In this document: one piece after another, positions 1 through 64,000 of the stretch
How positions within the stretch are numbered: position 1 is the stretch's first letter
Layout of the letters: each line of letters begins with the position of its first letter
NCBI RefSeq assembly: GCF_014643735.1
Contig: NZ_BMKA01000002.1
Span: 992,001 to 1,056,000, forward strand
DNA from: Neptunicoccus cionae
GTDB lineage: Bacteria > Pseudomonadota > Alphaproteobacteria > Rhodobacterales > Rhodobacteraceae
Direction: 5' to 3'
DNA: 64,000 bases
Made by a program: the position numbers and the translations under genes
The notes under the pieces: generated by a model
What the model saw: only the letters and a program-made list of their open reading frames with translations
Databases searched by the model: none
What the model was told of the DNA's origin: nothing

Positions 1-1011
1 GAAGTGCGCGAGGTTCTAGCCTCCTTGGGGGCGCGTTCGCTTGATGAAGTGATTGGACGCGCGGATATGTTGGCGCAGGTGTCCCGTGGGTCAGCCCATT
101 TGGACGATCTGGACCTCAACCCGCTTCTCGTCAGCATCGATAACGCCAACACTATCGTCTACAACCGTGACAAGCCTCGTCAGGCCGTGCCTGATACGCT
201 GGATGCGTCGATTGTGAAGGATGCGGAGCCGTTCTTTAAGGACGGTGAAAAGATGCAATTGTCTTACGCGGTGCAGAACACTCATCGCACGATCGGCACA
301 CGCGTGTCGTCCCATATCGTAAAGCGGTTTGGAATGAACAACACGCTGCAACCTGATCACCTGACAGTGAAACTTACCGGCAGCGCAGGTCAGTCCCTGG
401 GCGCATTTGCGGCACCGGGCCTGAAACTGGAAGTGTCGGGCGATGCGAACGACTATGTTGGTAAGGGTCTGTCCGGTGGCACAATTGTTGTTCGCCCACC
501 GCTGGGGTCCCCGATTACAGCCAGTGAAAATACCATCATCGGCAACACAGTGCTTTACGGTGCGACTGCGGGTCGCCTGTTTGCCAATGGCCGCGCGGGC
601 GAACGGTTCGCTGTGCGCAATTCCGGTGCAAAAGTGGTGATTGAAGGCTGCGGCACCAACGGGTGTGAATATATGACTGGCGGTGTGGCTGTAATCCTTG
701 GCTCTGTCGGAGCGAATTTTGGCGCGGGTATGACCGGCGGCATGGCCTATATCTACGATCCGGACGCGCAGCTCGACAAGCTGATCAACCGTGAAACACT
801 TGTGACTAACGGGGTGACTGTCGATCACTGGAAGGTTGAACTCAAGTCCCTGCTGGAAGACCACCTTGCAGAGACGCGATCGGCCAAAGCAGCGGATATT
901 CTGCGCCGCTGGGATGAGGAGCTTGCCAATTTCGTGCAAATTTGCCCCAAAGAGATGCTGAACCGCCTGCCAGCCCCGCTGAGCATGGAAACCGGCAAAA
1001 AGACGGCCTGA
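1..1011 (+). CDS. gltB: Glutamate synthase large subunit, C-terminal part (cut by window edge)
   Basis: The reading frame is open from base 1, so this is the 3' end of a longer gene. The roughly 336 visible residues match the C-terminal region of the NADPH-dependent glutamate synthase alpha chain. They include the end of the FMN-binding synthase domain and the glycine-rich right-handed beta-helix domain, seen as regularly spaced G-x-x-G turns (for example SAGQSLGAFAAPG and GGTIVVRPP). The enzyme transfers the amide nitrogen of glutamine to 2-oxoglutarate in ammonia assimilation. The amidotransferase and FeS-cluster parts lie outside the window. A likely intrinsic terminator follows the stop codon. 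Confidence 0.95.
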   Translation, partial: EVREVLASLGARSLDEVIGRADMLAQVSRGSAHLDDLDLNPLLVSIDNANTIVYNRDKPRQAVPDTLDASIVKDAEPFFKDGEKMQLSYAVQNTHRTIGTRVSSHIVKRFGMNNTLQPDHLTVKLTGSAGQSLGAFAAPGLKLEVSGDANDYVGKGLSGGTIVVRPPLGSPITASENTIIGNTVLYGATAGRLFANGRAGERFAVRNSGAKVVIEGCGTNGCEYMTGGVAVILGSVGANFGAGMTGGMAYIYDPDAQLDKLINRETLVTNGVTVDHWKVELKSLLEDHLAETRSAKAADILRRWDEELANFVQICPKEMLNRLPAPLSMETGKKTA

Positions 1012-1039
1012 CATTTTTCAGACCCGTATTAAGTAAGAC

Positions 1040-1073
1040 AAGGAGGCCGGAGTTTTCGGCCTTCTTTGCTTTT
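1040..1073 (+). terminator. Intrinsic terminator after gltB
   Basis: A 10-bp stem (arms 1040-1049 and 1057-1066, one G-T pair) with a 7-nt loop is followed by a short T-rich stretch. It lies 29 bases after the gltB stop and before mtgA. Confidence 0.6.
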
Positions 1074-1130
1074 GTAGCTGTTGATTTGAAAGACGCCTTG
1101 GCTGAGACTGCCGCCAGAGGGAAATTTTAG

Positions 1131-1910
1131 ATGGCCGATGACGACGCAACCCGAGTGCGCAAGAAGGTGAAAGCCCCGCGGAGCAAGGGCAAGGTCGGCC
1201 AGGCGGCAGACAGCTTTAGTGGCGCGTGGCGCTACTGGATTCGCTGGGTAATTCGTAAACTGTTTCTGATCCTGTTTGCCGGTGTGGCGGTCAGCTTGTT
1301 GCTGGTTGTGTTACTGCGGTTCGCAAATCCCTACCTGACGTATTATTATGTTGCCGAACGGATGCGTTTGGGGGAGGTCGCGCGGGAGTGGACCCCGATT
1401 GAACATTTTTCACCCGAAGTCGCGCAGGCTTTCGTGGCCGCCGAAGACGCCAATTTTTGCACCCATTTCGGATTCGATATCGAAGGCATCAAAGCCGCGC
1501 TTGCAGACGACGGTCGGCTGCGCGGTGGCAGTACCATCAGCCAACAAGTGGCTAAGAACGTGTTTCTGTGGCATGGGCGGACATGGGTGCGCAAAGGCGT
1601 GGAGGCGTGGTTCACTGTGTTAATCGAATTGTTCTGGCCGAAGAAACGGATCGTCGAAGTTTATCTGAACATTGCTGAAACAGATGAAGGTGTCTTTGGC
1701 GCCGCCGCCGGAGGACGGCATTATTTCGGCGTCACGCCGGACAAGCTGTCCCTGCTTCAGGCCGCCCGCATCGCGGCGGTGCTTCCGTCCCCCAAGAAAC
1801 GGTCTGCCAGCCAACCCACTTCCTTTGTGAAAAAACGAACGCGGCAAATAATGGCCGGTGCCCGAACTATTGCGGCAGACGGGCGTGCTGACTGTTTCAA
1901 CAGCGGTTGA
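1131..1910 (+). CDS. mtgA: Monofunctional biosynthetic peptidoglycan transglycosylase
   Basis: This is a GT51 glycosyltransferase that polymerises lipid II into glycan strands at the inner membrane. The 259-residue protein has a basic cytoplasmic tail (1-40), one membrane segment (about 43-63), and the GT51 signatures: EDANF with catalytic Glu105, GGSTISQQVAKN, and KKRIVEVYLNIAE. There is no transpeptidase domain, so it is the monofunctional type. It is slightly longer than usual because of the charged N-terminus. Its own terminator-separated position after gltB suggests an independent promoter. Confidence 0.93.
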   Translation: MADDDATRVRKKVKAPRSKGKVGQAADSFSGAWRYWIRWVIRKLFLILFAGVAVSLLLVVLLRFANPYLTYYYVAERMRLGEVAREWTPIEHFSPEVAQAFVAAEDANFCTHFGFDIEGIKAALADDGRLRGGSTISQQVAKNVFLWHGRTWVRKGVEAWFTVLIELFWPKKRIVEVYLNIAETDEGVFGAAAGGRHYFGVTPDKLSLLQAARIAAVLPSPKKRSASQPTSFVKKRTRQIMAGARTIAADGRADCFNSG

Positions 1911-1964
1911 AAATTGTTACGCATGAGTGCAAATAGAACCACCCCCAATTAACGTCTGGCTGAA

Positions 1965-2630
1965 ATGTACAAGCTCTATCACTTCCCGCTCTCCCCGTTC
2001 TGCCGCAAAGTCCGTCTGGTTATGGCGGAAAAAAAGATTGAAGTTGAACTGGTTGAAGAACGCTATTGGGAAGAGCGTGCGGATTTTCTGCGGCTCAATC
2101 CGGGCGGTCAGGTGCCGGTGCTGCGCAGTGACAAGATCACCCTGTCTGACAGCACCTCTATTTGCGAATACCTTGAAGAAAAACGCCCCGAACCCGCGCT
2201 GCTGCCCCAAGGGGCGGAAAGGCGTGCTGAAGTACGTCGTTTAAACGCTTGGTTCGATGACAAATTCTACCGCGAAGTGACGCTGAACCTGTTAGGCGAG
2301 CGGGTCAATAAAAAGATCATGGGGCGCGGTTATCCAGACAGTAAAAACGTGAAAGCGGGCTCCTCCAAGATCAAGTTCCACATTGATTATATGGGGTGGC
2401 TGCTGGACCGGCGGCGCTGGCTTGCAGGGGATCGTATGTCGCTGGCGGATTTTTCGGCGGCGGCGCAACTGTCCTGTCTCGATTACATTTCTGACGTGGA
2501 CTGGAACCGGAACGAATTGGTGAAAGAGTGGTACGCCAAGATTAAATCCCGCCCTGCATTCCGTTCGCTTCTTGCGGACCAATTGCCCGGCTTCCCGCAG
2601 CCGCCTCATTACTCCGATCTGGATTTTTAG
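1965..2630 (+). CDS. fzlA: Glutathione S-transferase-like protein, probable FtsZ-binding FzlA
   Basis: The 221-residue protein has a thioredoxin-fold N-terminal GST domain ([20 protein letters not shown], then NPGGQVPVL and [11 protein letters not shown]) and an all-alpha C-terminal domain. The conserved tail ending in HYSDLDF resembles FzlA of Caulobacter, a GST homologue that binds FtsZ filaments and is needed for division. That assignment rests on my memory of the family tail; a catalytic GST is the alternative. The stop codon overlaps the GTG start of queG, so the two are translationally coupled. Confidence 0.75.
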
Positions 2631-3664
2631 TGTCCGCAGACCTGACCCGTGCGCTGCGTGAAAAGGCGCTGGCCGAAGGATTTTCAGACTTTGGCATCTG
2701 CCGCCCTGACGCCGTTCCGGAAACTGCGGCACGGCTCTCCGCGTTTGTAGAAAAAGGGCATCACGGTCAGATGGGCTGGATGGCAGAGCGGATGCACTGG
2801 CGCGGTGCGCCGTCAGCCTTGTGGCCCGAGGCGCGATCCGTTGTGATGTTGGCGGAAAACTATGGTCCGGATCATGACCCGCTGGATGTTCTGGCGCAAA
2901 AAGACCGCGCCGCGATCAGTGTCTATGCGCAGAATAAAGACTACCACGATGTGCTGAAAAAGCGGCTCAAACGGGTTGGGCGCTGGTTGATCGAACAGGC
3001 AGACGGCGCCGAGATTAAAGTCTTCGTGGATACCGCGCCAGTGATGGAAAAGCCGCTGGCGCAGGCGGCCGGATTGGGGTGGCAGGGAAAGCATACCAAT
3101 GTTGTTTCACGACAACTTGGGAGCTGGTTTTTCCTCGGCTCTATTTTCACCACGCTCGATCTGGAGCTGTCGGGTAGCGAAGTGGATCACTGCGGAAGCT
3201 GCCGAAAGTGTCTTGATGTCTGCCCGACGGATGCTTTTCCCGCGCCTTATCAACTGGATGCGCGGCGGTGCATATCCTATCTGACGATTGAACATCACGG
3301 GCCGGTCGATGTGACCCTGCGCAAGGGGCTCGGCAACCGGATTTACGGTTGTGACGACTGTCTGGCGGTCTGTCCGTGGAACAAATTCGCCAGCCGCGCG
3401 GCGGAGATCAAATACCACGGGCGCGAAGAGTTGCAGGCGCCGCGCCTTGCAGAGCTTGCCGCGCTGGATGATGCAGGGTTTCGGGCGCTGTTTTCCGGCT
3501 CTCCAATTAAGCGGATCGGGCGTAACAGGTTCGTGCGCAATGCGCTTTACGCCATTGGTAATTCACAAGATCCGGCGCTTTTGAAGGTGGCGCAGGCGCT
3601 GTGTGACGATGAAGACGAAGCAGTAGCAGATGCGGCCCGTTGGGCCTGTGCTGAACTGACTTAG
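2630..3664 (+). CDS. queG: Epoxyqueuosine reductase (tRNA modification)
   Basis: QueG is a cobalamin and iron-sulfur enzyme that reduces epoxyqueuosine to queuosine in the wobble position of tRNAs. The 344-residue protein carries two ferredoxin-like cluster motifs, [16 protein letters not shown] (Cys188, 191, 194, 198) and [10 protein letters not shown] (Cys241, 244, 248), plus VFVDTAP containing the conserved Asp134. A HEAT-like C-terminal tail follows. The start is a GTG sharing its first base with the last base of the upstream TAG, which fits coupled translation with the GST/FzlA-like gene. Confidence 0.95.
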
Positions 3665-3682
3665 AGGTTAAGGGATTAAGAC

Positions 3683-4519
3683 ATGACGGGTGTATTGTTA
3701 AGCTTTGGCCACGGCTATTCCGCGCAGGCACTTGCGGCTGAATTATTGCCCTTGGGCTGGCAGATCATCGGAACCAACCGGTCCGGCGAAGTGCCGCAAG
3801 AGGGCGTTGAAACAGTCGCTTGGCCCGGAACCAATATGGCCCCTTACCTTGATCGCGCGACCCATTTGTTGATTTCCGCAGGTCCGGATGATGCAGGCGA
3901 TCCGGTCCTCAACGGGCTGCGCGAGGAGATAAAGGGGCGGTCGTTTGATTGGGTCGGCTATCTGTCCACCACAGGGGTTTACGGCGATCACCAAGGCGGT
4001 TGGGTGGACGAAAACACCCCGTTGACCCCATCAACCCGCCGCGGGAAACTGCGTGTTGTAGCAGAGGCAAATTGGCAGGCCATGGGCCTTCCATTGCACA
4101 TCTTCCGGCTGGCAGGGATCTATGGACCGGGGCGGGGACCGTTTGCCAAGGTGCGTGCAGGCACGGCGCGGCGGATCATCAAAGAAAATCAGGTGTTTTC
4201 TCGGATTCATGTGGAAGACATTGCGCAGGTTCTGGCAGCCAGCATTGCGCGCCCCAATCCCGGAACGGTCTATAATCTGTGTGATAACGAAGCTGCCCCG
4301 CCCGAGGATGTGATCGGCTTTGCGGCAGAGCTTCTCGGCGTGCCGGTGCCAGCGGCCGTGGATTTTGATAAGGCAGATATGAGCGCGATGGCCCGCAGTT
4401 TTTACGCGGAGAGCAAACGGGTAAGCAATGACAGGATAAAGACGGAGTTGTGTGTCGTATTGAAATACGCTGACTACCGTTCGGGATTGCGATCCTTACT
4501 GGCCGCAGAAGACGGATAA
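3683..4519 (+). CDS. SDR-family NAD(P)-dependent epimerase/dehydratase, YeeZ-like
   Basis: The 278-residue protein has a Rossmann-type nucleotide-binding start (SFGHGYSAQALAAEL) in place of the strict GxxGxxG. It also has the motifs STTGVYGDHQGGWVDE and FRLAGIYGPGRGP and a late HVEDIA segment typical of extended SDR proteins related to YeeZ. The substrate is not known. It lies 18 bases after queG in the same direction and is probably the last gene of the fzlA-queG transcript. Two tandem TTT-loop hairpins follow its stop. Confidence 0.8.
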   Translation: MTGVLLSFGHGYSAQALAAELLPLGWQIIGTNRSGEVPQEGVETVAWPGTNMAPYLDRATHLLISAGPDDAGDPVLNGLREEIKGRSFDWVGYLSTTGVYGDHQGGWVDENTPLTPSTRRGKLRVVAEANWQAMGLPLHIFRLAGIYGPGRGPFAKVRAGTARRIIKENQVFSRIHVEDIAQVLAASIARPNPGTVYNLCDNEAAPPEDVIGFAAELLGVPVPAAVDFDKADMSAMARSFYAESKRVSNDRIKTELCVVLKYADYRSGLRSLLAAEDG

Positions 4520-4525
4520 GACGGT

Positions 4526-4589
4526 AGGGGCTTTGCCCCTCTTGGCCTTTGGCCAATTCACCCGAGGATATTTTAGGAAAATGGAAGAG
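4526..4589 (+). repeat. Intergenic repeat with two tandem hairpins, copy 1
   Basis: Two perfect 6-bp hairpins with TTT loops (4526-4540, AGGGGC/GCCCCT; 4542-4556, TTGGCC/GGCCAA) are followed by the conserved tail GGATATTTTA plus GAAAATGGAAGAG. The tail recurs with one mismatch at 21120-21143. Similar gene-end elements are familiar from Rhodobacterales genomes, and the hairpins may end transcription of the SDR gene. Confidence 0.6.
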
Positions 4590-4602
4590 TCGTTGTGGCA
4601 AT

Positions 4603-4633
4603 AAAAAAGGGATAGGCCGAAACCTATCCCTTT
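4603..4633 (-). terminator. Intrinsic terminator for the 62-residue exported protein gene
   Basis: A perfect 11-bp stem (4606-4616 with 4623-4633) and 6-nt loop is followed on the minus strand by a T run. This is a classical rho-independent terminator about 45 bases after the minus-strand stop codon. Confidence 0.85.
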
Positions 4634-4675
4634 CGAATTCTCACTGGCGGCCTATCGCTGCCAGATTTGAATTGC

Positions 4676-4864
4676 TTAGTCAGCGGCTGCTACAGCTGCG
4701 CCAACGATCAGCAGTGCCAGGATTGGCAGCAGAGCGCCGGAAGAAGAAGAAGAGGAAGTTTCTTCAACAACTTCAACAACAGGTGCTACTACTGGTTCAA
4801 CGTTACCAGCGAAAGCTGCGGAAGCGGCGACGGACATGGCGGCTGCCAGTGCGATTTTTTTCAT
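4676..4864 (-). CDS. Small exported protein with serine run and C-terminal hydrophobic helix
   Basis: This encodes 62 residues. A signal peptide (MKKIALAAAMSVAASAAFAG) leads into a short acidic, proline-valine stretch (VEPVVAPVVEVVEE), a seven-residue polar linker (TSSSSSS) and a C-terminal hydrophobic segment (LLPILALLIVGAAVAAA). The start was chosen for its GGAGA ribosome-binding site and the signal peptide; a longer frame upstream lacks such support. Similar short proteins occur in Rhodobacterales, sometimes near hemH, but I know of no function. After signal cleavage it would be a roughly 42-residue membrane-attached peptide. Confidence 0.75.
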   Translation of the reverse strand: MKKIALAAAMSVAASAAFAGNVEPVVAPVVEVVEETSSSSSSGALLPILALLIVGAAVAAAD

Positions 4865-5024
4865 AATATTTCTCCAAAGTTCTGCGACCCGATTAAGGGG
4901 GACAAGGTAGAATGACCCCACGAGCCGCACCCAAGACTGTACCTCGTGTCGCGTTTTAAGCAGCAAAAAATGCGCTTTGCAACTGGAACATGGCCGTATT
5001 TGGGCAGTGTAATACACCTTGTCG

Positions 5025-5645
5025 TCAAATAAGCAACACTTGCGTCCCAACTCTTGATAGGTTGAATAATTCTTCTATGTGTTCGTTGAAAAGCCCAATG
5101 CAGCCGTTGGACGAACGGCGCCCGATTTTGCGCGTATCGTGGGTTCCGTGGATGCGGTAATACTTCCAGCTGAGATACATTGCATGTGTGCCGAGCGGAT
5201 TATCCGGGCCGGGCGGGATGTATTTTGGCCAATCGGGATTGCGTTTGAGCATGTTCGGGGTTGGGCGCCAGTCCGGCCCGACCCGCTTGCGCGTGATAGA
5301 AGTGCGTCCGGTGCGAGTCAGTTCCGGTGTTTCGGGAACAGATGTGGGATAGAGTTTGTAAACCGACAGATCTTCCGACCAGAAATGCAGCGCGCGGCTG
5401 AGGGTATCCACCAGAATAATACCGTTTCTGGTATTGGAGAAATAGGGTCGCCAATCCTTATTCGTGAAACCGGAGATGTTACGCTTTACCGCGCCGGTTT
5501 CCGGATTAGACAGGTTTTCCTGCTTCAACTGGTTATAAAGTACCGGATCGTTTGTTTGTTGGGCGAAAGCAGAACGCCCGAGAGCGGCTGTGGCAAGCAG
5601 GGAGCCAGAGAATGCACGGCGGGTTATTTTAAATGGATCAGACAT
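5025..5645 (-). CDS. Tat-exported L,D-transpeptidase (YkuD family)
   Basis: The 206-residue protein starts with a twin-arginine type signal (ITRRAFSGSLLATAALG). Its YkuD domain ends in the catalytic signature HGTHDTRKIGRRSSNGCIGL, with the active-site Cys in SNGC. Such enzymes make 3-3 crosslinks in peptidoglycan or attach proteins to it, in the periplasm. The gene stands alone on the minus strand, upstream of the small exported protein. A second, lipoprotein-type member of the family lies at 6374-6868. Confidence 0.9.
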   Translation of the reverse strand: MSDPFKITRRAFSGSLLATAALGRSAFAQQTNDPVLYNQLKQENLSNPETGAVKRNISGFTNKDWRPYFSNTRNGIILVDTLSRALHFWSEDLSVYKLYPTSVPETPELTRTGRTSITRKRVGPDWRPTPNMLKRNPDWPKYIPPGPDNPLGTHAMYLSWKYYRIHGTHDTRKIGRRSSNGCIGLFNEHIEELFNLSRVGTQVLLI

Positions 5646-5822
5646 AAGAAAATTCCGTACTTAAAGGGTTACAAGGTCAAATTAGTGTTTTGAAGGCACA
5701 GATTCAATTCAAACAATGCCGATGCGGGGTGAAACAGCCAATGGCCATTTGAATATCCTCGAAAACATCATTAAGGCAGAATGCATCTCAATTCGAGAAG
5801 CTTGCATTTGGGGAATACTGCC

Positions 5823-6311
5823 ATGTTTCGTGTTGCTGTTACCATTCTGTCGCTATTGTTTGCTGTGTCGGCCTGTACCGAGGTCGATCCAAACCAGCGT
5901 CAGGTGTTCCGGATTTCTTCCGGTGATGTTTCTAAAATCCAGTACCGCCATCTGGATGCGGTCAATGCGGTGCGTCAGGCGCAGGGGTTGAACCCGGTTC
6001 AACTGTCTTCGCAATTGAATGCGGCTGCGAAAACCCATGCACGGGATATTTCCAGACAGAACCGCCCGTGGCACTTTGGGTCTGACGGGTCCAACCCGAT
6101 CCAGCGGGTCGAGCGGGCTGGCTATCAGGGCCGGATGCTGTCAGAGAATATTTCCGAGACCTTCGAAAACGATCTGGAAACTTTGGAAGCCTGGATGCGT
6201 GATCCGGTGACACGCGCTGGCATCTTGCACCCGCAAGCCCGTGGGCTTGGCTTTAGCTGGCATCAAGATAACAACGGAAAAATCTGGTGGGTTCAGGTTC
6301 TCGGGTCGTAA
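5823..6311 (+). CDS. CAP/SCP-domain lipoprotein
   Basis: The 162-residue protein begins with a lipoprotein signal (LSLLFAVSAC, lipidated Cys about residue 18). A CAP domain follows, with DAVNAVRQAQGLNPVQLSSQLNAAAKTHARDI, a W-H-F-G segment and SENIS. The bacterial family is widespread but poorly characterised; the cavity residues suggest binding or hydrolysis at the cell surface. An upstream in-frame ATG at 5781 would add 14 residues that spoil the signal peptide, so 5823 with GGGGAA ahead is preferred. It converges on the next transpeptidase gene across a shared terminator. Confidence 0.85.
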   Translation: MFRVAVTILSLLFAVSACTEVDPNQRQVFRISSGDVSKIQYRHLDAVNAVRQAQGLNPVQLSSQLNAAAKTHARDISRQNRPWHFGSDGSNPIQRVERAGYQGRMLSENISETFENDLETLEAWMRDPVTRAGILHPQARGLGFSWHQDNNGKIWWVQVLGS

Positions 6312-6340
6312 TCCCTGATCTGAATAGCCACCACAAAAAG

Positions 6341-6368
6341 AACGCGCCCCCGAGGCGCGTTTTTCGTT
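6341..6368. terminator. Bidirectional terminator between CAP and L,D-transpeptidase genes
   Basis: An 8-bp GC-rich stem (6341-6348 with 6354-6361), flanked by A-rich sequence on the left and T-rich sequence on the right, separates the two convergent genes. Confidence 0.8.
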
Positions 6369-6373
6369 TGTAT

Positions 6374-6868
6374 TTATTTCCGGATATAAATCGGGGTGCC
6401 GTCCTTCACCATTGCGTAAATACGCTCCATCTCTTTGTTCGTCACAGAGATACAGCCCGCCGTCCAGTCTGCCTTGTTCCTGTCTTTGAACAGCACCGGT
6501 CCGCCGTGGATGAAAATATCCCCGCCCGGTGATTCACCCATTGCAGCCGCTTTGGCGCGATCCTGCTCGTTCGGGTAGGAAATGCCGATAGAGAGGTGAA
6601 AGGCGCTGTTCGGATTGCGCCGGTCAATGAAATAGACTCCTTCCGGTGTCTTTCCGTCGCCTTCAACTTCCTTGTGCCCATCAGGCGCAAAACCCAGATC
6701 CACGTCAAATTGGACCAGCGCTTGTGTGCCGTGCAGCAACCACATTTTGCGGTCCGATTTATCCACCAGTATTTGGGTGACTTGCGGCCCGTTATACTTT
6801 TTGAATTTCGAAGGCGAGCACGCCGACAGAGCGATGCCGGCTGCCATCAGCAAAGCTACAAAACGCAT
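6374..6868 (-). CDS. L,D-transpeptidase-like lipoprotein (YafK/ErfK type)
   Basis: The 164-residue protein has a lipobox (AGIALSAC) and a YkuD-type catalytic domain with DIFIHGGP and DWTAGCISV. The conserved His is in IHGG and the Cys in AGCIS. It is compact, close to the minimal catalytic domain. It would act on peptidoglycan from a membrane anchor. It ends just before the shared terminator and begins only 2 bases after the rlmN stop, so it is probably co-transcribed with rlmN. Confidence 0.9.
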   Translation of the reverse strand: MRFVALLMAAGIALSACSPSKFKKYNGPQVTQILVDKSDRKMWLLHGTQALVQFDVDLGFAPDGHKEVEGDGKTPEGVYFIDRRNPNSAFHLSIGISYPNEQDRAKAAAMGESPGGDIFIHGGPVLFKDRNKADWTAGCISVTNKEMERIYAMVKDGTPIYIRK

Positions 6869-6870
6869 TC

Positions 6871-8052
6871 TTACAAACCCTCTATTCCACGTTCCATCTG
6901 CGCCCGTGATTTGCGAGCCCGTTCTGTTGCGCTTTTCAATTGTCCGCAGGCGGCCATAATATCTTCGCCGCGCGGTTTTCGAATGGGGCTGGAATAACCT
7001 GCTGCATTTACGATGTCAGCAAATTTATGGATCCGGTTGTTGGACGACCGTTCATAAGGCGCACCGGGCCAGGGGTTGAAGGGAATAAGGTTGATCTTGG
7101 CAGGGATACCTTCGATCAGTTTGACCAGACGGCGGGCGTCTTCGTCACTGTCGTTCACATCCTTCAGCATCACATATTCGAAGGTGATCCGCTCTGCGTT
7201 GGACAGGCGCGGATAGTCGCGACAGGCCTGTAGCAGCTCTTCGATTTTGTGTTTGCGATTGATCGGAACCAGCGTGTCCCGCACATCATCGGTGGTGGCG
7301 TGAAAGGAAATAGCCAGCATGCAGCCGATCTCTTCACCGACGCGGTAAATTTCGGGGACGATGCCCGAGGTGGACAGGGTAATGCGGCGACGGGACAGGG
7401 CGATGCCGCTGTCGTCCATCGCAATCTTCATCGCGTCCCGCACATTATCCGTATTATAAAGCGGCTCTCCCATGCCCATCAGAACGATATTTGACACCAA
7501 CCGCTTTTCACCGGGTGCAATATCCCATTCTTCCAGATCGTCACGCGCGATCAAAATCTGACCTACAATTTCGGCAACTGTTAGGTTGCGTACCAGTTTC
7601 TGTGTGCCGGTATGGCAAAAAGAACAGGTCAACGTGCACCCCACTTGCGAGGAAATGCACAGCGTCCCGCGATCGGTTTCAGGGATGTAAACAGCCTCTA
7701 CCTCATGCCCGCCCTGAATGCGCAACAAGTATTTGCGTGTCCCGTCGGTGGAAACCTGCTTGGTCACAATCTCGGGGCGCGCGATTTGAAAATTCTCGGC
7801 GAGCGTAGCGCGGATGTCCTTGGACAGGTTTGTCATTTCATCGAATGACTGCACGCCTTTGACGTAAAGCCATTGCCAAATTTGACCGTGGCGCATTTTG
7901 ACCTGCTTTTCCTTGATGCCAACATTGGTCAGCGCTTCAGTCAGTTGATCACGGGTCATGCCGACCAAGTTAGGCAAGGCGCTGGGGTCCTGCTTGCGCG
8001 GGATGGTCATAACGTCTTGGGTAATCGGTGCAGCGGGTTCGGATGGGGACAT
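6871..8052 (-). CDS. rlmN: 23S rRNA (adenine-2503-C2)-methyltransferase / tRNA methyltransferase
   Basis: This radical-SAM enzyme methylates A2503 of 23S rRNA. The CxxxCxxC cluster motif is CTLTCSFC, followed by [20 protein letters not shown] and the C-terminal [11 protein letters not shown], which contains the second catalytic cysteine. The start was set at 8052 ([13 protein letters not shown]), giving 393 residues, because GAGAG stands 8 bases ahead and the family begins similarly. An in-frame ATG at 8067 directly abuts the upstream terminator hairpin. The gene is followed by a transpeptidase 2 bases later. Confidence 0.95.
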
Positions 8053-8069
8053 TTTCGAAACTCTCATTG

Positions 8070-8098
8070 AAAAAACCCCCAATCGCGGGGATTGAGGG
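8070..8098 (-). terminator. Intrinsic terminator just ahead of rlmN
   Basis: On the minus strand a 9-bp stem (8090-8098 with 8076-8084, one G-T pair) and 5-nt loop is followed by six T residues, ending about 18 bases before the rlmN start. It probably ends the ialB-like transcript, but its closeness to the rlmN start could also make it an attenuator. Confidence 0.75.
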
Positions 8099-8189
8099 TT
8101 GTTATAGCATGTTTCAGGCTTTGGGTAGACCCGCTGCAGTCAAATAACTGTCAGAGCGGGCGCGCCTGTGTGTTGGAGGTTGCTGCGGG

Positions 8190-8720
8190 TCAGCTGCAGC
8201 GCTGTTCGGCTTCTGCCAGTGCGGCGGTAAAGCCGTTCAGGGAGAACGTATCTTTGGTTTGAGTACCACGTTTGGATTTCGCGGTCATGATAGCAGATGC
8301 GCCGCGCTTCAGCGCTTCGCGGATTTTCTGATCATCATTGGCGGTAGCAGGCCAAGCGTACTCTCCGTCAACAAACAGATCAAAGCTCGCGTCACCTACC
8401 AGCATATTGACTGGCACGTCAGGATCGAACGGATAACCACCGGAGAAAGAGACCTGACCCTTGATGCCGTTTGACGGGCGGTATGTCACCCACAACAGAA
8501 TATCGCCGCGACGTGCGGAAACCACTTTGCCGCCACGGGTATTCACAACTTTGGTCGGCTTGGAAACAACCCAGCATTCTTTGGTGGGTTGGTCTTCGAC
8601 AAATACAGACCAGTCGGTTTTGGCGTCCACACGGTTGGTGGAATCTTGCGCATAGGCCACGCTGGCCGCTGCGAGGCAGACCGCCATAAAGCCACATGTA
8701 TATGCCATTGAACGGAACAT
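8190..8720 (-). CDS. Invasion-associated locus B (IalB) family protein
   Basis: The 176-residue exported protein has a signal peptide (about residues 1-26, ending VAYAQ). The IalB-type domain contains WSVFVEDQPTKECWVVSKP, VSFSGGYPFDP and a paired-cysteine pattern ending in EQRCS. IalB proteins are periplasmic or surface proteins named from Bartonella, where they aid erythrocyte entry; in free-living Rhodobacterales the role is unknown. The start at 8720 is preferred to an upstream ATG at 8783 because it gives a clean signal peptide and has GAGAG ahead. Confidence 0.85.
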   Translation of the reverse strand: MFRSMAYTCGFMAVCLAAASVAYAQDSTNRVDAKTDWSVFVEDQPTKECWVVSKPTKVVNTRGGKVVSARRGDILLWVTYRPSNGIKGQVSFSGGYPFDPDVPVNMLVGDASFDLFVDGEYAWPATANDDQKIREALKRGASAIMTAKSKRGTQTKDTFSLNGFTAALAEAEQRCS

Positions 8721-8909
8721 TTTTTCTCTCAGCCTCCGCGACTTAGTGTGTGCTGAAACAAGTACAGACTGTTGTCTCATCATTGCGATGGCCCTTTTCT
8801 ACGAGAATAATGTGGTTTTCTTGTGGCCTTTCTCCTAACCAAATGTCAGGTAATCGGCCAGTAGCATGGCAAAAAAGTCGCAGAAATCGGCGGAAAATGG
8901 AGCATTATC

Positions 8910-9923
8910 ATGGGTGACTGGGTGAATATGGCGGAAGTGTGGCGTGGGGACATTCTGGAGTCTGTTCATCGGGGCCGCGCAGTGGTCTGCGACTCACGCG
9001 GGGAAGTGATTGCCGCATGGGGGGATATTGACGCGGTGACCTATCCGCGGTCTTCCTGCAAAATGCTTCAAGCCCTGCCTTTGATGGAAAGCGGGGCGGC
9101 GGCGCGGTTTGCGTTGACGCCGGAACAACTCGCCCTCGCCTGCGCATCCCATGAGGGTGCGCATATGCACACGGATCGGGTAGTGAAATGGCTTGGGGAT
9201 CTGGAACTGGGTGAGCGTGACCTGCGCTGCGGGCCACAATTTCCCCGCGCAAAAGAAGAGCAGGAAGAGCTGATCCGGTTTGGTCAGAAACATGACCGCA
9301 CCCACAACAATTGTTCCGGCAAACACAGTGGATTTCTGACGCTAAACAAGCACTTGGGCGGTGACGCTGAATATGTAGAGCTGGATCATCCGGTTCAACA
9401 GGCAATCCTAACCGCCTTTGAAGAAATGACCGGAGAGACATCCCCGGGGTTTGGTATTGATGGTTGTTCCGCGCCCAATCACGCTTGTACGTTGCGGGGG
9501 TTGGCGACAGCGATGGCGCGGATGGCAGATCCTTCGGCGCTCGGTGAAATTCGCGGTCAGGCGGCGCAAGATTTGGTCTCAGCAATGAAGGCGCATCCTG
9601 AACTGGTGGCAGGTCAGGGACGGGCGTGCACAGAGTTAATGGATTCGATGGACGGGCGCACAGTGGTGAAAACCGGCGCTGAAGGTGTCTTCATCGCGAT
9701 CCTTCCGGAACGTGGGCTGGGCGTGGCGCTTAAAGTTCAGGACGGAGCGACACGCGCGGCCGAAACCGCCATCGCCGCGCTGTTGGTGCGCCTTGGGGTT
9801 GCTGATCCGAACCATCCTGCTGTTATCAAAAGGCTTTGCCCGAAGCAGTATAACTTTGCAGGTTTGGAAACCGGCCGGATTGCACCGGCATCAGCGCTCT
9901 ATGCAGATGGTGCTGCGATCTGA
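8910..9923 (+). CDS. L-asparaginase II, Rhizobium etli type
   Basis: This 337-residue enzyme hydrolyses L-asparagine to aspartate and ammonia. It belongs to the thermolabile, Rhizobium-type asparaginase class, unrelated in sequence to the E. coli enzymes. The signatures are PRSSCK (Ser-x-x-Lys), NNCSGKHSG and GIDGCSAPNHA, in the expected order. The start follows GGAG at 8898-8901 with 7-base spacing. It is divergent from the ialB-like gene. No signal peptide is seen, so it is cytoplasmic. Confidence 0.9.
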   Translation: MGDWVNMAEVWRGDILESVHRGRAVVCDSRGEVIAAWGDIDAVTYPRSSCKMLQALPLMESGAAARFALTPEQLALACASHEGAHMHTDRVVKWLGDLELGERDLRCGPQFPRAKEEQEELIRFGQKHDRTHNNCSGKHSGFLTLNKHLGGDAEYVELDHPVQQAILTAFEEMTGETSPGFGIDGCSAPNHACTLRGLATAMARMADPSALGEIRGQAAQDLVSAMKAHPELVAGQGRACTELMDSMDGRTVVKTGAEGVFIAILPERGLGVALKVQDGATRAAETAIAALLVRLGVADPNHPAVIKRLCPKQYNFAGLETGRIAPASALYADGAAI

Positions 9924-10113
9924 TTTAGAGGCGCTTACCTTTCCTTAACGAATAGGGGGTAGTCCTGAGACTATCGGGACAGTTTGTCTAAACCAGCGCG
10001 CACGGTGTTAACCCCCTCACCGGATCGTGTTGCGGATGCGGCTGTTCCCGGCCTTCCTCCGGTTGCCCCCTTCCGGATGGGGGCGTAACTACTCCGACTG
10101 CTGTGTTCCCGGC
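9924..10113. other. Intergenic region with GC-rich hairpins, no gene recognised
   Basis: It holds a 7-bp hairpin (9962-9968 with 9974-9980) that could end the asparaginase transcript, and a GCCCCC/GGGGGC hairpin near 10070-10088. TGTTCCCGGC or close variants occur twice, near 10043 and 10103. I could not match it to SRP RNA, 6S RNA or a known riboswitch. Confidence 0.4.
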
Positions 10114-10518
10114 TTAGAAAGGATGTTCGCTCACGTAATCCAGTGCCTGAAACAATGTTGCGTCTGCCTGCCGGATCAGCCGCCGGCTGATAGATGCAAT
10201 TGCGACTAAATCATTGTTGTGTATCGCACCAACGAGATCACCGGCGACCTTTGCGAAACTGACCAGACCGATCTGTTTGCTGATCGCGATAAGACTGTTC
10301 GAGAGTCTGGCAGCCCCTTCAAGATCGCCGTTAGACAGGGCCGCCTCCAGCCCGTTCAAACGGTCCGATACTTCGCAAGCTGCACGCTCCACCACTTCGC
10401 GGCCTTGTCCTTGCCCGAGGTTTGTCTGCAATGTCTCAATCGCACCCTTTTCCAACGCTGTTTTTTCGATCAGCGTCAGTCGTTCTACCGTATCTTTTTT
10501 TGTTAATGTAAAGGTCAT
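10114..10518 (-). CDS. Hpt-like alpha-helical protein, histidine apparently missing
   Basis: This encodes 134 mainly helical residues. The second half (AARLSNSLIAISKQIGL, then VSFAKVAGDLVGAIHNNDL) resembles the core of histidine phosphotransfer domains, where A-H-x-L-K-G-x-x normally carries the phosphorylated His. Here the position reads S-N, so it may be a non-phosphorylatable relative or only a structural look-alike. The start could be 10518 or an in-frame ATG at 10536 (six more residues). Function unknown. It is divergent from the carbonic anhydrase gene. Confidence 0.65.
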   Translation of the reverse strand: MTFTLTKKDTVERLTLIEKTALEKGAIETLQTNLGQGQGREVVERAACEVSDRLNGLEAALSNGDLEGAARLSNSLIAISKQIGLVSFAKVAGDLVGAIHNNDLVAIASISRRLIRQADATLFQALDYVSEHPF

Positions 10519-10661
10519 TTTTGGTCCCACTTTCATCTCTTAGTTCCCATGTCGGAAGCTAGGATGGAGATGTTTCCAAAAACTTACCTACTAAAATTGA
10601 AATGGTTGTAATTTGGCCTAAAGTTTAGGAGAAGGTTGCCAAGCTACAGGAGTTCTGCGCA

Positions 10662-11315
10662 ATGGAATTTGCAAAACCGTTACCAACTTCCCTCGTCAAA
10701 CGCTACCAGGGCTGGCGGGCAACAACCTATTCCGAAAATAAATCGTGGTATATGAAACTGGCCGATGAAGGTCAGCATCCCCGTGGGCTGATAATCTCCT
10801 GCTGTGACAGCCGCGTGAATGCGACCTCTCTCTTTGGCGCGGATACAGGCGAGTTTTTCATTCACCGGAACATCGCAAATCTTGTCCCCCCATACGAACC
10901 GAACCGCGATTATCACGGCACCTCTGCCGCGATCGAATACGCTGTGAACACGTTGCGGGTGGTCAATGTGATTATTATGGGCCACACCCAATGTGGTGGC
11001 GTCGCCGGTTGTCATGCGATGTGTTCTGGACAGGCGCCCGAACTGGAGGAAGACACCAGCTTTGTCGGACGCTGGATGGATATTCTGCGGCCCGGTTTTG
11101 ATCGGGCAGTTAAATCCTCGGACAAGGAAGAAGAGCAGGTCAAAGAACTGGAGCGGCAAAGCGTTTTGGTTTCGCTGGAAAATCTGATGACCTTCCCATT
11201 TGTGCGCGATCGGGTGGAAGCAGAGGATCTGACGCTCCACGGTATTTCGGTCAACATCAAAACCGGAGAGCTATCCCACTACGATCCGGCACAGGGCCAG
11301 TTTATCGAAATTTGA
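10662..11315 (+). CDS. Beta-class carbonic anhydrase
   Basis: The 217-residue enzyme interconverts carbon dioxide and bicarbonate in the cytoplasm. Zinc-binding and catalytic residues are visible: CCDSR (Cys48, Asp49-x-Arg51) and GHTQCGG (His108, Cys111), with the conserved EFFIHRNIANLVPP between them. An ACAGGAG-like site precedes the ATG. The gene is a single unit that ends in a strong bidirectional terminator. Confidence 0.95.
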   Translation: MEFAKPLPTSLVKRYQGWRATTYSENKSWYMKLADEGQHPRGLIISCCDSRVNATSLFGADTGEFFIHRNIANLVPPYEPNRDYHGTSAAIEYAVNTLRVVNVIIMGHTQCGGVAGCHAMCSGQAPELEEDTSFVGRWMDILRPGFDRAVKSSDKEEEQVKELERQSVLVSLENLMTFPFVRDRVEAEDLTLHGISVNIKTGELSHYDPAQGQFIEI

Positions 11316-11341
11316 TCCCGAAACTGACGAGATCTATTTGC

Positions 11342-11382
11342 AAAAAAAAAAGCGACCTTTCAGTGGAAAAGTCGCTTTTTTT
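11342..11382. terminator. Strong bidirectional terminator between carbonic anhydrase and DUF4139 genes
   Basis: A stem of AGCGAC/GTCGCT extended by A and T runs (A run from 11342, T run to 11382) serves both convergent genes. Confidence 0.9.
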
Positions 11383-11399
11383 AACAGAGTTAACCGAAG

Positions 11400-13079
11400 T
11401 TAACGCGGGACAGGCATCTTACCCACCGGCCATTTCATCTGGTATCCGAACAGGACGTCCTGACTTGTGCCGGCTTCCAGTTCCAGATCCCAAACCAGAA
11501 CTCCGCGTTTGCCATTGCGGTTCAGTTCGTCCGGTGCGGGCGTGGCTTGTAGGCGGATGTTCAGATCGTCATCTTCAGATGTGGGCACTACGTCGAGTAG
11601 TTTAACCGGCATGTTGTAATCCAGCGCAGAAAACAGCGTGGTTTTGTAGGACTGGTTGATCTCGGACCGGGAGGTTATGAACCCGCTATCCCCTTCAGCA
11701 ACACCCAGAACATCCCGTTGCAGGCGGATGCCATAGAGCGGCCCCAGACCGATCGGCTCTGTCTGGTTCGGGCTGAGCCTTGGCAGGTAGGTGGTGCCAA
11801 TCGGCGTGCCGTCACGGGACAGGTCGACTTGCCCAGCCAGAAGAATGCCGCCGGTGTCGTTTTCAAGGTCAGTATAAAGAAATGCGTTCTCGTCCCGCGC
11901 TGCATTTGCCATCCCATACAAGTCAGCAGAAAAGACCAGCGTGTCTATATTGAAGGTGCTAGTGGCAGCGCTCCAATCCATGCTGTGCCCGTCGCCCAGA
12001 TCAAACAAAAGGGTTTGGCCAGCAAAATTTGCACCTGCGGGTTGTTCTGCGGCCTCGACCATCGGGGCAGGCGCTGGTGCATCCAACCGCATGACGTTGG
12101 TTTCATAATCGGCGCCGACGGACCCAGATTTGCGGGCCTTCACCTCATCTACCAGGCGCTTAAGATCGGGGTATGGAATGACCGTTCCGGTGCTGTCGCG
12201 CAGGTTGGCCGTGGACAATGTAATCTTCACATCATCCCAACTGTGAAACGGCTTTTCGCCTTCACGGGACACTGAAACTTTCGCTGAGCGCCGCAACTCC
12301 AGCGTGCCTTTGGCGCCGGCTTGGGTCAGGTCGGCCGCATAGGTCGGCTGCCAATAAGCGGGCTGGAGATTGTCATATTCCACGGTCACAGCCTGCGCAG
12401 CGGTGACTTCGATACGTGTTGTAATCTGGCGGATTTGTTCGTGGCTGCGGGGTTGCAAGCGCTCTACGATCTCTTGCGCATGAGCGAGATCTTCTTGCAA
12501 GACTGTACGCTCCGGCTCCATAGATGCCAGTTCCGTTTTGATCGCGGCAATGCGCTGTTGCGCCGCGCGGGCGGTTTCTCCTATTGCATCGGCCACTGCG
12601 GTCAGCTGATCTGCCTGTATTGCATCACGCTGTCCGGCCAATCCGGTTTCTGCGGTGCTGCGCACTAGTGTCAGTTTCAACTCCGCTGCGAGCAGGGATG
12701 CTTGATTTTCCTCATACCGTTCTTCAAACGCACGCAGTGCCGCCTGGGCCTGATTTCGCGCATCAATAGCGACTTGCAAGCCTGCAGATGGCGTGCGCCG
12801 GATTGGTGGCGCGTGAAAATTCGCGGCAGATTGAGAGATGACACGTATGCCATCAGCCCCCCCAAACTGCACCTCCGGCACTGCATTTTCATAACCGCTA
12901 ACGGGCAAGTAGGCGATCAAACTGTGGGTGCCAGGTGTTAAGGTCACAGGCGCCGAATAGGTGATAATACCGCCCTGACCCGTTATCAACGCCTCCGTCA
13001 CCTCTGTCTTAAGAACTATGGTATCAGCGAAGGCAGGCAAAGCTGTTGTTGCGAACAATGCGGCTAAAATCGGTTTCAT
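11400..13079 (-). CDS. Exported DUF4139/MuiA-like protein
   Basis: The 559-residue protein has a signal peptide (MKPILAALFATTALPAFAD). An N-terminal domain follows, then a long coiled-coil stretch rich in Ala, Glu and Gln (roughly residues 105-215), and a C-terminal DUF4139 beta domain with VTVEYDNLQPAYWQPTYAADL. Relatives include the mucoidy-inhibitor MuiA-type proteins; the molecular role is unknown, probably at the cell envelope. The start was set at the Met that begins the signal peptide, with GGGA ahead. An upstream ATG at 13151 gives no signal peptide. Confidence 0.85.
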   Translation of the reverse strand: MKPILAALFATTALPAFADTIVLKTEVTEALITGQGGIITYSAPVTLTPGTHSLIAYLPVSGYENAVPEVQFGGADGIRVISQSAANFHAPPIRRTPSAGLQVAIDARNQAQAALRAFEERYEENQASLLAAELKLTLVRSTAETGLAGQRDAIQADQLTAVADAIGETARAAQQRIAAIKTELASMEPERTVLQEDLAHAQEIVERLQPRSHEQIRQITTRIEVTAAQAVTVEYDNLQPAYWQPTYAADLTQAGAKGTLELRRSAKVSVSREGEKPFHSWDDVKITLSTANLRDSTGTVIPYPDLKRLVDEVKARKSGSVGADYETNVMRLDAPAPAPMVEAAEQPAGANFAGQTLLFDLGDGHSMDWSAATSTFNIDTLVFSADLYGMANAARDENAFLYTDLENDTGGILLAGQVDLSRDGTPIGTTYLPRLSPNQTEPIGLGPLYGIRLQRDVLGVAEGDSGFITSRSEINQSYKTTLFSALDYNMPVKLLDVVPTSEDDDLNIRLQATPAPDELNRNGKRGVLVWDLELEAGTSQDVLFGYQMKWPVGKMPVPR

Positions 13080-13222
13080 TTTTAATCCCGTTTCGTTGAA
13101 GTGACTGAATTTCAATCTAAGCCGGTGCTGGGGAATCTCAACCCGCAGCACCTAAATGGGACATGGTGGCTGGTTCTAAAAAATGAAAAACCCAGCCTGT
13201 ACGAACAGACGGGGCAAGGTTG

Positions 13223-13435
13223 TCAGGGCCAGTGGCGGACACGCGGTGCTGCATAGACGGTGAATGCCGGTTTCGTGACGGATTGCGCTGCTAGTTCTGT
13301 AACCTCTTTCGCGCAAAGCCCTTTGGGCACGGTTAGGGTTAGTTTGTCGCGCGAAGCGGCAAATGCGCCAGAAGCTGGCATCGCGAGAACGGACGCAGCC
13401 ACGGCTGCGAAAGCTGTGAAACGAGAGACGTTCAT
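13223..13435 (-). CDS. Small exported protein of unknown function
   Basis: This is 70 residues: a clear signal peptide (MNVSRFTAFAAVAASVLA, cleavage after GAFA) and a mature part of about 43 residues with one Cys (KGLCAKEVTEL). An AGGAAAA site lies about 10 bases before the ATG. It matches no family I recognise. It lies between the DUF4139 gene and asd on the same strand, with its own spacing on both sides. Confidence 0.65.
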   Translation of the reverse strand: MNVSRFTAFAAVAASVLAMPASGAFAASRDKLTLTVPKGLCAKEVTELAAQSVTKPAFTVYAAPRVRHWP

Positions 13436-13684
13436 ATTCGGTTTTTCCTGAGATAAGTCGGAGAGCAGTCCGTTAATTCTTGTCGCTTCCGATTTCGTTG
13501 AAATAGGGCCAAACAGTGGTTAAGACAACAAAATTTTAAGGGTGGTTCCTGAAATTTAGAAGCCAATGATTTTGTTGCTATATTGTCGTGACCCCTATGA
13601 AACAAAGGAGTTTCGCGTGGTTTTAGTGTTCCGTTAGTGACTTTTTAGCACGCCCCTGAATGCCGTCGCGGGCTGGAGTGCGAT
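13436..13684. other. Intergenic region with possible leader/small RNA
   Basis: No gene of normal size. On the plus strand AAAGGAG (13604-13610) precedes a 6-codon frame from GTG 13617, and it overlaps a 9-codon frame from ATG 13597. A GCAC/GTGC-based hairpin then leads to the shared terminator at 13685-13724. This could be a short plus-strand transcript, but no promoter is proven. Confidence 0.3.
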
Positions 13685-13724
13685 AAAAACCCCTCGTACC
13701 AGACAGATACGAGGGGTCATTTTT
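13685..13724 (-). terminator. Intrinsic terminator of asd, usable from both sides
   Basis: A 10-bp stem (13689-13698 with 13708-13717) is followed by TTTTT directly on the minus strand and by CATTTTT on the plus strand. Confidence 0.9.
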
Positions 13725-13748
13725 CGTTTGCAGCAGGTGTGGGAGGCG

Positions 13749-14771
13749 TTAGCCTTTTTTCAGAACCCGACGTCCCAGCAGTTCGGCGATTTGCACCGCG
13801 TTCAACGCTGCACCTTTGCGCAGGTTGTCAGAGACACACCAAAGGTTGATACCATTGTCGATTGTGCTGTCCTGACGGATGCGCGAAATATAGGTCGCGA
13901 ATTCACCCACGCATTCCTTCGGAGTGATGTAACCGCCGTCTTCGCGCTTATCCACAACCATGATGCCTGGCGCCTCGCGAAGGATTTCGCGGGCTTCGTC
14001 TTCATCGAGATGGTCTTCAAATTCGATGTTGATCGATTCCGCATGGCCTACAAAAACGGGTACGCGGACACAGGTCGCTGTCACTTTAATCGCCGGATCG
14101 ACGATCTTTTTGGTTTCGGCAACCATCTTCCATTCTTCTTTGGTGTCGCCGGAATCCATGAACACGTCGATGTGCGGGATCACGTTAAAAGCAATTTCCT
14201 TCGGATAAACAGAAGGTTCGACCTCTTGTCCTGGAACATACATGCCCTTGGTTTGGTTCCACAACTCATCCATCGCGTCCTTGCCTGAGCCGGAAACCGA
14301 TTGATATGTGGACACAACAACCCGTTTGATCTTGGCGCGGTCGTGCAACGGCTTCAGCGCCACTACCATCTGCGCGGTTGAACAGTTCGGGTTAGCGATG
14401 ATGTTCTTTTTGGAATACTGCTCGATGTCGTCGGGGTTACATTCCGGCACGATCAGCGGCACGTCGGGATCGTAGCGGTACAGCGACGAGTTATCGATCA
14501 CCACACAACCGGCTTTGGCGGCGATTGGTGCATATTGTTGCGTCGCTTCAGAGCCTACCGCGAACAGTGCAATGTCCCAGCCGGTGAAGTCGAAAGTGTC
14601 CAGATCTTCCGTCTTAACCGTCTTGTCGCCAAAGCTGCACTCCGTTCCCTTGCTTTTGCGCGATGCGAGCACTGCAAGTTCGTCTACGGGGAACTGGCGC
14701 TCGGCCAGAATATTCAGCATTTCGCGGCCCACATTGCCAGTGGCGCCTACGACAACAACACGGTAGCCCAT
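13749..14771 (-). CDS. asd: Aspartate-semialdehyde dehydrogenase
   Basis: Asd reduces aspartyl phosphate to aspartate semialdehyde for lysine, threonine, methionine and diaminopimelate synthesis. The 340-residue protein has the NADP-binding start VVVVGATGNVGREML, the active-site cysteine in ANPNCSTAQ (Cys130), SVSGSGKDAMDEL, and the late HAESINIEF segment with the catalytic His. The start at 14771 is preceded by AGGAG. The frame extends to 14870, but the extra residues do not resemble the family. It is monocistronic with a strong terminator. Confidence 0.96.
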   Translation of the reverse strand: MGYRVVVVGATGNVGREMLNILAERQFPVDELAVLASRKSKGTECSFGDKTVKTEDLDTFDFTGWDIALFAVGSEATQQYAPIAAKAGCVVIDNSSLYRYDPDVPLIVPECNPDDIEQYSKKNIIANPNCSTAQMVVALKPLHDRAKIKRVVVSTYQSVSGSGKDAMDELWNQTKGMYVPGQEVEPSVYPKEIAFNVIPHIDVFMDSGDTKEEWKMVAETKKIVDPAIKVTATCVRVPVFVGHAESINIEFEDHLDEDEAREILREAPGIMVVDKREDGGYITPKECVGEFATYISRIRQDSTIDNGINLWCVSDNLRKGAALNAVQIAELLGRRVLKKG

Positions 14772-15071
14772 GTATATTTCTCCTAGGTTTTGACGTTGTG
14801 CCGCTGAACTGACGTTTGCTGCCGCACATCGTGCTTGATTGGACAAACCCCCGAAGGGACGCGGCCTCATAACTGGAAAACAGCTTAAGGGAAAGGGGCG
14901 CGGTGCTCTCTGACCGTTTTACCGGCCGTATTATGTCGAAAAGGTGAACTTCTCAGAGAAAAATCCATAAAAAGCGCTTCAAATCCTCCGTATTTGGAGT
15001 CCCGCGATTAGCAGTTCGTTCAGATTTGCAGCTTATTTCTTTCTTCGAACCAGCGGTTAGGAGATTTTTCA
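14772..15071. other. Divergent intergenic region between asd and the RTX gene
   Basis: These 300 bases carry the promoters of both genes. A small CTCC/GGAG hairpin lies near 14986. I see no recognisable operator or RNA gene. Confidence 0.4.
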
Positions 15072-17507
15072 ATGTTAGGCGAAAGTCGGGTTTGGCAAGG
15101 AAACCCGGTAGATGGCGTCTTGATTTCGGGCACACGGAAGGATGAAGCCTTTCAGGGGGGCAATCCGGTTAATACGTATTCGGATGGGCCAACGGGAACG
15201 GGCGCAATAACAGAAGACACTACGGGCAATAAGGTTTTCGATCTGCTCGCCGATGGCTGGTCTTACGATGGTCGTACGTGGATTTATACGCCGCAGGTTT
15301 CAGAACGAACTGCTTTCGTCTGGCCGCCCATCAACGATGTAATTCAGGCGGGGGGTGGTAATGATGTTTTGCAGGGCAAAGGCGGGACTGATTTACTGTT
15401 CGGAAATGCCGGTCAAGATCAATTAAACGCTGGCTCGGGTGATGATTTCGTTTTTGGCGGCTTGGGACGCGATCATCTGAAACTGGGTAAAGGGGCGGAT
15501 TTCGCAGAAGGGGGTGCCGGTGATGACAGGGTCACCGGTGGCGCTGGCGATGATCTGGTCTACGGGGACGGATCGGGGCGAAACCTGCTGGCAGCTTCCA
15601 TGCAGGATGCCGATGCAACCGACCTTGCGGCATTTGCAGGCTGGGGCAATTGGGACGGTTCGGATGATGGCAGCGGCGCGCGCATGTCCCAAACGCTTGA
15701 TACCGAAAATGGCGTGTCTTACCGGATATCTTTCGACCTCGCCGCTAATCTGGCTGAGGCTTCCGGCGCAGGGGGCGTGGCAGTTTATTGGAATAATCAA
15801 CGGGTTGGACGGTTTGAAGCGGATCGCGGCGGTTATTCGACCCACACCATAGACGTCGTTGGAGAAGGAAAAACGGGTACACTTTTATTTAAAGATTTTG
15901 CGTTTAGCGGGTCAGAAAGACCGGAGATTAATGCGGACACACCAGTGCTGCACTATGATTCAGCGGTAAGGATCAACGGGCGTTTAATAGACGTTTCGGC
16001 ATTCGCATCAGGTCAACAAGGCATGTTCCACGTTCTGGACGGCCAATTGACCCGTTTCGAAGGCAGCAGCGCCACTACCCTTGCGCTTGGGGGCGGGGCT
16101 GATTTTGGTGTGGGAGCGTTAGGTTATAACTCTCAAGATGATCTGATTTATGGGGTGGCAACAAGCGCAGGTTTGGACGACCGAGGAAAAGCGGTCAGCA
16201 CCGGCGACCTCGTTCTATTTGACGCGAAGGGGACGGTCTACGGAGCGGGTGCTACCGGTGCTTCGGGGATGGCTGGTGATTTCGACAGCTACGGCAATCT
16301 TTGGATATTTGATGCGAATTTTAGCGGTATCACCAAAATAGACGTGGATAATTTCAACGCTTTTAGCGATCCCGTAGTGCAGCGTTACTCTCTCCCAGCA
16401 GGTCTATTTTCCCAAGATTTGAAGGATGTGGCGTACAGTCCTTTGGAAAACCTGTGGTACGGCGTGGTCGCACCTTCCAAGGCCGGGGACAATGGTCAAT
16501 TGATACGTATCGATCTGAACGATCTTGCGATTGGTGGATATCCGGTCATAACCTCCATCAAAATAAACCGGATCGTAACCTTCGAGGGTTTCCATGACGG
16601 GATGCCAGCGGGGGATGTGTCCACGGTGTTCGTGGACGGAGATGGAGAGCTTTATTTCGGACTAGGGGCATCAGGCCGTGATGCGGAGGGTGACACGGCT
16701 GAACCGGGTGCGATCTATCAGCTTTATGCCGACTGGGACGGTGGGGCTGCTTTTGCCCGCTTTCGGGGTGTCACCGAAAGCGCCGGTTACGATGACGGCG
16801 CGGTTGATCCAAACTCCGTCGACTTATTCGCGTTGCGGGACGCCGATGCGCCGTTCTATCTGCGAAACCCTCAGGTGCAGATGCAGGGCGGAGGCGACGA
16901 TATTCTTTACGGCGGCGCTGGACAGGATGAAATCTACGGCGGTGCGGGTGGTGACAAAGCACTCGGGGGCGCGGGCGCAGACACTCTATTTGGCGGAGAA
17001 GGCGATGATCGGCTCTTTGGAGGGCGCGGACAGGACAGGATTTCCGGTGAAAGCGGAGAGGATAAAATTAGAGGTGGTTCCGGTGACGATCAAATCTTCG
17101 GAGGGTCCGATAAGGATGAACTGGACGGGAGCAGTGGCGATGATCTGATGGTGGGTGGCGCTGGCGCAGATAAACTCTTTGGTGGCGCTGGGGCCGACAG
17201 AATTGAGGGTGGCGCAGGGAATGACAACCTTTGGGGCGGTGGTTATACCGGCGACAGCGATAGGGATGTGTTCGTATTTTCCGCAGGATCCGGACGGGAT
17301 TATATCCACGATTTTGACGTTTCGATTGATCAGATTGATCTGTCTACCTTCTGGATCGACTGGTCCGAAGTGCGGGAACACCTGATTGATGAAGGCTGGG
17401 CAACCGTTATAGATCTCTACGCCTTTGCGGGAGGCAGTAGCGGTGAAAGGATTATCTTGCCTGACGTGGCGCGCGCCAGCCTCAACGCAGAGAACTTCGT
17501 CTTATGA
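15072..17507 (+). CDS. RTX calcium-binding protein with two repeat blocks around a propeller-like domain
   Basis: This encodes 811 residues without an N-terminal signal, as expected for type I secretion. A first RTX block (GGxGxDxLx nonapeptides, about 93-168) is followed by a jelly-roll-like region (about 170-300). Then comes a region with repeated strand patterns such as DLVLFDAKGTVYGAGATG and YGNLWIFDANF (about 310-590) that looks like a DUF6923-type beta-propeller. A second RTX block (about 606-720) and a closing domain of the serralysin-type C-terminus (DVFVFSAGSGRDYIHDFD) complete it. No enzymatic motif was recognised. GGAG precedes the ATG. No type I transporter genes lie in the window. 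Confidence 0.85.
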   Translation: MLGESRVWQGNPVDGVLISGTRKDEAFQGGNPVNTYSDGPTGTGAITEDTTGNKVFDLLADGWSYDGRTWIYTPQVSERTAFVWPPINDVIQAGGGNDVLQGKGGTDLLFGNAGQDQLNAGSGDDFVFGGLGRDHLKLGKGADFAEGGAGDDRVTGGAGDDLVYGDGSGRNLLAASMQDADATDLAAFAGWGNWDGSDDGSGARMSQTLDTENGVSYRISFDLAANLAEASGAGGVAVYWNNQRVGRFEADRGGYSTHTIDVVGEGKTGTLLFKDFAFSGSERPEINADTPVLHYDSAVRINGRLIDVSAFASGQQGMFHVLDGQLTRFEGSSATTLALGGGADFGVGALGYNSQDDLIYGVATSAGLDDRGKAVSTGDLVLFDAKGTVYGAGATGASGMAGDFDSYGNLWIFDANFSGITKIDVDNFNAFSDPVVQRYSLPAGLFSQDLKDVAYSPLENLWYGVVAPSKAGDNGQLIRIDLNDLAIGGYPVITSIKINRIVTFEGFHDGMPAGDVSTVFVDGDGELYFGLGASGRDAEGDTAEPGAIYQLYADWDGGAAFARFRGVTESAGYDDGAVDPNSVDLFALRDADAPFYLRNPQVQMQGGGDDILYGGAGQDEIYGGAGGDKALGGAGADTLFGGEGDDRLFGGRGQDRISGESGEDKIRGGSGDDQIFGGSDKDELDGSSGDDLMVGGAGADKLFGGAGADRIEGGAGNDNLWGGGYTGDSDRDVFVFSAGSGRDYIHDFDVSIDQIDLSTFWIDWSEVREHLIDEGWATVIDLYAFAGGSSGERIILPDVARASLNAENFVL

Positions 17508-17579
17508 TTGGGCTTCGCATTCGCGTGAACGGGGCGTCTATTTCTTTGCGCCTTAGGCGTGGCGGGTTAAACATACTTC

Positions 17580-17948
17580 ATGAAACACACAAAAAACTTC
17601 ATTTGGGCCGCCATCGCTACTTTGGTTCTACTAACCTCGGCGGCAGTGGCCGGTACGGCAGTTGTCGAAAAAGCAGAGCTGCAACGCTCCGGCAAGACAT
17701 GGACCGTTACCGTGACGCTCCGCCATGAAGATACCGGCTGGGACCACTATGCCGATGGCTGGGGCGTTTATCTTCCAGATGGAACCGAGCTTGGCTACCG
17801 CGAGCTTGCCCATCCTCATGTGGAGGAGCAACCCTTCACCCGAACCTTACGCGGAGTCACGATACCGGAGGACGCGACCAAGGTGGTTATCATTGCGAAG
17901 GATTCCGTTCACGGGACCGGCGAAGCATACGAGATCACGCTCGACTAA
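17580..17948 (+). CDS. Small exported protein, unknown function
   Basis: The 122-residue protein has a signal peptide (about residues 1-24, ending AVAG). A compact beta-rich mature domain follows, with WTVTVTLRHEDTGWDHYADG and a late VVIIAKDSVHGTGE. I do not recognise the family, though similar proteins seem common in Roseobacter relatives. It starts 72 bases after the RTX gene on the same strand, without an obvious terminator between, so the two may be co-expressed. The mature part would be periplasmic or exported. Confidence 0.7.
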   Translation: MKHTKNFIWAAIATLVLLTSAAVAGTAVVEKAELQRSGKTWTVTVTLRHEDTGWDHYADGWGVYLPDGTELGYRELAHPHVEEQPFTRTLRGVTIPEDATKVVIIAKDSVHGTGEAYEITLD

Positions 17949-18226
17949 GTTAAATTTCGCGAGGTGATTCGCTATACGGCCGAGCAGTCGCCACAGAGCA
18001 TGCCAATCGCTGGTAGAAGCCTGTTCGGGAAAGCACACCCCTTCGGTGTGACGCGGTTGGGGCGCGATGTTTTGATAACGGTTTAGCGCCTTGAAACACG
18101 CTATTTCCGGATTATTTCTTGCAGTCCGTCGTCACTCTCCCCACAATGGACGAGAGGATGGGCGTCATCGCTGAACAGTGTGGGAACAACCGGCAGCGGG
18201 ATTGCAATCTTTTGGTGGGGAAATAA

Positions 18227-18313
18227 ATGACACTTCTATTTGCTGCAGCTTTTGCAATGGGGCTGATTGCCGGCTTTGTGCTGCTTGCTTTGATGCTTGC
18301 GTTCTACGGTTGA
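18227..18313 (+). CDS. 28-residue single-pass membrane microprotein (candidate)
   Basis: A strong GGTGGGGAAATAA ribosome-binding region precedes an ATG that opens 28 codons. Almost all of them are hydrophobic (MTLLFAAAFAMGLIAGFVLL and on to AFYG), which would form one transmembrane helix with a small-residue AxxxGxxAG face. There are no charged residues. No homologue is known to me. It stands alone about 280 bases after the exported protein gene. Support is the ribosome-binding site plus the uninterrupted hydrophobic composition; conservation would be needed to be sure. Confidence 0.45.
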   Translation: MTLLFAAAFAMGLIAGFVLLALMLAFYG

Positions 18314-18438
18314 TGCCGTTGGTCTGTGCCTGACACTAACGCAAGCATTGATTAGCGGGACGCGGTAACTTCAAGAAAAAATTAAGATTTTCAAGATATA
18401 CGAGCCGCTGAGGAACTTCCACAGCGGCCCGATTTGTT

Positions 18439-19257
18439 TCAGCTCATCGCGGAGCCAAACAAATTTGGTCCAGTGATCAGGTGGATACCCCCATCCAACG
18501 GCAGGATGGCGCCCGTCACATAGGCGCCAGCTTTGGAGCAGAGAAACAGCGATGCGCCCTGTACATCAGACGGCGCGCCGATGCGCCCGATGGGTACATC
18601 GCCGCCCACGGCTTTGGCCTGCTCTTCCTTCGCGGTCGCAAAGGCGGTCATCTTTGACTGGAAAGGTCCAGGTGCCAAAGCGTTTACTGTGATGCGCTGG
18701 CCTGCCAGCTCCTTGCCCAGAATTGCGGTCATGTGGTGCACTGCTGACTTGGACGCGGAATAGCTGTAAGCGCCATCGCCGAGCGGGTGTTTCCCCATAA
18801 CAGACCCGAGGTTCAGAACCCGCGCCGGATCTGCGTCGCTGGACGCTTCGATCAGAAGGGGCAGTAGTTGTTGGGTCAGGTGGAACAGACCGGCAACGTT
18901 AACATTCATCACCTTTTCCCATGCGGAATGGGGGAACTGCCCCAGTGGCGCGCCCCAGCTGATACCGGCGTTATTCACCAGGATGTTCAGCTTGTCAGTG
19001 CGCGACGTGACCTCTGCCACGATCGCGTCGATGCCTTCTTCGCTCGATACATCTCCGGAAAACGCTTCAACACTGCCTGCAGGATTGTTTGCGTTGATAG
19101 CGGCGGCGGTTTCTTCAACCTGATGCAGCTTGCGCGAGCAGATGATCACCCTTGCGCCAGCTTGGGCAAATCCTTCGGCCATCATGGCGCCAATGCCAGA
19201 GCCGCCTCCGGTGATCAGTGCGGTCTTTCCCGAAAGGCCGAAAAGTTCGTTAAGCAT
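18439..19257 (-). CDS. SDR-family oxidoreductase
   Basis: The classical short-chain dehydrogenase is 272 residues long. It has TGGGSGIG (cofactor binding), NNAG, a catalytic Ser in LNLGSVMG, the YSASKSA triad motif (Tyr-x-x-x-Lys) and a late LPLDGGIHLITGP. The substrate is unknown; the family includes 3-oxoacyl reductases and rhamnolipid-type reductases. It is divergent from a zinc-free alcohol dehydrogenase-like gene, separated by 112 bases that must hold both promoters. A 7-bp hairpin (18404-18410 with 18422-18428) follows the stop but lacks a T run. Confidence 0.9.
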   Translation of the reverse strand: MLNELFGLSGKTALITGGGSGIGAMMAEGFAQAGARVIICSRKLHQVEETAAAINANNPAGSVEAFSGDVSSEEGIDAIVAEVTSRTDKLNILVNNAGISWGAPLGQFPHSAWEKVMNVNVAGLFHLTQQLLPLLIEASSDADPARVLNLGSVMGKHPLGDGAYSYSASKSAVHHMTAILGKELAGQRITVNALAPGPFQSKMTAFATAKEEQAKAVGGDVPIGRIGAPSDVQGASLFLCSKAGAYVTGAILPLDGGIHLITGPNLFGSAMS

Positions 19258-19369
19258 GTTTGTCTCTTCCCTAGTTGCCGTAGCGTGTATGTTGACAGCT
19301 TAGGCGCTGGGCTATTGTGATGCCAAGCAAATTGCCGCCTCGACGCGGCGTCACAGTTAGGAGCCCGCC

Positions 19370-20395
19370 ATGAGCGATCTGCCAGAACAGACGTTTTCGA
19401 TTATCCAGAAGCTGGAGGGCTATTCGGGCAAATCCGAAGGGCCAGCCATTTCCGATGCCTCCCTCTACCTTGAAGACGCGACGTTGCCGATGCCAGAACC
19501 GGCTGCCGGGCAAGTGCTGATCAAACTGCGGATGGCTTCGGTCAATCCATCGGATCTGCACTTTATCAAAGGCGAATACGGCCAGCCTTGTGTCAAAGGA
19601 GCGCCTGCCGGATTTGAGGGTTGCGGTGATGCTGTCGCTGCGGGTGCAGGTGCGGAAGGGTTGGTCGGTAAACGGGTCGCTTTTGTGGCGGCAGGTTCTG
19701 GTGCATGGTCCGAATATTGTGTGACACAAGCGGCGATGTGCATTCCACTGCATCCTGCGGTGAAAGATGAAGACGGCGCGGCGCAGATTGTGAACCCGCT
19801 GACGGCCATCGCGATGGTGGATATTGCGGAAAAGAATGGCGATTGTTTCGTGATCTCTGCGGCGGCGAGCCAGCTTGGTAAATTGATGATCGGTCTGGCG
19901 CGGGACAAGGGGCTGAAGACAATTTGTCTGGTGCGCCGGATGGACAGTGCGGATGCCCTGCGTGCGCTGGGCGCGACCGAGGTTCTGGACGTTACCGCAG
20001 ACGATTTCGAAGCACAGTTTGCTTCTGCCAGCCGTGCACTAAAACCCCGCGTCTTTCTTGATGCGGTTACGGATGCGATTTCCGAAAAGGTTTTTGTTGC
20101 CATGCCGAACAATGCGCGCTGGGTCACTTATGGCAAGCTGAACCCCGAACTGTTCCCGATGACGCAGATGGGCCAGTTGATCTTCCAGTCCAAAGTGATC
20201 GAAGGCTTCTGGCTGACCCGTTGGATGCAGGACAACGGTGCATTGATGGCGGATCTGGCGAAAGAAGTGCAAACCCGTTTTGCCGACGGGCGCTGGTCCA
20301 CGGATGTGGCGACTTATCTGCCGTTGCGTGACGTTGTGTCAGGACTGGCTGCGGCGACCCAGATCAAAGACGGTAAGATCATGATCAAGCCGTAA
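19370..20395 (+). CDS. MDR-family NAD(P)H-dependent oxidoreductase (quinone reductase/zinc-less ADH type)
   Basis: The 341-residue protein has the GroES-like N-terminal fold (PAAGQVLIKLRMASVNPSDL, GFEGCGDAVAAG) and a Rossmann domain (VISAAASQLGKLMIGLAR), ending DGKIMIKP. The cysteines of structural zinc are absent, so it fits the quinone oxidoreductase or enoyl reductase branch. AGGAG lies close ahead of the ATG. It is divergent from the SDR gene, and the pair may handle related carbonyl substrates, but nothing in the sequence defines them. Confidence 0.88.
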   Translation: MSDLPEQTFSIIQKLEGYSGKSEGPAISDASLYLEDATLPMPEPAAGQVLIKLRMASVNPSDLHFIKGEYGQPCVKGAPAGFEGCGDAVAAGAGAEGLVGKRVAFVAAGSGAWSEYCVTQAAMCIPLHPAVKDEDGAAQIVNPLTAIAMVDIAEKNGDCFVISAAASQLGKLMIGLARDKGLKTICLVRRMDSADALRALGATEVLDVTADDFEAQFASASRALKPRVFLDAVTDAISEKVFVAMPNNARWVTYGKLNPELFPMTQMGQLIFQSKVIEGFWLTRWMQDNGALMADLAKEVQTRFADGRWSTDVATYLPLRDVVSGLAAATQIKDGKIMIKP

Positions 20396-20411
20396 AGCGG
20401 TGAGACAAAAT

Positions 20412-20445
20412 TTTGGCGGGACGATGCTGAGATCGTCCCGCCAAA
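20412..20445. terminator. Long perfect hairpin between convergent genes
   Basis: A perfect 14-bp stem (20412-20425 with 20432-20445) and 6-nt loop lies between the MDR gene and the DUF2147 gene. The flanking T run is weak, TTTTG on the minus strand. Confidence 0.7.
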
Positions 20446-20544
20446 CCCCTTTCGGGGTGGCCTTGCAGGCCTTCCGCCGAGGTTCACAGCCCAAAACCAT
20501 TTCCTCCCAGAACGGTTGGCGGAACGCTGCAGCGAAACTGAATT

Positions 20545-20946
20545 TTAAAACCGGCTCCAAACCTGCCCGTCACAGACACCGCCTTTGCAGCCTGTCACGT
20601 GAAGGTTTCGGCCTCTGAGTTGCATGGATGCCTTGGCTTTGACGTTAAGAAGCGGCACGTAAACCGTCCCGTTTTTGTAATCGCCGTTGCCCAAAGGCTC
20701 TATCCCCCAGAAAAGTTCTTTTCCTACATGCTTTGTATTAGCCTGTTTTCCGTTCGAATCAAATGCTCGGATCACGGTTCCGCAAAGTTTAGAGCCACAC
20801 TGGTGAATCCGAATGTGGGAAATCAGCTTTTTTCGATCAGGCTCAGTCTTCCAGATCCCCACTGCTGGATCGTTAGCAGCAGCAATTGTGGAGGTAGCTA
20901 GGACAGTTAACAGGGCCGCAAATACGGTATGAACGGGTAGGTTCAT
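20545..20946 (-). CDS. Exported DUF2147-family protein
   Basis: The 133-residue protein has a signal peptide (ending TIAAAN) and a DUF2147 domain: VGIWKTEPDRKK, HIRIHQCGSKLCGTVI with its paired cysteines, and the closing GGVCDGQVWSR. The family is beta-rich and lipocalin-like in size, with unknown function. It is monocistronic, reading toward the shared hairpin at 20412-20445. Confidence 0.88.
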   Translation of the reverse strand: MNLPVHTVFAALLTVLATSTIAAANDPAVGIWKTEPDRKKLISHIRIHQCGSKLCGTVIRAFDSNGKQANTKHVGKELFWGIEPLGNGDYKNGTVYVPLLNVKAKASMQLRGRNLHVTGCKGGVCDGQVWSRF

Positions 20947-21092
20947 GGCAAACTCTCAGGCAGAAAGATCGCTTGCGCAGGTCAAATTGTGATCTGCGAG
21001 CAGCTTTAGAGTATCGTGATTCCCCGTTTCAGGACAAATCACTTATTATTACACCGGGGGGCGTTCGGGTATGAGGAAAACCATTTGAAAGC

Positions 21093-21143
21093 AGGGGCTT
21101 GCCGCCCCCGCACCCCCGCGGATATTTTAAGAAAATGGAAGAG
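21093..21143. repeat. Intergenic repeat with conserved tail, copy 2
   Basis: A GC-rich start (AGGGGCTTGCCGCCCCC) is followed by the same tail as at 4566-4589: GGATATTTTA then GAAAATGGAAGAG, with one mismatch. It sits at the 3' end of the hydrolase gene, 3 bases from its stop, as copy 1 sits at the end of the SDR gene. Confidence 0.6.
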
Positions 21144-21145
21144 GG

Positions 21146-21949
21146 TTAGCTTAGAAGCGCGCGTGTGAGGGGGGAGTCTGGTTCTCTGAGCGGAGCGATG
21201 ACAGAAAAGTGGTGTTGGTCCGCAGCGTAAACATCCGTCGCCTTTATTCCCGCGCGAGACCATTTCTCGGCGATCAACCGGTTCTGTCGCAAAAACTCGG
21301 GTCTTTCAGCGGCTCCGACCCAGAAGGTGATAGAGCAGTCGGGGTGGGCGTCCAGCAGGGCCGGGCTCTCGGCTTCGGCCTCGGAAGTGTCCAGTTTAAG
21401 CGTGTCGTTCATATCGGTCTCAACCAATGGGCGTAAATCGTGCAGGCCGGAGATCGAAATCGTATGAGCGATTCGGCCCTGTACGGCAGGGGCCAACCTG
21501 CTGTTCGTGCAATTCATCCGCGACACAAGATGCCCGCCTGCGGAATGCCCTGTCAGGCGCAAAGGGCCGGTGGTGATGGCCGCGATGGCTGTCACGGCGG
21601 CGGCGATTTCCTGTGTGATCTCGCTGATGCGGGCTTCAGGGGCGAGCGTGTAACCCGGAAAGGCAACGGACCAGCCCTGCACCAGCGGACCGGCAGCAAG
21701 GTGTGACCAATAGCTTTTATCAAGCTGGTGCCAGTAGCCACCGTGTACGAAAATCACCGTACCCTTGGAGGGGCCTTCGGGGTGAAACAGATCAAACAGA
21801 TTGCGCGGTTTTGACCCGTAGGCGCGATCCAGTGTTGCGTTCGTTTGGGTGGCGCGAAAGGCCGCGGCGCTTTTGGGCCACTCTTCCAGATAATCGGCGG
21901 CCCCATTGATATAGGCGCCATTGGCAAAGGCATCGTTCCAGTCAATCAT
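21146..21949 (-). CDS. Alpha/beta hydrolase, kynurenine-formamidase-like
   Basis: The 267-residue protein has the HGGYW oxyanion-hole motif (IFVHGGYWHQLDKSYW), the nucleophile elbow GHSAGGHLV, a likely acid in the late WVGAAERPEF region and His in DQHHFSV. These features match arylformamidase/KynB-like esterases, but the substrate is unproven and no other kynurenine gene is nearby. The start at 21949 has GGGAG 8 bases ahead; an in-frame ATG at 21970 would add seven residues. Confidence 0.85.
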   Translation of the reverse strand: MIDWNDAFANGAYINGAADYLEEWPKSAAAFRATQTNATLDRAYGSKPRNLFDLFHPEGPSKGTVIFVHGGYWHQLDKSYWSHLAAGPLVQGWSVAFPGYTLAPEARISEITQEIAAAVTAIAAITTGPLRLTGHSAGGHLVSRMNCTNSRLAPAVQGRIAHTISISGLHDLRPLVETDMNDTLKLDTSEAEAESPALLDAHPDCSITFWVGAAERPEFLRQNRLIAEKWSRAGIKATDVYAADQHHFSVIAPLREPDSPLTRALLS

Positions 21950-22070
21950 GCGTATTCTCCCATTGCGCAACTTTGATCATGGTTCGCTTGAAATGGAAAC
22001 CGTGTCATTGACGCCGCGCCCGTTTCGGGTGAGTTTCCGGTGAAGTTCAAGTCAGCGAAAGGCCCATGTC

Positions 22071-22307
22071 GTGAACACTGTTTTTATTCAGATCCGTTGC
22101 AAACCCGGTTCGACCTATCAGGTTGCAGATGAAATCGCCTTGCGGGAAAATTACGCCGAGCTGCATTCCACCAGCGGTGATTGGGATTTGCTGTTAAAGC
22201 TTTATATCCCCGAGGGCGAAGATACGGGCCGGTTCATCAATGACTATATTCTTGACATTGAAGGGATAGAGCGCACCCACACCATCCTGACTTTCAAGGC
22301 CTTTTAA
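22071..22307 (+). CDS. Stand-alone Lrp/AsnC ligand-binding (RAM) domain protein
   Basis: The whole 78-residue protein is one RAM domain: FIQIRCKPGSTYQVADEI, the central HSTSGDWDLLLKLYIP and the closing ERTHTILTF. It lacks the DNA-binding helix-turn-helix of Lrp proteins. Such stand-alone domains bind amino acids or similar ligands and may form oligomers with full-length Lrp relatives. The start is a GTG, because the nearby ATG at 22066 is out of frame and stops at once. It converges with the AraC-type gene 6 bases away. Confidence 0.85.
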   Translation: MNTVFIQIRCKPGSTYQVADEIALRENYAELHSTSGDWDLLLKLYIPEGEDTGRFINDYILDIEGIERTHTILTFKAF

Positions 22308-22313
22308 AGCGTC

Positions 22314-23315
22314 TTATTCAGCGAATGTTCGCGCTTGCGCAGGGGTCATTCCGGTCCAGCTGTGAAACGCGCGGTAAAAGCTGTTGGGATCGCGAAAGGC
22401 CAACAGGTATGAGATTTCCTCGATGCTGATATTGTCCATGCGCAGGTAGTGGAGCGAAAGCTCTGAGCGCGTTGCGTCCAAAACTTTTTGAAAACTGCTG
22501 CCTTCCCGTTGCAGGTGACGTTGGAGCGAGCGTTTGGACAGATGCAGTTTCTGGCAGGCCGACTCGACCGAGGATTGGCCGCTTGGCAGCATCTCATAAA
22601 GGGCATCGCGCAGCCGGTCCGCCGTGGGTGTGTTTCCGGTCTGCGCTTCGAGTTTGCGTTTCAGATCGGTTTCAAACACCGCCCACAAGTTCGGGTTCTC
22701 TGTCACCAACCGCCGTTCGGCATCGTCCCGCGAAATGGTCAGTGTGACGTTTTCCCCACGGGTGATCCGGATGCCGAGGTGCTCCTCTATATCTTTCGTT
22801 TCGGGGGGCAAATGGGGCAAGCTGGCCGACAGGGGCACCACATGTTCCGCAGTGGTCGTGCGGATCAGTTCAACGAAGAACACCAGATCCATCGCGCCAA
22901 GCACTGCGGGCAGGTCAAGGTCCGGCTCGGTTGATGTGATGGTCAGCGTGAGGCGGGTTTCATCGGTGTGAATGTCCAGCTGGATCGGCCCGATCAGCGG
23001 TTTGAAGATCGCAATGCGGTTCAACCCCGCTTGCACCGTATGGGAACAGGTAAAGGCCAGCACCACAGATCCGAAAATCCCGTGGGCCAGCGATTTGCCA
23101 AGGAACACGGGAAGATCCGGCTTCCGGTACTCTGCCGCGGCAGCATCCCAGAGGGCGAAAATCTGATGGGGCAGAAGGCCGCGATCATCATGGTCAAAGT
23201 AATCCGGCGGCAGCCCGGCGCGGCGCAAAACCGACTTGGGATCGATCTTGAGCAGGGCGCACATAGTCTGCATATCCTGTGCAACATGATAGCGGGTGCG
23301 TTTGTTCATAGACAT
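22314..23315 (-). CDS. AraC-family transcriptional regulator
   Basis: The 333-residue protein has an N-terminal ligand-sensing domain of the arabinose-binding type found in OruR/ArgR-like regulators (residues about 20-200). The C-terminal AraC DNA-binding domain has two helix-turn-helix units: SACQKLHLSKRSLQRHLQRE and EISYLLAFRDPNSFYRAFHS. It is divergent from the molybdenum hydroxylase operon across 140 bases, so it most likely controls that operon in response to its substrate; this is inferred from position. Confidence 0.9.
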   Translation of the reverse strand: MSMNKRTRYHVAQDMQTMCALLKIDPKSVLRRAGLPPDYFDHDDRGLLPHQIFALWDAAAAEYRKPDLPVFLGKSLAHGIFGSVVLAFTCSHTVQAGLNRIAIFKPLIGPIQLDIHTDETRLTLTITSTEPDLDLPAVLGAMDLVFFVELIRTTTAEHVVPLSASLPHLPPETKDIEEHLGIRITRGENVTLTISRDDAERRLVTENPNLWAVFETDLKRKLEAQTGNTPTADRLRDALYEMLPSGQSSVESACQKLHLSKRSLQRHLQREGSSFQKVLDATRSELSLHYLRMDNISIEEISYLLAFRDPNSFYRAFHSWTGMTPAQARTFAE

Positions 23316-23455
23316 AATTGTATAGCGTCCGGCGCGGTGTGAAACGGTTTCCCGTCATTTTGGCACTCTTTGTTAGTAAACTGGCGCAATATGCAAGTAA
23401 CATTTCCCCGCGCGAGGGTTATATCTGTTAAATCGCAGACCGGAGGGATTCCAAC

Positions 23456-23914
23456 TTGAAATTAACCGTTAATGGTGCCGAGCATTCGGTGGATGTAGAA
23501 CCGGAGATGCCGCTTTTGTGGGTCTTGCGGGATGAACTTGGGATCACCGGACCGAAATACGGCTGCGGGATTGCACAGTGCGGGGCGTGTACCGTGCATA
23601 TTGACGGCATGGCTGTGCGGTCCTGCTCTGTCGAGGTGGGGGCGGTTGATGGTGAGGTGACAACCATCGAAGGGCTCGGCACGCCAGAAAGCTTACATGC
23701 CGTACAGGCGGCCTGGATCGAACATCAGGTGGCGCAATGCGGGTATTGCCAATCCGGCCAGATCATGGCTGCGGCATCCTTTCTTGAAATGAACAGCGAA
23801 CCAACCGACGAAGATATAGACGCGGCCATGTCCGCCAATCTGTGCCGCTGTGGGACCTACCCGCGCATCCGCGCGGCGGTGAAAACGGCTGCGGCCAAAT
23901 TGAACGGAGCCTGA
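23456..23914 (+). CDS. iorA: 2Fe-2S subunit of a molybdenum hydroxylase (isoquinoline 1-oxidoreductase alpha-like)
   Basis: The 152-residue protein has the plant-type 2Fe-2S motif [15 protein letters not shown] and the second, helical cluster motif [10 protein letters not shown] with CRCGTYPRI. It carries electrons from the molybdopterin subunit encoded next. The start is a TTG with GGAGG 8 bases ahead; no ATG or GTG fits better. It forms a tight operon with the two following genes (2-base gap, then 4-base overlap). The gene symbol is by similarity only. Confidence 0.9.
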
Positions 23915-23916
23915 TC

Positions 23917-26154
23917 ATGGGATGCTTAAAAACCATCGGACGGCGGGCGTTTCTGGTCGGCTCTGCTGCGGTTGTCGGGGGCGTTGCCTTCGGATTTTAC
24001 CTTTACAAAAAGCCGGTCGAAAACCCGCTTCTGGCCGATCTTGATGCGGGAGAGGCGGCGTTGACCCCCTATGTGAAGATCGACGCAGAGGGCGTTACCC
24101 TGATTACGCCGCGCGCTGACAAAGGGCAGGGTGCCTATTCCGTGCAGGCGGCGATGATTGCCGAAGAACTGGACGTTGAGCTGGACCAGATCAGGGTTGA
24201 TCCGGGTGTTCCGAGCCCGGCCTATTGGAACCGCGCACTTGCGGATGAAGCGGTGCCATTTGCGGCGACCGATCAGGGGGCCATTGCCACGGCGGCGCGG
24301 GGCACGGTTGGTGCTGTGATGAAGGTCATGGGGATGCAGGTCACGGGCGGCTCCAGCACAGTGGCTGACGGCTACGAAAAACTGCGGATCGCAGGGGCGG
24401 TGGCGCGGGAAACGCTGAAAGCGGCGGCGGCGCAGAAAACCGGCGTGGATGTCGCGCGGTTGCGCACACAGGGCGGGGCGGTGATCCTGCCCGATGATAC
24501 GGAAATTCCTTATCAGGATCTGGCAACCGAGGCGTCACAGATCAAACCGGTAGCAGAGGTTTCCTTGCGCCAGCCGGAACAATGGCGACTTATCGGAAAA
24601 CCGATGTTGCGGGTGGATACGGTGGCGAAATCTACCGGCACGCTGGACTACGGAATTGATGCGAAACTGGACGGTATGGTCCACGCTGCAGTGGTTCTAA
24701 ATCCCCGTCAGGGTGGGGCGCTGGACAGCTTTGATGCCAGCGCTGCGCAAGACATGCGCGGTGTGAAAAAGATCGTACCGGTGACGGGCGGTGTCGGGGT
24801 GATTGCCGACAACACGTGGCGGGCATTTCAGGCTGCGGCTGCGGTGGAGTGTGATTGGGGGCCAGCGGTGTTCGCGCCGGAAATGGCAGATCACTGGGCC
24901 GCGCTGGAACAGGCGTTTGAGACCGATCCGGACAGTCAGGGCCGTGACGACGGGGATGTGTCGAATGCGCTGGGCGATGCGCCTTTGACAGCGGAATACC
25001 GTGCGCCTTATCTGGCCCATGCGCCGCTGGAACCGATCAACGCGGTTGTGTTGGTTTCTGAGGGTCGGGTGGACGTTTGGACCGGTACGCAGGTGCCTCG
25101 TTTTACCCAAAACAATGTCGCCGCGATTGCAGGGGTTGAGCCGGATCAGGTGCATGTCCACGGGCAGATGATGGGGGGCAGTTTCGGCCACCGTCTGGAA
25201 GATGAGGTCGCCCGCCGCTGTACCGAGTTGGCGATGGAGATGAAGGGCATTCCAGTAAAATTAACGTTTTCCCGCGAGCAGGATTTCGGCCACGACTACC
25301 TGCGCCCCGCCGCGATTGCGCGGATGCGAGGAGCTGTGTCAGAGGGCAGGGTTAAAACGCTCGATCTGGCAGTAAGTGCGCCGTCTGTCCTCGCCTCGCA
25401 AATGGCGGAGCGTCAGGGTTTGGCGATGCCCGGTCCGGACAGCTCTATTTCTCAGGCGTTATGGGATCAGCCTTACGGGATTGAAAACTACCGCATCACC
25501 GCGCATCGTGCGCAAAATATGGCGCCTGTCAGTTCGTGGCGTTCCGTCGGGGCGTCCCAAAACGCATTCTTTCACGAAGGTTTCCTAAGCGAACTGATCA
25601 CGGCAGCGGGCGGTGACCAGTTGGAACAACGGATCGCGCTGTGCACGGATGACGTGTCACGCAGGGTTCTGCAAACGGTCGGCGAAATGTCGGAATGGGG
25701 TCGCGATCTTGGCCCTGATCGCGGACGCGGGGTGGCGTTTTGTATGTCATTCGGCACGCCGGTAGCCGAAGTGGTTGAGGTCACGAACACGCCGGATGGC
25801 ATCCGGATCGACAATGTGTTCGTCGCCACAGATGTGGGCCGCGTGATCGATCCAGTGAACTTTGAAAATCTGGTGCAGGGCGGTGTTGTCTTCGGGCTGG
25901 GACACGCAATGAACTGCGAGATAACCATCGCAGATGGCGGGATAGAGCAGACTAACTTTCACGAATACGAAGGGTTGCGGATGTACCAATGCCCACGGAT
26001 CACAGTCCAATCGCTGGAGCATAACAGCCACATTCGCGGAATAGGGGAGCCTCCGGTGCCGCCGGCGGCCCCTGCTCTGGCCTCGGCTATTTTTGATGCG
26101 ACGGGTGTGCGTCTGCGTGAAATGCCGTTCAACAAGTTTGTGGATTTCGTATGA
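23917..26154 (+). CDS. iorB: Molybdopterin-binding subunit of a periplasmic aldehyde/isoquinoline oxidoreductase
   Basis: The 745-residue protein of the xanthine dehydrogenase superfamily has an N-terminal twin-arginine signal (IGRRAFLVGSAAVVGG), so the mature enzyme acts in the periplasm. Cofactor and active-site segments include QGAYSVQAAMIAEEL, GQMMGGSFGHRLEDEVARR, a SSWRSVGASQNAFF stretch and IRGIGEPPVPPAAPALASAI with the catalytic Glu. The partner 2Fe-2S subunit lacks a signal and would be co-exported. The real substrate is unknown: aldehydes or N-heterocycles fit the family. Confidence 0.9.
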   Translation: MGCLKTIGRRAFLVGSAAVVGGVAFGFYLYKKPVENPLLADLDAGEAALTPYVKIDAEGVTLITPRADKGQGAYSVQAAMIAEELDVELDQIRVDPGVPSPAYWNRALADEAVPFAATDQGAIATAARGTVGAVMKVMGMQVTGGSSTVADGYEKLRIAGAVARETLKAAAAQKTGVDVARLRTQGGAVILPDDTEIPYQDLATEASQIKPVAEVSLRQPEQWRLIGKPMLRVDTVAKSTGTLDYGIDAKLDGMVHAAVVLNPRQGGALDSFDASAAQDMRGVKKIVPVTGGVGVIADNTWRAFQAAAAVECDWGPAVFAPEMADHWAALEQAFETDPDSQGRDDGDVSNALGDAPLTAEYRAPYLAHAPLEPINAVVLVSEGRVDVWTGTQVPRFTQNNVAAIAGVEPDQVHVHGQMMGGSFGHRLEDEVARRCTELAMEMKGIPVKLTFSREQDFGHDYLRPAAIARMRGAVSEGRVKTLDLAVSAPSVLASQMAERQGLAMPGPDSSISQALWDQPYGIENYRITAHRAQNMAPVSSWRSVGASQNAFFHEGFLSELITAAGGDQLEQRIALCTDDVSRRVLQTVGEMSEWGRDLGPDRGRGVAFCMSFGTPVAEVVEVTNTPDGIRIDNVFVATDVGRVIDPVNFENLVQGGVVFGLGHAMNCEITIADGGIEQTNFHEYEGLRMYQCPRITVQSLEHNSHIRGIGEPPVPPAAPALASAIFDATGVRLREMPFNKFVDFV

Positions 26155-26756
26155 AACGGTTCTTGAGCAAAGCGCTGCTGGCTGTTGGGCTGTGTCTCCC
26201 GCTGCCTGTCTCGGCCGAGGTTGCGGTTCCCGCAGGTCCGGCCATCGGTACTGTGTCCCGAGAGCAGGGACTGGAGGCTTGGGAACGCATGTTCGCTGTG
26301 GTCTCTCATCCGCGCTGCGCCAATTGCCACGTTGGGCCGAGCGACCGGCCGATGTGGTCCGGTGAAAGTTACGGGCGGACGCGGCCCCATGGGATGAACA
26401 TTCGTGCGGGGGACAGCCGGATCGGGGCGGAAACCCTGCCCTGTGCGACGTGTCATCTTGGGGAAAATTCAAATGTGCCCCACAGCCCGCCTGCGGTGCC
26501 CGATGACTGGCGGCTTGCCCCGGTTGAGGCGCATTGGTTCGGCCAATCCGCGCAAACGATCTGCAACCAGTTGCGTGATCCCGAACTGAACGGAGATCGT
26601 GACTACACCGAAATCGCAGAGCATTTGGGCCATGATGTGATCCTGCACTGGGCGTGGGAACCAGGTGGAAACCGTGAACCGGCACCCGGAACGCTTGCGG
26701 CGCACATCGAGGATATCCTTCATTGGGGAGCAGCGGGAATGCCCTGTCCCGAGTAG
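26151..26756 (+). CDS. Diheme cytochrome c-like subunit of the molybdenum hydroxylase
   Basis: The 201-residue exported protein has a signal peptide (ending PVSAE) and two heme-attachment motifs, CANCH and CATCH. It probably passes electrons from the 2Fe-2S subunit to the respiratory chain. The ATG overlaps the upstream stop as ATGA, so translation is coupled. It is smaller than the three-heme alcohol-dehydrogenase-type cytochromes often found with such enzymes and does not match them closely. It converges on the holin-like gene. Confidence 0.85.
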   Translation: MKRFLSKALLAVGLCLPLPVSAEVAVPAGPAIGTVSREQGLEAWERMFAVVSHPRCANCHVGPSDRPMWSGESYGRTRPHGMNIRAGDSRIGAETLPCATCHLGENSNVPHSPPAVPDDWRLAPVEAHWFGQSAQTICNQLRDPELNGDRDYTEIAEHLGHDVILHWAWEPGGNREPAPGTLAAHIEDILHWGAAGMPCPE

Positions 26757-26770
26757 GGCGGGTCTAGGGT

Positions 26771-27118
26771 TCAGGACTTTTTGGCACTGGTGCCCGCTTG
26801 CAGCCCGTACAAAAACGCCTCAACGATTGCAGGGCCATCTGCTGGCGGGGGGCGTTTGTGGACATGAACCGGCGGGTGCTCTTCCACTGGCATCCGTTTC
26901 TCGCCCGCGGCGGCGATCCCGACAATCAAAAGGCCAATGCCGAAATAGGCAGTGCCGATGACGGTTGCCGCAAAGACTGCGCCATAGACCAGTGACAGGT
27001 GCAGCCAAAGGCTTGCGGTTAGAAAGGCCAGTCCTACGAGCATCAGAACCGCGCCGCCGCACAGCAATCCCGCCCGTCGGGCGGTGCGTGCAGCGGCGTG
27101 TTTGAACTGGGACAGCAT
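26771..27118 (-). CDS. Phage-holin-like (YqjE/DUF1469 type) membrane protein
   Basis: The 115-residue protein has two hydrophobic segments (about 17-42 and 46-70) with a basic N-terminus and a proline-rich cytoplasmic tail, a layout seen in the Phage_holin_3_6/YqjE family. In enterics YqjE is encoded beside the DUF883 protein YqjD, and here too the DUF883 gene lies 1 base upstream. Such pairs are stress and stationary-phase inner membrane proteins. Expression probably comes from the stress promoter at 27487-27512. Confidence 0.8.
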   Translation of the reverse strand: MLSQFKHAAARTARRAGLLCGGAVLMLVGLAFLTASLWLHLSLVYGAVFAATVIGTAYFGIGLLIVGIAAAGEKRMPVEEHPPVHVHKRPPPADGPAIVEAFLYGLQAGTSAKKS

Positions 27119-27119
27119 A

Positions 27120-27449
27120 TTAGCGGCGCGCGTTCAGCATACCCACCAGAAACCCGAGACCGGCAGCAATGCCAAGGGCTGTAGCGGGTTGGGATTTCAC
27201 AAAATCGTTGGCCTGTTCGTGAACTTCCTTGGCACGGTTTGTAACGGCCTCAGCGGCCTCGGCGCCCTTTTCACGGGCAGCATCGACACGGTCCGTCGCG
27301 GCCTCTTTCAGTTCGGCTTTTTTGGCTTTGCCGAGATCGTTGATTGTACCGCTCAACGCGCTTAGGTCTTTGCGCAGGGTTTCGATTTGTGCGCTCAGAT
27401 CGGCCACTGTTGCGTCTTTGCCTGAACCATTTGCAGATGTACGTGCCAT
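27120..27449 (-). CDS. DUF883/ElaB-YqjD family membrane-anchored protein
   Basis: The 109-residue protein has a long amphipathic helix rich in Ala, Glu and Lys (KAELKEAATDRVDAAREKGA) and a C-terminal membrane anchor (ALGIAAGLGFLVGML) ending in NARR, typical of the family. YqjD and ElaB of E. coli bind ribosomes at the inner membrane in stationary phase; that role here is by analogy. It forms an operon with the holin-like gene and has a sigma-EcfG type promoter motif 38 bases upstream. Confidence 0.88.
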   Translation of the reverse strand: MARTSANGSGKDATVADLSAQIETLRKDLSALSGTINDLGKAKKAELKEAATDRVDAAREKGAEAAEAVTNRAKEVHEQANDFVKSQPATALGIAAGLGFLVGMLNARR

Positions 27450-27486
27450 ATCTGAACTCCTTTATTTAAACAGCATTCACCCGCAA

Positions 27487-27512
27487 AACGCACAACCCCA
27501 GCCGATGGTTCC
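27487..27512 (-). promoter_or_regulatory. Candidate sigma-EcfG promoter for the DUF883/holin operon
   Basis: On the minus strand GGAAC (27512-27508), 17 bases, then CGTT (27490-27487). This agrees with the alphaproteobacterial general stress consensus GGAAC-N16/17-CGTT. Confidence 0.75.
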
Positions 27513-27535
27513 ACCATTTGAAAAATAAATTTTCG

Positions 27536-27560
27536 GGAACTTCTCTCACTGCGACGTGTT
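27536..27560 (+). promoter_or_regulatory. Candidate sigma-EcfG promoter for the DUF1328 gene (and possibly dps)
   Basis: GGAAC (27536-27540), 16 bases, then TGTT (27557-27560), one mismatch from CGTT with correct spacing. It lies 57 bases ahead of the DUF1328 start and is back to back with the minus-strand motif. Confidence 0.6.
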
Positions 27561-27617
27561 GACTCAGCATGAAAGCGTCAATGACGGCGCAGTGATTGAA
27601 ACTGGAAGGACTAAAAT

Positions 27618-27788
27618 ATGTTATATTGGGCTGTAATCTTCTTCGTTGTCGCGATCGTTGCGGCGTTGTTTGGCTTTGGCGGGATCGCTTCGGCATCGGC
27701 TGGTATCGCGCAGTTGCTGTTCTTTGTATTCGTAGCGCTGTTCGTCCTGATGCTTGTGGTGCGCGCCATGCGCGGCGCATCGAGATAA
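27618..27788 (+). CDS. DUF1328 (UPF0391, YtjA-like) small membrane protein
   Basis: The 56-residue protein has the family pattern [20 protein letters not shown] followed by [12 protein letters not shown] and a second hydrophobic helix ending RAMRGASR. The DUF1328 family has two short membrane helices and no known function; members are often induced by stress or stationary phase. GGAAGG lies ahead of the ATG. The upstream GGAAC...TGTT motif and its place beside dps and phyR support membership in the general stress regulon. Confidence 0.9.
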
Positions 27789-27816
27789 CGCATACGCGCC
27801 TGACCTGAATTGAACC

Positions 27817-27847
27817 ACGGCCTCTGTTTCCTGCAGAGGCCGTTTCT
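27817..27847 (+). terminator. Intrinsic terminator after the DUF1328 gene
   Basis: A perfect 10-bp stem (27817-27826 with 27834-27843) with a 7-nt loop and short TTTCT tail. It ends 22 bases before the dps start, so dps may depend on read-through. Confidence 0.75.
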
Positions 27848-27868
27848 ACTGAAGAAAGGATTTTAACC

Positions 27869-28366
27869 ATGACTTCCCCCCTTAATGTTGTCCCCTCCGA
27901 GCACGATGTAAATTCTGGCGTGCGCAATGCAGGTGCTATTGCCAAGGGACTGGGCGATGTTCTTGCAGATACTTATCGCCTGATGTTCAAGACACATGCT
28001 TATCACTGGAATGTAGAGGGGCCGCTGTTCTTCTCGTTGCACAAACTGACCGAGGAGCAATACCAGAACCTGTTCGAGGCAGCTGATGTACTCGCCGAAC
28101 GCATTCGCGCGTTGGGCCAGCTTGCCCCGTCGAACCTGTCCGCAATCGTAGAGGATTCCCGCATCAAAGACCTCGACGGTCAGCCTTCTGCCGGTGAAAT
28201 GGTCGCTGATCTGGCCAAGGATCACGAGACCGTCGCCCATCGCCTGCACGCGCTGACCAAGCTGGCTGGGGATCACGGCGATCCGGTGACAGAGGACCTT
28301 GCGACAGCACGCGCCGCGTTCCACGAACAAGCGGTCTGGATGTTAAAGGCGATCACGGCGAAATAG
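27869..28366 (+). CDS. dps: Dps-family DNA-protecting ferritin-like protein
   Basis: The 165-residue protein has the Dps ferroxidase signature across the dimer interface: FKTHAYHWNVEGPLFFSLHKLTEEQY (His, His and downstream Glu) and LFEAADVLAERIRALG. Dps stores iron as ferric oxide and shields DNA during starvation and oxidative stress. It is preceded by AAAGGA and followed by a strong terminator. Its position between a stress-promoter gene and phyR is consistent with general stress control, but no separate EcfG motif is seen directly upstream. Confidence 0.93.
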   Translation: MTSPLNVVPSEHDVNSGVRNAGAIAKGLGDVLADTYRLMFKTHAYHWNVEGPLFFSLHKLTEEQYQNLFEAADVLAERIRALGQLAPSNLSAIVEDSRIKDLDGQPSAGEMVADLAKDHETVAHRLHALTKLAGDHGDPVTEDLATARAAFHEQAVWMLKAITAK

Positions 28367-28384
28367 TTTGCACGCGATAACCAA

Positions 28385-28422
28385 AACCGCCCGCTGTTGG
28401 ATACAGCGGGCGGTTCAGTTTT
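28385..28422. terminator. Terminator between dps and phyR
   Basis: A 12-bp stem (28385-28396 with 28404-28415) with a 7-nt loop is followed by CAGTTTTC. It lies between convergent genes. Confidence 0.8.
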
Positions 28423-28440
28423 CAAAAATTGGCGAAAGGA

Positions 28441-29253
28441 TCAGACTTTCAAAGTCTCGGTAGAGGCAAAGAACATGGCTTGGCTTACCGCGGATTGCAC
28501 CTGCTCTTCCTTGTAAGGTTTGGCGATCAGGAAGGCCGGTTCGGGACGATCCCCAGTCAACAAGCGTTCAGGGAATGCTGTGATGAAGATAACTGGCGTA
28601 TCGCCGAGGTCTTTCATCAGATCATTCACCGCATCAATGCCCGAAGAATTGTCGGCCAGTTGGATGTCCGCAAGGATCAGATCCGGTTTCTTCTTGTTGC
28701 CCAGTTCAACTGCCGCAGCGCGTGTGCGGGCAATGCCGGTTACTTTATGACCAAGATCGGTGACAATCGCGCTGATGTCGGCGGCGATGATCGGTTCGTC
28801 TTCGATGATCATGATACTGCCGGAGATGCTGTCTTCCATGTCCTTGCGGGCGGTGCTGATCAGATGGCGCACATCATCGCGGGAAGCTTCCATGATGAGA
28901 GCGATCTCTTGGATGGAGAATTCTTCTACCGTGGACAATAGCAATGCTTCGCGGGTGTTGGCCCCAAGTGCGGCAAGATGTTTAAAGGCGGCGCCAAGTT
29001 CGCCTGCTTCATCCCGATTAACCGGCGCCCCGGTGCTGGCCCAGATCGCATGAAAGCATTTGAACAGTCCCCCCTTTACGGACAGCGTATTGTCGAAGAT
29101 CGACCGGTCCTGCAAAATCGCCTCAAGCGTGGCAACTGCATATTGGTCGCCACTGCTCTGCGTGCCCGTCAATGCGCGGGCATACCGGCGCAAAAACGGA
29201 AGCTCGCGGGCTACCTGATCGGAAAAATCTTCATTGGAGTGGGTGGTCGACAT
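28441..29253 (-). CDS. phyR: General stress response regulator PhyR
   Basis: PhyR is the anti-anti-sigma switch of the alphaproteobacterial general stress response. The 270-residue protein has an N-terminal sigma-like domain (residues about 10-140, without DNA-contact features) and a C-terminal receiver domain (about 146-262) with IIEDEP, phosphoacceptor Asp196 in ILADIQLAD, and the Lys in FLIAKPYKEE. When phosphorylated it binds NepR and frees EcfG. It is divergent from nepR-ecfG, with a shared palindromic promoter region between. Confidence 0.97.
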   Translation of the reverse strand: MSTTHSNEDFSDQVARELPFLRRYARALTGTQSSGDQYAVATLEAILQDRSIFDNTLSVKGGLFKCFHAIWASTGAPVNRDEAGELGAAFKHLAALGANTREALLLSTVEEFSIQEIALIMEASRDDVRHLISTARKDMEDSISGSIMIIEDEPIIAADISAIVTDLGHKVTGIARTRAAAVELGNKKKPDLILADIQLADNSSGIDAVNDLMKDLGDTPVIFITAFPERLLTGDRPEPAFLIAKPYKEEQVQSAVSQAMFFASTETLKV

Positions 29254-29280
29254 TTTTTTCGCCTTTTTTTCGTATTCCTT

Positions 29281-29312
29281 GGAACCAAACGCACACTTGC
29301 GCGTTTGGTTCC
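29281..29312. promoter_or_regulatory. Palindromic, bidirectional sigma-EcfG promoter of phyR and nepR-ecfG
   Basis: Two 12-bp arms (GGAACCAAACGC at 29281-29292 and its exact reverse complement at 29301-29312) flank an 8-bp spacer. Plus strand: GGAAC 29281-29285, 16 bases, CGTT 29302-29305. Minus strand: GGAAC 29312-29308, 16 bases, CGTT 29291-29288. Both match the EcfG consensus and lie about 35-40 bases from the respective start codons, so both divergent transcripts could start from one overlapping element. Confidence 0.85.
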
Positions 29313-29345
29313 CTAGTGTGATAATATTTTTATGTAGATGAAGCT

Positions 29346-29519
29346 ATGGGCCTGATGAGTAGAAGCGACGACAATGAAAAAGAGCGGGTAGCAACCTTAA
29401 TAGACCAGAATCTGAAGACGATATACTCTGATCTGGTCCAAGAGGAGCTTCCCGACAGATTTAAGGATCTTCTGGCGGTGTTGAAAGCACAAGACGCCGG
29501 TCAAAAGGACAGTCAATGA
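29346..29519 (+). CDS. nepR: Anti-sigma factor NepR
   Basis: This encodes 57 residues with the NepR core IDQNLKTIYSDLVQEELPDR then FKDLLAVLK, which corresponds to the conserved LR.vYddlv.EplPdRf.dLL pattern. NepR holds EcfG inactive until phosphorylated PhyR captures it. The stop overlaps the ATG of ecfG (ATGA). The start could be 29346 or an in-frame ATG at 29355; neither has a strong ribosome-binding site. The gene is short enough to be missed by length filters. Confidence 0.92.
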   Translation: MGLMSRSDDNEKERVATLIDQNLKTIYSDLVQEELPDRFKDLLAVLKAQDAGQKDSQ

Positions 29520-30073
29520 TGTCCACAGATCCGCGGAATGAGCTGGTAGAGCATCTGCCGGCCCTAAGGGCGTTCGCCCTGAGTTTGACCAGAAATTCCG
29601 CAACTGCGGATGACATGGTTCAGGACGCTGTTGTTAAGGCGTGGACAAATATAGATAAATTCGAACCTGGCTCGAAAATGCGGGCTTGGCTGTTCACGAT
29701 CCTGCGCAACACCTATTATTCCAGCCTGCGCAAATCCAACCGCGAAGTGGCGGATGTGGATGGTGCCTTCACCGAGGGTCTGTCCGTTAAGCCGGACCAT
29801 GACGGGCGGATGCAGTTGAGCGATTTCAAAGAAGCGTTTGAGACCCTTCCCGACGAACAGCGCGAGGCGCTTGTACTGGTCGGGGCCTCGGGCTTTACGT
29901 ACGAAGAAGCCGCATCGATGACAGGTGTAGCCGTTGGTACAGTCAAAAGCCGGGTGAATCGAGGACGGGAGAAATTGACCGAATTGTTAAATCTTTCGGA
30001 GGGCGACCCTATGGAACTCACCGATTCTGCCACAATGGCAGTGATCACAAGTTCCGCGCCGGTTAAACGTTGA
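29516..30073 (+). CDS. ecfG: General stress ECF sigma factor EcfG
   Basis: The 185-residue ECF sigma factor of the EcfG group has region 2 (RAFALSLTRNSATADDMVQD, KMRAWLFTILRN) and region 4 (LPDEQREALVLVGASGFTYEEAA, GTVKSRVNRGREKL). It directs transcription from GGAAC-N16/17-CGTT promoters, several of which lie in this window, including its own. It is translationally coupled to nepR upstream (ATGA) and to the histidine kinase downstream (TTGA). Confidence 0.95.
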   Translation: MMSTDPRNELVEHLPALRAFALSLTRNSATADDMVQDAVVKAWTNIDKFEPGSKMRAWLFTILRNTYYSSLRKSNREVADVDGAFTEGLSVKPDHDGRMQLSDFKEAFETLPDEQREALVLVGASGFTYEEAASMTGVAVGTVKSRVNRGREKLTELLNLSEGDPMELTDSATMAVITSSAPVKR

Positions 30074-31797
30074 GCGAAACAATAGAGTCAAACCCTAAAT
30101 GGTATAAGAGTCTGCGAATCCGCCTTGTGCTGATGATGTCGCTGGCTCTTTTACCGATTGGTTTGATTGCACTGATCCAGACCAACACCGTTTCCACCAA
30201 GGCGCGCCAGAATGAAGAACTGGCGCTTTTGGCGTTAACTGAGCAAGCTGCATTGCAAGAGCGACTGGTCATACAGAGCGCCTTTGGTGCGGCGCGGGGT
30301 CTGGGGGCCATGCTCTCGGATAATTTCAACAATACCGAAGCGTGTGATCGTGCTTTGTCCAAGTTGGTCGCAAGCGTCAAAGGTTACAGCTTTGCCGAGG
30401 TCGTAGACCTGTCTGGCGGCAATATCTGTGTTTCTGACGACCTGTCCAAGCGCAAGTTTGCCTTCCCCGATATTTCCGCAGTCGCCGAAGCTGGAAAACC
30501 GGCTGTTGTCACAAAACGCAGCCTGCAAGCCGATGGCAGCTCTGCGGTGTTTGTCATGCAGCCCTTTTACAGCCGCGATACTCTCTCGGGGTTCATCTCG
30601 ATCACGGTGCCTCATAAGGCGCTGACGATTGAAACCGATACCATCGCCAGCGGTCAGTTCTTCGATATTGTCACGCTAAACAACAAAGGGGAACTGCTGT
30701 CCTCTCAGAATGACTGGCAAGTCGCAAAGAAGGCTCTGCCCACGGGCTTTAACATGGACTGGCTGTCCACCTTCGGGTCCCGGGTCTTTCTGGCCCGCAG
30801 CAGCGACGGCGTTCCGCGTATGTACACAGCCGTGCCTGTAGAAGAAGGCCAAATTTTCGTCGTCGGCATTTGGTCGTCCTTAGGCGAAAGATCAGAGCGG
30901 CTGTTGCGTATCTTGTCGACGTCGGTCTTTCCGGTCCTGATGTGGATTTTCTCGCTGACAGTGGCGCTGATGACCATTCACCGGCTGCTGACGCGGCAGA
31001 TCAACTCGATCGGGCAGCAGATGCTTGAATTTGCACGAGACCGGACATCGGTAACCGATACCATCGCGCCCGATATGCCCAACGAGCTGCAAACCATTCA
31101 GGATTCCTACCTGTCGATGGCGGACTCGATCCTGCGGGAAGAGGCCAAGATGGAAGACGCGATGCGGCACCAATCCGTGTTGACCAAAGAGGTTCACCAC
31201 CGCGTCAAGAATAACCTGCAGCTGATCTCATCCATCCTTAACATGCAGATCCGCGCGGCAAGGCATGATGAAACCAAATTGATGCTGCGTCGCATTCAGG
31301 ATCGTGTTCTCAGCCTCGCCACGATCCATCGCGATCTCTATCAGAGCGGAACCGGAGGGCAGGTTAACGTCGGTGAACTGGTCCGCGAAGTGATTGAGAA
31401 AACCGTCCAAATCGGCGCTGAAAAAAGTATGGATATCGAGGTTAAGCTTGATGTGGATGAGGTCATGCTCTTCCCGGACCAAGCCGTCCCAATGTCTCTG
31501 CTGGTAGCGGAAGCCGCCACGAACGCTCTGAAATACGTTGGCGCGCCCGAAGGACAAACGCCTTGGATCTCCGTCGAATTCAAAAAGCTGGATGATGGTA
31601 AGAGATGCTGCTTGGAACTGAAAAATTCCACTGGCGCGGAACGCGAAGTAGAAAGCACCGGCCTCGGAGCCAAACTCATCTCAGCATTCGCCATTCAACT
31701 GGACGCAGACATCGAGATTACCGAGGACGAAAACACCTACACCATGCTGGTAAATTTCGACATCGCCCAGTTCGAACCGGAGTCGGCAGACTTTTAA
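30070..31797 (+). CDS. Membrane sensor histidine kinase, HisKA_2/HWE type
   Basis: The 575-residue kinase has a first membrane helix (about 17-37), a periplasmic sensor of about 240 residues with a Cache-like look (one Cys pair, FFDIVTLNNKGELLSS), and a second helix (about 283-305). A HAMP-like linker leads to a HisKA_2 domain with EVHHRVKNNLQLISSI (phosphoacceptor probably His377) and an HWE-type ATPase domain. Kinases of this class phosphorylate PhyR. It starts with a TTG overlapping the ecfG stop, so it is part of the nepR-ecfG operon. Confidence 0.92.
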   Translation: MSETIESNPKWYKSLRIRLVLMMSLALLPIGLIALIQTNTVSTKARQNEELALLALTEQAALQERLVIQSAFGAARGLGAMLSDNFNNTEACDRALSKLVASVKGYSFAEVVDLSGGNICVSDDLSKRKFAFPDISAVAEAGKPAVVTKRSLQADGSSAVFVMQPFYSRDTLSGFISITVPHKALTIETDTIASGQFFDIVTLNNKGELLSSQNDWQVAKKALPTGFNMDWLSTFGSRVFLARSSDGVPRMYTAVPVEEGQIFVVGIWSSLGERSERLLRILSTSVFPVLMWIFSLTVALMTIHRLLTRQINSIGQQMLEFARDRTSVTDTIAPDMPNELQTIQDSYLSMADSILREEAKMEDAMRHQSVLTKEVHHRVKNNLQLISSILNMQIRAARHDETKLMLRRIQDRVLSLATIHRDLYQSGTGGQVNVGELVREVIEKTVQIGAEKSMDIEVKLDVDEVMLFPDQAVPMSLLVAEAATNALKYVGAPEGQTPWISVEFKKLDDGKRCCLELKNSTGAEREVESTGLGAKLISAFAIQLDADIEITEDENTYTMLVNFDIAQFEPESADF

Positions 31798-31839
31798 GAC
31801 AGCGCTACCGCGCGCTGAAGTCCGTTGATAGGCGGGAAA

Positions 31840-31859
31840 AGTGGTGCTGCTGGAGAGAA
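31840..31859. repeat. attL: duplicated 3' end of tRNA-Thr
   Basis: Twenty bases identical to 36579-36598 at the tRNA-Thr 3' end, running from just beyond CCA into the T-stem. Sequence identity stops on both sides. Confidence 0.88.
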
Positions 31860-31977
31860 AAGAATTACTATATCTTGGTGTTCCGTGGTATAGGTGAAAA
31901 ACCTAAATCCCTCTATTTTACAGGCAAAAACTGGTGTAGCCTATTCCATGGCAACCCACGGCATACTATATGTTGAG

Positions 31978-31997
31978 GGTGGATAGAAAGGTGGATA
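31978..31997 (+). promoter_or_regulatory. Paired GGTGGATA sites at left island end
   Basis: GGTGGATA at 31978-31985 and 31990-31997, 12 bases apart, immediately ahead of the integrase start. The same pair with the same spacing occurs near the right end. They are candidate integrase arm-type or excisionase binding sites. Confidence 0.5.
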
Positions 31998-32001
31998 CGT
32001 T

Positions 32002-33192
32002 TTGGCCCGTCAAATTGACCGACTTTCAGCACAGAGTTTGAAATCTATAGCGCCGGGCAAATACGCGGATGGGAACGGGCTTTGGTTCCACAAGCGACCC
32101 AATGGCGGGGCGCAATGGGTCTTGCGCGTAAACGTCCACGGGCGGCGGCGGGAAATGGGGCTTGGGGGCTACCCCAATATTACCCTAAGGGATGCGCGGC
32201 AAATGGCGCGGGATAAACGCGCTTTGGTGGCGCTGGGCTTGGACCCGATCAAGGAACGCGAAAAACAGAAACGGGATGCGGCGCGGAACATCCATCTGTT
32301 GCGCGATATTGCCTTAGATGCCTTTGAAAGCCGCAAGGCAGAACTGAAAGGCGACGGTGTGAACGGGCGCTGGTTCTCCCCCCTTGAACTGCACGTCCTG
32401 CCCAAGCTGGGCGCGGTTCCGGTTTCTGATATTGACCAAAAAGACATACGCGACACGCTGGCCCCGATCTGGCACGACAAGGCGCATACGGCAAGCAAGG
32501 CGCTGAACCGTCTAAGCATCTGTCTGCGCCATGCGGCCGCGCTGGGCTTGGAGGTTGATTTGCAAGCGACTGAAAAGGCAAAGGCGCTGCTGGGCAAACA
32601 ACGGCACAAGACACAGCACATTCCTGCAATCCCTTGGCAGCAAATGCCCGACTTCTACCAAAGCCTGAATGGGGGCAGCATAACCGAACTTGCAATGCGG
32701 CTGCTGATTTTAACGGCGGTTCGCTCCAAGCCTTTGCGGTTTATCCGCTTGGACGAAATCGAAGGCGATGTTTGGACCATCCCCAGCGAAGCCGTGAAAG
32801 GCCGCAAGGATGCGACAAGCGCGTTCAGGGTTCCCCTGTCACAAGAGGCGTTGGCCGTGATCGAGCAAGCCAAACCATTTGAACGGGATGGCTACCTGTT
32901 TCCCAGTATCCGCAAAGGCGTGATTTCAGACGCAACTATGAGCCGATTTATGGAGCGGCGCGGCATGGTGGAGCGTCCACACGGGTTCCGGTCCAGTTTC
33001 AGGGATTGGACCGCAGAAGCGACCTCTACGCCCCGTGACGTGGCAGAGACTTGTCTGGGGCATGTTTCTGGCGGCGTGGTGGAAAGGGCTTATAAGCGGA
33101 CGGATTTTTTGGAGCAGCGGCGGATGCTTATGGAGCGGTGGGCGAGTTTGAATGCCGCTGACAATTTAAAGGTAATTATGCTGAGTGTCTGA
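32002..33192 (+). CDS. int: Tyrosine-type site-specific integrase (P4-like)
   Basis: The 396-residue recombinase has the N-terminal DUF4102-type arm-binding domain (YADGNGLWFHKRPNGGAQWV), a core-binding domain (about 100-195) and a catalytic domain. Visible catalytic-box elements are LTAVRSKPLRF (first Arg), HGFRSSFRDWT (His-x-x-Arg) and LGHVSGGVVERAYKR (His and Tyr). The usual R-x-x-E of box I appears as RSKPLRF, which is unusual. The only in-frame start after the upstream stop is a TTG at 32002. It catalyses integration at the tRNA-Thr att site. Confidence 0.92.
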   Translation: MARQIDRLSAQSLKSIAPGKYADGNGLWFHKRPNGGAQWVLRVNVHGRRREMGLGGYPNITLRDARQMARDKRALVALGLDPIKEREKQKRDAARNIHLLRDIALDAFESRKAELKGDGVNGRWFSPLELHVLPKLGAVPVSDIDQKDIRDTLAPIWHDKAHTASKALNRLSICLRHAAALGLEVDLQATEKAKALLGKQRHKTQHIPAIPWQQMPDFYQSLNGGSITELAMRLLILTAVRSKPLRFIRLDEIEGDVWTIPSEAVKGRKDATSAFRVPLSQEALAVIEQAKPFERDGYLFPSIRKGVISDATMSRFMERRGMVERPHGFRSSFRDWTAEATSTPRDVAETCLGHVSGGVVERAYKRTDFLEQRRMLMERWASLNAADNLKVIMLSV

Positions 33193-33193
33193 T

Positions 33194-34066
33194 ATGAAAA
33201 ACAAACTTAAGCCTACGCATAAGGAAGACCTTTCAGAGGCTTTAGAATTTGTAAAAGTCTTGCGGCCATCAAATCACCGTTTTGAGAGGTCTTGTTTGGA
33301 GGATTGCCGTCTGCGCTTTGAGGCTGGTGATAGTTTGGCACTGCATGAAGCGATAATACATTGTGAGAGAGGGGCTGTTCCTCTTCCAATTTGGTTGTCT
33401 ACTGCACTGAAAGAGTTCCTAGTGGATGGACTTACGGATGGTGTTAAAGGGAGAAAAGGACGCAGCAATTCGCCTTTTGGTTTATCCGCGAAGGCATTTA
33501 AACAGGAGTTACACTATCGCCTAGTGGAGAGAATATTGGGGGCCTCTCTAGGGGTTGAGCTAGCGCATTTTGTTTCAAGAGCAGTTGGAATGGATGTAAA
33601 AAGTAACTTGGGCTCTTTGCCGTCTGGCCTACGTGAAAAATTAGCGGATTCCGCCAGCAAAATTAGATTGAAACAATTCGTCCACACTAAAGCAGCAGCG
33701 TATGAAATAGCGTCTCTCTTTCTGCGGGGAACTTTTGCACAAGCCGAACCAAGGACCATACGAAGCTCCCACAAAGCTTTTAAAAAGAAAATGCAGGAGT
33801 GCGATTGTTTGCAAAACAATAACGTCTCATTTTTCTCTGAGACTGACCCTGAAACACTGGATGCTTTTGGTCTGCAAATAGAACTAAGTGAGACAGAATT
33901 ATATGCATGGGAAGCGGGCCAAGACCTAATAAATTTCTCACAGTCAATGGGAGTGGGGCACAAGCCCGAAGTACTTCCCTGCAAAAGATGCGGGGAATTG
34001 ACAGAGAAGTTCGACAGTGAAGAGCAATCGTTGGTGTGCGATGATTGTGTGGCGTTGGCAGAATAA
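33194..34066 (+). CDS. Unknown island protein with C-terminal zinc ribbon
   Basis: The 290-residue protein matches no family I recognise. It is mostly helical and charged, and ends in a CKRCGELTEKF...LVCDDC zinc-ribbon (two CxxC pairs). It follows the integrase stop by one base (or overlaps if the GTG at 33185 is used), so it is co-transcribed. Base composition is clearly richer in A+T than the flanking genes, suggesting separate acquisition. It sits in the cargo position between integrase and AlpA, where satellites often carry defence or accessory genes, but function is not established. Confidence 0.7.
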   Translation: MKNKLKPTHKEDLSEALEFVKVLRPSNHRFERSCLEDCRLRFEAGDSLALHEAIIHCERGAVPLPIWLSTALKEFLVDGLTDGVKGRKGRSNSPFGLSAKAFKQELHYRLVERILGASLGVELAHFVSRAVGMDVKSNLGSLPSGLREKLADSASKIRLKQFVHTKAAAYEIASLFLRGTFAQAEPRTIRSSHKAFKKKMQECDCLQNNNVSFFSETDPETLDAFGLQIELSETELYAWEAGQDLINFSQSMGVGHKPEVLPCKRCGELTEKFDSEEQSLVCDDCVALAE

Positions 34067-34142
34067 TCGGTGTTTTGTCGTAATTGGAGAAAATATCGCT
34101 TTCGTTAGGTTGGTGTTCCGAAGCAACTAATGGAACATCAAA

Positions 34143-34313
34143 ATGCGTTATCTTTCTTTCCGTGACCTGCAAGCCAAGCTAGGTGGCCGTGGGCGAACCA
34201 CGATTTACCGTGACTGCGAAACGGGCCGCTTGCCCAAGCCGTTCAAAATAGGTTCGCGCCTGTATTGGAAGGAAGCCGACATCGACGCGGCGATTGAATC
34301 CCAGAACCAATAG
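34143..34313 (+). CDS. AlpA-family transcriptional regulator / excisionase-like
   Basis: The 56-residue protein is the MerR-like helix-turn-helix of the AlpA family: MRYLSFRDLQAKLGGRGRTT, IYRDCETGRLPKPFKIG and SRLYWKEADIDAAI. AlpA of the CP4-57 prophage activates integrase and excision. It lies 76 bases after the zinc-ribbon gene and probably controls island excision and replication genes. It is too short for typical length cut-offs. Confidence 0.9.
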   Translation: MRYLSFRDLQAKLGGRGRTTIYRDCETGRLPKPFKIGSRLYWKEADIDAAIESQNQ

Positions 34314-34422
34314 AAAACCCCACCGCTCACGCGGATAACCGCGCTGGCATGTGGGGCCATTCCTGTGAGACGGAATACAATGACCTTACACGCCCAGCGC
34401 CCCTTTGAAAAGGAGGCCGCTC

Positions 34423-34707
34423 ATGGCCCAAACCTCTTTTTACTCTCAACAAACGCAAGTCTACTGGGCTTGCAAATCACTTCTGGCAGGCCGGAAAATC
34501 TCAACCGGAACCGAAATTCGAGAAAGCCACGGCTGGCGCTTGGGCGCTATTGTCCATCGGCTGCGAACCGAATTTGGTTGGCCGATTGAAATGGAGCGCG
34601 GCGCTGGGCGTGTTGCCTATTACTCGCTTGCCGTGGATGCCGACAAATCCGCATTGCGCTTTCCGCCGTCTGCAAAGGCGCTGGGCGCTTCGGAGGTGCA
34701 GCAATGA
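34423..34707 (+). CDS. Small helix-turn-helix (HTH_39-like) protein
   Basis: The 94-residue protein has SQQTQVYWACKSLLAGRKIS followed by TGTEIRESHGWRLGAIVHRL and FGWPIEM, the pattern of the helix_turn_helix HTH_39 family found in phages and islands, where a strand closes the winged fold. The start was taken as the ATG with AGGAGG 8 bases ahead. The stop overlaps the ATG of the next mini-gene (ATGA). Probably a regulator or accessory replication protein. Confidence 0.7.
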   Translation: MAQTSFYSQQTQVYWACKSLLAGRKISTGTEIRESHGWRLGAIVHRLRTEFGWPIEMERGAGRVAYYSLAVDADKSALRFPPSAKALGASEVQQ

Positions 34708-34799
34708 AAGCCGTTCGCATCGCCCGCCTACGCCGCCGTTATGGACTAACCCCAACACAAGCCCGTCTGATAGACCGCTTGGCCTACGGAGGTGTTTAG
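34704..34799 (+). CDS. 31-residue basic island microprotein (candidate)
   Basis: The frame encodes 31 residues: MKAVRIARLRRRYGLTPTQA followed by RLIDRLAYGGV. It is strongly basic and has a helix-turn-helix flavour (YGLTPTQARLIDRLAYG). It overlaps the upstream stop as ATGA and ends one base before the next ATG, an arrangement that favours real translation. Function unknown; it could be a vestige of an HTH_39 or LuxR-like recognition helix. Confidence 0.5.
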   Translation: MKAVRIARLRRRYGLTPTQARLIDRLAYGGV

Positions 34800-34800
34800 A

Positions 34801-34971
34801 ATGCCCCAGACATACCGACTGAAGCGCATGGCGGGCCGCTGGCACGTCATGGCCGTAAACGCCGCCACAGCCGCCCCAGAAACGGGCTGGCTGTCCCTTG
34901 GGGGCTGTGCCGATCCCGTAACCGCAACCCGCGTCTATCTGGCGCTGAAGCGGAGAAAGGACCACCAATGA
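34801..34971 (+). CDS. 56-residue basic island protein
   Basis: The frame of 56 residues (MPQTYRLKRMAGRWHVMAVN, then GWLSLGGCADPVTATRVY and LALKRRKDHQ) resembles no family known to me. It contains a tryptophan-rich beta-like first half and a basic tail. GGAGG lies 12 bases ahead. Its stop overlaps the start of the following helix-turn-helix gene (ATGA), continuing the chain of coupled small genes. Confidence 0.55.
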   Translation: MPQTYRLKRMAGRWHVMAVNAATAAPETGWLSLGGCADPVTATRVYLALKRRKDHQ

Positions 34972-35459
34972 GCCGCAAGCCATTCATTCGCGGCAAAAGG
35001 GGGGCTGGGCGTCACGTCCAGCTTCCTGAGTGGCTGCAAGCCTCCCCTGCATGGGCAACGCTAAGGCCGGGTCCAAGGGCGCTCTATATCGAGCTGAAGC
35101 GGCGATTTAACGGGGTGAACAACGGGCAAATAATCCTAAGCCACCGCGATGCGGCTATGGCCCTACACGTCCACCGCAACACAGTCGGGCCGTGGTTCCA
35201 AGAATTGCAGGAACGCGGGTTCATAGAAATGGTGCAAGCGCCCCACCTTGGCCCGTCCGGTTATGGCAAGGCGGCGGTGTGGTCGCTGCAAGAACTGCCC
35301 AGCGCAGACGGGCGTTCGGCTGCTAAGGCGTTCATGGGGTGGCGGGCAAAGGAAAAGCCCCGCACAAAAAGCCAGCACAGGTGCCACAAAAAACAGGACG
35401 GTTGCGGGGTAGATAGTGGATCTAGTGGGGGTACTGGCACAAAATCTGTGACGCTTTGA
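34968..35459 (+). CDS. Winged-helix DNA-binding protein of the island, possible replication initiator
   Basis: The 163-residue protein contains a winged helix-turn-helix: PGPRALYIELKRRFNGVNNG, ILSHRDAAMALHVHRNTVGP and FQELQERGFIEM. The C-terminus is basic and low in complexity. Similar proteins occur as the last gene of small alphaproteobacterial islands; a replication or regulatory role is plausible, not shown. It overlaps the upstream gene by 4 bases. Confidence 0.7.
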   Translation: MSRKPFIRGKRGAGRHVQLPEWLQASPAWATLRPGPRALYIELKRRFNGVNNGQIILSHRDAAMALHVHRNTVGPWFQELQERGFIEMVQAPHLGPSGYGKAAVWSLQELPSADGRSAAKAFMGWRAKEKPRTKSQHRCHKKQDGCGVDSGSSGGTGTKSVTL

Positions 35460-35581
35460 GGGGTTTGCCTGTAAGAAGCGTCACAAAAAGCAGGACATAT
35501 ATACATCTAGCCATGGGCAGTGTGTGGCTGGGACTCAAAACTGAGAAAAATGTTTCTAGCGAGTTCGCTACAATCGCAGTC

Positions 35582-36019
35582 TCAATCGCAGTTGGCTTGA
35601 TATACTGCGACTTTGGGAACTATCGGGCCGAGTTTGTTGCTGGTCCAAGCGACCTGCCTCCCTACAAAGTCGAAAGTATAGACATCTGCGTAATTCGAAT
35701 GGAACGCTCCAACTGACAAAAGGCTACCTTTGCTTATCAGCGGTACTACGGTTGCGCCGTCCTGCCTGTAGCCGGACGCTCCAACACTATCGTCAAACAG
35801 GATGTCCCATTCCTCCCCGTATCGAACTAAGACAATTTTACCGGTACTAATACCGTCTTGGCTCCAGTTTGGACCGTCTGGGTTGGTCAAATCATCTTGG
35901 AAGAAATACCCGTGACCCTTAGACGCTCCACAGCGTATTTGAACGCCGTCTTTTTGTTGGGCCAAAGCTAGTCCCGTGCTTAATCCGAACGTAATAAAGA
36001 AACGAAAAAAAAGGTTCAT
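35582..36019 (-). CDS. Exported protein of unknown function (island cargo)
   Basis: The 145-residue protein has a signal peptide (MNLFFRFFITFGLSTGLALA). Its mature beta-rich domain includes IRCGASKGHGYFF, a WSQDGIS segment, IVLVRYGEEWDILFDD and a closing Cys in YQANCD. A similar domain occurs in other alphaproteobacterial exported proteins, without known function. It is the only minus-strand gene of the island and is low in G+C. A longer frame from 36106 lacks a signal peptide, so 36019 is preferred. Confidence 0.75.
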   Translation of the reverse strand: MNLFFRFFITFGLSTGLALAQQKDGVQIRCGASKGHGYFFQDDLTNPDGPNWSQDGISTGKIVLVRYGEEWDILFDDSVGASGYRQDGATVVPLISKGSLLSVGAFHSNYADVYTFDFVGRQVAWTSNKLGPIVPKVAVYQANCD

Positions 36020-36505
36020 TTTTGCGCCTGCGAATATGTCGAAAAGAATGCAGTTATCCTCTGGGAGAGAGCAGGCAATTGTCCACCAAAAAGTTGCGCT
36101 CCCCAAGATTCTATTTGGATTTTAGCAACCAATACGCGCGTGTGGAGGGGGGGGCTTGGAAAGTCTTGGCGCGGTTCGATTGGGGACCGATACCCGCTGC
36201 GAAATTCGCGCACCCACAAATCAGGGAACTTGCGGCAACCTTTCTATCGGGCTTGCTTTGGCTCTTAGGTGTTCTGAAGCCTTAAAAAACCAAAACAGGC
36301 TTAAAAAGCAATCAACCTTTCAAAACCTGAAAAAACCTTAGTTTTGCGTAGCGGTTCAAGCGATGCGGGTTCAACATACTTCAACAGGGTTCTAAGCAAC
36401 TGCGGTGACGTCGGACAGCCAGTGAGGCTACTGGAGGCAGGTCATTCGCGGCAATTTTACAACGGCGAACCAAAGCGGATTTTGAACGGGATGGAAACGG
36501 CTTAG
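36020..36505. other. Non-coding right part of the island
   Basis: About 490 bases without a supported gene. The stretch 36280-36340 is A-rich, with AAAACC recurring about five times, which could bend DNA near the attachment site or mark an origin. The rest resembles no feature I know. Confidence 0.4.
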
Positions 36506-36525
36506 GGTGGATAAAAGGGTGGATA
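36506..36525 (+). promoter_or_regulatory. Paired GGTGGATA sites at right island end
   Basis: GGTGGATA at 36506-36513 and 36518-36525, with the same 12-base spacing and orientation as the left pair. A near copy, GGTGGATT, lies at 36570-36577. Candidate integrase arm-type sites. Confidence 0.5.
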
Positions 36526-36580
36526 CGGAAACCAGACAGCTCTGAAACCCATTCAAAAACAACGATTTAGGTGGATTTAG

Positions 36581-36655
<75 letters not shown>

Positions 36656-36743
36656 ACGCTGTGATTGGCGGGGTTTTAGCGGAAAATTCCGCGAACGCAA
36701 GGCCTAACTGGACGGGTTTGTCAGTCTGATGTACAGAGTGGCT

Positions 36744-36908
36744 ATGGGCAAGACAGATGCAGAGAACCGGGAACAGCTTTCCCCCAAGGAACGCGCCGCC
36801 GCCGAGCGGGCAGAGCGTTTGCGCAAGCAATTGCGTGACAACCTGCAACGGCGTAAGCAGCAGAGCCGTGCGCGCAAAGCAGACACGACAACAGACAACA
36901 ACGAATAG
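36744..36908 (+). CDS. Small basic conserved protein ahead of murA
   Basis: The 54-residue, highly charged helical protein (LSPKERAAAERAERLRKQLR, then DNLQRRKQQSRARK) is conserved in size and position upstream of murA in many Rhodobacteraceae, from memory. Its function is unknown; the pattern suggests one amphipathic helix that binds nucleic acid or a partner. In-frame ATG 36729 and GTG 36738 are alternative starts. Its stop lies 18 bases before murA. Confidence 0.7.
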   Translation: MGKTDAENREQLSPKERAAAERAERLRKQLRDNLQRRKQQSRARKADTTTDNNE

Positions 36909-36926
36909 CGCAGAGGGCAGCGTATT

Positions 36927-38192
36927 ATGGACAGCATTCTCGTAACGGGCAACGGGCCTGTGAACGGCCAAATTCCTATTGCAGGCGCGAAAAACGCCTG
37001 TTTGACGCTGATGCCAGCGACCTTGCTGAGCGAGGAGCCTCTGACGCTGACGAACGCGCCGCGGCTTTCGGACATTAAAACGATGGCGGAACTGCTGTCC
37101 TCGCTCGGGACTGAGGTTGCCGGATTGCAGGATGGGACGGTTCAGGCGCTCGGCACCAAGGAAATCAGCAATCACGTCGCCCATTACGACATTGTGCGAA
37201 AGATGCGGGCGTCCAATCTGGTGCTCGGCCCGATGCTGGCGCGGCTGGGTCATGCGGTCGTTTCGCTACCGGGGGGCTGTGCCATTGGAGCACGGCCGAT
37301 GGATATCCACACGGATGCGCTGGAACTGATGGGCGCGCAGATCGAACTGAAGGACGGCTATCTTCACGCCAAGACCAATGGTGGCTTGAAAGGCGCTGTG
37401 ATTCCCCTGCGTTTTGCCTCGGTCGGGGCGACAGAGAACATCCTTATGGCAGCGACATTGGCCAAGGGGACAACGGTGATCGAAAACGCCGCGAAAGAAC
37501 CCGAGATCGTGGATCTCGCCCAATGTTTGCGCAAAATGGGCGCGCAAATTGAAGGGGAAGGCACCAGCCGGATCGAAATTCAGGGTGTGGACCGCTTGCA
37601 CGGGGCGACGCATCCGGTTGTGACCGACCGGATTGAGCTCGGCACCTATATGCTTGCCCCTGCGATTGCCGGCGGTGAGGTGGAGCTGTTGGGCGGACGC
37701 CGCGAATTGCTGGGCGCGTTTTGTGACAAGCTGGAAGAAGCGGATATTTCTGTCGAAGAAACGGAAAAAGGCCTGAAGGTTAAGAATAAGGGTGCGCGGG
37801 TGAAATCGGTGGACGTGAAGACCGAAATTTTCCCCGGTTTCCCGACCGATTTGCAGGCGCAGATGATGGCGTTGTTGTGTACAGCGGAAGGGACTTCGGT
37901 TCTGGAAGAAACCATTTTTGAGAACCGCTTTATGCACGCGCCCGAACTGATCCGGATGGGTGCAGATATAGAGGTCCACGGCGGTGTGGCCACGGTTAAA
38001 GGCGTGGATCGTCTGAAAGGTGCGCCGGTGATGGCGACGGATTTGCGCGCATCGGTTTCGATGATCCTTGCCGGTCTGGCAGCAGAGGGCGAAACCATCG
38101 TCAGCCGCGTGTATCATCTGGATCGCGGCTATGAAAAAGTCGTGCGCAAGTTCAGCGCGGTCGGTGCAAAGATTGAACGGGTAAAAGCGTGA
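36927..38192 (+). CDS. murA: UDP-N-acetylglucosamine 1-carboxyvinyltransferase
   Basis: MurA adds enolpyruvate to UDP-GlcNAc, the first committed step of peptidoglycan synthesis. The 421-residue protein has AKNACL (Lys22), the fosfomycin-binding loop [13 protein letters not shown] with Cys118, and [16 protein letters not shown]. The active Cys is present, so fosfomycin sensitivity would be expected. Its stop overlaps the start of the DUF2948 gene, opening an operon that continues through hisD to the phosphatase gene. Confidence 0.97.
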
Positions 38193-38671
38193 TGGCACAG
38201 GACGCAAAATTCGAAGATGGTGCAGAGCAGCCCTTGCGGTTGCGCGCCCTTGACGGGGACGATCTGGTTGCTGTTTCCGCAATGTTGCAGGATGCGGTGC
38301 TGCCCGTGTCCGAGATGGACTGGCAAGCGGGCAAGCGGCGGTTTGGTCTTTTGGCGAACCGGTTCCGTTGGGAAGACGCAGAGGCGGCCACCGTCGCGCG
38401 GCGCAAGGTTGAGCGGGTGCAGGCGGTTCTGGTGGTGGACAGCGTGTTGAAAGTGCGCACATCGGGGGTGGATATTACCGACAAGGATCAGGTGATCTCG
38501 CTGCTGACTGTGACGTTTGAACCGGCTGAAGATGGCGCAGGGACGATCCTGCTGACGCTGGCAGGGGACGGGGCGATTGCACTAGATGTGGAATGTGTTG
38601 AGGTCACGCTAAAGGACGTTACCCGCCCTTATGTTGCGCCATCGGGCAAGGTGCCGTCGCATCCTTCTTGA
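38192..38671 (+). CDS. DUF2948-family protein
   Basis: The 159-residue protein belongs to DUF2948, known mainly in Alphaproteobacteria: LRLRALDGDDLVAVSAMLQD, AVLPVSEMDWQAGKRRFGLL and a beta-rich second half with ISLLTVTFEP. Function unknown. The ATG shares its first base with the last base of the murA TGA; a GTG three bases upstream is an alternative. The conserved place between murA and hisD suggests co-regulation rather than a biochemical link. Confidence 0.88.
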   Translation: MAQDAKFEDGAEQPLRLRALDGDDLVAVSAMLQDAVLPVSEMDWQAGKRRFGLLANRFRWEDAEAATVARRKVERVQAVLVVDSVLKVRTSGVDITDKDQVISLLTVTFEPAEDGAGTILLTLAGDGAIALDVECVEVTLKDVTRPYVAPSGKVPSHPS

Positions 38672-38716
38672 GCCTCTCCGCCCATGCGGGTATCAGCACG
38701 GCAGGAGAATTTGCCA

Positions 38717-40030
38717 ATGCCCTTGTTTCTAGACACCTCATCCCCGAATTTTGACGCTGAATTCGATAACTTTCTGCATCTGAAACGTGACACAGACGTG
38801 CAGGTTGACGCTGTTGTTGCGGATATTCTGGCCGATGTTCAGACCCGCGGTGATGCGGCTGTGATTGATCTGACAGCTAAATTTGACGGGATGGATCTGA
38901 CGCCCGAAACGCTGGCGTTTACCAAGGCAGAGATTGATGCGGCGATTGAAACTGTGCCTGCGGCAGAGCGTGCTGCGCTGGAACTGGCGGCAGACCGGAT
39001 TCGCGCCTATCACGAGAAGCAACTGCCCGAGGATGCATGGTGGCAGGATGACAGCGGCGCGCAGCTTGGCTGGCGCTGGAGCGCGGTAGAGGCCGCAGGG
39101 CTGTACGTGCCGGGCGGTCTGGCGTCCTATCCTTCAAGTGTGCTGATGAATGCGATCCCTGCCTCTGTGGCTGGAGTGGAAAATCTGGTGATCTGTGCGC
39201 CCACCCCCAAAGGCGCGGTTAATCCGCTGGTGTTGCTGGCGGCGCGTCTGTCCGGTGTTGAAACCGTCTACCGGATCGGCGGCGCGCAGGCGGTTGGGGC
39301 GATGGCCTATGGAACGCAAACGATTGGCAAGGTGGATAAGATCACCGGACCAGGCAACGCTTTTGTGGCTGCGGCCAAGCGGCGGGTTTTTGGGACGGTG
39401 GGCATCGACATGATCGCTGGCCCATCCGAGATTCTGGTGATTGCCGATAAGGATAACAACCCGGACTGGATCGCGATGGATCTGCTGTCACAGGCGGAAC
39501 ACGATGAAAGCGCGCAGTCGATCCTGATCACGGATAACGCAGATTTCGCGCGGGCGGTGGCGGCTTCGGTCGAAAAGGCGCTGGAAACGCTGGAACGGCG
39601 TGAGATTGCCGCGAAAAGCTGGGCCGATTACGGCGCAGTGATTGTGACATCCGATCTGGATCAGGCGGCAAAGCTGTCCGACCGGATCGCACCTGAACAT
39701 CTGGAACTATGCGTGGCGGATGCCGCCGACTACAGCCGAAAGATACGTCATGCGGGCGCTATCTTTATCGGGGCATGGACGCCCGAGGCGATTGGTGATT
39801 ACGTGGGCGGGCCTAACCATGTGTTGCCGACCTCCCGTTCTGCAAGATTTTCCAGCGGGCTGTCCGTTCTGGATTTCATGAAGCGGACCACTCTGGCGCA
39901 GATGACTCCGGCAGCTTTGCGGGCCATTGGACCAGCGGCCGAAACACTGGCCATCTCCGAAAGCCTGCAAGCACACGGTCTGTCCGTTCGGGCACGACTG
40001 GATCAAATGAACGAGGACGACAATGGATGA
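38717..40030 (+). CDS. hisD: Histidinol dehydrogenase
   Basis: HisD performs the last two oxidations of histidine synthesis, L-histidinol to L-histidine. The 437-residue protein shows GWRWSAVEAAGLYVPGG, KITGPGNAFVAAAKRRVFG, IDMIAGPSEILVIAD, the zinc ligand region QAEHDESAQS and late GGPNHVLPTS. AGGAG lies 8 bases before the chosen ATG; an earlier in-frame start at 38684 would add 11 unrelated residues. Its end overlaps the UPF0262 gene by 8 bases. Confidence 0.96.
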   Translation: MPLFLDTSSPNFDAEFDNFLHLKRDTDVQVDAVVADILADVQTRGDAAVIDLTAKFDGMDLTPETLAFTKAEIDAAIETVPAAERAALELAADRIRAYHEKQLPEDAWWQDDSGAQLGWRWSAVEAAGLYVPGGLASYPSSVLMNAIPASVAGVENLVICAPTPKGAVNPLVLLAARLSGVETVYRIGGAQAVGAMAYGTQTIGKVDKITGPGNAFVAAAKRRVFGTVGIDMIAGPSEILVIADKDNNPDWIAMDLLSQAEHDESAQSILITDNADFARAVAASVEKALETLERREIAAKSWADYGAVIVTSDLDQAAKLSDRIAPEHLELCVADAADYSRKIRHAGAIFIGAWTPEAIGDYVGGPNHVLPTSRSARFSSGLSVLDFMKRTTLAQMTPAALRAIGPAAETLAISESLQAHGLSVRARLDQMNEDDNG

Positions 40031-40511
40031 TCTTTCCAAGCTGATCCATATTGAACTGGACGACAGCGGCCTTCCAGCCCCCACACCCGAGGTGGAGCGG
40101 GAACGCAAAGTCGCGTTGTTCGATTTGATGGAAGAGAATGTGTTCGGCCTTGTGGCGCGCAACGGCAAAGACATTCCGGAAGGGCCTTATCAGCTGTTCA
40201 TGTCAATCAAGGATCGCCGTGTCGTATGTGACGTGCGAACCGAGGACGGGTCACCGGCGTCTGAATTTCACCTCTCGGTGTCGCCGCTGAAGCAGGTGAT
40301 CAAAGATTACTTCCAGATTTGCGAAAGCTACTTTGACGCGGTGAAAAAGCTCCCGCCGGCCCAGATAGAGGCGATTGATATGGGGCGGCGCGGTATTCAC
40401 GACGAAGGCTCTCGTCAGTTGCTGGAGCGCTTAGAGGGGAAAATCCGCACAGACTTACCCACAGCGCGGCGCTTGTTCACCCTGATTTGCGTCCTGCATA
40501 TGCGTGGCTAA
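40023..40511 (+). CDS. UPF0262 family protein
   Basis: The 162-residue protein belongs to UPF0262: HIELDDSGLPAPTPEVERER, VALFDLMEENVF, MGRRGIHDEGSRQLLERLEG and KIRTDLPTARRLFTLICVLH. It is typical of Alphaproteobacteria and commonly follows hisD. The function is unknown. It overlaps hisD upstream and the phosphatase gene downstream by 8 bases each, so the three are translated together. Confidence 0.92.
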   Translation: MDDLSKLIHIELDDSGLPAPTPEVERERKVALFDLMEENVFGLVARNGKDIPEGPYQLFMSIKDRRVVCDVRTEDGSPASEFHLSVSPLKQVIKDYFQICESYFDAVKKLPPAQIEAIDMGRRGIHDEGSRQLLERLEGKIRTDLPTARRLFTLICVLHMRG

Positions 40512-40974
40512 CCCGAATATGGAGCTGACCCGTCCCTCATCTGTTTTGTTTTGTTGTGACCACAACTCAATCCGTTCGCCGATGGCGGAAGGCTTGCTGA
40601 AACAGGCTGTTGGGACATCCATCTTTGTGCAATCCGCTGGCGTAAAAGGCGACATGGAGATCGACGGCTATGCCATTACGGTCTGCCGCGAACTTGGCGT
40701 GGAACTGTCCCGCCATCGCACCCGATCCTTTGACGACCTGATGGAATGGGGCGACGATCTGGACAGCTATGACCTGATTGTCGCGCTGTCCCCTGCCGCA
40801 CAGCGCCGCGCGCTTGAATACACGCGCTATTATTCGCTGGAAGTGGAATACTGGCAGACCTTGGACCCGAGCGGATTTGGCGACAGCCGCGAGGCCAAGC
40901 TTGACCGGTACCGCGAAGTGCGGGACCAGATCGCAGAACGCATCCGCAAAAGATTTCCGACAGAAGAGTCCTGA
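40504..40974 (+). CDS. Low-molecular-weight protein-tyrosine-phosphatase family protein
   Basis: The 156-residue protein has the LMW phosphatase P-loop near the N-terminus (VLFCCDHNSIRSPMAEGLLK, C-x5-R with Cys18 and Arg24) and a late Asp-Pro (TLDPSGFGD) as the general acid region. It may be a phosphatase or an arsenate-reductase-like enzyme; the motif alone does not decide. The GTG start overlaps the previous gene; the in-frame ATG at 40519 is possible. It is the last gene of the murA-hisD operon here. Confidence 0.88.
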   Translation: MANPNMELTRPSSVLFCCDHNSIRSPMAEGLLKQAVGTSIFVQSAGVKGDMEIDGYAITVCRELGVELSRHRTRSFDDLMEWGDDLDSYDLIVALSPAAQRRALEYTRYYSLEVEYWQTLDPSGFGDSREAKLDRYREVRDQIAERIRKRFPTEES

Positions 40975-40978
40975 TCCG

Positions 40979-41914
40979 TCAGGGTTTCTTGCGCAGAAAG
41001 GGTGAAATATTGATTGCACCCGGGCTTTGGTTGCGTTGCCGTGTGCGCAAAACAGGCGTGTTGTTTGATCGTCCCCGACTCTCGCGCCAGACGATGTAGA
41101 TGCCGCTCAGGATGATCAGGGACGTGCCGATCAGGGTTGCTGAATCCAGGGTCTCATTGAAAAGGGTGTAACCGAAGATCGTGGCCCATATGATCTGTGA
41201 ATATTGCATCGGCGCAACCACTGCAGCCTCTCCGGCGCGGTAGGCGGCGATCAGGAACAGACCGGCCACAAAGGCCGAGACCGCGATCAACCCGACCAGC
41301 CCCAGATGTTCTATCGGCATCGGTTTGTAGACGAAGGCAAGCGCGGATCCCATGATCAGAAAGTTCAACGCCAACGGGTAGAGCATCAGCACAACAGAGC
41401 GTTCTTGCCGCCCGATCCGGCGCACAACCACCGAAGCAAAGGAGGAACACAGCGCTGCCATCAGCCCCGCCAGATGCCCCAGTTCCAGATCAGCACTGCC
41501 CGGTCGCAACACCACCAGCACGCCGCACAAGCCCAGCACCACAGCGCCCCAGCGGTGTATGCCCACTTTCTCGCCAAGGATTGGCACAGACAGCACCGTA
41601 ATCAGCAAGGGCATGGCGAAAAGCAGGGCATAGACCTGTGACAGCGGCAGGTTGGAAAAGGCGTAAAACACGCATAGCGCGGCAGAGACGGATGCCAGCG
41701 TGCGCGCCGCAACCCACCACGGATTGACCGGCCGCAAGTTTCCCTCGGTCGGGTCGCGCATCAGCATGGCCGTGACCAGCGGGAAAGACATCAGTGAGGA
41801 GAAAAAGATCAATTGCACGGGGGAATAACTGCCCCCGAGGAATTTCACGATCAGGTCGTGGGTTGCAAAGAATGCAAATGCGAGAAGGGCGAAGATGATG
41901 CTGCGCAGGGCCAT
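40979..41914 (-). CDS. DMT-superfamily (EamA) transporter
   Basis: The 311-residue inner membrane protein has about ten hydrophobic helices in two EamA repeats (first about 1-135, second about 145-285) and a basic cytoplasmic tail. Family members export metabolites or amino acids; no substrate can be named. It converges with the phosphatase gene, leaving only four bases between stops. In related genomes infA and maf usually follow the phosphatase gene, so this junction looks rearranged. Confidence 0.9.
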   Translation of the reverse strand: MALRSIIFALLAFAFFATHDLIVKFLGGSYSPVQLIFFSSLMSFPLVTAMLMRDPTEGNLRPVNPWWVAARTLASVSAALCVFYAFSNLPLSQVYALLFAMPLLITVLSVPILGEKVGIHRWGAVVLGLCGVLVVLRPGSADLELGHLAGLMAALCSSFASVVVRRIGRQERSVVLMLYPLALNFLIMGSALAFVYKPMPIEHLGLVGLIAVSAFVAGLFLIAAYRAGEAAVVAPMQYSQIIWATIFGYTLFNETLDSATLIGTSLIILSGIYIVWRESRGRSNNTPVLRTRQRNQSPGAINISPFLRKKP

Positions 41915-42004
41915 TGATAGACTGCTTTGGTCAGGGTCTTGGTGTCGCGGGCATCTTTGACCATTCCCGCCCTATTAGCAAATCCAAAGGGGGCCGGAGA
42001 GTGT

Positions 42005-42036
42005 TGCAAGGCAGCGGTTTTTCCCGCCGCCTTGCA
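42005..42036 (-). terminator. Hairpin after leuB
   Basis: An 8-bp stem (42005-42012 with 42029-42036) extended by a 4-bp inner stem lies just beyond the leuB stop. There is no T run, so rho-independent termination is uncertain. Confidence 0.45.
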
Positions 42037-42059
42037 CGAATTTACGCGAGTGTTGCCGC

Positions 42060-43166
42060 TTACAGGCTGGCTTGCAGCTCTGCGATGATGGCGTCTGTCA
42101 TTTCGGATGTGCTGACAGGTTTGCCACCGTCCGCCTGCATCAGATCGCCGGTGCGGATGCCTTTGGCCAGAACGGTTTCGACCGCTTTTTCCAGACGGGT
42201 TGCTTCTTCGCCCAGATCAAACGAGTAGCGCAGCGCCATTGCAAGGGACAGGATACAGGCACAAGGGTTAGCCTTGCTCTGGCCCATGATGTCAGGCGCG
42301 GAACCGTGGACCGGTTCGTACATTGCCTTGGGACGGCCGTTTGCCATTGGCGCGCCCAAAGAAGCGGACGGCAGCATGCCCAGCGAACCGGTCAGCATGG
42401 CGGCGCAATCGGACAGAATATCGCCGAACAGGTTGTCGGTGACGATCACATCGAACTGCTTCGGCGCGCGTACCAACTGCATTGCGCCGTTGTCGGCGTA
42501 CATGTGGGACAGTTCTACATCCGCATAATCGGCTTTGTGGACAGCCGTGACAACTTCACGCCACAAGATGCCGCTTTCCATCACGTTGGCTTTCTCCATG
42601 GAACAAACTTTGTTGTTCCGCTTGCGGGCCAGTTCGAATGCGCTGCGGGCAACACGGTCAATTTCCGCTTCGGTGTAACGCTGGGTGTTGATGCCCACGC
42701 GCTGTCCGTCTTCTTCAAAGATGCCGCGCGGTTCACCGAAGTAGGAACCGGAGGTCAGTTCGCGCACGATCATGATATCCAGACCGGAAACGATGTCTTT
42801 CTTAAGCGAAGAGAAATCCGCAAGGGCATCAAAACATTGTGCCGGACGCAGGTTGGCAAACAGGTCCATTTCCTTGCGCAGACGCAGCAGGCCCCGTTCG
42901 GGTTTTACGGAAAAGTCCAGATCGTCGTATTTCGGACCACCCACAGCGCCCAGCAGAACCGCGTCTACCTCTTGTGCCTTGGCCATAGTCGCATCGGTCA
43001 GCGGGGTGCCATGCGCGTCATAGGCTGCACCGCCCACTAGATCCTCGCTCACGTCGAATTTAACATCGCGCTTGTCGCCGAACCAAGCAATAACGCGCTG
43101 CACTTCGGTCATAACTTCCTGCCCGATGCCGTCGCCCGGCAGGATCAGCATTGATGGAGTGTTCAT
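42060..43166 (-). CDS. leuB: 3-Isopropylmalate dehydrogenase
   Basis: LeuB oxidises 3-isopropylmalate to 2-ketoisocaproate in leucine synthesis. The 368-residue protein has [45 protein letters not shown] (substrate-binding arginines), the Lys in [36 protein letters not shown], and the NAD site [10 protein letters not shown]. The start was placed at the ATG with AGGA ahead. It is monocistronic and separated from leuCD by four genes. Confidence 0.97.
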
Positions 43167-43281
43167 TGTCCCATGTCCTTTTTTTAAATCTCGCATTTTC
43201 CTAGGCCGCAGGGGGCGTAGGGTCAAGACGGACGGCGCGGGAAAGCCGGCTCAAAGCCAGCATAAAACTGTGCTGCATTGC

Positions 43282-44160
43282 TTACAGGCGGCCGGGCAGA
43301 TGATCTGTCAGAAAATCAAAAACCCGCCGCACCTTTGCCGAAGTGCGCAGCGCGGAATGGGCTGTTATCCAGACGGGCAAGGGCGGGATGGTCAACTCGG
43401 GCAACAGTTCGATCAGGCCATATCGCTCCGCCTGTCGTTTCTGGCAGGCACCAAGCCCCACACCCGCCCGAAGCGCCTCCATATAGGTGACTTGATCGTC
43501 TACACGAAAGGCAAAGTCCTCTCGTTTTATCGGAAAGCCAAGGGCTGCTATGCCACGGATCATCAGGTCGGAACGGTCATACCCCAGCAGTACATGGTTC
43601 GCGATTTCTTCAAATTGTTGCGGTCTGCCTTTGCGTGCCAAATAGGACGGCGCGCCGTATAGCCCAATGGGGATTACACCGATCCTGCGTGCGATCAGAT
43701 CTTGTTGCATCGGTTGCACCATCCGCAGCGCAATATCCGCTTCGCGCAGCAACAGGTTTTCTGTGCTGTTGGTGGCGACCAGCTCAATCTGCAATTCCGG
43801 TTCCTGCGCCAGCAGCTCTGCGAGGAGTTCGGGCAGAATATAGGTCGCGACAATCTCGGAGGCTGTGATCCGGACGGTCCCGCGAACTTCGGCAGCGCGC
43901 CCTTCCGTGACCAGTGACATTTCCGCCGCCGCCCGTTGCATGGTTCGTGCGTGATCCAGCAGCGCGCGACCTGTGGGCGTCAGATCGTATCCTTTCGTGG
44001 CCCGCTGGAACAGGGTTGCGCCCAACTGGGACTGCAATTGTTCGATATGGCGGCCAATGGTGGGCTGGCTGCGTCCGCTCTTTCGCGCGGCGGCGGAATA
44101 TGATCCGCTTTGCGCCACGGCAAGGAAGCTTTGGATCAGCGTCCAGTCAAAACTTTGCAT
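43282..44160 (-). CDS. LysR-family transcriptional regulator
   Basis: The 292-residue protein has the LysR winged helix-turn-helix (FLAVAQSGSYSAAARKSGRS, QPTIGRHIEQLQSQLG, ATLFQRATKGYDLTPTGRAL) and a substrate-binding domain. It is divergent from the epimerase-like gene 44269-45153 with a short A+T-rich gap, so that gene is the probable target. The inducer is unknown. Confidence 0.92.
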   Translation of the reverse strand: MQSFDWTLIQSFLAVAQSGSYSAAARKSGRSQPTIGRHIEQLQSQLGATLFQRATKGYDLTPTGRALLDHARTMQRAAAEMSLVTEGRAAEVRGTVRITASEIVATYILPELLAELLAQEPELQIELVATNSTENLLLREADIALRMVQPMQQDLIARRIGVIPIGLYGAPSYLARKGRPQQFEEIANHVLLGYDRSDLMIRGIAALGFPIKREDFAFRVDDQVTYMEALRAGVGLGACQKRQAERYGLIELLPELTIPPLPVWITAHSALRTSAKVRRVFDFLTDHLPGRL

Positions 44161-44268
44161 GGGTTTCCATTCACTATTGAATAGTTGATATGCTTTTACA
44201 GGGAATTATCATTCAGATTTATTATAGATAGCTTTCCAGCACACACAATCACTTTGGAAGGACTGGAA

Positions 44269-45153
44269 ATGACAAAAACTGTATTAATCCTTGGCGCTTC
44301 GGGCCGGTTTGGCCGCAGCATGGGCGTCGCGTTTGAACGCAAAGGTTGGCAGATTCGCCGCTTTGATCGCAAGCGCGATGATCTGGAAACGGCCGCGAAG
44401 GGCGTCGATATCATCGTTCATGGTTGGAACCCGCCCTATCACCGTTGGGCAAAAGATATGCCCGAGCAAACCCGCATGGTCATCTCTGCTGCCCGCAAAT
44501 CTGGTGCGACGGTGCTGCTGGCAGGCAATGTGTACGTCTACGGTGCGGATGCGCCGGAGGTGTTCAGCAGCGATACCCCCCATCATGCCGAAAATCTTAT
44601 GGGGCGTCTGCGGATCGAGCTGGAACAAGCCCTAAAACAAAGCGGCGTTCCGACGATTATCCTGCGTGCTGGCGATTTTCTGGACACGAAGGCCAGCGGG
44701 AACTGGTTTGACATGATCGTCAGCAAACCCGTGGCCAAAGGCCGGATCGCCTATCCCGGTCCGGTGGATACCACCCACGCTTGGGCCTATTTGCCCGATT
44801 TCTGCCGCGCGTTTGTGGAACTGGCCGAAAAGCGGGAGAGCCTGCCGCAGTTTACCACGCTCAATTTCGAAGGTTACACGCTGACTGGACAGGAAATGGC
44901 CCGTATCCTCGGGGTGCAGGCGGGCCGGTTTAACTGGCTGCAAATCTACGCGCTTGCGCCGTTCTGGCCGCTTGGGCGTCGAATATTAGAGATGCGTTAC
45001 CTTTGGCACAAACCGCACCGGATTGATGGGGGTGCCTTTCAAAAAGTGTTACCGGATTTCGTCCAAACGCCCGTCGCCGAAGCGGTGCATCGTGCGGCTT
45101 CAGTCAATATCGATCCAGACAAGCCGATGGTCAGAACTGGCGCGACCGTCTGA
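44269..45153 (+). CDS. NAD(P)-binding epimerase/reductase-like protein
   Basis: The 294-residue extended-SDR-like protein has the dinucleotide-binding start TKTVLILGASGRFGRSMGVA, a GNVYVYGADAPEVF segment and a YLPDFCRAFVEL region. The YxxxK motif is not obvious, so it may be an atypical reductase. GGAAGG stands ahead of the ATG at 44269; an in-frame start at 44185 would add residues without a Rossmann fold. Its 3' end overlaps the convergent nuclease-like gene by 54 bases. Confidence 0.8.
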   Translation: MTKTVLILGASGRFGRSMGVAFERKGWQIRRFDRKRDDLETAAKGVDIIVHGWNPPYHRWAKDMPEQTRMVISAARKSGATVLLAGNVYVYGADAPEVFSSDTPHHAENLMGRLRIELEQALKQSGVPTIILRAGDFLDTKASGNWFDMIVSKPVAKGRIAYPGPVDTTHAWAYLPDFCRAFVELAEKRESLPQFTTLNFEGYTLTGQEMARILGVQAGRFNWLQIYALAPFWPLGRRILEMRYLWHKPHRIDGGAFQKVLPDFVQTPVAEAVHRAASVNIDPDKPMVRTGATV

Positions 45154-46224
45154 ACCAATCCATTCAAACCCTGCGGTGTCGGGTGCTGGCCAGAACACGC
45201 CAGCGTCTGACACGTTCAGGGCGGCCGAGGGCAAAACATAATCCACCCGCAGATTTCCCGGCCCGTTGCTATCGTTCCAGTCTGCCGTATCGGTGGCGGG
45301 ATCGCTTTGATGTTCGGCGTTTACGCCAGCTTGGGCTTGCGCTGCCAAGGCACCGCCTTTTGAACGCGGTTCAGGGTCTTGAATGTACTCGGCAGACAAA
45401 AGAGTATTGATCGCATCGTGGCTGCCTTCGCCATCTGCTGGGTCCGCGTTCAGATCGCCCAGCAGGACAAAATCTGCATCGGTTGGCAGCAGGGTTTCGC
45501 GGATGTAGCTGTCCCAGAACAGGATTTCGGCACGGTTGCGTTTGCCGTTCATATCCTCGGGACCGTCAAAAACAGGGGGTGTCGGATGGGAGGCCAGAAG
45601 GTGTAAGCGGCGACCGTCCGGCAGAACAACCGGCACATCCCAGTGGGACTTGGACGACAGTCGCATCGCGTGCAGCGCGTCGTAGCTGGGAAAAGCGCTG
45701 CCATCTGCCGCTTTGGGCATTTCAGCATTCGGGATGTGCTTCCACAACAGGTCTGAAAAATCGAGGGCCTTTTCGGTATCCAGCGGGAAACGGGACACCA
45801 GCGCCATTGCGTATTGGCCGCGAAAATAGCCAAAGCCATAATTGTCTGCCGGACCACCCAGCCGCCCGTCGCCGTCAAGGTCACGACCGCTCGGCAGGCC
45901 GGTGTTCTGCGCTGGGGCATAGTAATAGGGATAGTCGAGCGCGGCCCCGTCTTCGGTGTCTTGGGCAAGCCTGCGGAGAAAGGCTTGCAGGGTAAGATTT
46001 TCGTGGTCGTGATCAAGCTCGTTGATCAGCAAGATGTCAGGGCGCACCGTTTGAAGAATTGCTATCACAGCTTTGATTTGCGCATCATTGCCCTGTTCAA
46101 TATCCCGCAGCAATAGCCCCGGACCCTTCCGGCTGAGCGCGGCATTGAAGGTCGCGATTCGGATTGGATCGGCGGCAGCAGCAAGTCCGGTCAGGCAAAG
46201 TGCAACGACCGGAAGAAACCGCAT
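45100..46224 (-). CDS. Exported endonuclease/exonuclease/phosphatase-family protein
   Basis: The 374-residue protein has a signal peptide (ending LAAAADP) and an EEP domain: IRIATFNAAL (Asn), ILLINELDHDHENL (Glu metal ligand), HLLASHPTPP, FVLLGDLNADPAD (Asp-x-Asn) and SSDHRLVWIDID (Asp-His at the end). All catalytic residues seem present, so it is probably an extracellular or periplasmic nuclease or phosphodiesterase, perhaps for phosphate scavenging. It overlaps the upstream membrane protein gene by ATGA. Confidence 0.88.
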   Translation of the reverse strand: MRFLPVVALCLTGLAAAADPIRIATFNAALSRKGPGLLLRDIEQGNDAQIKAVIAILQTVRPDILLINELDHDHENLTLQAFLRRLAQDTEDGAALDYPYYYAPAQNTGLPSGRDLDGDGRLGGPADNYGFGYFRGQYAMALVSRFPLDTEKALDFSDLLWKHIPNAEMPKAADGSAFPSYDALHAMRLSSKSHWDVPVVLPDGRRLHLLASHPTPPVFDGPEDMNGKRNRAEILFWDSYIRETLLPTDADFVLLGDLNADPADGEGSHDAINTLLSAEYIQDPEPRSKGGALAAQAQAGVNAEHQSDPATDTADWNDSNGPGNLRVDYVLPSAALNVSDAGVFWPAPDTAGFEWIGSDGRASSDHRLVWIDID

Positions 46225-47051
46225 CAGACGTCTTCGGATTTGGACAGTTCGATGCTTTGTGCGGCCAGCAAATTCGCCACCTTATAAAGCGCCACGGCCC
46301 GCAGGATGGACACTGCCGGAACAAAACACCAGATCACAATCATCCAAAGCAACAACAAGCTGTTTCCGCTGTTGATGGGATGAAGGGGACCAACAAAAGC
46401 GAAGGCGGCCTCTGGGATCAGATATGGCAGGGTAAAGCCAATGATCAGGCTGACCAAACCGGACTGACGCAAGGTATCTTGGGTTTCCTCATCCACCGCA
46501 ACATCGAAGTTGGGCATGTTGATCCAGAGATTGAAGTTCTCTGCGTGAAGGGGCCAAGAGAAATTCCAGATTACAACGCTAGAGACCACCAGCGTGATTG
46601 CCGTCAGGCTTAGGGCCAGTGCGGCGGCATTGGTCACCAACCGTTGGCTCGTAGCGCCCATATTGGCTGTCAGCCCTTCAAAGAAGGTCAGCGGGCTGCC
46701 GGTGAAGTCCCATATCTGCGCGCTGGTTTTGGCAAATCCGGAAACTGCCAGCGAAGTACCGGTGGAGCTGACCGGCTCGCTGAAGGCGAATGCAATGCCT
46801 GTCAGCAGAAGCGCCAATATCGCAAAGCGGAACCTGTTATAGGGCGCCGCGAAACGGAATTCGATTAAACTGGGGGTGGTGAACCCGTATTCGAAGATCA
46901 CGAAAGCTGCGGCGATTGCCGCCGCCAGAATCGCCAGATCCGCGGAGTTCGGTGATAGCTCGGGTAACACAATTACCGGCAATACAATCATTGCGGCAAC
47001 CAATGCGGCCCTCACAGATGCGCCTGCAAGCCTCGTCAACACTGCTCTCAT
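46224..47051 (-). CDS. Multi-pass membrane protein, unknown function
   Basis: The 275-residue protein has five or so hydrophobic segments: near 14-30, 38-54, 73-90, 140-162 and a C-terminal one around 225-250. The sequence is otherwise unremarkable, with one long polar stretch before the last helices (NMPNFDVAVDEETQDTLRQS). I recognise no family. Its stop overlaps the start of the exported EEP-family gene, so they form a two-gene operon. Confidence 0.7.
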   Translation of the reverse strand: MRAVLTRLAGASVRAALVAAMIVLPVIVLPELSPNSADLAILAAAIAAAFVIFEYGFTTPSLIEFRFAAPYNRFRFAILALLLTGIAFAFSEPVSSTGTSLAVSGFAKTSAQIWDFTGSPLTFFEGLTANMGATSQRLVTNAAALALSLTAITLVVSSVVIWNFSWPLHAENFNLWINMPNFDVAVDEETQDTLRQSGLVSLIIGFTLPYLIPEAAFAFVGPLHPINSGNSLLLLWMIVIWCFVPAVSILRAVALYKVANLLAAQSIELSKSEDV

Positions 47052-47207
47052 CCTCTCGTCCAGTTCATGCCGGACTTTTGTATAGGCCGAAGCCTTATTT
47101 ATGCCTTAATGAAGCCCAAATCAAAAAAGTGATCAAGCGCCAGAGCATAAAATTGTTGAGAAACAGTGGGTTTTGGGGTGAACCTGTAGTAGAATTGCAC
47201 CACCACA

Positions 47208-47235
47208 ATATGGCCACATTTTACTGTGGCCATAT
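47208..47235. terminator. Perfect 11-bp palindromic hairpin after leuD
   Basis: ATATGGCCACA (47208-47218) pairs perfectly with TGTGGCCATAT (47225-47235) around a 6-nt loop. It lies 22 bases past the leuD stop but has no T run on either strand, so it may be a terminator, a mRNA-stabilising hairpin or a protein-binding palindrome. Confidence 0.5.
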
Positions 47236-47257
47236 CAATATCTGGTAGTCTGACCGA

Positions 47258-47863
47258 TTAGACCCAAGGGGCCTGTGCCGCATAGCCGACTTCGAAACTG
47301 TCGATCGAAGCAGCCTTTTGCAGGGTCAGGCCGATGTCGTCCAAGCCATTCAGAAGGCAGTGTTTTTTGAACGCGTCCACTTCGAATTTGAACTCTGTTC
47401 CATCCGTGGCAGAGACGGTCTGGTCTTCCAGATTGACTGTGATCCGCGCATTGGAGCCACGTTCCGCATCTTCCATTAAAACATCGACGGCTTCCTTGGG
47501 CAGAACCACCGGAAGGATGCCATTTTTGAAGCAGTTATTATAAAAAATGTCTGCAAAAGATGTGGAGATGACGACTTTGATTCCAAAATCTCCCAGCGCC
47601 CAAGGGGCGTGTTCACGGGAGGAGCCGCAGCCGAAGTTGTCTCCGGCCACGAGAATCTCGGCCTCGCGGTAGGCGGGTTTGTTCAGAACAAAATCCGTTA
47701 CCTCGGTGCCGTCGCGGTTAAAACGCATCTCGTCAAACAGGTTGGCGCCAAGGCCGGTGCGTTTGATGGTCTTAAGGAATTGCTTCGGGATGATCATATC
47801 GGTGTCGATGTTGACCAAGGGCATTGGGGCGGCAACGCCCGATACTGTCTGGAACTTTTCCAT
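47258..47863 (-). CDS. leuD: 3-Isopropylmalate dehydratase small subunit
   Basis: The 201-residue swivel subunit pairs with LeuC to isomerise 2- to 3-isopropylmalate. It shows [19 protein letters not shown], the substrate-loop [15 protein letters not shown], and [14 protein letters not shown]. It follows leuC by 12 bases on the minus strand, forming a leuCD operon. Confidence 0.97.
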
Positions 47864-47875
47864 GATGATATCTCC

Positions 47876-49285
47876 TTACGCGAAGTCGCGGATGTCTGTC
47901 AGTTTACCGGTCACAGCAGCAGCAGCGGCCATGGCGGGGGACAGAAGGTGGGTGCGGCCTTTGTAGCCTTGACGGCCTTCAAAGTTGCGGTTGGAGGTGG
48001 ACGCACAGCGTTCGCCTTCGGACAGTTGGTCGGGGTTCATCGCCAGACACATGGAACAGCCCGCCATGCGCCATTCAAAGCCTGCGTCGAGGAAGATCTG
48101 TGCTAGACCTTCTTCTTCGGCTTGTGCCCGTACCAGACCGGAGCCGGGCACGACCATAGCCCGCATCCCGTCCTTGATCTTCTTGCCCTTCAGTACCGCA
48201 GCCGCAGCGCGCAGATCTTCGATCCGCCCGTTGGTGCAAGAGCCGATGAAGACAGTGTCGATTTCCACGTCTGACAGTTTGGTGCCGGATTCCAGCCCCA
48301 TATAGTCCAGCGCACGGCGTACGGCGTCTACCTTGCCGCCCTCAAAATCTTCAGGGCTCGGGATAGTGGCTGTGATCGGCAGCACGTCTTCGGGGGAGGT
48401 GCCCCAAGTGACGGAGGGCGCGATGTCCTCGCCCTTGATGGTGATCACTTTGTCGAAATGCGCGCCTTCGTCGGTGAACAGCTCTTTCCAGGATTCCACG
48501 GCCATTTCCCACTGTGCGCCTTTGGGGGCGTGGGGGCGGCCTTTGCAGTATTCGAATGTGGTTTCATCCGGCGCGATAAGACCGGCGCGGGCGCCGCCTT
48601 CGATGGCCATGTTACAGACGGTCATCCGACCTTCCATAGACAGTTCGCGGATCGCTTGACCACAGTATTCGATCACATAACCGGTCCCGCCAGCGGTGCC
48701 GGTTTCGCCGATCACGCGCATGGTGATGTCTTTGGCGGTGACGCCCGGTTTCAACGATCCGGTGATTTCCACCTTCATGTTCTTGGATTTCTTCTGGATC
48801 AGCGTTTGCGTGGCCAGAACGTGTTCCACCTCGGATGTGCCGATGCCGTGGGCGAGCGCGCCGAACGCACCGTGGGTGGCGGTGTGGCTGTCGCCGCACA
48901 CCACTGTCATGCCGGGCAAGGTCCAGCCCTGTTCCGGTCCGACGATATGCACGATCCCCTGACGCACATCGGACACGGGGTAGTAGTGCAGGCCAAATTC
49001 CTTGGCGTTTGTGTCGAGCGCTTCAACCTGAATGCGGCTGTCTTCGGTCATGGTTTCCGCATTGGCGCGGTCCAGCGTGGTTGGCACGTTGTGATCCGGC
49101 ACGGCGATGGTTTTTTCCGGTGCACGAACGGTCCGGCCTGCCATGCGCAGGCCTTCAAACGCCTGTGGGGATGTCACTTCGTGGACAAGGTGCCGGTCGA
49201 TATAAAGCAGACAAGTGCCGTCTTCGGCTTCATGGGCGACGTGGGCATCCCAGATTTTATCATAGAGTGTTTTAGGTGCGGACAT
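47876..49285 (-). CDS. leuC: 3-Isopropylmalate dehydratase large subunit
   Basis: The 469-residue aconitase-family subunit has the 4Fe-4S ligands in [10 protein letters not shown] and in [14 protein letters not shown], with [10 protein letters not shown] after. [20 protein letters not shown] and [21 protein letters not shown] are also present. It is first in the leuCD operon; the upstream 367-base gap contains one of the inverted palindromic repeats. Confidence 0.97.
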
Positions 49286-49503
49286 TTGATCCTCCCGCTA
49301 TGTAGATTGGCTATTGGAGTTGGCGAGCGTAGAAAATTACGCGGATAGCCCCTGGATGCGCAGAATAACCTGTCCGTGGAAACGCCACGGCAGGCGGGAG
49401 CGGTCATCCATAGTGAATCTGTGTTTCATACTGCGTTGGAATAGACCGAAGTGCGTAGTCTCGCAAGTGTTGAGTCGTTTGCGGGGGGGAGGGCGTAGCG
49501 ATG

Positions 49504-49593
49504 ACCCTGCAAATATGAAGCGTCATAAATGAAGCGTGATACAAGACGCGTGATAGATGAAGCTTCATACATGAAGCGTCGTTAATGCAGGGT
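49504..49593. repeat. Palindromic repeat element, 90-bp copy
   Basis: It begins ACCCTGCA and ends TGCAGGGT, and contains four ATGAAGC units, one inside the palindrome ATGAAGCTTCAT. It is the reverse-complement relative of 57193-57268: 21 bases at one end are identical. This copy holds 14 extra bases (one more ATGAAGCGTG unit). The rest of the 49286-49652 interval shows no gene. Confidence 0.75.
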
Positions 49594-49652
49594 GATCAGA
49601 AATGTGCCGCCCGTCAGCGTCCACCGCCAGCCCTTCTCGCCAGCCCCTACCA

Positions 49653-50798
49653 TCAGTCCCCCATTTCGGCACGTGTCCACTCCAGAGGGAACTTCTGGGG
49701 TTCCACGTGGGGTCCGGTGCAGTCTGCCTTTGCCCTGTAAACCGACAGCGAAAACTTCTGCTCCTCTGCAATCCAGTCGTGAACCTCATATGCGCCGCAG
49801 TTCAGGTTCATATCGCCATAGACGGTCGATACCAGCCGGCCCTGTTCTGCCAGCCATTGCGGGTTCATTAGCGTTACACGGTCCGGTTTGTTATGCGCAG
49901 GCGGCAGTTCAAAACGCTGTATCGCATAATCGCTCCCGCTGTCTGGATCGTGTACCACAACATAATAACTGACGTTGGCTTGCCCGATCTGGCAGGGCAC
50001 CAGAAAAGTCGTTTGGCCTGTCGCGTCCCTGTGAACAATGGCCCCCATTTCGTTCAGCGCAACGGTGGGATCGCCACATTCTGCCTCCGCGCGACCAAGT
50101 TCCAGAACCGCGGCTGGCAATTCCGCCGGAGTATACAGCACTTCTACCGAGGAACCGTTTGCTCCTTCCGCCACCGGCACGTCGATTGCATCGGCTTCCC
50201 CCGAATACTCCGGTTCGCTGCCTTCTGGCCCGATGCCATCCTTGGGGAACACGTCGGAGGGGTTGTCTACTGGCGCGGAACCGCGTGCGACGATGGCATC
50301 GGTCCGGCCCAAACGGTGTTGAACAACATCCATGATGGTCAATGAATCAATCGCTCCGGCCAGCGGAATGTCAAAGACCTGCGAACCGCGTGCATTTTGA
50401 AAGTCTATGGTCACAAACAGGGTTTCCCCTTTCATGATCCCCTGTAGCAGGGGACTGCCGATCGGCTCTGACAGGGTAAGGCTGTTGTCCGTAACTTTGC
50501 CAGCCTTGCGGTTGATCCCTTCAATCACGCCGGGAATATCAAACCGCAGGGCTGCACCCTCGTTCACCAAGGTTTCCGGTGTCAGTTCCAGCTGGATCGG
50601 GCTGTTTGCTACCCCGCTGCGCTGTATTCGCATCGTAAGAGTCTCGTAATCTTTGGTGAGCCCGTCAATGTCAGCGCTGCAATACTCCCGGCTGTCACAT
50701 TCCACCCACCACTGCCGCATGGCTTGGCTTACGTCCTGCGCAAAGGCCGTTGGAGCGCACACAAAAAGCCAAGGTGCGAGGCGTAGGAAATTATACAT
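49653..50798 (-). CDS. Exported DUF1176-family protein
   Basis: The 381-residue protein has a signal peptide (ending TAFAQ), an N-terminal region with CDSREYCSADI, an acidic linker (about 195-215) and a DUF1176-like C-terminal region: YTPAELPAAVLELGRAEAEC, DMNLNCGAYEVHDW and the closing CTGPH. The family is exported and uncharacterised. Its promoter region is shared with the divergent mechanosensitive channel. Confidence 0.82.
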   Translation of the reverse strand: MYNFLRLAPWLFVCAPTAFAQDVSQAMRQWWVECDSREYCSADIDGLTKDYETLTMRIQRSGVANSPIQLELTPETLVNEGAALRFDIPGVIEGINRKAGKVTDNSLTLSEPIGSPLLQGIMKGETLFVTIDFQNARGSQVFDIPLAGAIDSLTIMDVVQHRLGRTDAIVARGSAPVDNPSDVFPKDGIGPEGSEPEYSGEADAIDVPVAEGANGSSVEVLYTPAELPAAVLELGRAEAECGDPTVALNEMGAIVHRDATGQTTFLVPCQIGQANVSYYVVVHDPDSGSDYAIQRFELPPAHNKPDRVTLMNPQWLAEQGRLVSTVYGDMNLNCGAYEVHDWIAEEQKFSLSVYRAKADCTGPHVEPQKFPLEWTRAEMGD

Positions 50799-50935
50799 TT
50801 GGACTCCTTCACGGTGCGTGCAGGGCGCGGGTTAACCCAATGCCTTCCCTGCTAACAGATCGACAATCATTTCCCTTATAAAAATTCGCAATATGTATAT
50901 CGTGTATTCAGCAGGATCGCAGTGGGGGAATTTAC

Positions 50936-52306
50936 TTGGACGAAGAGACAGGAAACGAGCCGGTTGCCATAATAGACGAGGCAATTAACGCCTTGCCAAC
51001 CCTCACAGAGCAATCCGCCCTGCTGCTCGATATGGGGGAGCGTCTGGTCAATCGTCTGACCCAACCCTGGAGCGGCTATCAACTCGCCATCATCGTCGTG
51101 CTCGCAACACTGTCTTACGGGCTTTATCGTTTCTACCGGCCGCGCGTGCGTGAATTTCTGGGGGAATCCCACGGATTGCCCAAATGGTTTCTACGCATCT
51201 GTGCCGTTTTGAACCAGCGTTTGTGGCTGTTGCTATTTGTGGTGATGTCATGGGCCACGGTTTTCGTCATGCGGGAAATCACATGGCCAAGTCGCTCTTA
51301 TTTTATCGCACTGGCGGCAACACTTGCGCTTTGGTGGCTGATACTGGTGGTGACAACACGGTTAATCCGATCGCGCACGGTACGCAAACTGGTGCGCTGG
51401 GCGGCAGGTATCTTTGTCGTGCTGACCATTTTTGGCCTGCGGGAAAATGCGGCCGATGCGCTGGATGCCATTGCGCTCGATCTGGGCGGCACGCGGGTGT
51501 CACTGTTGACCGTGCTGATCGCTGTCGTTTCACTCGCAACCCTGTTTGTGGTGGCAAGCTTCCTGTCCAAAGCAGGGTCGCAGCGCATTAACAAGGTCGA
51601 GGATATGTCCCCCTCGATCCGCGTGCTTCTGAACAAAGCCCTGCAGCTGATGCTCTACACCATCGCCTTCATGATCGGCCTGCGGGTGATCGGCTTTGAT
51701 ATCGGCAATCTTGCCTTGCTGTCCGGTGCGATTGGTCTGGGGATCGGGTTTGGCTTGCAAAAGATCGTCTCCAATCTTGTGTCCGGTGTGATCATCCTGC
51801 TGGATAAATCCATCAAGCCGGGGGATGTGATCTCGCTTGACGGTACCTTCGGATGGATCACCCAGCTTGGCGCGCGCTATGCCAGCGTGCTAACCCGCGA
51901 CGGGCGGGAATATCTGATCCCGAACGAGGACTTTATCACCAGTCAGGTGATCAACTGGTCCCATTCCTCTGATCTGGTGCGGCTGGAGATCAATTTCGGT
52001 GTGTCTTATGACAGCAATCCCCATGAGGTAAAGAAACTGGCATCAGAAGCGCCCCTATCAGTGAACCGTGTGGTGCAGATCCCCAAGCCGGTCTGTCATA
52101 TTGTGAATTTCGGGGATAGTTCGATTGATTTCACCCTGCGGTTCTGGATCAAGGACAGCACTGCGGGCCTGACCAATGTGCGCGGCGACGTGTTTCTGGC
52201 GCTTTGGGATGTGCTGGATGAAAACAACATTGAAATCCCCTTCCCACGCCGCGATGTCAGCATTCTCTCAGGGGCTGTGCCGACAAATCCTTTGCCCAAC
52301 GACTGA
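50936..52306 (+). CDS. Small-conductance mechanosensitive channel (MscS family)
   Basis: The 456-residue protein has several N-terminal membrane helices and the MscS pore and beta domain: LLSGAIGLGIGFGLQKIVSN (glycine- and alanine-rich pore helix), LVSGVIILLDKSIKPGDVIS, LIPNEDFITSQVINWS. It releases solutes during osmotic down-shock. The start is a TTG with GGGGGAA ahead; no ATG or GTG is nearer. Confidence 0.92.
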   Translation: MDEETGNEPVAIIDEAINALPTLTEQSALLLDMGERLVNRLTQPWSGYQLAIIVVLATLSYGLYRFYRPRVREFLGESHGLPKWFLRICAVLNQRLWLLLFVVMSWATVFVMREITWPSRSYFIALAATLALWWLILVVTTRLIRSRTVRKLVRWAAGIFVVLTIFGLRENAADALDAIALDLGGTRVSLLTVLIAVVSLATLFVVASFLSKAGSQRINKVEDMSPSIRVLLNKALQLMLYTIAFMIGLRVIGFDIGNLALLSGAIGLGIGFGLQKIVSNLVSGVIILLDKSIKPGDVISLDGTFGWITQLGARYASVLTRDGREYLIPNEDFITSQVINWSHSSDLVRLEINFGVSYDSNPHEVKKLASEAPLSVNRVVQIPKPVCHIVNFGDSSIDFTLRFWIKDSTAGLTNVRGDVFLALWDVLDENNIEIPFPRRDVSILSGAVPTNPLPND

Positions 52307-52392
52307 AAACATCGCCCTGTGCGTTCCCGATTATGGCATTTCAAAGCGCTTGGCTTTGGGTGTAGGCTGCCCGGGAATATGAAGGAGTTCCC

Positions 52393-53778
52393 ATGTCACC
52401 CAAATTCGCCGCCGCCTCTGATACCGCAATTCCGGTTGATGTCATCTCGACCGAAGGATTTGCCCACTTCACGGAACACGCCCCGAAAACGACAGTTGCT
52501 TGGGCCAAAGCAAACGGTTTTGCAGGCAAGCTCGGTCAGGTTTTGACGGTCCCTGGTGAAGGTGGCCTAGGGCGCGTGCTGGTTGGATGGGGCACCCTGC
52601 AGCAGCGTAAACGGGACCGGCTGCACATGGGAGCAGTGGTCGCGCAACTGCCTGAAGGGACCTATCACATCGCATCTGGACTGGATGGCGCAGAGAAAAC
52701 CCAAGCGGCGCTGGCGTGGTTGCTTGGCGGATATGTGTTCGACCGCTACAAAAAGAAAGCGGTCCCAAAGGCCGCGCTGGTTGCGCCCGAAGGTGTGGAT
52801 GCTACCCGACTAGAGGCAATTGCCGCCGGTGATTTCCTGACCCGCGATCTGATCAACACGCCTGCATCTGACATGGGGCCGGACGGGCTGGAAGCGGCAT
52901 TTATGAAGCTGGCGCAATTTTACAAAGCAAAAACCGAAGTGATCCGTGGAAATGACCTGCTGGCGCAGAATTTCCCGATGATCCACACGGTGGGACGTGC
53001 CTCTGATCAGGCACCCCGATTGCTGGATATGATCTGGGGCGACGAAAACGCGCCCAAGATCACTTTGGTTGGCAAGGGTGTGTGCTTTGACACCGGTGGT
53101 TTGAACATCAAACCGGCCGGTTCTATGGGGCTGATGAAAAAAGACATGGGCGGTGCTGCGACGGTTCTCGGGCTCGCTAAAATGATTATGGAACTGAACC
53201 TGCCCTTGCGTCTTCGGGTGCTGGTGCCTGCCGTGGAAAACTCCATCTCGGCAGGGGCCTATCGCCCGCAGGATATTCTGACCTCGCGCAAGGGGCTGAG
53301 CGTTGAAATCAACAACACCGATGCCGAAGGCCGTTTGGTGCTGGCCGATGCCCTGACCCTTGCCGATGAAGAAGAGCCTGATCTGCTGGTTTGCAAGGCG
53401 ACACTGACAGGGGCGGCCCGCGTCGCACTGGGGCCGGATCTGATGCCGTTCTACACGGAAGACGACACGCTTGCGCAGCAGATGTCAGCGAACGGCGCCA
53501 AGGTGGAAGACCCGCTGTGGCGGATGCCGTTCTGGGACGCTTACGAACCAACAATCGAACCGGATGTGGCCGATCTCGACAATGCGCCCAAAGGTGGCTT
53601 TGGCGGGTCGATCACGGCGGCCCTGTTCCTGCGGCGGTTTGTTGAACACACCGACCGGTTCGTGCATCTGGACATCTACGGCTGGACCCCTGCGGCCAAA
53701 CCGGCCCGAACGTTGGGCGGCGCCTGTCAGTCCGCACGCGCCATGCTAGAGGTCATCGAGCAACGGGTCACAAAATGA
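52393..53778 (+). CDS. Leucyl aminopeptidase family (M17) protein
   Basis: The 461-residue zinc peptidase has LVGKGVCFDTGGLNIKPAGS (metal-binding Lys and Asp), MKKDMGGAATVLG, and the family signature NTDAEGRLVLADAL. It removes N-terminal residues from peptides and may act in peptide turnover. Its stop overlaps the start of the NlpC/P60 gene (ATGA), which suggests a joint role in peptidoglycan peptide recycling. Confidence 0.93.
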   Translation: MSPKFAAASDTAIPVDVISTEGFAHFTEHAPKTTVAWAKANGFAGKLGQVLTVPGEGGLGRVLVGWGTLQQRKRDRLHMGAVVAQLPEGTYHIASGLDGAEKTQAALAWLLGGYVFDRYKKKAVPKAALVAPEGVDATRLEAIAAGDFLTRDLINTPASDMGPDGLEAAFMKLAQFYKAKTEVIRGNDLLAQNFPMIHTVGRASDQAPRLLDMIWGDENAPKITLVGKGVCFDTGGLNIKPAGSMGLMKKDMGGAATVLGLAKMIMELNLPLRLRVLVPAVENSISAGAYRPQDILTSRKGLSVEINNTDAEGRLVLADALTLADEEEPDLLVCKATLTGAARVALGPDLMPFYTEDDTLAQQMSANGAKVEDPLWRMPFWDAYEPTIEPDVADLDNAPKGGFGGSITAALFLRRFVEHTDRFVHLDIYGWTPAAKPARTLGGACQSARAMLEVIEQRVTK

Positions 53779-54596
53779 CCGACCGCCGCCTCTGGCGTAG
53801 CAACGGGCGGGTGGCCCACAGCAGTCTTGTCGGGCAGGTTGGCGAAACGCCCCTGACCGATGGCGAAGTACTGGGCGTTCGGGTGCCCGTGGCAAATCTG
53901 CTGGCGGAACCGGACGGGGCGCTGGACCGGCAACTCATTCACGGCGACAGGTTTCGCGTATTGGAAACCCGAAACGGTTACGCTTTTGGGTTTGCTGAAC
54001 CGTCAGGTTATGTGGGCTATATAAAGACTTCTCATCTGGTGGCGGCAGACGCACTGACCCATCGCATTCAAACTTTCGGTGCGCATCTTTATCCGACCCG
54101 TTCTATAAAAACCGTGCCGGCGATGACCCTGCCGTTTGACAGTTTCCTGACATGCAAGGAGCAGAAAGACGGCTTCTGGAAAACACCGCATGGATATGTT
54201 CCCGAACAGCAGGTCATCGCTATAGACACCTTGCAACAAGATACTGCCACTACCGCTCTGCGGTTTCTGGGTGTGCCATATCTGTGGGGCGGGGACAGCA
54301 GCTTTGGGATCGATTGTTCCGGTCTGGTTCATGCCGCTTTGCGGGCTGCCGGGCTGGCGTGTCCCCGCGACAGCGACCAGCAAGAGGCGTTCTTTGATGC
54401 GGTTCCTGATAACGGTCCGCTGCAACGGGGGGATCTTGTGTTCTGGAAAGGGCATGTGGGTATGATGCTGGACGGCGAGCGGCTGATCCATGCAAACGGG
54501 CATCATATGTGCACAACGGTAGAGCCGCTGGAGGTGGTTGCAGCGCGCATCAAAGCAGCAGAAGGCAAGGATGTCAGCGCATATCGGCGTCCTTAA
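53775..54596 (+). CDS. NlpC/P60 (C40) cell-wall peptidase with SH3-like domain
   Basis: The 273-residue protein has an N-terminal SH3-like region (FRVLETRNGYAFGFAEPSGY) and a C-terminal NlpC/P60 domain: GGDSSFGIDCSGLVHAALRA (catalytic Cys) and KGHVGMMLDGERLIHANGHH (His). No signal peptide is evident, so it probably acts on peptides released from the wall in the cytoplasm. It is translationally coupled to the M17 peptidase and converges on the DUF2794 gene. Confidence 0.9.
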   Translation: MTDRRLWRSNGRVAHSSLVGQVGETPLTDGEVLGVRVPVANLLAEPDGALDRQLIHGDRFRVLETRNGYAFGFAEPSGYVGYIKTSHLVAADALTHRIQTFGAHLYPTRSIKTVPAMTLPFDSFLTCKEQKDGFWKTPHGYVPEQQVIAIDTLQQDTATTALRFLGVPYLWGGDSSFGIDCSGLVHAALRAAGLACPRDSDQQEAFFDAVPDNGPLQRGDLVFWKGHVGMMLDGERLIHANGHHMCTTVEPLEVVAARIKAAEGKDVSAYRRP

Positions 54597-54602
54597 GCCG
54601 GA

Positions 54603-54950
54603 TCAGTCTACGCTGCGGATCAGTTTGCGCTCCAATACACGCAGCACCGCTTTCAGGTCATGACCCCGTTTGAGAACACGACCATCCATGCCGATGATCG
54701 CGTACATACCCTGCTTTCCCGCCAGCTTCGGACGTTTTTCGATCCGGTACAGCGCGTGCTCAGCGCTGCGGCGGAAGACACAGAAAACTGCAACGTCTTT
54801 TAACGCCGAAATTCCGTAATCCCGCCACTCACCCGCGGCAACCATGCGCCCGTATAGGGACATGATCGGCCCAAGCTCCGTGCGGTGGAAGTGGATCTTT
54901 TCCCCATCCGGACGACGGGAAGAGAGCGATGTAACTGTGTGCATGTTCAT
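54603..54950 (-). CDS. DUF2794-family protein
   Basis: The 115-residue protein has the alphaproteobacterial DUF2794 pattern: IHFHRTELGPIMSLYGRMVA, AGEWRDYGISALKDVAVFCV, ALYRIEKRPKLAGKQGMYAI and RVLKRGHDLKAVLRVLE. Function unknown. It stands alone on the minus strand; its stop lies 6 bases from the convergent NlpC/P60 stop. A start three codons later is possible. Confidence 0.9.
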   Translation of the reverse strand: MNMHTVTSLSSRRPDGEKIHFHRTELGPIMSLYGRMVAAGEWRDYGISALKDVAVFCVFRRSAEHALYRIEKRPKLAGKQGMYAIIGMDGRVLKRGHDLKAVLRVLERKLIRSVD

Positions 54951-55526
54951 GCAAAGAGTTTGATCCGCACAACTACGAATGGCAAGCGTCTTTCTTGTCG
55001 GAAATAGGGCGTTAAAACACCGCTGTATCGCCCCAATCAGAGCACAGAATCGTCAAGGTCGGGGGGCATAAAAGCCCTACGCGTATCGTGAGTAACGAGT
55101 AACAGCCCCGACGAGACCGCCGCGTACTGGCGCCTCGGTCGGGGTTTTTCATTTTAGCGACGCGGGTTGAGAAAGCGCGCCCAAGCGCCAAGCCGACGCG
55201 AGATGTGGCTTTCTGAAAATTCCTTAATCTTGCCGCATTCCCTCCCTTTATTTGCCCTGATCACAGGTGAAACTTCTTCTATAGCTGAAACAATGCTTGC
55301 CCCTGACGCAGTGCTCATAACAGCCCCCACCCTTGGGTGCCGCGTCGGGGCTCTATTCTATCCCCCAATAAAATCTGACAGAACCGCGCGAATGGAATTT
55401 TGCGTTTGCCCTTTCAGCCCTGCTGTAGTTCTTTAGGCGCGGACACCCCCCTGTTAACAGCGGGGGGCAAATTTATGTACGCTGCCTTATGAAGAATGGC
55501 GGGCAGCGCCAGAAGGGGATTATACT
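54951..55526. other. Non-coding region between DUF2794 and ggt genes
   Basis: It holds an orphan plus-strand terminator at 55106-55149 and a CCCCCC/GGGGGG hairpin with a CTGTTAACAG palindrome near 55446-55467 close to ggt. A 30-codon frame from ATG 54979 is the only sizeable leader-like frame and has no amino acid bias. No protein gene is supported. Confidence 0.5.
55106..55149 (+). terminator. Orphan intrinsic terminator (possible small RNA 3' end)
   Basis: CCCCGAC (55106-55112) pairs with GTCGGGG (55138-55144), with inner GAG/CTC and GCC/GGC segments, followed by TTTTT. No plus-strand gene lies upstream within 500 bases, so it likely ends a small RNA or serves as an attenuator for ggt. Confidence 0.75.
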
Positions 55527-57107
55527 ATGCGCGACTTTCACCTGCCCGGACGTTCTCCGGTATTTGCGGCAAACGGTATGTGCGCCACGTCTTCCCCACT
55601 AGCGGCGAAAGTTGCTGTCCAGATGCTAGAAGCCGGTGGCAATGCAGTGGATGCTGCGATTGCAGCGGGCGTGTTGCTGGGATTGTGCGAACCGCAAATG
55701 ACCGGCATCGGCGGGGATTGCTTTGTTCTGGTAAAACCTGCGGACAGCGAAGAGGTTGTGGCGTTGAACGGCTCGGGGCGCGCTCCGGCGGCGCTCGATG
55801 CGGAAAAGCTGCGGGCGGCGGGGCACAAAACCATGCCGCTGCACGATGCAGCAGCAGTCACGATCCCCGGTGCGATTGATGCGTTTTGCCGGTTGTCGAA
55901 AGACTATGGTAAACTGGGGCTGAAAGCGCAGCTTGCGCCAGCCATTCACTATGCCCGCGCTGGCGTGCCACTTGCGCCGCGTACTTGTTTTGATTGGGAA
56001 CGCGCGGCGGAGTCTTTGCAGGGCGCGGCACGGGATTTTTATCTTCTGGACGGAAAGGCCCCGACACCGGGCCAGATATTCCGCGCGCCAAACCAAGCCG
56101 AGGTGCTGGAACGTGTCGCACTGGAAGGGCGCGCCGGTTTTTATGAAGGCGAGGTGGCCGAGGATATGGTCAACTCACTCAACGCGCTGGGCGGGGTGCA
56201 TACGCTGGATGATTTTGCAGCAACCGCCTGTGATTATTCCGGTCCGATCAGTGGCACCTACAAAGATGTGGAGCTTGTTGAACATCGCCCGAACGGACAG
56301 GGGGCCACAGCGATCCTTTTGGCGAACATCCTGTCCCACTTTGACATGGCCGCTTATGGTGCGCATAGCACGCAGCGGGTTCATATCGAAGCGGAAGCCA
56401 CTAAATTGGCCTATGACACACGGAACCGCTTTCTGGCCGATCCCGATTACATGAGCCGTCTGGACTATATGACATCGGCGGAGACTGCGGCCAGTTTGGC
56501 AGCGCTAATAGACCCGCATAAGGCGATGCCTTCAGCCACGGCCATTTCGGAAAGCGTGCACAAAGAGACGGTTTACCTGACGGTGGTGGATCGGGACCGC
56601 ATGGCGGTGTCGCTGATCTATTCCGTGTTCCATTCCTTCGGGGCGGGGTTGGCGTCTGATAAATTCGGGATTAATTTTCAGAACCGTGGTGCAGGGTTCT
56701 CGCTTGAGGCGGGGCATCCGAATGAAGCAGGCGGTGGCAAGCGACCAATGCACACGATCATTCCGGCGATGCTGCGCAAAGGCGGCAAGGTGATCATGCC
56801 TTTCGGTGTGATGGGCGGGCAGTATCAGTCCACGGGGCACGCACGATTAATGTCCAACATGGTGGATTTTGAGATGCCGGTGCAGGAGGCGATCGACGCG
56901 CCGCGCAGCTTTGCGGCTGATGGAAAGCTGCAATTGGAGCGGGGCTATAGCGCGAGTGTGCGCAATGACCTCATGACTATGGGGCATGACATCATTATCC
57001 CTGATGTGGCCATCGGCGGGGCGCAGGCGATTGTGATCAATCCTGAAACCGGCGTTCTAGAAGGCGGGTCCGATCCGCGCAAGGACGGCTGCGCGCTCGG
57101 CTATTAG
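55527..57107 (+). CDS. ggt: Gamma-glutamyltransferase family protein
   Basis: The 526-residue Ntn-hydrolase matures by autocleavage before a catalytic Thr. That region reads ESVHKETVYLTVVDRDRMAVS, where Thr-Val-Tyr replaces the usual Thr-Thr-His. Other motifs are MLEAGGNAVDAAIAAG, TGIGGDCFVLV, ALNGSGRAP and the late PFGVMGGQYQSTGH. No signal peptide is seen, so it is of the cytoplasmic YwrD-like kind. Members split glutathione or other gamma-glutamyl compounds. A good terminator follows. Confidence 0.9.
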   Translation: MRDFHLPGRSPVFAANGMCATSSPLAAKVAVQMLEAGGNAVDAAIAAGVLLGLCEPQMTGIGGDCFVLVKPADSEEVVALNGSGRAPAALDAEKLRAAGHKTMPLHDAAAVTIPGAIDAFCRLSKDYGKLGLKAQLAPAIHYARAGVPLAPRTCFDWERAAESLQGAARDFYLLDGKAPTPGQIFRAPNQAEVLERVALEGRAGFYEGEVAEDMVNSLNALGGVHTLDDFAATACDYSGPISGTYKDVELVEHRPNGQGATAILLANILSHFDMAAYGAHSTQRVHIEAEATKLAYDTRNRFLADPDYMSRLDYMTSAETAASLAALIDPHKAMPSATAISESVHKETVYLTVVDRDRMAVSLIYSVFHSFGAGLASDKFGINFQNRGAGFSLEAGHPNEAGGGKRPMHTIIPAMLRKGGKVIMPFGVMGGQYQSTGHARLMSNMVDFEMPVQEAIDAPRSFAADGKLQLERGYSASVRNDLMTMGHDIIIPDVAIGGAQAIVINPETGVLEGGSDPRKDGCALGY

Positions 57108-57130
57108 TGAGTTTGCTCCTGAGCGAAGAC

Positions 57131-57160
57131 GGCCCGTCAGGAAACTGGCGGGTCTTTTTT
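57131..57160 (+). terminator. Intrinsic terminator of ggt
   Basis: A 7-bp stem (57133-57139 with 57146-57152, one G-T pair), extendable by two pairs, ends in TCTTTTTT. Confidence 0.85.
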
Positions 57161-57192
57161 GTGTGGGCTTACTGCCTTCAAATTCCTTTTAG

Positions 57193-57268
57193 ACCCTGCA
57201 TTTATGAAGCTTCACATATGAAGCTTCATTTAACACGCGTCTTGTAAGACGCTTCATATTTGCAGGGT
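57193..57268. repeat. Palindromic repeat element, 76-bp copy (inverted)
   Basis: It starts ACCCTGCA and ends TGCAGGGT. In reverse complement it aligns with 49504-49593, with the first 21 bases identical, and contains two GAAGCTTC palindromes plus ACGCGTCTTG. It lacks the 14-base internal unit of the other copy. It lies 86 bases after the ggt stop. Confidence 0.75.
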
Positions 57269-57340
57269 GATAATTCAAGTTTGCAAACTAATTCAGAGAG
57301 TTAAAAATCTGTCCGACACAGCCATCATCGCCACAACAGC

Positions 57341-57384
57341 AAAAGCCGCCTGACCTGCCAGTTATTGGAAGGCACGGCGGTTTT
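57341..57384 (-). terminator. Hairpin after hspQ
   Basis: AAAA-CCGCC-TGCC pairs with GGCA-GGCGG-TTTT with small internal bulges. On the minus strand it ends in CTTTTGC about 130 bases past the hspQ stop. A moderate terminator candidate. Confidence 0.5.
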
Positions 57385-57513
57385 GCAGAATGTGGTGTTT
57401 TGTGTGTAAAACCGCGCTGGCGTCACGCTCTACGATTTTGGCATCCAGAGAGAGAAACGGAAGGCGAAAATGCCTCACCAGAGACAGTAACACTGTCCTC
57501 TCCGGTCGCTGCC

Positions 57514-57840
57514 TTAGTTTAACTGAACGTCGAGACGGTATTGACCGTCATTCAATTCGCCGAACATGGCGATGACTTCTGGATGGTCTACCGGCGCGCC
57601 GGTCGGATCCGTTTCGAGATTTTGCTCTGAGACATAGGCCACGTAATAAGAGGAGTCATTTTCCGCCAGCAAGTGGTAGAAAGGCTGCTCTTTATTAGGA
57701 CGTGTCTCCTCTGGGATACTCTCCCACCATTCCTCGGTATTTGAGAAAGTTGGGTCTACGTCAAAGATCACACCCCGGAAGGGGTGCTTGCGATGGCGGA
57801 CGACTTGTCCGATGGTGAATTTAGCTTCCGCTTCAAACAT
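57514..57840 (-). CDS. hspQ: HspQ / hemimethylated-DNA-binding (YccV-like) protein
   Basis: The 108-residue protein has FTIGQVVRHRKHPFRGVIFD, VDPTFSNTEEWW and QPFYHLLAENDSSYYVAYVS, the YccV/HspQ fold. In E. coli HspQ is a heat-inducible specificity factor for Lon. A GAATC/GATTC mini-hairpin (57877-57890) lies upstream. I see no clear heat-shock promoter. Confidence 0.92.
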   Translation of the reverse strand: MFEAEAKFTIGQVVRHRKHPFRGVIFDVDPTFSNTEEWWESIPEETRPNKEQPFYHLLAENDSSYYVAYVSEQNLETDPTGAPVDHPEVIAMFGELNDGQYRLDVQLN

Positions 57841-57920
57841 GGTTACTCCTGATTCCCCACAACCCGTGTAACAAGAATCTTACGATTCCATTGACATTCT
57901 GTCCGATATTGGGGGATTGA

Positions 57921-58829
57921 ATGCAAGGAATTTCAGGGAAACAGTACGTGGCGCTATTCTTAACAGTATTGCAAGTTGTCGCACCTGTGTTCCTTCTGGC
58001 GCTGATCGGCGTGGTGTGGGTTCGTCTCGGGTACGAATATAGGGTGCAGTTCGTCACGCGGCTTTCTATGACGCTGGGTGTGCCGGCGCTGATCTTCACT
58101 TCTCTCATGAAAACGGACATAGATCGCGCTACGCTTTTTGATACGATTTGGGCCGCATGCTCTGCCTATATTGCTGTTACCATTGTATTTTTTGTGATCT
58201 TCAAAGTGTTCAAACTGGATATGCAGACCTATCTTGCACCATTGATCTTCGGGAATACCGGAAACCTTGGCCTGCCGCTGGCGCTGTTCGCTTTCGGAGA
58301 GGCGGGGATGGGCTATGCTGTGGTGGTGTTTGCGCTCATGGGTATCTATTCCTTTACCTTCGGAATCTGGCTGGTGTCGGGCGGCGGATCGCCGCTCAAG
58401 GTGCTGAAGGAACCGATGGTCTGGGCCACGCTGCTTGGCGGTCTGTTCCTGTTGCAAGGTTGGAGCACACCGGTCTGGATGACCAACACGCTGAGTTTGA
58501 TCGGGCAGATGGCCATTCCGTTGATGCTAATTACACTCGGTGTAGCACTGGCGCGGCTGACACCGCAGAACATCTTGCGGGCGGTAGCCTTGTCGGTCGT
58601 GAAGATACTGGTGTGTAGTCTGGTGGCTTACGCTGTGGGCCGGTTTTTCCAGCTGGAACCAGTGGCGCTTGCGGTACTGGTCTTGCAGGTTTCGACGCCC
58701 GTTGCGGTCACATCCTATCTGCTGGCCGAAAAATACGGTGCTGCCGCCGGAGAAGTCGCCGGCCTTGTGGTGGTATCGACCCTGCTGTCGGTCATGGCAA
58801 TTCCGCTCACATTAGCGTTATTCCTGTAA
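57921..58829 (+). CDS. AEC-family transporter (auxin-efflux-carrier type)
   Basis: The 302-residue membrane protein has about ten helices with the conserved LAPLIFGNTGNLGLPLALFA in the middle and a final GLVVVSTLLSVMAIPLTLAL. AEC proteins export or take up organic acids such as malonate; the substrate here is unknown. It is preceded by GGGGGATTGA and is monocistronic. Confidence 0.9.
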   Translation: MQGISGKQYVALFLTVLQVVAPVFLLALIGVVWVRLGYEYRVQFVTRLSMTLGVPALIFTSLMKTDIDRATLFDTIWAACSAYIAVTIVFFVIFKVFKLDMQTYLAPLIFGNTGNLGLPLALFAFGEAGMGYAVVVFALMGIYSFTFGIWLVSGGGSPLKVLKEPMVWATLLGGLFLLQGWSTPVWMTNTLSLIGQMAIPLMLITLGVALARLTPQNILRAVALSVVKILVCSLVAYAVGRFFQLEPVALAVLVLQVSTPVAVTSYLLAEKYGAAAGEVAGLVVVSTLLSVMAIPLTLALFL

Positions 58830-58916
58830 CGCAGCGCAGCCGCCCCTTTTTTCCAACAGCATTTTAGTGTAGCATCGGTCAAAATCCGGCGCTCAGAGAC
58901 CGGCATCGAGGCAGAT

Positions 58917-59492
58917 ATGAAATACAGCACGATCCTTATTGCGATCCTGATCCTGACCGCCTGTTCGGGTGGCCGGTCCGATCCCCCCAGAAATCTGGAC
59001 AACGCCTGTTCTATTCTTGACGAAAAACGCGGCTGGTCCCGTGATCTTAAGAAGGTCGAGCGTAAATATGGCGTTCCCGGTGAGGTGATCCTTGCTACGA
59101 TCTATCACGAAAGCCATTTTAAATCCCATGCACGCACACCGCGGAAATTCACGCTCGGTGTGATCCCGATGGGGCGGCAGTCTTCGGCCTACGGTTTTTC
59201 GCAGGCGATTGACGGAACGTGGGATTGGTACAAGCGGGCGACTGGAAACCGCAGCGCCAAGCGTCACAATTTCGACGATGCTGTTGATTTCATGGGCTGG
59301 TACATGAACGAGTCAACGAAACGCAATGGCATCGAGAAAACGGACGCCTATAACCAGTACCTTGCCTATCATCAGGGCCACACAGGTTTCAAACGAGGCA
59401 GCTATCGCAATCAACAGTGGCTCTTGAATGTAGCGGCCAAGGTTCAGGCCCGTGCGATCCTTTACGGTGCGCAGTTGAACACCTGTCGCTGA
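58917..59492 (+). CDS. Lytic transglycosylase-like lipoprotein
   Basis: The 191-residue protein has a lipobox (ILILTACSGG) and a single SLT domain: KYGVPGEVILATIYHESHFK with the catalytic Glu, SSAYGFSQAIDGTWDWY, and YHQGHTGFKRGSY. It cleaves glycan strands of peptidoglycan, probably at the outer membrane. It converges on lolA with a terminator between. Confidence 0.9.
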   Translation: MKYSTILIAILILTACSGGRSDPPRNLDNACSILDEKRGWSRDLKKVERKYGVPGEVILATIYHESHFKSHARTPRKFTLGVIPMGRQSSAYGFSQAIDGTWDWYKRATGNRSAKRHNFDDAVDFMGWYMNESTKRNGIEKTDAYNQYLAYHQGHTGFKRGSYRNQQWLLNVAAKVQARAILYGAQLNTCR

Positions 59493-59501
59493 GAAAAGTA
59501 G

Positions 59502-59534
59502 AAAAGCAGGCGGGTCAAACATCAAACCGCCTGC
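59502..59534 (-). terminator. Intrinsic terminator of lolA
   Basis: An 8-bp stem (59506-59513 with 59527-59534) is followed on the minus strand by TTTTCT. It lies between convergent genes. Confidence 0.8.
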
Positions 59535-59542
59535 ATCCGTCG

Positions 59543-60151
59543 TCAGCGTATGTCGCCTTCCTTGGCGATCCGGTCCACATTGAACAACCGCGCTTGCAAG
59601 CGGGCGTTATGTTCGAGTTTGCCAAGAACGACCGTGGTTTTCTGCCCGCTTTCATCCGTCACAATCCACTGACGCAGTTCAGTCGGCTTGTCTGTAAACA
59701 CCAGCTTCACATTTCCATAGTTGGGATGTTTCGGGTCCTGTGCCGTTACGGTCGTAGACGTCCCGTCATGCTGATGTGCAACGACCATACCGCTTGCGTT
59801 CAGGTTTACGCGATCCTTCAGGATGATATGCAGCGGAGTGCGGTGAAGCGGATATTGTTGCCCACCTGAATTGGAACGCTTGTCAAAAATTGCCAGTTTG
59901 CCTTGCCCTGCCACAACCAACGCATCATTGGGTGGCTCATACTCGAACCGCATCCGGCCCGGACGCTTCAGATAAAACGTGCCCTTGGACAGGGTGCCAT
60001 CGGGGTTCACCTGCGTAAACGCACCTTGTGCACTGGTCAGCGTGTTCAGGTAAGCGGAAAGCTCGTTCAGCGACAGCGGTTTGGACTGGGCCAAGGCCGG
60101 TGAAGCAAGACTAAGGGCGGACAAAGCGCCAAGGAAAAATCTACGTTTCAT
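59543..60151 (-). CDS. lolA: Outer membrane lipoprotein chaperone LolA
   Basis: The 202-residue periplasmic chaperone has a signal peptide (ending SPALAQ) and the LolA pattern: LNTLTSAQGAFTQVNPDGTL, GTFYLKRPGRMRFEYEPPND, and DGTSTTVTAQDP. It ferries lipoproteins from LolCDE to the outer membrane. It follows ftsK on the minus strand by 104 bases, a gene order common in Alphaproteobacteria. Confidence 0.93.
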   Translation of the reverse strand: MKRRFFLGALSALSLASPALAQSKPLSLNELSAYLNTLTSAQGAFTQVNPDGTLSKGTFYLKRPGRMRFEYEPPNDALVVAGQGKLAIFDKRSNSGGQQYPLHRTPLHIILKDRVNLNASGMVVAHQHDGTSTTVTAQDPKHPNYGNVKLVFTDKPTELRQWIVTDESGQKTTVVLGKLEHNARLQARLFNVDRIAKEGDIR

Positions 60152-60221
60152 AAAATCTAATATAGGTCGCCTGTGAGAATGGCAAAAGATACATCAGAAC
60201 ACAGGACTGTGAAAAGGGGCA

Positions 60222-60245
60222 CTTAAGGCGGAAAACCGCCTTAAG
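60222..60245. other. Perfect hairpin between ftsK and lolA
   Basis: CTTAAGGCGG (60222-60231) pairs perfectly with CCGCCTTAAG (60236-60245) around AAAA. No T run follows on either strand, so it may protect or process the ftsK-lolA mRNA rather than stop transcription. Confidence 0.6.
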
Positions 60246-60255
60246 CCAATATCAG

Positions 60256-63117
60256 TTAATGTTGTTCAGGCACCAGAATTTCCCGTTTACCAACGTGGTT
60301 AGCCTGACTGACAACGCTTTGTTCTTCCATCTGCTCTACCAATTTGGCGGCTTTGTTGTAGCCGATGGACAGCTTGCGCTGGATATAGCTGGTGGAACAT
60401 TTGCGATCCTTGATCACAATCGCCACAGCCTGATCGTAAAGCGCATCCTCGCCGTTGGTATTGCCGCCAAGGCCCAACACCGCATCGATGCTGTTTTCCT
60501 TGTCCTCTGCCGGACCTTCAACCACGCCAGACACATATTCCGGTGCGCCAAGCGCCTTAAGGTGGTTCACAACCTCTTCGACTTCTTCGTCACTAGCAAA
60601 CGGCGCGTGAACCCGCGTGATTTTACCGCCACCCGCCATATAGAGCATATCCCCCATACCGAGCAGTTGTTCCGCACCCATTTCCCCAAGTATCGTGCGG
60701 CTGTCGATTTTCGACGTGACCTGAAACGAAATACGGGTTGGGAAGTTGGCCTTGATCGTGCCGGTGATTACATCCACCGACGGGCGTTGTGTGGCCATAA
60801 TGAGGTGGATACCGGAAGCACGGGCCATTTGTGCCAGACGTTGAATACAGGCTTCGATCTCTTTGCCCGCAACCATCATCAGGTCGGCCATCTCGTCCAC
60901 GATCACCACGATGAACGGCATTTTTTCCGGCGTGAAGGTTTCTGTCTCGAATACGGGTTCGCCGGTGTCGTCGTCAAAACCGGTTTGGACGGTGCGGGTG
61001 AAATCCTCGCCCTTTTTAAGCGCCGCTTCGACACGGGCGTTATAGCCGCCGATGTTGCGCACGCCCATTTTGGACATTTTGCGATAGCGCTCTTCCATCT
61101 CGCCCACGACCCATTTCAGCGCCACAACAGCCTTTTTAGGGTCGGTCACAACAGGCGAGAGCAGATGTGGAATGCCATCATAAACTGACAGTTCCAGCAT
61201 CTTCGGGTCGATCATGATCATCCGGCATTCATCCGGTGACAGCTTATACAGCAGGCTGAGGATCATGGTGTTAATCGCCACGGATTTACCCGAGCCGGTG
61301 GTCCCCGCGATCAGCAGGTGAGGCATCTTCGCAAGGTTGGCGATCATCGACTTGCCGCCGATATCCTTCCCAAGCGCGAGCGGCAGGCTTTGCTCGCCGT
61401 CGCCGTAATCCTGCGAGGCCAGCAACTCGCGCAGCAGCACGGTTTCCCGTTTCTCGTTCGGCAGTTCGATCCCGATCACCGATTTACCCGGAACAGTGGA
61501 CACACGTGCCGACAGGGCGGACATGGATCGGGCGATGTCATCGGCCAGACCGATCACACGGCTTGCCTTCAAACCAGGCGCAGGTTCCAGTTCGTACATG
61601 GTGACAACGGGACCGGGGCGCACCGAAACGATTTCGCCTTTGACGCCGTAATCATCCAGAACATTTTCCAGCATACGGGCGTTTTCTTCCAGTGCCTCGT
61701 CGGACAGATGATGTCGCACAATGCTCGACGGGTGGGCCAACAGGTCCAGCGGCGGCGTTTCGTATTCTTCTTCGGCGCCTTTGAACAGGCTTGGCTGGGC
61801 CTCTTCCTGTGCCCGTTTGCTTTGCTTTTCAGCAGTGCGCGGGGCGCGGGGTTGCACAACCTGCTTTGCCTCGGGCTGTGGTGGGCGCGGGCGGGCCGGA
61901 GCGATCGGTTCTGCTGCTTGCGCAGGCGCAGAGGCAGGGGCCGCAGGTGCCGCGACTTCGGCACGTGCGCGCACGGACTGAAAGCTGACGGGCGGTTCAG
62001 CCACATCGTCGCTGTACCCACGGGACGCACCGCCAAGGGCTGGCATCACCGCATAGCCGTCATCGGCTGACTCGCGGAAGATATTCTCGGTTACGACAGG
62101 TTCTGGCGGTGTGTTTTGCACACGCAGGGTGCGGGCGCGCAGAACTTTGGTTTTGATCGCATCGTTGATCCGGTTGCGCACACGGTCTTCGTCGTGAACG
62201 TGTTCGTCATGCGTTTCGTGGGGCAGGGTTTCGATCAGTTCGTCTTCTTCTTCTACGTCGATCTCGGCCTGTGGCTTGCGCAGGGTAGGGAGCTTCAGCT
62301 TGGGCAGTGTGATCCCCCGCAGAGGTTTGATTTTCTCAACAGCGGTAGGTTCTGCATCTGTTGGTTCTTTCGCCACCAAAGGTGCTTTTTGTGCAGCGGT
62401 TTCCTTGCGAGTGGCACGGCGGGTTTCCATACCGGCTTTGGCGGCAACGGCACCTTTGGCACCGCCCTGCACCAAAAGGGTCAGGAAGGACACGATAGAG
62501 GCGTAAGACAGGATCACTGCAACCAATGCGTACTGGCTGATGTGGGACAGTTCCTGTTTGGAAAAGCCAAGGGCAAACAACGAGGTCACCACAAACAGAA
62601 AGGCAAGCGCCAGCGTGATCACGATCAGACGCAGCGTCAGCTGCATCGGTACCAGATCCATCAGGATACCAACGGCGGCATCGCCGGACAGACCGCCAAG
62701 GCCGAACCCGTGCTGCCAGCTATCCAGCGGTACATGAGTGGCAAGAAATACGGCAGTAAAGGCGATGAAAACCGGAATGCTGATGGCGCGGCTCAGCAGG
62801 CGTTTGTCGCCGGTGTGCAGCACGAAACGAGAGCCCCAAACAAAGAACAGCACCGGCAGACACCAGGACGCCCAGCCGATTGTCAGCATAAGGCGGGATG
62901 AAATGGACGCGCCAAACGTGCCCAGAATATTCTGCGCCGGTGCGGATGTCGCGGACAGCCAGCTTGGGTCTTCCGGAGAATAGGTCCACAGCATCGCCCC
63001 CATCAGGATGGCAAAACCCACCATCGCAAGGCCGATCAGCTCGGTTCCGCGTTTGCGGATCGCTTCCTGCATGTGGGTTTCCAAAAGTGGATCGCGCGTG
63101 CGCGTCTGATACGCCAT
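60256..63117 (-). CDS. ftsK: DNA translocase FtsK
   Basis: FtsK pumps DNA at the division septum and activates XerCD at dif. The 953-residue protein has five hydrophobic segments in the first 220 residues, a proline- and alanine-rich linker (about 220-450), the motor with Walker A GTTGSGKS and Walker [14 protein letters not shown], and the C-terminal gamma domain ([20 protein letters not shown]) that reads KOPS-type polar sequences. It lies 11 bases after the aminotransferase gene and heads the ftsK-lolA pair. Confidence 0.97.
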
Positions 63118-63128
63118 GTCCCTACCTC

Positions 63129-64000
63129 TCAGTACAAATGGCGGCGGATGTCATGCAGTCCGCGCGTCATTTCATCTATCGGGGCAACCAAGGCCACACG
63201 GATATATCCGTGGCCCGGGTTCGTCCCGTTTACGTCTCTTCCCAAAAATGCACCTGGCAACACCCGAACACCGGAGGCTTGCCACAGCTTCAATGCAGCC
63301 GCTGCGCCATCTTCCACAGGCAGCCACAGGAAAAATCCGGCTTGCGGTGCAACATAGCCGTTGATGCCGTGAAAGACTTCATCGGCCAGTTCAAACTTCG
63401 CGCGGTACAGGGCGCGGTTTTCAATTACGTGGTCCTCATCCGCCCAAGCCCGCGTTGCGGCCCGTTGGATCGGCAGGGGCAATGGCGCACCGGCGTAGTT
63501 GCGCAGCTGTTTTAGGTGGGCCATCGTCGCCGGTCCACCCGCTGCAAAACCGGAGCGCAGTCCGGGCAGGTTGGACCGCTTTGACAGTGAATGGAAAATC
63601 ACCACACGTTCGGGATCAGCGCCCAACTTGTGCGCTGCCTCTAACGCCCCTGTGGGGGCTGTGTCGCGGTAAATTTCGGAATAACATTCGTCGGCGAAGA
63701 TGCGGAAATCGTGCTTTTCGGCCAGCGCCAGCAGGTCGCGCCAATAGTCAAAATCCGCCACAGCCCCTTGTGGGTTCGAGGGCGAACAGACGTAGACAAT
63801 GGCGGTATCGTTCAGAATGTCTTCAGAGACACCGGCGTAATCGGGCAGAAAGCCGGTTTCAGCGGTAGAGTTCACAAAGACGGGTTTTGCCCCGACCGCA
63901 GCGGCGGCAACAGCATAGACCTGATAGAACGGGTTCGGCATCAGCACATAAGGTGTCTTGCCGGACTTCTTTTCGGGGCAGGTGGCTACGCAGGCGTTGA
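63129..64000 (-). CDS. Class I/II aminotransferase, DapC-like (cut by window edge)
   Basis: The frame is open to base 64000, so the N-terminus is missing. The visible 290 residues show [40 protein letters not shown], the PLP lysine in [16 protein letters not shown], and the closing YIRVALV. This best fits the N-succinyldiaminopimelate aminotransferase-like group; other substrates are possible. It is the first gene of the aminotransferase-ftsK-lolA run on the minus strand. Confidence 0.88.

Follow-up and report, generated by a model that had tools for sequence, protein, structure and literature searches.

Interlocked putative sigma-EcfG promoters between phyR and nepR-ecfG in Neptunicoccus cionae

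The divergent locus and its intergenic element

We analysed a 64,000-nucleotide stretch of the Neptunicoccus cionae genome (the window). It contains the genes of the divergent phyR/nepR-ecfG locus known from the general stress response (ECF15/EcfG) of alphaproteobacteria, in the same divergent order. The phyR gene is read from the minus strand and nepR-ecfG-kinase from the plus strand, and the intergenic region between them measures 92 bp, counting from the first ATG of nepR. The PhyR-NepR-EcfG general stress response is characterised by a partner switch, in which EcfG is released when phosphorylated PhyR takes up NepR; PhyR and NepR are antagonists. PhyR of the window carries sigma-like and receiver domains that score above their cut-offs, and the NepR anti-sigma gene lies directly upstream of the ECF sigma gene, divergent from phyR. 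The nepR product was identified by Pfam, with no match in NCBIfam. The EcfG protein is 98% identical to those of Amylibacter cionae and Neptunicoccus sediminis, and the kinase reached 212 bits against the PhyK family NF051872, below the cut-off of 750. The features of the locus are listed below.

28441..29253, minus strand: phyR, response regulator and anti-anti-sigma factor, 270 aa (PF22029, PF22233, PF00072; PhyR family NF006623, 348.1 bits, cut-off 240)
29281..29312, no strand assigned: putative dual sigma-EcfG promoter element, interlocked, 12-8-12 palindrome (from sequence; outer frame in 102 of 126 divergent loci)
29281..29305, plus strand: predicted EcfG-type promoter, nepR-ecfG-kinase side (motif: -35 GGAAC 29281-29285, N16, -10 CGTT 29302-29305)
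29288..29312, minus strand: predicted EcfG-type promoter, phyR side (motif: -35 GGAAC 29312-29308, N16, -10 CGTT 29291-29288)
29346..29519, plus strand: nepR, anti-sigma factor, 57 aa, start codon tentative (PF18557, 49.8 bits, cut-off 25.7)
29516..30073, plus strand: ecfG, ECF sigma factor, 185 aa, overlapping the end of nepR (PF04542, PF08281; NF009198, 316 bits, cut-off 270)
30070..31797, plus strand: HisKA_2/HWE histidine kinase, PhyK-like, 575 aa if counted from the first TTG (tentative start), overlapping the end of ecfG (PF07568, PF07536)

Direct reading of positions 29281-29312 gave GGAACCAAACGCACACTTGCGCGTTTGGTTCC, which consists of the arm GGAACCAAACGC, the spacer ACACTTGC and the arm GCGTTTGGTTCC. 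The 12-bp arms form a perfect inverted repeat around the 8-bp spacer, and GGAAC-N16-CGTT was matched at 9 of 9 positions on each strand, which confirmed the sequence-only reading of arms, spacer and motif. The two copies interlock in the register GGAAC-N2-AACG ... CGTT-N2-GTTCC, with each -10 sitting 2 bp inside the -35 of its partner. The accessible text of PMC7083833 and PMC3892343 prints the EcfG consensus as GGAAC-N16-CGTT, and that of PMC12148442 as GGAAC-N16-17-C/GGTT; both halves of the element fit GGAAC-N16/17-CGTT. On both strands the predicted promoter lies at a sensible distance from the start codon, and the 5' leaders would be about 26-34 nt long. A consensus search found no housekeeping promoter adjoining the element. 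A GATAAT run downstream of it was noticed by eye.

A single promoter word is commonplace: GGAAC-N15..19-CGTT occurred 4 times in the window against a shuffle mean of 3.42, whereas the doubly overlapping pattern occurred once against a mean of 0.0 in 60 first-order Markov sequences of equal length. Since the single word is frequent by chance, the evidence rests on the pairing and on its place. With loops of at most 20 allowed, perfect 12-bp inverted repeats gave 7 matches at 4 places in the window (simulated mean 0.1, maximum 3), so that it is the motif content, and not the bare hairpin, that is unique. Folded as DNA, the hairpin potential of the element was -13.9 kcal/mol (z -5.7). The register of two GGAAC/CGTT promoters dictates 9 of the 12 arm positions, which leaves positions 6, 7 and 12 as symmetry beyond what the promoters require.

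The interlocked register in relatives

One EcfG search, which favoured close kin, yielded 46 loci (L001-L045 at 61-98% identity and one outlier at 32%), and further loci were added via NepR and pattern matches in family-sample and class-sample genomes. NepR was found in 65 of the 149 family genomes (63 above the cut-off) and in 56 of the 289 class-sample genomes (41 above). All NepR places above the family cut-off were taken, except a second same-frame match in genome G437; of those below it, only G438:C12 and G307 were taken. The 198 sequences thus assembled (197 loci and the window) gave 126 distinct divergent phyR/ecfG loci. Set aside were 38 in which PhyR or EcfG was missing at E 1e-10, PhyR was truncated or the gene order was not divergent, together with 34 repeats, whose 80-bp stretch was identical to one already counted. 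Two Rhodosalinus loci (L036 and L040) had nepR/ecfG matches and no phyR match in the fetched stretch, and their genomes (G014, G016) were without the strict interlocked element.

The outer frame GGAAC-N20..23-GTTCC was present in 102 of the 126 loci, compared with 0.13 expected from mononucleotide shuffles. The named loci, the window among them, contributed 41 of 42, the family sample 57 of 61 and the class sample 4 of 23. Back-to-back -35 words (GTTCC-N4..12-GGAAC, the -10s not being required) were seen in 9/126 loci, in which N6..9 separates the two words, and 15/126 had neither layout. Five of the 103 named and family-sample loci were without the exact frame (L029, L138, L139, L144, L167), and L029 and L167 missed it by one base in a -35. 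In loci L001-L003 both arms are intact, and the centre differs by no more than one change.

A GGAAC-N16/17-NGTT site faced nepR in 112 of the 126 loci and phyR in 100, and 95 loci had sites on both strands. In these 95, the span of the pair nearest 32 bp was 31-33 in 81 loci, -8 (back to back) in 5 and other in 9. The -10 was CGTT in 65 phyR-facing and 64 nepR-facing sites of the 102 interlocked loci. The phyR-facing half was weakened or missing in several loci; L029, L117, L139 and L144, for example, have the nepR-facing site but no phyR-facing GGAAC-N16/17-NGTT. With the register kept in most relatives, the comparison supports the earlier claim that one element holds an EcfG-type promoter for phyR and another for nepR-ecfG.

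The strict interlocked pattern was found in 31 of the 149 family genomes, once per genome and, when the two tables were compared, each time no more than about 250 bp from a NepR match; the reversed-pattern control was found in 1/149. It was also present in 12 of the 18 genomes behind the named loci, once per genome and within the phyR/ecfG stretch, and in 3 of the 289 class-sample genomes, one of which, G223, carried it away from NepR. According to the ORF list, the full element of G223 (L197:2001-2032) precedes the gene of a receiver-only response regulator; the neighbouring frame beyond the element has the same orientation, and the list showed no divergent gene.

Some variants of the words themselves were observed. 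The Tateyamaria loci L026 and L028 have CGTA instead of CGTT as -10 on both strands, and the Leisingera loci L031 and L038 have CGTA at the phyR-facing -10 only. In the flanks of the 102 interlocked loci, the phyR side shows an A-rich run 12-17 bases away from the element (A 0.47-0.80) and the nepR side a weaker A/T-rich run, and T is almost absent (0.03-0.04) from the first base outside on both sides.

Promoter words, symmetry and history of the element

Aligned by span, the 54 span-32 elements hold 0.7-2.0 bits as AACG/CGTT in columns 8-11 and 22-25, where the rows had not been selected, and merely 0.01-0.29 bits in columns 13-20. The 40 span-33 elements likewise show AACG/CGTT at the expected -10 columns and little information in the centre. 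In L001-L045 and the window, near-copies retained, AAC stood at positions 8-10 in 44 of the 48 strict in-element sites but in only 4 of the 113 other strict GGAAC-N16/17-CGTT sites, a set that includes chance matches. The inner AAC therefore belongs to the -10 of the partner, and we rejected the idea that the EcfG motif proper includes the AACG following GGAAC. The other sites favour C at position 6 (54/113) and A at position 7 (42/113), which explains part of the extra symmetry of the element. An open frame follows 106 of the 113, a loose test that does not discriminate.

We compared the symmetry of the 58 canonical elements with that of re-paired arms, in statistics that ignore kinship throughout. 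Perfect 12-bp arms occurred in 10/58 elements against 5.6 expected (p 0.027) and, with near-copies collapsed, in 7/48 against 4.5 (p 0.14). Mirror-matching arm positions numbered 610 against 595.7 (p 0.002), or 504 against 492.8 after collapsing (p 0.007). In single-position tests, which also ignore multiplicity, the excess fell chiefly on position 7 (32/58 against 23.3 expected, p 0.005), with position 11 at 38 against 32.7 (p 0.025; collapsed p 0.17) and no excess at positions 6, 12 and 14. Quasi-palindrome repair is a possible source of symmetry, and the small excess could come from it or from base composition. Just inside the arms, position 13 (one of six positions tested) had 7 mirror matches against 16.1 expected, as if longer perfect palindromes were avoided.

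Among 93 elements with TT-ending -10s, the two spacers had the same length in 74, where 47.0 would be expected (kinship ignored); they were unequal in the other 19/93, which shows that the register is able to slip by a base. In our reading, it is mainly the interlocked register, with its span of 30-33 bp, that relatives keep, rather than the perfect palindrome. Perfect palindromy as the chief conserved property was rejected on the count of 10/58 against 5.6, though the small overall mirror excess is significant. The proposal that symmetry as such matters gained little or nothing from the relatives, and the check on their intergenic regions came out divided: the perfect palindrome is often lost, but the interlocked promoter pair is mostly retained.

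History was followed on unrooted trees of two proteins. With FastTree on all 126 loci, the interlocked label required seven changes, at least six of them forced by well-supported branches; with IQ-TREE on 41 of the loci (22 hand-picked, window included; L181, L192 and L195 dropped as long branches), it required five, at least three of them forced. The window falls in one large clade of mostly interlocked loci. A second interlocked clade (L135, L136 and L180, support 100/100) lies within a separate branch, alongside back-to-back loci. In the family of this second clade, an interlocked element adjoins NepR in 6 of 7 genomes; all 6 elements show a one-base gap, and in 5 of them the phyR-facing -10 is CATT. 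We read the second clade as a probable second origin; the counts on unrooted trees would also fit a shared state that was lost elsewhere.

Proposed working of the element and alternative explanations

Taken together, the motif matches and their conservation make it very probable that the element consists of two complete interlocked sigma-EcfG promoters, one per strand; mutual exclusion, and a ratio governed by the relative strength of the halves, would be consequences of that arrangement. The plus-strand promoter would drive nepR-ecfG-kinase and the minus-strand promoter phyR. Given the usual distance from -10 to start, transcription would begin just outside the element, at about 29312-29314 on the plus strand and about 29279-29281 on the minus strand, with divergent starts about 32-35 bp apart and non-overlapping transcripts. 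Because both promoters use the same 32 bp, a bound EcfG holoenzyme would be expected to exclude the other direction, and each binding event would yield either PhyR, the positive arm, or the EcfG/NepR/kinase arm. At high EcfG activity, how strong one half of the site is relative to the other would determine the ratio of the PhyR arm to EcfG/NepR/kinase; as PhyR and NepR are antagonistic, the shared site would then set their ratio under strong induction. The presumed EcfG dependence of these loci rests on motif and synteny.

"Back-to-back" and "overlapping" promoters are meant here in their customary sense. In the accessible text of a review (PMC8103513) and a research paper (PMC4814048), the phyR and nepR-ecfG units are described as usually divergent, with EcfG-type promoters on both, and interlocking in one 32-33 bp site, as present in the window, goes unmentioned. 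Nor was interlocking at this locus mentioned in the running text of the open literature found, including the accessible text of PMC7083833, PMC3892343, PMC6599016 and PMC12148442; Figure 4A of PMC12148442 draws predicted promoters at such loci. Divergent EcfG control is thus already known, and the interlocking, though unmentioned in the text found, may be drawn somewhere.

The closest general parallel is the bidirectional promoters of Warman, Grainger and colleagues, in which, according to the accessible text of PMC12825309, a pseudo-symmetric site engages RNA polymerase either way and one orientation excludes the other. In the element of the window, the promoter parts of both directions likewise lie within one site by geometry and conservation, and exclusion would follow. 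The same text describes the E. coli promoters as built on a symmetric, shared -10; 18 bp is the commonest distance between their divergent starts, and 10 and 23 bp are also frequent. Here the two -10 words do not coincide (29288-29291 and 29302-29305): a separate -35 and -10 serve each direction, the sigma factor is of the ECF type, and the starts would be about 32-35 bp apart. The element may therefore work like a bidirectional promoter, yet in a different geometric class. For E. coli, PMC12825309 (accessible text) further reports that basal activity was too low for competition at all five tested bidirectional promoters, that competition emerges when one direction is strongly activated, and that variation is reduced where interference constrains transcription. 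By that analogy, exclusion may be irrelevant at low occupancy of the EcfG site.

Should one site indeed serve both units, their ratio would be determined by 32 bp of DNA and not by two promoters tuned separately. The locus would then be a natural, conserved case of promoter sharing inside a feedback circuit, with the back-to-back relatives as a built-in comparison. Bidirectional promoters would also no longer be confined to those with a symmetric, shared -10, but would include one for an alternative sigma factor whose -35 and -10 words are fully interlocked. A stronger proposal, which we regard as possible but rather doubtful, is that the element is a selected ratio clamp: competition for one EcfG holoenzyme site would fix PhyR versus NepR/EcfG/kinase at any feedback drive, bursts would be mutually exclusive, and the layout would have been kept in one large clade and reached separately in another.

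Compatible with two interlocked working promoters, and only slightly short of an even chance, is the explanation that the overlap is historical: indels and substitutions in the shared stretch strike both promoters, and the layout would be frozen without any benefit from competition. Single central indels account for the paired 16/16 and 17/17 spacers that make up the equal class, one clade supplies most of the evidence, and the intergenic region is short, as in the window. The unequal spacers speak against a strictly frozen state by showing that a one-base slip of register persists, and the 9 back-to-back loci imply that other compact layouts are possible. The second interlocked clade, with its one-base gap, also argues against it, although the unrooted counts do not distinguish gain from shared state.

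We consider it unlikely that EcfG promoter function is limited to the nepR-ecfG direction and that the copy facing phyR is weak or a relic. This reading would suit the relatives with a nepR-facing site only and the lower number of phyR-facing sites (100 against 112), but both copies in the window match fully, CGTT is about as frequent at phyR-facing as at nepR-facing -10s, and EcfG-type promoters are stated for both units in most cases in the accessible text of PMC8103513 and PMC4814048.

Still harder to sustain is the view that a dimeric transcription factor uses the palindrome as its operator, the EcfG-like words being incidental. The perfect arms and the strong DNA fold would be natural for such a site, as would mirror matches above re-paired arms overall, at position 7 and (uncollapsed) at position 11. 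The operator was nevertheless rejected: the conserved columns are those of both EcfG promoter words, the element may span anything from 30 to 33 bp, positions 6, 12 and 14 have no excess symmetry, position 13 is in deficit, and each of the 12 of 18 and 31 of 149 genomes has a single strict element, situated at this locus, G223 being the one exception. An RNA hairpin, terminator or leader structure is scarcely credible and was rejected despite the strong hairpin potential of the DNA, for the starts expected outside the arms would leave the hairpin out of both transcripts and no terminator-like site was found in 29150-29450.

Two more EcfG-like sites lie elsewhere in the window, back to back and non-interlocked, with a ferritin-like gene nearby: GGAAC-N17-CGTT at 27487-27512 (minus strand) ahead of a DUF883_C gene, and GGAAC-N16-TGTT at 27536-27560 (plus strand), read by eye, ahead of a DUF1328 gene.
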